NCBI GenBank assembly: GCA_018830745.1
Contig: JAHJRU010000075.1
Span: 1 to 13,857, forward strand
Source: Chloroflexota bacterium
GTDB taxonomy: Bacteria > Chloroflexota > Dehalococcoidia > Dehalococcoidales > JAHJRU01
Length of the DNA stretch: 13,857 nt
Reading direction: 5' to 3'
The translations under genes and the position numbers were made by a program. A model generated the notes under the pieces. It was not told the DNA's origin, made no database searches, and was given only the letters and a program-made list of their open reading frames with translations. Within the stretch, counting starts at the first letter, position 1, and every line of letters starts with the position of its first letter. Positions 1 to 13,857 of the stretch are shown here, piece after piece.

Positions 1-1017
1 CCAGTCTTTAAACGCCATGTGGACACCCTTGAGTTCGTCAAAATGCAGGTCTACGGCTTGAACTATGTCATAGACTAAAGCATCCGGCAGGTCTTTCCTG
101 ACCATAATCCCCGCCTTGGAAGCAGTCCACTTCATATCTTCAGTCTGCCCCCTATAGGTGCCAGCCGGGATGGTCTGTCGCATCGTCCACGGCACCTTCT
201 CCAGGAGATGGTCTATTGCTTTTTCACTCAGAGGCAGCAGGCGGAAAGGAGTGGTGCGTTCAGCTTCTACCATAGCTGTCATTGGTGCCGCACTGTGATG
301 GAAGAAGGCATCAGCCCTTCCCTCTTTTAGGGCAGTGACAGCCGCCGCCTGGTTCAGAGCTGGCATGAGAATAATATCATCCTTGGTCATGCCGTATGCT
401 TCCAGTACGGCCTGCCAGTTATCCTGGTAAAGCGCCTGGCCTGGTCGGTCAAACATGGACCTTTTGCCCTTGAGATCCGGAATAGTATATATATCTGAGT
501 CAGCCCGGACCACCCAGTGACTGGTTGAATTGTATTCACCAAAGAAAAGCCCGCGCAGGATGTTTGAACTTCCCTTGGGGAATGGTTCCGTCTCACGAAG
601 CCCATAGACTGCTGAAGCACCACCGGTGCCGGTGAGTTGAGCATCGCCCTTAACCATGACCATAGCTGCCGCCAGAGAACCACTTTCTGGCTGTGGTGAG
701 GTGGGTATCCCAGTATATTTCTCTATAATCTTGGCTACGCCAGCAGAATAGATTGACAGCGAAGCGGTTGGGGGTGGACTGGTAATGACCAGAGATTTGG
801 GCCAGTCCGGGGCTGGAGCTGGTTTTGGTGCTGGCGCCGGAGCCGGAGCCGGAGCTGGTTTTGGTGCTGGCGCCGGGGACGGGGACGGTTTTGGCGCTGG
901 AGCCGGAGCTGGTGCTGGAGCTGGAGCCGGAGCTGGAGCCGGCTGTGCACAGCCGAAGCCTAAAGCTACCACTGTGATAATTAATAGCAAAGATACGATT
1001 ATTGTAATCCTCTTCAT
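1..1017 (-). CDS. TAXI-family TRAP transporter solute-binding lipoprotein (partial, C-terminus outside window)
   Basis: This is an extracytoplasmic substrate receptor that would deliver a small organic acid or amino acid to a TRAP-type permease; the substrate cannot be told. The frame is open for 339 codons from the ATG at 1017 to base 1, so the C-terminus is missing. Residues 1-22 form a lipoprotein signal (basic MKR, hydrophobic core, LGFG before Cys23), although the lipobox is not ideal. Residues 24-70 are a low-complexity Pro-Ala linker with a few Lys and Ser. From residue 71 the mature domain has TAXI-like features: a beta strand followed by SAGVAKIIEKYTG, then SGSLAAAMVMVKGDAQL, and later ALNQAAAVTALKEGRADAFF. 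AGGGAGG at 1024-1030 sits well for this start. A permease would be expected beyond base 1. TAXI family membership is fairly sure; ligand is unknown. Confidence 0.85.
   Translation of the reverse strand, partial: MKRITIIVSLLLIITVVALGFGCAQPAPAPAPAPAPAPAPAPKPSPSPAPAPKPAPAPAPAPAPKPAPAPDWPKSLVITSPPPTASLSIYSAGVAKIIEKYTGIPTSPQPESGSLAAAMVMVKGDAQLTGTGGASAVYGLRETEPFPKGSSNILRGLFFGEYNSTSHWVVRADSDIYTIPDLKGKRSMFDRPGQALYQDNWQAVLEAYGMTKDDIILMPALNQAAAVTALKEGRADAFFHHSAAPMTAMVEAERTTPFRLLPLSEKAIDHLLEKVPWTMRQTIPAGTYRGQTEDMKWTASKAGIMVRKDLPDALVYDIVQAVDLHFDELKGVHMAFKDW
815..906 (-). repeat. Tandem coding repeat of the Pro-Ala linker
   Basis: A 26-bp unit occurs exactly twice, at 815-840 and 851-876, with a degenerate third copy at 881-906. 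Each encodes a stretch like PAPAPKPAP on the minus strand. These lie inside the linker of the solute-binding lipoprotein and look like expansion of a flexible spacer between the lipid anchor and the binding domain. It is a coding repeat, not an array of independent elements. Confidence 0.85.
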
Positions 1018-1170
1018 CTTACGCCTCCCTTATTAAAATTGTTGTGATAACCTTTTATGTATGGATGTCATCCCATAATACACCTCCTCCTCGTTAACTT
1101 TTAGAATTGCCACCGGTATTTATCTTCCCAGCCACTGCCACATCGCATTATCCGGTTCCTTACACTTATT
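1018..1170 (-). promoter_or_regulatory. Long 5' leader of the TAXI receptor gene with a two-codon ORF
   Basis: If transcription starts near 1170, the leader is about 150 nt. It contains a second, very strong Shine-Dalgarno (GAGGAGGAGGTG, about 1082-1093) followed by ATG-GGA-TGA with the ATG at 1074-1076. This minimal reading frame is out of frame with the main ORF. A short self-complementary stretch, GGATGACATCC, overlaps it. No known riboswitch class was recognised. It may be a translational control leader or a chance site. Confidence 0.4.
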
Positions 1171-1176
1171 GAAACC

Positions 1177-1204
1177 ATTGTACATCTGTTATGTAGATTG
1201 TCAA
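1177..1204 (-). promoter_or_regulatory. Sigma-70-type promoter of the TAXI receptor gene
   Basis: On the minus strand, a perfect TTGACA (-35, at 1199-1204) is followed after 16 nt by TACAAT (-10, at 1177-1182), which differs from TATAAT at one base. It points at the TAXI receptor start about 160 bp downstream and is the best promoter match in the window. Confidence 0.7.
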
Positions 1205-1282
1205 TACCCCAAAATAAGGAGCCATTTTTTAATGAAGCAAGGTAACGTTTTATGAAGCCCTGCCTGGCTTTAGTAAATAACC

Positions 1283-1310
1283 ATGTAACATTATATACCT
1301 TATGCTACAT
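1283..1310. repeat. Imperfect 28-bp palindrome upstream of the TAXI promoter
   Basis: The arms ATGTAACAT (1283-1291) and ATGCTACAT (1302-1310) are inverted with 8 of 9 positions pairing and a 10-nt AT-rich spacer. The centre lies about 95 bp upstream of the -35 box of the TAXI receptor promoter. The geometry fits a dimeric regulator site, but no regulator can be assigned. Confidence 0.35.
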
Positions 1311-1557
1311 CCCCAGGCGTGAGTTAGCTTTGCAGAGTGCGATTGCGTTGATCTGCTGCTCCGGAAACCAGGCCACCCATAATGTGAATTATTCGGGCTG
1401 GTAAAATTGTGGGGAAATGAGCAGGAAATTCTAGAATGATGCTCGGGACGAATGGGGAACTATACGGTGCCGGAGGTGGTGAACTTCATTGATAGCCTGC
1501 AAGGGCCATCAGCGATAAGGTAAAAAAAGACGTTAGAAAGACAGGGTAAGCTTTATC

Positions 1558-2262
1558 CTACTGGGTTAATTCCCTCTCAATCTCGCTTCTTCTCTCTTCT
1601 AATTCGTCTTTTTCCGCTGTTATGCCGCTGGATTCTTCTACCTTTTTCAATCGGTTCTCCAGTTTCTTCTGCTCTTTTAAAACCCGCTTTAAGGCTTCAG
1701 CAACCGGGTCGGGTAACTCACCGTGCTTAAGGTCTATAACCGGCTTGTGGCGGTCGGATACAATCTTGCCGGGAATGCCCACTACGGTAGTCCCGGGCGG
1801 CACCGCCTTCACCACCACGGAGCCGGAACCTATTCTGGCATCATCACCTATGGTAATGGGACCCAGCGCTATGGCGCCGGCGCCGATAACCACATTATTG
1901 CCCACGGTGGGGTGGCGCTTCTTCTTCTCCAGAGCCGTGCCACCCAGAACCACTCCCTGATAGATGAGAACGTCATCGCCAATCTCCGTGGTCTCGCCGA
2001 TGACAACACCGGCTCCGTGGTCGATAAAAAACCGTCTGCCGATTCGGGCTCCCGGGTGGATTTCTATGCCGGTCAGAAAGCGGTTGAGATGCGACAGTAG
2101 ACGGGCCAGGAGTCTGAGCCGACGCTGCCATAGAAAATGCGCTATCCGGTGAAACCAGAGGGCATGTAATCCGGGATAGCAGGATATAACCTCCAAACGG
2201 CTTCTGGCCGCGGGGTCGCGGGCAAAAACCGTGTTGATGTCTTCTGCCATAGACTTAAACAA
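1558..2262 (-). CDS. cysE: Serine O-acetyltransferase (CysE/EpsC type)
   Basis: The enzyme acetylates L-serine with acetyl-CoA to give O-acetylserine, the carbon acceptor for cysteine synthase. The protein is 234 residues. An N-terminal alpha-helical part (about 1-62) is followed by left-handed beta-helix hexapeptide repeats (about 65-165). The active-site region GIEIHPGA (65-72) and FIDHGAG (79-85, His82) match the short bacterial EpsC-type enzymes; [14 protein letters not shown] sequence and [15 protein letters not shown] close the domain. Residues 183-234 are a charged, probably coiled-coil tail. The start is TTG at 2262: AGGGGGTG lies 6 nt upstream, whereas the next ATG (2250) is too far from it. 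It follows the ubiquitin-like carrier gene by 15 bp and is the last gene of the block. The matching cysK is ten genes upstream, near the head of the same block. Confidence 0.95.
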
Positions 2263-2277
2263 ATGTCACACCCCCTC

Positions 2278-2550
2278 TCATCCGCCACCAATGGTGCGGA
2301 GTATGTAGAGTTCGTCGCCATCCTTAACCGGCTTGGCTAATTCCTCCGGATATGAGCTCTTGCCGTTAACGTAGATATCGACGAAATGTAGTACATTCCC
2401 GTCATTATCAAGTAGTTCCTCTCTAAGGACGGGGAACTGGTCTATCAGTTGGTCGAGGCATTCCCCTACCGTGCTGCCGTTTACCTCCACTACGTCCTGA
2501 TTATTGGTGAAATGCTGCATGCCCGGGCGAACATCTATTTTCACGCTCAT
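2278..2550 (-). CDS. MoaD/ThiS-family ubiquitin-like sulfur carrier protein
   Basis: This is a 90-residue beta-grasp protein ending in IGGG. In MoaD, ThiS and CysO the C-terminal Gly-Gly is adenylated by an E1-like enzyme and converted to a thiocarboxylate that donates sulfur. Visible family features are the V.ECLDQL helix region, VDIYVNGK near 57-64, LAKPVKDGDELYIL and the C-terminal glycines. The gene directly follows its presumed E1-like activator (24-bp gap) and precedes cysE by 15 bp. That context fits a CysO-like role in cysteine synthesis at least as well as a role in molybdopterin or thiamine synthesis, since no other moa or thi gene is present. GGAGGAGG lies 4 nt before the ATG. The family is clear; which pathway it feeds is inferred. 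Confidence 0.88.
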   Translation of the reverse strand: MSVKIDVRPGMQHFTNNQDVVEVNGSTVGECLDQLIDQFPVLREELLDNDGNVLHFVDIYVNGKSSYPEELAKPVKDGDELYILRTIGGG

Positions 2551-2574
2551 TCAACCTCCTCCTCACTAGAACGG

Positions 2575-3315
2575 TTATCCAGTTTCCAGATGGCCGCAAT
2601 ACTGGCAACCAGGGTCTTTTTTAACCGTCAATTCGGTGAATTTCATATTCAATCCATCATAGACCAGCAGACGGTTCGCCAGCAGCTTGCCGATACCGGT
2701 AAGATACTTTATTACTTCTGTCGCCTGGATACATCCAATGACAGCTGGTGTGACGCCGATTACCGGGAATTTCTCCCGGGGGATAGGTCCCCGGTATATA
2801 CACCCCATACAGGCTGTTTTACCGGGTATTATAGTCATCGCACGGCCCTCAAGACCGTAAACCGCTCCGTGAAAAAACGGAATATTATGCTCTATGGCTG
2901 CCTTATTTAATATAAATCTGGTGGGCAGATTATCCATGGCATCCACTATTAAATCGAAGCCAGCCACTAACCGGGAGACATTGGCTTCAGTTATAGACTC
3001 CGCTACGGCTTCTACCTGTACTCCTTCGTTCAGCTTTTGGAGCTTCTCCGCAGCCGAATTGACCTTTTCTCTGCCCACATCCTTGTCCCAGTGAAGGACC
3101 TGGCGGTTGAGGTTGCTAAGTTCCACCCTGTCATGGTCAATCAGGCGTATCGTCCCTATACCGGCGGCAGCCAAGTAAATGGAAACCGGCGAGCCAAGCC
3201 CACCGCCACCGGCAACAACTACCTTGCTCTGCTTAAGCTTTTCCTGCCCTTCCTCTCCAATCCCCGGTATCATTATCTGGCGGTCGTATCTCTGCAGTTC
3301 ATCATCGGTTAACAT
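2575..3315 (-). CDS. MoeB/ThiF/HesA-family E1-like adenylyltransferase
   Basis: The enzyme would use ATP to adenylate the C-terminal glycine of a ubiquitin-like sulfur carrier, here most likely the product of the next gene. In the 246 residues one sees YDRQI (10-14), the nucleotide loop GGGGLGSP (36-43), an acidic end of strand at Asp60, NLNRQ (68-72) with the catalytic-type Arg71, Lys84, and DAMDN (125-129). A zinc site is formed by C169xxC172 and C237xxC240. Length fits MoeB and ThiF; the rhodanese domain seen in MOCS3-type proteins is absent, so sulfur must come from another protein, plausibly the cysteine desulfurase encoded upstream. AGAGGA precedes the ATG at 3315. It starts 22 bp after cutA. 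Exact subfamily (MoeB, ThiF or HesA) is not resolved. Confidence 0.92.
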   Translation of the reverse strand: MLTDDELQRYDRQIMIPGIGEEGQEKLKQSKVVVAGGGGLGSPVSIYLAAAGIGTIRLIDHDRVELSNLNRQVLHWDKDVGREKVNSAAEKLQKLNEGVQVEAVAESITEANVSRLVAGFDLIVDAMDNLPTRFILNKAAIEHNIPFFHGAVYGLEGRAMTIIPGKTACMGCIYRGPIPREKFPVIGVTPAVIGCIQATEVIKYLTGIGKLLANRLLVYDGLNMKFTELTVKKDPGCQYCGHLETG

Positions 3316-3337
3316 GGCTATCCTCTAAGGTCACTTT

Positions 3338-3658
3338 TTAAGTTTCCTCCCCTATCCAGTTCAGGTAATCCGGGTTGCCGCCAACAATGGGCAGAGCAAT
3401 CACCTCGGCAACCTCGTAGCTATGCATTTTCTTCACTATACCGATAATATCGTCCAGCAGTGAGGCTCTGGTTTTGATAATCAGCAGGCTCTCCTCAGCG
3501 CTATCGAGTTCACCCTGCCACCAGAAGCGTGAACTCACCTGGGGCACAATATTGACGCAAGCGGCTTTCTTCTGTTCCAGCAGAGCCGAGGAGATTTTCT
3601 GCGCCTCCTCCGGGCTGCCGGTAGTGACCAACACCACGATGTAACTGGGCTCTGCCAT
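3338..3658 (-). CDS. cutA: CutA1-family divalent cation tolerance protein
   Basis: This is a small trimeric, PII-like fold protein of about 106 residues, linked to copper and other divalent metal tolerance in Escherichia coli; its molecular role is debated. The family pattern is complete: VTTGSPEEAQKIS at the N-terminus, KKAACVNIVP, the SRFWWQGELDSAEESLLIIKT strand pair, and MHSYEVAEVIALPI, the counterpart of the usual HPYEVPE motif, ending in YLNWI. The ATG at 3658 is chosen; a TTG at 3664 lies closer (5 nt) to GGCGGGAG and would add two residues. It sits between nadA and the E1-like gene with gaps of about 25 and 22 bp, so it is probably co-transcribed. Confidence 0.9.
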   Translation of the reverse strand: MAEPSYIVVLVTTGSPEEAQKISSALLEQKKAACVNIVPQVSSRFWWQGELDSAEESLLIIKTRASLLDDIIGIVKKMHSYEVAEVIALPIVGGNPDYLNWIGEET

Positions 3659-3684
3659 ATCCAACCATGCTCCCGCCTATGAGC

Positions 3685-4596
3685 CTATGACACCTGCAGC
3701 ATGCGGTCAACTGCCGCTTTGGCTCTCAGGCGGGTTTCTTCCGGCACTCTGACCTCAGGTGCCATCTCTTCCAGCGCCCACAGCACCTTTTCCAGAGTGA
3801 TTAGCTTCATATTCGGGCAAACCGCTTTGTTGGATGCCGGGATAAACTCTTTATCAGGATTGTCCTTCTTTAGACGATGCAATATGCCTATCTCCGTACC
3901 CACTATCATCTGGTCGAAATCGTTCTCTCTGGCGTAGCGAATCATCCCGCCGGTGCTCAAGGCCTTGTCCGCCAGAGCTATAACATCAGGCCGGCACTCC
4001 GGGTGGACCACCACCCTTGCTCGGGGATACTTCTTCCTGAGCTCGGTGATATGCTCCGGCAGTATCTTCATATGAGTGGGGCAATAGCCCGGCCAGAGAT
4101 GTATTTTTTTATCCGTCTGGGTGGATACATATTGTCCCAGGTAGTGGTCGGGAATAAACAGTATTTCCTTCGATTCCAGGCTCTCTATAACCCTGACCGC
4201 ATTAGCCGAGGTGCAACAGATGTCCGATTCCGCTTTGACATCAGCCGACGAATTGACATAGCAGACCACTTCGGCGTTCGGTAGCTCCCTTTTTTTTTCC
4301 TTTAGCTTTGCAGCGGTTATCATGTCCGCCATGGGGCAGCCGGCATTGGCGTCCGGCAGTAAAACCACTTTATCGGGACAGAGGATGTAGGCTGTCTCCG
4401 CCATGAAATTGACACCGCAGAATACTATTACCCCGGCGTCTGTTTTAGCCGCTTGCTGGCTCAGTTGCAGAGAGTCTCCGACGAAGTCGGCCATATCCTG
4501 GACCTCACCGCGCTGGTAGTTATGGGCCAGAATGATAGCCTTCCTCTGCTCTTTTAAACTCAAAATTGAGTCAGTCAAGTTGCGGTTATCCGTCAT
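3685..4596 (-). CDS. nadA: Quinolinate synthase
   Basis: NadA condenses iminoaspartate with dihydroxyacetone phosphate to quinolinate in de novo NAD synthesis. The protein has 303 residues, typical of the compact NadA class. The three cysteines that bind the 4Fe-4S cluster are visible: Cys87 in NAGCPMAD, Cys172 in GYCPTH and Cys260 in AVCPNMK. Other family signatures are LAHNYQRGEVQDMADFVGDS (23-42), HPECRPDV (198-205) and VGTEIGIL (232-239). The start overlaps the fdhD stop by 11 bp, implying translational coupling. The usual partners nadB and nadC are not in the window. Its presence in a sulfur-handling block fits its need for an Fe-S cluster. Confidence 0.96.
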   Translation of the reverse strand: MTDNRNLTDSILSLKEQRKAIILAHNYQRGEVQDMADFVGDSLQLSQQAAKTDAGVIVFCGVNFMAETAYILCPDKVVLLPDANAGCPMADMITAAKLKEKKRELPNAEVVCYVNSSADVKAESDICCTSANAVRVIESLESKEILFIPDHYLGQYVSTQTDKKIHLWPGYCPTHMKILPEHITELRKKYPRARVVVHPECRPDVIALADKALSTGGMIRYARENDFDQMIVGTEIGILHRLKKDNPDKEFIPASNKAVCPNMKLITLEKVLWALEEMAPEVRVPEETRLRAKAAVDRMLQVS

Positions 4597-5407
4597 TCAG
4601 GAGCACCTTCCCCTTCACCGGGGCTATGTCGGTTATTACCCGCCAGTCATTGGCATAGACATTCATCCTTTTCCCCCGCACAAAACCTACCAGTGTTATG
4701 CCCAGCTCATTAGCCAGCTTCACCCCTAAATCGGTGGGAGCCGATACGGAGATAATTATGGGGATTTTTCTCTTCGCCGCCTTCAACAATATCTCCGAAG
4801 GGATGCGGCCACTGGTGACTATTACGCGGTTATCCGTTGTTATGTCCTTGAGCAGACATTCACCCAGTATTTTATCTATGGCATTGTGTCTGCCAATATC
4901 ATCAGAGAAGACCAGGATGTTTTTGTTATCGCAGAGGGCGGCACTGTGCACGCCGCCGGTGTCCCGAAAAGTCTGCGAATGATGCTGGAACTCGCTTACG
5001 AGGTCAAATATCTCAGTGGCTGATACCTGAGTCTGCGATTCCACCTTACCCAGGTTCTGGACATCAGCTGCCCGGTAGAGAGAGCCGGCACCACAACCTG
5101 AGGTTATGACCCGTTTGAAGAGTAGCTCACCAGCCGGCCCCTTGTCCTCTTTGGTTTCTATCCGGACTACACCCCGGCGATCATCCACCATTATTTTCTG
5201 GATTTCATCTTTGTTATCGATTAATCCCTCTGAGAAAAGGAAGCCGGCAGCTAAATAGTCCAAATTATGAGGAGAGCAAAGCAGCGTTACCAGCTCGTGG
5301 TTATTTAAGATGATGGTAAGAGGTAGTTCCTTGATTACCATCTCTTCCCGGTCATGCTTACCTTCTTCGGTAACGCGCTGTACAATAAATTTTTCCGCCA
5401 TCTCCAT
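4586..5407 (-). CDS. fdhD: FdhD-type sulfur carrier for formate dehydrogenase
   Basis: FdhD passes sulfur from a cysteine desulfurase to the molybdenum cofactor of formate dehydrogenase. The 273-residue protein shows the family blocks in order: LAAGFLFSEGLI (52-63), SGCGAGSLY (103-111), TGGVHSAAL (150-158), DDIGRHNAIDK (169-179), SGRIPSEILLKA (199-210), SAPTDLGVKLA (222-232) and GFVRGKRMNVY (241-251). Where the E. coli protein has a CxxC pair, this one keeps only the first cysteine (Cys105 in CGAG). The start codon follows the MOSC stop directly (TAA-ATG), with GGAGAG upstream, and the end overlaps nadA. With the desulfurase and MOSC genes close by it belongs to a sulfur delivery group. No formate dehydrogenase is in the window. 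Confidence 0.95.
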   Translation of the reverse strand: MEMAEKFIVQRVTEEGKHDREEMVIKELPLTIILNNHELVTLLCSPHNLDYLAAGFLFSEGLIDNKDEIQKIMVDDRRGVVRIETKEDKGPAGELLFKRVITSGCGAGSLYRAADVQNLGKVESQTQVSATEIFDLVSEFQHHSQTFRDTGGVHSAALCDNKNILVFSDDIGRHNAIDKILGECLLKDITTDNRVIVTSGRIPSEILLKAAKRKIPIIISVSAPTDLGVKLANELGITLVGFVRGKRMNVYANDWRVITDIAPVKGKVLLNDG

Positions 5408-5887
5408 TTACTCTCCGCTCCCCGGCACCCTTATGGCATCGCCGGTTTTAACCACTCCCCCCTGAATTACACGGGCAAAAACACCTTCTTCCGGCATTAT
5501 ACATTGCCCCACCTGCTTGTATATGGCGCACTTGGTATGGCATTCCTTGCCAATCTGGGTGACTTCCAGAATGGTATCATCGCCTATTCGCAAGCGTGTG
5601 CCGAGCGGTAAAGACACCAGGTCAATGCCCTCGCTGGTAATGTTCTCGGCGAAGTCACCATGCCCCACGTCCAGGCCAAGATTCTGCATCTTGGCGATGC
5701 TTTCCATTGCCAGCAGACTTACCTGGCGGTGGCTGTTGCTATCTGCGTGGGCATCATCTACCATCCCGAAATCCTCTTTGAGAGTGCCCTCACTCACAAC
5801 CGTTTTCTTAGTGCCCTTTTTCTTACTGCGGCAGACGGCAATTACTTTGCCCACCGCCTCTCTACCAGTTATAGCTGTATCAGACAC
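5408..5887 (-). CDS. MOSC-domain protein
   Basis: MOSC domains occur in molybdenum cofactor sulfurases and related proteins and are thought to carry sulfur or bind the cofactor. This is a free-standing 159-residue version. Signatures are the N-terminal GKVIAVCRS, HRQVSLLA (53-60), the DVGHGDFAENI loop (73-83), LPLGTRLRIGDDTILEVTQ (93-111) and IGKECHTKCAIY (112-123), which carries Cys116 and Cys120, followed by VIQGGVVKTGDAI. The start is GTG at 5887: GGAAGAGGAG is 8 nt upstream and the preceding stop is 5 nt away. A longer frame from 5944 would run back into the upstream gene without need. The stop abuts fdhD. Together with fdhD it suggests sulfuration of a molybdenum or tungsten enzyme encoded elsewhere. 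Confidence 0.9.
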   Translation of the reverse strand: MSDTAITGREAVGKVIAVCRSKKKGTKKTVVSEGTLKEDFGMVDDAHADSNSHRQVSLLAMESIAKMQNLGLDVGHGDFAENITSEGIDLVSLPLGTRLRIGDDTILEVTQIGKECHTKCAIYKQVGQCIMPEEGVFARVIQGGVVKTGDAIRVPGSGE

Positions 5888-5892
5888 TTTTC

Positions 5893-6303
5893 TTACTCCT
5901 CTTCCTTTTCTCCGACCATTTTCATGTACTCCTTGCGCATGCAATGGTCCATAACCACCTTGAGTCCGGCTTCTTTAGCCCGAGCGGCGGCGCCTTCATT
6001 TACGACTCCTTCCTGCATCCATACCGCCTTAGCTCCTATTTTAATGGCGTCCTCCACTATAGGCGATACGTCCTCGGAACGGCGAAAGATATCAACCACA
6101 TCCACTCTTTCAGGAATGGAACGGAGGTCGGGGTAGCTGGTTTCGCCCACTACTTCCTTTTCTGCCGGGTTCACCGGGATTACCTTAAAGCCTTTTCCCT
6201 TTAAATAGTTGCCCACACGGTAGCTTGGTCGGTCTGGCTTAGAGGAGAGGCCAACGATGGCTACCACCCGGCTGGATTTAAGGATTTCCTCCTCTATGCT
6301 CAT
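5893..6303 (-). CDS. CoA-binding (YccU-like) protein
   Basis: This 136-residue protein has a single Rossmann-type CoA_binding_2 domain: VVAIVGLSSKPDRPSYRVGNYL from residue 13, KVIPVNP (40-46), VDVVDIFR (67-74), AVWMQEGVVNEGAAARAKEAG (93-113) and VVMDHCMRKEY (116-126) with Cys121. The family binds coenzyme A in solved structures, but its cellular function is not established. An acidic GEKEEE tail ends it. GGAGGTGA with good spacing precedes the ATG at 6303. It lies 39 bp after the AIR-synthase-like gene and 5 bp before the MOSC gene. Its place here may hint at a thiol-linked role, which is inference only. Confidence 0.88.
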   Translation of the reverse strand: MSIEEEILKSSRVVAIVGLSSKPDRPSYRVGNYLKGKGFKVIPVNPAEKEVVGETSYPDLRSIPERVDVVDIFRRSEDVSPIVEDAIKIGAKAVWMQEGVVNEGAAARAKEAGLKVVMDHCMRKEYMKMVGEKEEE

Positions 6304-6342
6304 TATGTCACCTCCGTATTTGTAACTGACTAAGGTGCATTA

Positions 6343-7398
6343 TTATTGCAGGGCACCGTAGAAGGCGTTCCAGAAGGGGTCAACGATGGGATGCTCCAAT
6401 TTCGTCTCCCTTCCTCCCTCTATCAGCACCATTCCCTTGTCGGGTGAGGTTAATTCCCCGACCACGGAACATTTGATTCCTTTCTTGGTAAGGGCAGTCA
6501 ACACGTCCTGGGCTTTATGCTCGCGACAGGAAATTATTAAAGTCCCCTCACTGATTGAGGCATAAGGGTCGATGTTGAAAGAACGACATATCTCTTCGAT
6601 ACCGTCCTCGATAACTATCTGCTCCTTTTCTACCCTGACTCCCAGACCAGCCGCCTGGGCTATCTCGTAAAGGCCGCCCCATATGCCGCATTCGGTGGCG
6701 TCATGCATCGCCGTGACCCCGTTATCTCTCACCCCAACGCTGACTGCGGTCAGGGCGTCCTCGACTACCGACATCTTATAAAATATCTGCTGCGCCTTCT
6801 GGCTGAAGTCGTGCCCGAATTCTTTTTCGATTCGCTCCGGGAACATGGTGGCGAATATGCCCGTGGCCTCAATGGCTGGTCCCTTGGTGATGATTATCTT
6901 GTCTCCAGCCCGGGCCATTTTGGGAGTAACATATTCATCTTTCTCTCCTACGGCGAGCATGGTAGCTCCGCCTACCATCGGATAATGGCAATTCTCATAG
7001 CGAGCGGTATGCCCGCAGATAACGGCTATTCCCAGCTTCTCGCACTCGCCATGCATGGTTTTCCATACCGTTTCCAGTTGCCCCTTGGTCATCTCCATGG
7101 GCAGATTCAAGTCTATCGAAAGGAACTTCGGCCTCAACCCGGAGGTAACGGCATCAGAAGCGATAATGTGAATAGCAAACCAGGCTGCCTTTTCCCAGCC
7201 ATATTCAGGAACGATAAATACCGGGTCAGCCGTGAGCGCTACTGCCTTGCCCCCGATTTCTATTATGCCTACATCCACTCCATGCTGAGGGCCCACGATG
7301 ATGCTATCGCTTTTAGCTCCCAAGTGGGGAAATATCAACTCGTTAAAAATCTGGGGTGAAATTTTGCCGATTTCGGGCATTTCGTTCATGTCGTTCAC
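6343..7398 (-). CDS. AIR-synthase (PurM/HypE/SelD superfamily) related protein
   Basis: The protein belongs to the PurM-like ATP-using superfamily that includes PurM, ThiL, SelD and HypE. It has 351 residues. The N-terminal half shows GVDVGIIEIGGKAVALTADPV (40-60), WFAIHIIASDAVTSGLRP (73-90) and AVICGHTAR (125-133). The C-terminal half shows GDKIIITKGPAIEATG (165-180), MHDATECGIWGGLYEIA (231-247) and ISEGTLIIS (282-290). It is not a working HypE: the C-terminal cysteine that accepts the carbamoyl group is absent and the protein ends in YGALQ. No SelD-type Cys or Sec loop is seen near the N-terminus. The GTG at 7398 is chosen because AGGAG lies 7 nt upstream; ATG at 7389 is the alternative. 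It begins 3 nt after the cysteine desulfurase gene, so the two are surely co-transcribed. Substrate unknown. Confidence 0.87.
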   Translation of the reverse strand: MNDMNEMPEIGKISPQIFNELIFPHLGAKSDSIIVGPQHGVDVGIIEIGGKAVALTADPVFIVPEYGWEKAAWFAIHIIASDAVTSGLRPKFLSIDLNLPMEMTKGQLETVWKTMHGECEKLGIAVICGHTARYENCHYPMVGGATMLAVGEKDEYVTPKMARAGDKIIITKGPAIEATGIFATMFPERIEKEFGHDFSQKAQQIFYKMSVVEDALTAVSVGVRDNGVTAMHDATECGIWGGLYEIAQAAGLGVRVEKEQIVIEDGIEEICRSFNIDPYASISEGTLIISCREHKAQDVLTALTKKGIKCSVVGELTSPDKGMVLIEGGRETKLEHPIVDPFWNAFYGALQ

Positions 7399-7401
7399 GC
7401 T

Positions 7402-8574
7402 TTATCTCCTGTCCGTATTTTTAAAAAGCGGTGACATTGCCCTGAGCTTGGAAATAATTTTTGGCGTGACTTCCAGAACCCGGTCAATGTCCTCCTGGCT
7501 GGTCCATTTGCCCAGACTGAACCTCATCGAGCAGTGCGCCTGTTCGTGGGGTAACCCCAAAGCCAGCAGTACGTGAGACGGCTCAATGCTTAACGAGCTG
7601 CAGGCTGATCCAGTAGAAGTGCTGATGCCTTCCAGGTCAAGGTTTAGCAGAATCGACTCCCCCTCCACAAACTTAAAGCTGATATTAACATTGTTGGGTA
7701 ACCTCTGGGAGGGATGTCCATTCAGGTACGCATGCTCGATTCGCTCCAGGAGACCACTGATCAGGCGGTCACGGAGAACAATCAGGCGCTCCGCTTCCCC
7801 TGCCATCTCCTGCTGAGCCAGCTCCGCTGCCTTGCCAAAGCCCACAATTCCCGGAATATTGTGGGTGCCGGCTCGCCAGCCATCCTCTTGCTCACCGCCG
7901 TGCATAAAGGGAACCAGTTTGGTTCCTTTTCTGATGTACAATATGCCGACTCCGTTAGGACCGTAGAGTTTGTGTGCCGATGAAGAGAGTAAATCCACTC
8001 CTAACTCATTTACGTCCACCGGTATGCGCCCCACCGCCTGTACGGCATCGGTATGAAAATATACCCCCGCCTCCCGGGCAATCTTGCCTATCCCGGTTAT
8101 TGGCTCAATGGTGCCTACTTCATTATTGGCCTGCATAACCGAGATGAGAATGGTTTTACGGGTTATGGCTTTCCTGACATCGTCAGGGTCAACCAGCCCG
8201 TACTCATCCACCGGGAGATAGGTCACCTCAAACCCCTGGTGTTCCATGAATTCGGCGCTCTCAATTACGGCATGGTGTTCGATGGCCGTGGTGATGATGT
8301 GATTGCCTCGTGACTTGTTGGCGTAAGCTACACCCTTAATGGCACTGTTGTCCGCCTCGGTACCACCGCTGGTAAAAACTATCTCCTCACTGGAAGCCCC
8401 GATGAGAGCCGCCACCTTGCTCCTTGCCTCTTCCAGCGCCTGTTTCGCCTCCTGACCATAAGAGTGAATGCTGGAGGCATTACCGAAGGACTCGGTGAAG
8501 TATGGCAGCATAGCCGTTACCACTTCGGGGTGGGTCGGAGTCGTGGCGGCGTAGTCAAGATAGATTCTTTTCAT
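7402..8574 (-). CDS. nifS: Cysteine desulfurase (NifS/IscS class)
   Basis: This PLP enzyme converts cysteine to alanine and holds the released sulfur as a persulfide for Fe-S, FdhD, carrier or tRNA pathways. It has 390 residues from the ATG at 8574. The N-terminus MKRIYLDYAATTP is canonical. Further marks are TSGGTEADNSAI, EHHAV, HTDAVQAVG (174-182) and the PLP lysine in SSAHKLYGPNG (Lys202). The persulfide cysteine lies in TGSACSSLSIEPSHVLLALG (Cys325). AGAGGGGTG is well placed for this ATG, while a GTG at 8580 would sit on top of it. The start region follows the NIL gene stop within a few bases. No iscU or suf scaffold gene is nearby, so the sulfur may go mainly to FdhD, the carrier protein and NadA maturation. 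Confidence 0.95.
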   Translation of the reverse strand: MKRIYLDYAATTPTHPEVVTAMLPYFTESFGNASSIHSYGQEAKQALEEARSKVAALIGASSEEIVFTSGGTEADNSAIKGVAYANKSRGNHIITTAIEHHAVIESAEFMEHQGFEVTYLPVDEYGLVDPDDVRKAITRKTILISVMQANNEVGTIEPITGIGKIAREAGVYFHTDAVQAVGRIPVDVNELGVDLLSSSAHKLYGPNGVGILYIRKGTKLVPFMHGGEQEDGWRAGTHNIPGIVGFGKAAELAQQEMAGEAERLIVLRDRLISGLLERIEHAYLNGHPSQRLPNNVNISFKFVEGESILLNLDLEGISTSTGSACSSLSIEPSHVLLALGLPHEQAHCSMRFSLGKWTSQEDIDRVLEVTPKIISKLRAMSPLFKNTDRR

Positions 8575-8576
8575 TC

Positions 8577-8819
8577 TCACCCCTCTATGATATCACCAAT
8601 CACCGGATCGACTCTCACCCCCCGGCTGATTACCCAGGCAATGCCCTGCTCCATATCCTGTTCCTCTCCCTCCAGTTCCAGTATCACCCATCCTATGTTC
8701 TCCGATAAGTCGGCTTGCTTGATATTGGTTACCACTCTAAACTGCTGTCCAAGATTATGAATGACGGGTTCCTTGATGGCTTCTTCTGTGAAGGTAAACA
8801 CCACCTGTCTCTTAGACAT
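8577..8819 (-). CDS. Stand-alone NIL-domain protein
   Basis: An 80-residue, single-domain protein. The NIL domain is an ACT-like regulatory fold best known from the C-terminus of MetN methionine transporters. The fit is seen in VVFTFTEEAIKEPVIHNLGQQF (6-27), VVTNIKQADL (29-38), IGWVILELEGEE (42-53) and the closing IAWVISRGVRVDPV (60-73). No cysteine or ferredoxin domain is present, unlike the NIL-ferredoxin proteins implicated in homocysteine formation in anaerobes and methanogens. GGAGGAG precedes the ATG. Its stop lies 2 nt before the desulfurase ATG, implying tight coupling. It may sense or bind a sulfur amino acid; that is inference. Confidence 0.82.
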   Translation of the reverse strand: MSKRQVVFTFTEEAIKEPVIHNLGQQFRVVTNIKQADLSENIGWVILELEGEEQDMEQGIAWVISRGVRVDPVIGDIIEG

Positions 8820-8854
8820 TTACTCCTCCCCCGGCTTTCCTGAACCCTGGCCTT

Positions 8855-8894
8855 TGGAGGTATTATAGCTTAAACTGGCTTATCAAGCACCTCC
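8855..8894 (-). promoter_or_regulatory. Possible internal promoter or stem in the cysK to NIL gap
   Basis: The 90-bp gap (8820-8909) is the largest inside the block. On the minus strand it contains a perfect TATAAT at 8861-8866, but only a poor -35 match at normal spacing. GGAGGT (8856-8861) and ACCTCC (8889-8894) form an inverted repeat, with GCTT and AAGC pairing further inside. Either a secondary promoter for the downstream genes or a weak stem-loop is possible. Confidence 0.3.
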
Positions 8895-8909
8895 CCGGTG
8901 AAGCATCAC

Positions 8910-9902
8910 TCAGGATTCTTGAAAAAGCCAGGTGGAAAGGTAGCGTTCGCCGGTATCCGGCAAAACTACCACTATTAGTTTACCTTCACTTGCTGGTCTT
9001 TTGGCTACTTCCACTGCTGCCCAGGCAGCGGCACCGGAGGATATGCCAGCCAGTATGCCCTCTTCTCTGGCTAGCCTCCTGGCCATTATCCCGGCGTTTT
9101 CATTGGATACCTGGATAATTTCGTCAATCAGGTCGGTTTGCAGTACGTCGGGGACGAAACCGGCACCGATACCCTGAATCTTATGGGGCCCCGGTTTTCC
9201 GCCGGAAAGCACCGGAGAGTCAACCGGCTCGACAGCGATAGCCTTGAATTCAGGGTTCCTCTTCCTTATCACCTGGGTGACGCCGGTAATGGTCCCTCCG
9301 GTCCCCACCCCGGATATCAAAATATCAGCTTGGCCGCCGGTATCCCGCCAGATTTCCTCAGCCGTGGTCAACCGGTGCACCTCAGGATTAGCCTCGTTCT
9401 TAAACTGCTGGGGCATAAAGTAGCCTGGATTCTCGGCAACCAGTTGTTCAGCTTTTCGTATTGCTCCCGGCATACCCTCTGCTCCCGGAGTCAACACCAG
9501 TTCGGCGCCGAAGATGGCTAATAGCTGCCTTCGTTCTAATGACATGGTGTCCGGCATGGTCAGGATGAGCTTGTATCCCCGGGCAGCGCAGACAAAAGCC
9601 AGAGCTATGCCGGTATTGCCGCTGGTGGGTTCGATGATTACCGTATCCTGGTTAATGAGCCCCTTTTCCTCCGCATCAATAATCATTGACATGCCAATCC
9701 GGTCCTTAACGCTGCCAAGGGGATTAAAGGATTCGAGCTTCGCTACTACCTCAGCCTTCGCTCCACCGGTAATCCGGTTTAATCTCACCAGGGGTGTATT
9801 CCCGACCAGCTCGGTAGAATCCCTGGCGATGCCTCTGGTTAGCTTCGGTATCTCTATGGTCTTGTAAAGAAGTTTTTCCACCTTTGGAGTTGCCTTAACC
9901 AT
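8910..9902 (-). CDS. cysK: Cysteine synthase (O-acetylserine sulfhydrylase) with N-terminal extension
   Basis: This PLP enzyme makes cysteine from O-acetylserine and sulfide or a protein thiocarboxylate. The 330-residue protein has [12 protein letters not shown] (31-42), the PLP lysine in [10 protein letters not shown] (Lys66), PTSGNTG (92-98), the phosphate cup GVGTGGT (198-204), [12 protein letters not shown] (240-251) and ISSGAA (287-292), ending in [11 protein letters not shown]. All fit CysK or CysM. About 25 extra residues precede the point where CysK normally begins; AGGAGGG just before the ATG at 9902 supports this longer start. It follows the Rrf2 regulator by 36 bp, an arrangement common for cysteine and Fe-S regulons. 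CysE is encoded at the far end of the same block. Whether sulfide or the carrier thiocarboxylate is the donor cannot be read from sequence. Confidence 0.94.
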
Positions 9903-9938
9903 TTTACCCTCCTACCATTATATTTTGAGACAATAGAG

Positions 9939-10379
9939 TTATATCTGGTATGTTATCTCCTCATGGGATTTATTTTTTTGCCGTTCCACCAGGTCTTGCA
10001 GGGTCATTGACTCCAGCACGGTATCAATTGCCTCTTTTATTTCACCCCACACATCCTGGGTGGCGCAGGCTCCCGAACGACTGCATGTTTCCGGATTATC
10101 CACACACTCGGCGGGAGCGAGCGATCCCTCAAGCAGGCCGATAATGTAACCGAGGTTTATCTCTTCCGGGGGCTTGGCCAGCCAGACACCACCTCTAACT
10201 CCACGGATGCTCCCGACTATTCCCTCGGCTACCATGGGAGCTATCAGATGTTGTAGATACGATAGCGAAATCCGCTGCCTTCGAGCGACATCCTTGAGGA
10301 GAACCGGCCCACTTTTATAATGGAGAGCCAGGTCCAGGAGCGCTCTGGTTCCGTATCGTGCTCTGGTGGAAAGTTTCAT
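9939..10379 (-). CDS. Rrf2-family regulator with Fe-S-type cysteine triad (IscR-like)
   Basis: A 146-residue dimeric transcription factor. Residues 1-70 form the winged helix: MKLSTRARYGTRALLDLAL, the recognition part ISLSYLQHLI (37-46) and the wing GSIRGVRGGVWLA. Three cysteines, Cys92, Cys99 and Cys105, are spaced x6 and x5, nearly the 92/98/104 set that binds 2Fe-2S in E. coli IscR. The fourth IscR ligand, His107, is not at the same place (Thr107). CymR, the cysteine regulator of Bacillus, lacks these cysteines, so this protein looks cluster-binding. The ribosome binding site is weak (GGGGT). It heads the sulfur block and has an IscR-like palindrome in its own promoter, which suggests autoregulation and control of the whole unit. 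NsrR-like nitric oxide sensing is an alternative. Confidence 0.92.
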   Translation of the reverse strand: MKLSTRARYGTRALLDLALHYKSGPVLLKDVARRQRISLSYLQHLIAPMVAEGIVGSIRGVRGGVWLAKPPEEINLGYIIGLLEGSLAPAECVDNPETCSRSGACATQDVWGEIKEAIDTVLESMTLQDLVERQKNKSHEEITYQI

Positions 10380-10399
10380 TTTATTAACCCCATTGTTGA

Positions 10400-10424
10400 T
10401 TAATTGACTAATAAAGTCATGTAT
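10400..10424 (-). promoter_or_regulatory. IscR-type palindromic operator in the Rrf2 promoter
   Basis: The core is a perfect inverted repeat, TGACT-N5-AGTCA, at 10405-10419. Read on the minus strand against the E. coli IscR type 1 consensus (ATASYYGACTRWWWYAGTCRRSTAT, from memory), 21 of 25 positions agree. It lies just downstream of, and slightly overlaps, a TATAAT hexamer, and 20 bp upstream of the regulator ATG. The position fits repression of the regulator and the genes behind it. Confidence 0.65.
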
Positions 10425-10456
10425 TATAGATTAGCACTTACCGTAAAGGCTGTCAA
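10423..10456 (-). promoter_or_regulatory. Promoter of the Rrf2-headed sulfur block
   Basis: On the minus strand a perfect TTGACA (10451-10456) and a perfect TATAAT (10423-10428) are present but 22 nt apart, longer than normal. A poorer -10, TAATCT (10428-10433), would give 17 nt. The unusual spacing could mean that the promoter needs a regulator or that only one hexamer is used. The operator at 10400-10424 overlaps its downstream edge. Confidence 0.5.
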
Positions 10457-10497
10457 CCCTCGGAGATTTGGGATATTACTCAATCTTAGTTGGCGAA

Positions 10498-10542
10498 TTA
10501 AAAGCAATCTCTAACTTTATCAGCTATCCCCAGAGATTGCTT
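10498..10542 (-). terminator. Possible terminator downstream of the phosphodiesterase gene
   Basis: On the minus strand AAGCAATCTCT (10532-10542) pairs perfectly with AGAGATTGCTT (10502-10512) over 11 bp, with a 19-nt loop, followed by TTAATT. The U-tract is short and the loop long, so it is a moderate candidate. If active it would keep phosphodiesterase transcription from reading into the Rrf2 block. It is built from part of the interspersed repeat. Confidence 0.4.
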
Positions 10543-10578
10543 CGTCGTCTCGATTACACCGGGACTTCTCGCAATGAC
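10502..10578. repeat. Decayed interspersed (REP-like) repeat
   Basis: The stretch contains AGAGATTGCTTCGTCG (10532-10547) and CTCGCAATGAC (10568-10578), the two ends of a palindromic intergenic repeat I know from many bacterial genomes in the form GTCATTGCGAG...GACGAAGCAATCTC. Here the middle is diverged and a third inverted piece, AAGCAATCTCT, sits at 10502-10512. It lies between the regulator promoter and the phosphodiesterase gene. Copy number in this genome cannot be seen. Confidence 0.55.
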
Positions 10579-10649
10579 GTTTTTGAACAACCACGAATTA
10601 GCAGAACCAGATTTGGTGGTTCCGGGACTCAGGAGATGCTGCGCTGATT

Positions 10650-11117
10650 TCAGACCCGTATTATGTCGGCCTGTACCGTATCGCCGATAGTAATCATGCC
10701 AAAAGAGTCTCTTGCCCGGCCGGGATTAAATAAGAGAGTATTCTCAATAAACCGATTGGTGGGCTCGTGGGAGTGGCCAAAAATTATGATATCGGCGCCA
10801 GGAAAGGTTTTTTGCACTCTTTCCGCCAGTCCCCAGGGTACCCCCCAACCGTGGATAAGACCAATCCTCCTCTCGCCAAAGGTGAACAGGTCATGCCGGG
10901 GTAATATTCGACGGAGTTCTCCAGAGTCCATATTACCCCATACAGCCTTTACCTCCCCCAGGGTCCTTAGTCCGTCAAGCACCGCTTTTTCGGTAAAATC
11001 CCCGGCGTGGACAATCAGGTCTACGTCGCTCAGCGCTATCAAAATACCATTCGGCAGGTCGCCCAGTGTCCTGGCGTGGGTATCGGAGATAACACCGATT
11101 CTAACTTCTTGATTCAT
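10650..11117 (-). CDS. YfcE/MJ0936-family metallophosphoesterase
   Basis: A 155-residue calcineurin-like phosphoesterase. All metal-binding motifs are present: SDTH (11-14), HAGD (37-40), GNMD (61-64), IHG (88-90) and GHSH (114-117), closing with LFNPGR (129-134). Small members of this family hydrolyse phosphodiester model substrates with Mn or Ni; the natural substrate is usually unknown. A TATAAT box on the minus strand at 11127-11132 lies only 9 nt before the ATG, and the ribosome binding site is weak (CCAGG), so the transcript may be nearly leaderless. It is divergent from the cNMP-fold gene at 11324 with about 200 bp between them, and separated from the Rrf2 block by a repeat and possible terminator. 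Confidence 0.92.
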   Translation of the reverse strand: MNQEVRIGVISDTHARTLGDLPNGILIALSDVDLIVHAGDFTEKAVLDGLRTLGEVKAVWGNMDSGELRRILPRHDLFTFGERRIGLIHGWGVPWGLAERVQKTFPGADIIIFGHSHEPTNRFIENTLLFNPGRARDSFGMITIGDTVQADIIRV

Positions 11118-11126
11118 CCTGGTTAT

Positions 11127-11132
11127 ATTATA
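11127..11132 (-). promoter_or_regulatory. -10 box of the phosphodiesterase gene
   Basis: A perfect TATAAT on the minus strand lies 9 nt upstream of the ATG at 11117. A convincing -35 at 16-18 nt was not seen. If used, the transcript would begin within a few bases of the start codon. Confidence 0.4.
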
Positions 11133-11245
11133 CTATCTTGGCTTTGGCAGTGTATGCAAAAACTCAACCCAAGCTGCCAAAAAGTTGCTTAACAATGAGC
11201 GGAAACATGGTTTGTATCGACAAAATAAGCCACTTACCTTCTTGT

Positions 11246-11274
11246 TTGACAAAAATTAATTGCTGGTCTTAAAC
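11246..11274 (+). promoter_or_regulatory. Promoter of the cNMP-fold gene
   Basis: A perfect TTGACA (11246-11251) is followed after 17 nt by TTAAAC (11269-11274), a poor -10. The downstream gene starts at 11324 after a good ribosome binding site. A weak -10 with a strong -35 is compatible with a regulated promoter. Confidence 0.45.
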
Positions 11275-11323
11275 TACAGCTTAACACGGCAGGCTCAAGA
11301 AAAGGGGAGACGAGGAGGCAAAA

Positions 11324-11821
11324 ATGACCAAGCTAGATGTTATCAAGGAGAATCATGTTTTCCAGGGTTTAAATGGAGAGCAATGGCAGAAGATTGCCGC
11401 TATCTCCGAGGAGAAGACATATCCGGCTGGTCAAGTCATTTTTAGAGAGGGTGAACAGGCAAAAGCACTGTACATCCTGGAAGAAGGGAAGGTCCTGTTG
11501 GAAATGAGGATTGCCCCCTACCCCGAGCGCACCCCGGTGCCAACGGCTACCATCCAGGTGGTCACCCAGGGAGAACTGTTTGGCTGGTCAGCACTGGTAG
11601 CCCCTCATGTTCTCACTTCCTCCGGCATCACGGCCAGTAAGTGTCAGGTCATATTAATAAACGGCGAACAGCTATTGGAAATGATGGGCTCAGACCCGGT
11701 TATGGGCTATGAGGTGATGACACGTTTGGCCGAGACTATAGCCGGCAGGCTTAAACACTCGAGAGAGATGCTGATGAGCGAGCGCGGGCTTTCCCTCATC
11801 AGCCAGGCTTATTCTTACTAA
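11324..11821 (+). CDS. Cyclic-nucleotide-binding-fold protein without DNA-binding domain
   Basis: The 165-residue protein matches the N-terminal beta-roll of the Crp/Fnr family: FQGLNGEQWQKIAAISEE (13-30), YPAGQVIFREGEQAKALYILEEGKV (33-57), VVTQGELFGWSALV (79-92) and a C-terminal helix LAETIAGRLKHSREML (135-150) like the Crp dimer helix. It stops there; the helix-turn-helix found at about 170-210 in Crp is missing. The phosphate-binding cassette keeps GELFG but has no arginine where Crp has Arg82 (the segment reads VLTSSG), so cyclic nucleotide binding is doubtful. GAGGAGG precedes the ATG. Cytosolic. It may bind another small ligand or act through a partner protein. A terminator-like stem follows it. 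Confidence 0.85.
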   Translation: MTKLDVIKENHVFQGLNGEQWQKIAAISEEKTYPAGQVIFREGEQAKALYILEEGKVLLEMRIAPYPERTPVPTATIQVVTQGELFGWSALVAPHVLTSSGITASKCQVILINGEQLLEMMGSDPVMGYEVMTRLAETIAGRLKHSREMLMSERGLSLISQAYSY

Positions 11822-11827
11822 TAGTTG

Positions 11828-11862
11828 TTCCCCCTTCTCCCAAAGGTGAAAGGGAATTTTTT
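11828..11862 (+). terminator. Rho-independent-like terminator after the cNMP-fold gene
   Basis: TTCCCCCTTCTCC and GGTGAAAGGGAA form an imperfect stem (one bulge, two mismatches) closed by a short loop and followed by six T (11857-11862). It begins 7 nt after the stop codon. Because the next gene starts only 18 nt later with no obvious promoter in between, termination may be partial. Confidence 0.5.
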
Positions 11863-11879
11863 GTGGGTAGTTTTAACGG

Positions 11880-12503
11880 ATGATTACGCCTTTCCTCGTT
11901 CTATTGATGGCCATATTATTGTTCGGCCTGGGCGGCATGGCTACCATCTGGCTTTTTCTGCGCTGGCGGAGAGTGGCCAGAAGCAAAACGCCGCCTGAAG
12001 GAGCGGTTGCGGAGACCTCTTCTTTCCACTGGAGTTATGTCATCCTGCCCACGGCGGTGCTGGTTCTGTCCATCATCCTGGTGGCTTACTTCTATCGCCT
12101 GCTGCCGGGTGAGGTGGCTTACCATTTCAAAACAGACGGCTCGCCCGATAGATGGTTCGGGCGCGGGGTTATTACCGCCTGGATGCTGGTTCCGCAGTTT
12201 TTCTTAACGCTGCTTGCCGTCACGGTCACCATGGGGATAGCCAGAATGGGTGTTCTTTCCCAGAGTCCAAATGGTGGTAGCATAAAACCAGGGAATGTGC
12301 TGGCGCTTATGGGCAACATGATTGGACTGCCCCAGCTTGTTATCGGCTTTGCAATGCTGGATATTTTCAGCTACAATTCTTACGGAATACACCTCCTGCC
12401 TCTCTGGGTATTCGCCCTGATTGTTATGGGGGCCGGAGGTGTCATTCTGGGTATAATCATGGTTTCAGTCGCCCGGCGAGCCAGGAGAGCTTTATCCAGC
12501 TAA
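11880..12503 (+). CDS. DUF1648-domain membrane protein
   Basis: A 207-residue inner membrane protein with about five predicted membrane segments: 4-27, 53-74, 98-120, 140-163 and 172-197. Between the second and third lies LPGEVAYHFKTDGSPDRWFGR (75-95), the hallmark of DUF1648, found in SdpI-like and related membrane proteins. Positive residues after the first segment (RWRRVARSK) and at the C-terminus (RRARR) suggest those parts are cytoplasmic. The molecular function is unknown; the SdpI immunity role in Bacillus is one example in the wider family and should not be assumed here. The ribosome binding site is poor. It is 19 nt upstream of glyS and probably co-transcribed with it. Confidence 0.8.
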   Translation: MITPFLVLLMAILLFGLGGMATIWLFLRWRRVARSKTPPEGAVAETSSFHWSYVILPTAVLVLSIILVAYFYRLLPGEVAYHFKTDGSPDRWFGRGVITAWMLVPQFFLTLLAVTVTMGIARMGVLSQSPNGGSIKPGNVLALMGNMIGLPQLVIGFAMLDIFSYNSYGIHLLPLWVFALIVMGAGGVILGIIMVSVARRARRALSS

Positions 12504-12522
12504 GGTGTAAAGGAGATAGATA

Positions 12523-13857
12523 GTGACGGAACCGGCAGCCAGAAAAGTTGATATGGAAAAAATTGTCTCCCTCTGCCGGCGGCGTGGCTTTATTTTCCCC
12601 AGCAGTGAAATCTACGGCGGTCTCTCCAGTTGCTGGGACTACGGTCCACTGGGTGTGGAGTTGAAGCGGAATATCAAGGACGCCTGGTGGCGAAGCGTGG
12701 TGCAGGAACGCGACGATATGGTGGGTATGGATACGAGCATACTGATGCACCCTGACGTCTGGACTGCCAGTGGCCATATAGAGGGATTCACTGACCCTCT
12801 GGTGGATTGCAAAAGCTGTCATTTGAGATGGCGTTCCGATGAGCTGGAGGCTGACAAGTGCCCCTCCTGTGGTGGTGAATTGACTGAACCCCGCATGTTT
12901 CATCTGATGTTCAAGACCTTCATAGGGCCGGTTGAGGAAGAGGCCAGCGTGGTCTATCTTCGCCCGGAGACAGCCCAGGGCATGTTTATCAACTTTCAGA
13001 ACGTGGTTAATACCACCCGCAAGCGGTTGCCTTTCGGTATAGCTCAAATTGGTAAAGCCTTTCGCAACGAGATAACTACCGGTAACTTCATCTTCCGCAG
13101 TCGGGAATTTGAACAGATGGAAATAGAGTTCTTCGTCAAGCCGGGGGCTGACCAGGAATGGTTTGACTACTGGCTGGAGGCGCGCCTTAACTGGTATGTT
13201 AATATCGGCATCAGAAGAGAGAACTTAAAGTTGCGCCAGCACGGTAAAGACGAACTGGCTCATTATGCCCGCGCCTGCTATGACATCAACTATCTCTTCC
13301 CGATGGGCTGGGCGGAGCTGGAAGGCGTTGCCAACCGCGGTGACTTCGACCTGGCGCAGCACGCCAAATTCAGCGGCAAGAACCTGGACTATTTCGATGA
13401 TGACGCCAAAGAGCACTACCTGCCATACATTATCGAGCCCTCAGCCGGCGTTGACCGTTGCGCTCTGGCAGTGCTCTGTGATGCCTATGATGAAGAGCCC
13501 GACAAGGACGAAATCAGGGTAGTGCTTCGTTTGCATCCCAGCATAGCCCCTATAAAGGTTGCCGTTTTGCCTCTGAGCCGTAAAGAAAACGTAGCCACAC
13601 TGGCCAAACAGGTATATGCTGACTTACGACCATGCTGGATGGTGAGCTATGACGATAGCCAGAGCATTGGCCGGCGCTACCGGCGGCAGGATGAGATAGG
13701 CACCCCCTTCTGCGTAACCGTTGATTTCCAGTCACTGGAGGACAATCAGGTCACCATTCGTGAGCGCGATAGCATGAAGCAGATACGAGTTCCCATCAGT
13801 GAGCTGAGGACACACCTTACCGCCAATCTCAGCGGGGAGCTTTTTAATACTCAGGAA
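12523..13857 (+). CDS. glyS: Glycyl-tRNA synthetase, alpha2 type (C-terminal end outside window)
   Basis: The class II enzyme charges tRNA-Gly with glycine. The frame runs 445 codons to the window edge without a stop; the family is about 450-470 residues, so only the tail is missing. The start is GTG at 12523 with AAGGAG upstream. Visible are the N-terminal [15 protein letters not shown] (19-33) and YGPLG (40-44), and a zinc-ribbon insertion with Cys96, Cys99, Cys113 and Cys116. Motif 2 is [20 protein letters not shown] (177-196), and motif 3 is [14 protein letters not shown] (305-318), followed by an anticodon-binding domain from about 335 ([15 protein letters not shown]). It is the single-chain form, not the alpha2-beta2 form of E. 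coli. Confidence 0.96.

Follow-up and report, generated by a model that had tools for sequence, protein, structure and literature searches.

An operon-like block of sulfur-transfer genes with an Rrf2-family regulator and an AIR synthase-related protein in a Chloroflexota bacterium

Introduction

Thirteen adjacent genes of an uncultured Dehalococcoidales bacterium (assembly GCA_018830745.1, contig JAHJRU010000075.1) pose two questions: do genes for cysteine synthesis, sulfur release, sulfur carriage and metalloenzyme maturation work together, and what does the protein related to AIR synthase that is encoded among them do? The window analyzed here is the whole 13,857-nucleotide stretch. The explanation we favor, at a probability of about 0.58, is that the block is an operon acquiring and passing on sulfur in a strict anaerobe, with its own Rrf2-family regulator and the AIR-like protein as a helper.

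Results

An open-reading-frame check of the window finds 13 reading frames at 1558–10379, all on the minus strand (Table 1). In transcription order they are separated by 36, 90, -4, 3, 39, -52, 0, -11, 20, 22, 24, and 15 bases; the -52 overlap depends on an early TTG start called for the MOSC gene, and the real overlap is probably smaller. A preliminary description had claimed a single strand and tight spacing, which these distances (-52 to 90 bases) bear out, and the existence of a tightly spaced 13-gene operon-like block in an uncultured anaerobe is confirmed. Pfam matches above cut-off are Rrf2, PALP, NIL, Aminotran_5, AIRS/AIRS_C, CoA_binding_2, MOSC, FdhD-NarQ, NadA, CutA1, ThiF, and ThiS, with CysE recognized, also above cut-off, through Hexapep; curated NCBIfam cut-offs are exceeded by CysK, NifS, FdhD, NadA, and CysE. 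In NCBIfam, the MOSC protein also aligns with NF011069, a model that joins MoaC and MOSC, over its MOSC half. A terminator scan gave 17 sites, no excess over shuffled sequences (14.0, sd 3.3), and none of them lies between block genes. Ahead of the regulator gene, the promoter scan called no sigma-70-type promoter on the minus strand, and Rfam has no match there or elsewhere in the window.

Table 1. Features of the block, in transcription order
Feature	Position	Strand	Evidence
TGACTTTATTAGTCA palindrome (likely operator)	10405..10419		Motif uniqueness and relatives
Rrf2-family regulator, IscR-type three-cysteine motif	9939..10379	-	Pfam Rrf2, 129.1 bits
cysK, cysteine synthase A	8910..9902	-	TIGR01139, 471.6 bits (cut-off 350.95)
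Stand-alone NIL-domain protein	8577..8819	-	Pfam NIL, 50.9 bits
nifS, cysteine desulfurase	7402..8580	-	TIGR03402, 591 bits (cut-off 530.75)
AIR synthase-related (HypE/SelD/ThiL-fold) protein, function unassigned	6343..7398	-	Pfam AIRS/AIRS_C
Small CoA-binding protein	5893..6303	-	Pfam CoA_binding_2, 141.6 bits
MOSC-domain protein (start probably later)	5408..5944	-	Pfam MOSC, 40.1 bits
fdhD, formate dehydrogenase accessory sulfurtransferase	4586..5407	-	TIGR00129, 223 bits (cut-off 140.9)
nadA, quinolinate synthase	3685..4596	-	NF006878, 438.1 bits (cut-off 294)
cutA	3338..3664	-	Pfam CutA1, 119.6 bits
E1-like adenylyltransferase (ThiF/MoeB family)	2575..3315	-	Pfam ThiF, 259 bits
ThiS/MoaD/SAMP1-like sulfur carrier, C-terminal GGG	2278..2550	-	Pfam ThiS, 33.1 bits
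cysE, serine O-acetyltransferase	1558..2262	-	TIGR01172, 247.6 bits (cut-off 210.65)

Cys92, Cys99, and Cys105 of the Rrf2 protein are kept in 34/34 aligned rows, some of which are the same DNA twice. The fourth cluster ligand of IscR is a His at +3 past the last cysteine; at this position the window protein has Gln and relatives mostly have Arg. The closest solved chains are 4cic_A, CymR, and IscR, and its bit scores stay under the curated thresholds for both IscR (TIGR02010, 113.9 vs. 207.55 bits) and CymR (NF047409, 116.5 vs. 195 bits). The Fe-S regulator of the preliminary description is at most a plausible reading of this protein. The exact palindrome TGACT-N5-AGTCA occurs once in the whole draft genome, at the head of the block. 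Eight of the 11 closest relatives have palindrome-like sites (at least 8 of 10 letters) between -29 and -42, a count based on a 56% cut picked after the list was seen; across all 27 upstream stretches, such sites are found in 11, compared with 114 of 2000 random stretches. It is likely that the palindrome is the operator of the block.

The neighborhood was compared across 139 loci, 80 + 40 centered on the AIR-like gene and 19 on ThiF, the 80 named loci being the best 80 of 432 stretches. Twelve doubled loci were removed from the 99-locus count of orthologues, and repeats inside one set were kept. At least one of the other 12 families lies near the AIR-like gene in 66 of these 99 loci and none in 33, although many contigs are short and end within 10 kb of the gene, which limits all neighbor counts. 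The control was 20 stretches, each 20 kb long, taken from seven genomes of the same order; 19 are free of all 13 families, and the other has a single NifS. The preliminary description had made conservation outside this genome decisive for its proposal, and the neighborhood is indeed conserved. NifS is the commonest neighbor (40/99), followed by Rrf2 (28), NIL (27), NadA (23), CysE (22), CysK (18), CutA (17), FdhD (12), MOSC and the CoA-binding protein (8 each), and ThiF and ThiS (1 each). Within 8 kb of the AIR-like gene in these loci, 202 neighbors are on the same strand and five on the opposite one. IscU is found in 25 of the 80 named loci (best 80 of 432) compared with 1 of the 20 control stretches. 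Loci titled as other phyla show a thinner link (NifS 5/25, Rrf2 9/25), the control being same-order only. The AIR-like gene, whose ATP-binding product is the most puzzling of the block, thus adjoins genes of sulfur transfer in related bacteria and also in some distant ones. The sulfur acquisition, release, and client functions originally read from the gene families are borne out as well, and in relatives IscU, MnmA, TusA, MetY, and the homocysteine enzyme HcyBio join.

The conserved neighborhood is also shuffled. The order in locus L091 (CysK-CysE-MetY-ThrC-NifS-IscU/AIR-MOSC-FdhD-NadA-CutA) is close to that of the window, but order and content vary from locus to locus, the highest family content outside the window is 9/13 among the 139 loci, and the carrier/E1 pair almost never occurs in loci with the AIR-like gene. 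Of the sulfur relay unit first proposed, strand, spacing, head palindrome, and conserved neighborhood are supported, and the single fixed set of 13 genes is not. The same shifts in order and content, and the ceiling of nine families, would be expected if the genes were a mosaic pool of sulfur housekeeping functions kept together by a common response to cysteine or Fe-S, in which nothing is physically passed on and the union itself plays no special part. CutA and the CoA-binding protein, which have no evident sulfur chemistry, and CymR, a cysteine regulator, among the nearest named regulator families point the same way. Against this stands the recurrent adjacency of NifS, IscU, and the AIR-like gene: an AIR frame was called in 75 of the named loci, and immediately upstream of it (within 200 bases) stand IscU in nine, NifS in nine, and Rrf2 in eight. 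We regard shared regulation without hand-over as unlikely, albeit a serious competitor.

A molybdenum/tungsten-enzyme maturation operon, with FdhD, MOSC, a MoaD-like carrier, and a MoeB-like E1 as its core and cysteine synthesis and NifS as feeders, would explain why FdhD, MOSC, the MoaD/SAMP1-like carrier, and the MoeB-like E1 share one block, and why 10 of the 19 ThiF-centered loci have FdhD next to ThiF. It is improbable, given that MoaE was not found in the organism's own draft genome (completeness 72%) and that NifS, Rrf2, NIL, NadA, and CysE are each commoner near the AIR-like gene than FdhD or MOSC. A route like that of CysO and CysM, in which E1 and NifS load the carrier and CysK uses its thiocarboxylate with O-acetylserine, is most improbable: among solved structures the carrier is best matched by 3dwg_C, CysO in complex with CysM, and CysE and CysK share the carrier's block, but the CysO route needs a JAB/Mec+ protease and the 72%-complete draft yielded no Prok-JAB, the window CysK scores 471.6 bits as CysK versus 298 as CysM, and CysK is rarely with the carrier (just 3/19 ThiF-centered loci). 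Other solved relatives of the carrier are 1v8c_A and SAMP1. Of its possible clients and partners, MoaE, Prok-JAB, and HcyBio (DUF39) were not found in the 72%-complete draft, where ThiG is just a 39-position match.

Lys12, Asp42, Asp58, Asp82, and Asp233 of the AIR-like protein are invariant in a 35-row alignment. The lysine and aspartates line up with those of SelD (only three of the eight SelD rows used for that comparison are true SelD frames), and the protein shares its fold and ATP-site aspartates with HypE and SelD. A C-terminal cysteine takes the carbamoyl group in HypE. In 20 AIR-like open frames no cysteine lies at or close to the C-terminus, nor does the final 20-residue stretch of any of the 35 rows contain one, though most of these rows stop with the match; HypE was rejected on the missing cysteine, and the protein scores below the curated HypE cut-off (TIGR02124, 91.6 vs. 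251.6 bits). The HypE fold ranks first for this protein, and HypE is still worth keeping in mind.

SelD was rejected because its N-terminal catalytic Cys/Sec has no counterpart, although the Lys that follows it corresponds to Lys12 (35/35 rows), and because three genomes (G008, G044, and G083; 99–100% complete, one contig each) carry the AIR-like protein at 67% identity with no SelD above cut-off and no SelA match. In these three genomes, which belong to the same order, the core of the block is present as Rrf2-AIR-NadA-CutA-CysE or a similar set. Of 151 same-order genomes, 126, these three among them, have a separate ThiL that exceeds the cut-off; in the organism's own draft a single ThiL match is listed, below cut-off level (6.7e-29). 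The AIR-like gene is directly ahead of a ThiE gene (by Pfam) in seven loci, and ThiL was rejected as its identity since the five same-order genomes among these (G115, G074, G056, G063, and G122) all have ThiL above cut-off.

Cys137, Cys237, and Cys271 are present in 35/35 rows. In a paralogous clade at about 43% identity, represented by four rows, Cys137 and Cys237 are missing, and one of these four, L042, still adjoins NifS, which leaves a sulfur relay through the three cysteines as a guess. In L091, one 491-aa frame carries NifU_N, AIRS, and AIRS_C. This fusion was not used as evidence of contact because the genes often overlap, so that a single indel would join them; among the 120 listed of 6017 proteins none has a NifU_N domain, and the nearest, P0001 (92%), is 355 aa long.

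Discussion

Judged from the protein families, CysE and CysK would convert serine and sulfide to cysteine, from which NifS would take sulfur as a persulfide. This sulfur could pass to Fe-S assembly, with NadA as a client, to molybdenum or tungsten enzymes via FdhD and MOSC, and to the ThiS/MoaD-type carrier charged by E1. More tentatively, the block may form one transcript, its regulator may sense Fe-S status, and the AIR-like protein may be an ATP-dependent helper at the NifS step, in relatives also the IscU step.

Minimal IscR-NifS-IscU-MnmA operons occur in anaerobes. The window resembles them in its Rrf2 regulator and cysteine desulfurase, and relatives add IscU and MnmA; it differs in lacking both and in carrying the AIR-like ATPase together with genes for making cysteine. 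Unlike in an ISC-type Fe-S assembly operon, the IscU scaffold is outside the block, on contig C129 together with a second NifS. Table 1 (rows 4c–4e) of PMC1779556 gives neighborhoods of ThiS/MoaD, E1, and JAB with cysteine synthase or sulfur assimilation genes. The window likewise unites a carrier, an E1, and a cysteine synthase, but has no JAB, rhodanese fusion, or sulfate assimilation genes and adds NifS, the AIR-like protein, FdhD, and NadA. Homocysteine synthesis, in passages of PMC5764234, uses DUF39 (HcyBio), NIL/ferredoxin, and COG2122 proteins; the window has a NIL protein, and HcyBio and NIL share neighborhoods in relatives, but the window NIL stands alone without ferredoxin and HcyBio is absent from the window. 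For Dehalococcoidia themselves, passages of PMC5424206 describe methanogen-type sulfur assimilation with SepRS-SepCysS and tRNA-dependent cysteine and homocysteine genes. The lineage is the same, and two strains named in that paper, CG2_30_46_9 and RBG_13_51_36, supplied our loci L086 and L095; the genes are however the tRNA-dependent ones, and those passages do not describe the block. Among the papers listed by the literature searches, none describes the block or links an AIR-like protein to NifS/IscU.

SelD uses ATP on selenide. It is interesting to speculate, by analogy, that the AIR-like protein might be a new ATP-dependent sulfur-activating enzyme acting on NifS/IscU sulfur, possibly via Cys137, Cys237, and Cys271, and that among uncultured anaerobes it might be a widespread, unrecognized companion of cysteine desulfurases; we consider this quite unlikely. 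If the block is the sulfur operon that we favor, a family labeled in databases as HypE, hydrogenase maturation factor, or thiamine-phosphate kinase would belong to sulfur transfer, and sulfur supply and its control in Fe-S-rich strict anaerobes such as the Dehalococcoidia would become testable through one gene cluster.

Organization of the block

All 13 genes assigned to one strand by the preliminary description were found, on the minus strand, and Pfam and NCBIfam bore out their families. Their spacing is as tight as claimed, with a single 90-bp gap (36, 90, −4, 3, 39, −52, 0, −11, 20, 22, 24, and 15 bases). The block is set off at both edges, because a YfcE-type gene ends 270 bases ahead of the Rrf2 regulator gene and a truncated gene lies ~540 bases past cysE. 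The window spans all of contig 49, one of 273 in a 1.53 Mb draft genome of 72% completeness.

The truncated lipoprotein contains a long proline-alanine linker encoded in tandem repeats and, judged by eye, looks like a TAXI-type solute-binding protein. The plus-strand region encodes a cyclic-nucleotide-binding protein with no called DNA-binding domain and a DUF1648 protein; it also holds what, by eye, resembles a glycyl-tRNA synthetase gene truncated at the contig edge.

Coordinates of features in the window and in two compared stretches
Feature	Coordinates	Strand
Lipoprotein gene start, truncated at contig end	1-1017	minus
Tandem repeats of linker	807-942	
Thirteen-gene block	1558-10379	minus
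AIR-like gene	6343-7398	minus
Short element ahead of regulator	10490-10590	
YfcE-type gene		minus
Cyclic-nucleotide-binding, DUF1648, and glycyl-tRNA synthetase-like proteins	11324-12503 + 12520-13857	plus
IscU/AIR-like single frame, locus L091	9593-11068	
IscU region of the window's genome, contig 129 (L203, G000:C129)	5935-8214	

Conservation around the AIR-like gene

The AIR-like protein has matches in 66/151 same-order genomes (E ≤ 1e-40); fragments are counted here, as are members of a paralogous clade at about 43% identity. Relatives are encoded by 432 stretches of named genomes; the best 80 of these, each at least 66% identical, were used. By record title they come from Chloroflexota and from roughly a dozen further groups, the closest proteins being from Dehalococcoidia and other Chloroflexota. 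Removal of 12 doubly fetched loci left 108 AIR-centered loci, 99 of them at ≥56% identity.

The neighborhood is conserved beyond the window's genome: at least one further block family occurs in 66 of the 99 loci, and at least four in 26, versus one family in 1 of 20 control stretches (20 kb each, same-order genomes). Companions are NifS (40), Rrf2 (28), NIL (27), NadA (23), CysE (22), CysK (18), CutA (17), FdhD (12), MOSC (8), and CoA-binding (8), with ThiF and ThiS in one locus each. Neighbors within 8 kb lie on the same strand in 202 cases and on the opposite strand in five. The fullest locus, L091, holds 9/13 families in almost the window's order. By record title, NifS is present in 28/50 Chloroflexota loci versus 5/25 of other groups; at least one sulfur-neighborhood gene occurs in 38/50 and 16/25, respectively, the controls being from same-order genomes.

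Relatives add genes that are absent from the window. The 80 named loci include IscU (25), ThrC-like (14), MnmA (10), MetY (10), a ThiI-like PP-loop protein (8), TusA (7), HcyBio (5), and DsrE2 (4); the control rate for IscU, MnmA, TusA, and DsrE2 is 1/20 stretches each. In the window's own genome, IscU lies on contig 129, where its companions are DsrE2, a small frame resembling a zinc ribbon, and another NifS that shares 49% identity with the window's copy.

In L091 alone, a single 491-residue frame spans IscU and the AIR-like protein, and may be an indel product. In seven loci (L038, L040, L056, L068, L070, L111, and L127), the gene immediately downstream of the AIR-like gene encodes ThiE, thiamine monophosphate synthase. 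SelD of same-order genomes has an in-frame TGA in nearly all full-length over-cut-off matches listed, as if it were itself a selenoprotein.

The Rrf2 regulator and its upstream region

An Fe-S role for the proposed regulator is plausible. Its three cysteines have IscR-like spacing and are kept in 34/34 aligned relatives. The fourth ligand of IscR is a histidine; that position is Gln in the window's protein and mostly Arg in relatives, and scores fall below the curated IscR and CymR cut-offs. The nearest solved chains are, in order, 4cic_A, CymR, and IscR.

A perfect palindrome, TGACTTTATTAGTCA, lies 26–40 bases ahead of the start codon and is read as a putative operator of the regulator itself; it resembles the IscR type 1 box. 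It is the sole exact copy of TGACT-N5-AGTCA in the draft genome, where the reversed control pattern has 0 copies. Sites matching at least 8 of 10 letters occur at −29 to −42 in 8/11 relatives with regulators ≥56% identical, and overall in 11/27 upstream stretches versus 114/2000 random 200-base stretches.

The short element ahead of the regulator has partly complementary ends, and its 14-base core, GACGAAGCAATCTC, recurs in L036, L089, and L092 (4/236 loci, counting the window's own). Folding of the element revealed nothing unusual (z −1.24); it is possibly a dispersed repeat.

The carrier and its E1 enzyme

E1 matches occur in 49/151 same-order genomes, 19 of which were sampled as ThiF-centered loci. 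These contain ThiS (14), FdhD (10), NIL (9), CysE (6), CutA (5), NadA, MOSC, NifS, CysK, and HcyBio (3 each), Rrf2 (2), and the AIR-like gene (1). Given the companion counts of both locus sets, one gene pool feeds the carrier/E1 pair and the AIR-like gene, which are rarely together; the window unites both. In five ThiF-centered loci (L210, L214, L215, L218, and L221), selA-selB lies beside the E1 gene on the opposite strand.

Standing of the block

Parts of the block are already published. Three papers cover homocysteine synthesis involving NIL and DUF39 (PMC5764234), carrier-E1-JAB-cysteine synthase neighborhoods (PMC1779556), and Dehalococcoidia with methanogen-type sulfur genes, including two source strains of loci compared here (PMC5424206). 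Neither the whole block nor the association of the AIR-like protein with NifS/IscU was found described in the literature searched. We rate the block as a predicted sulfur acquisition and delivery operon that would include a PurM-fold member, the AIR-like protein.
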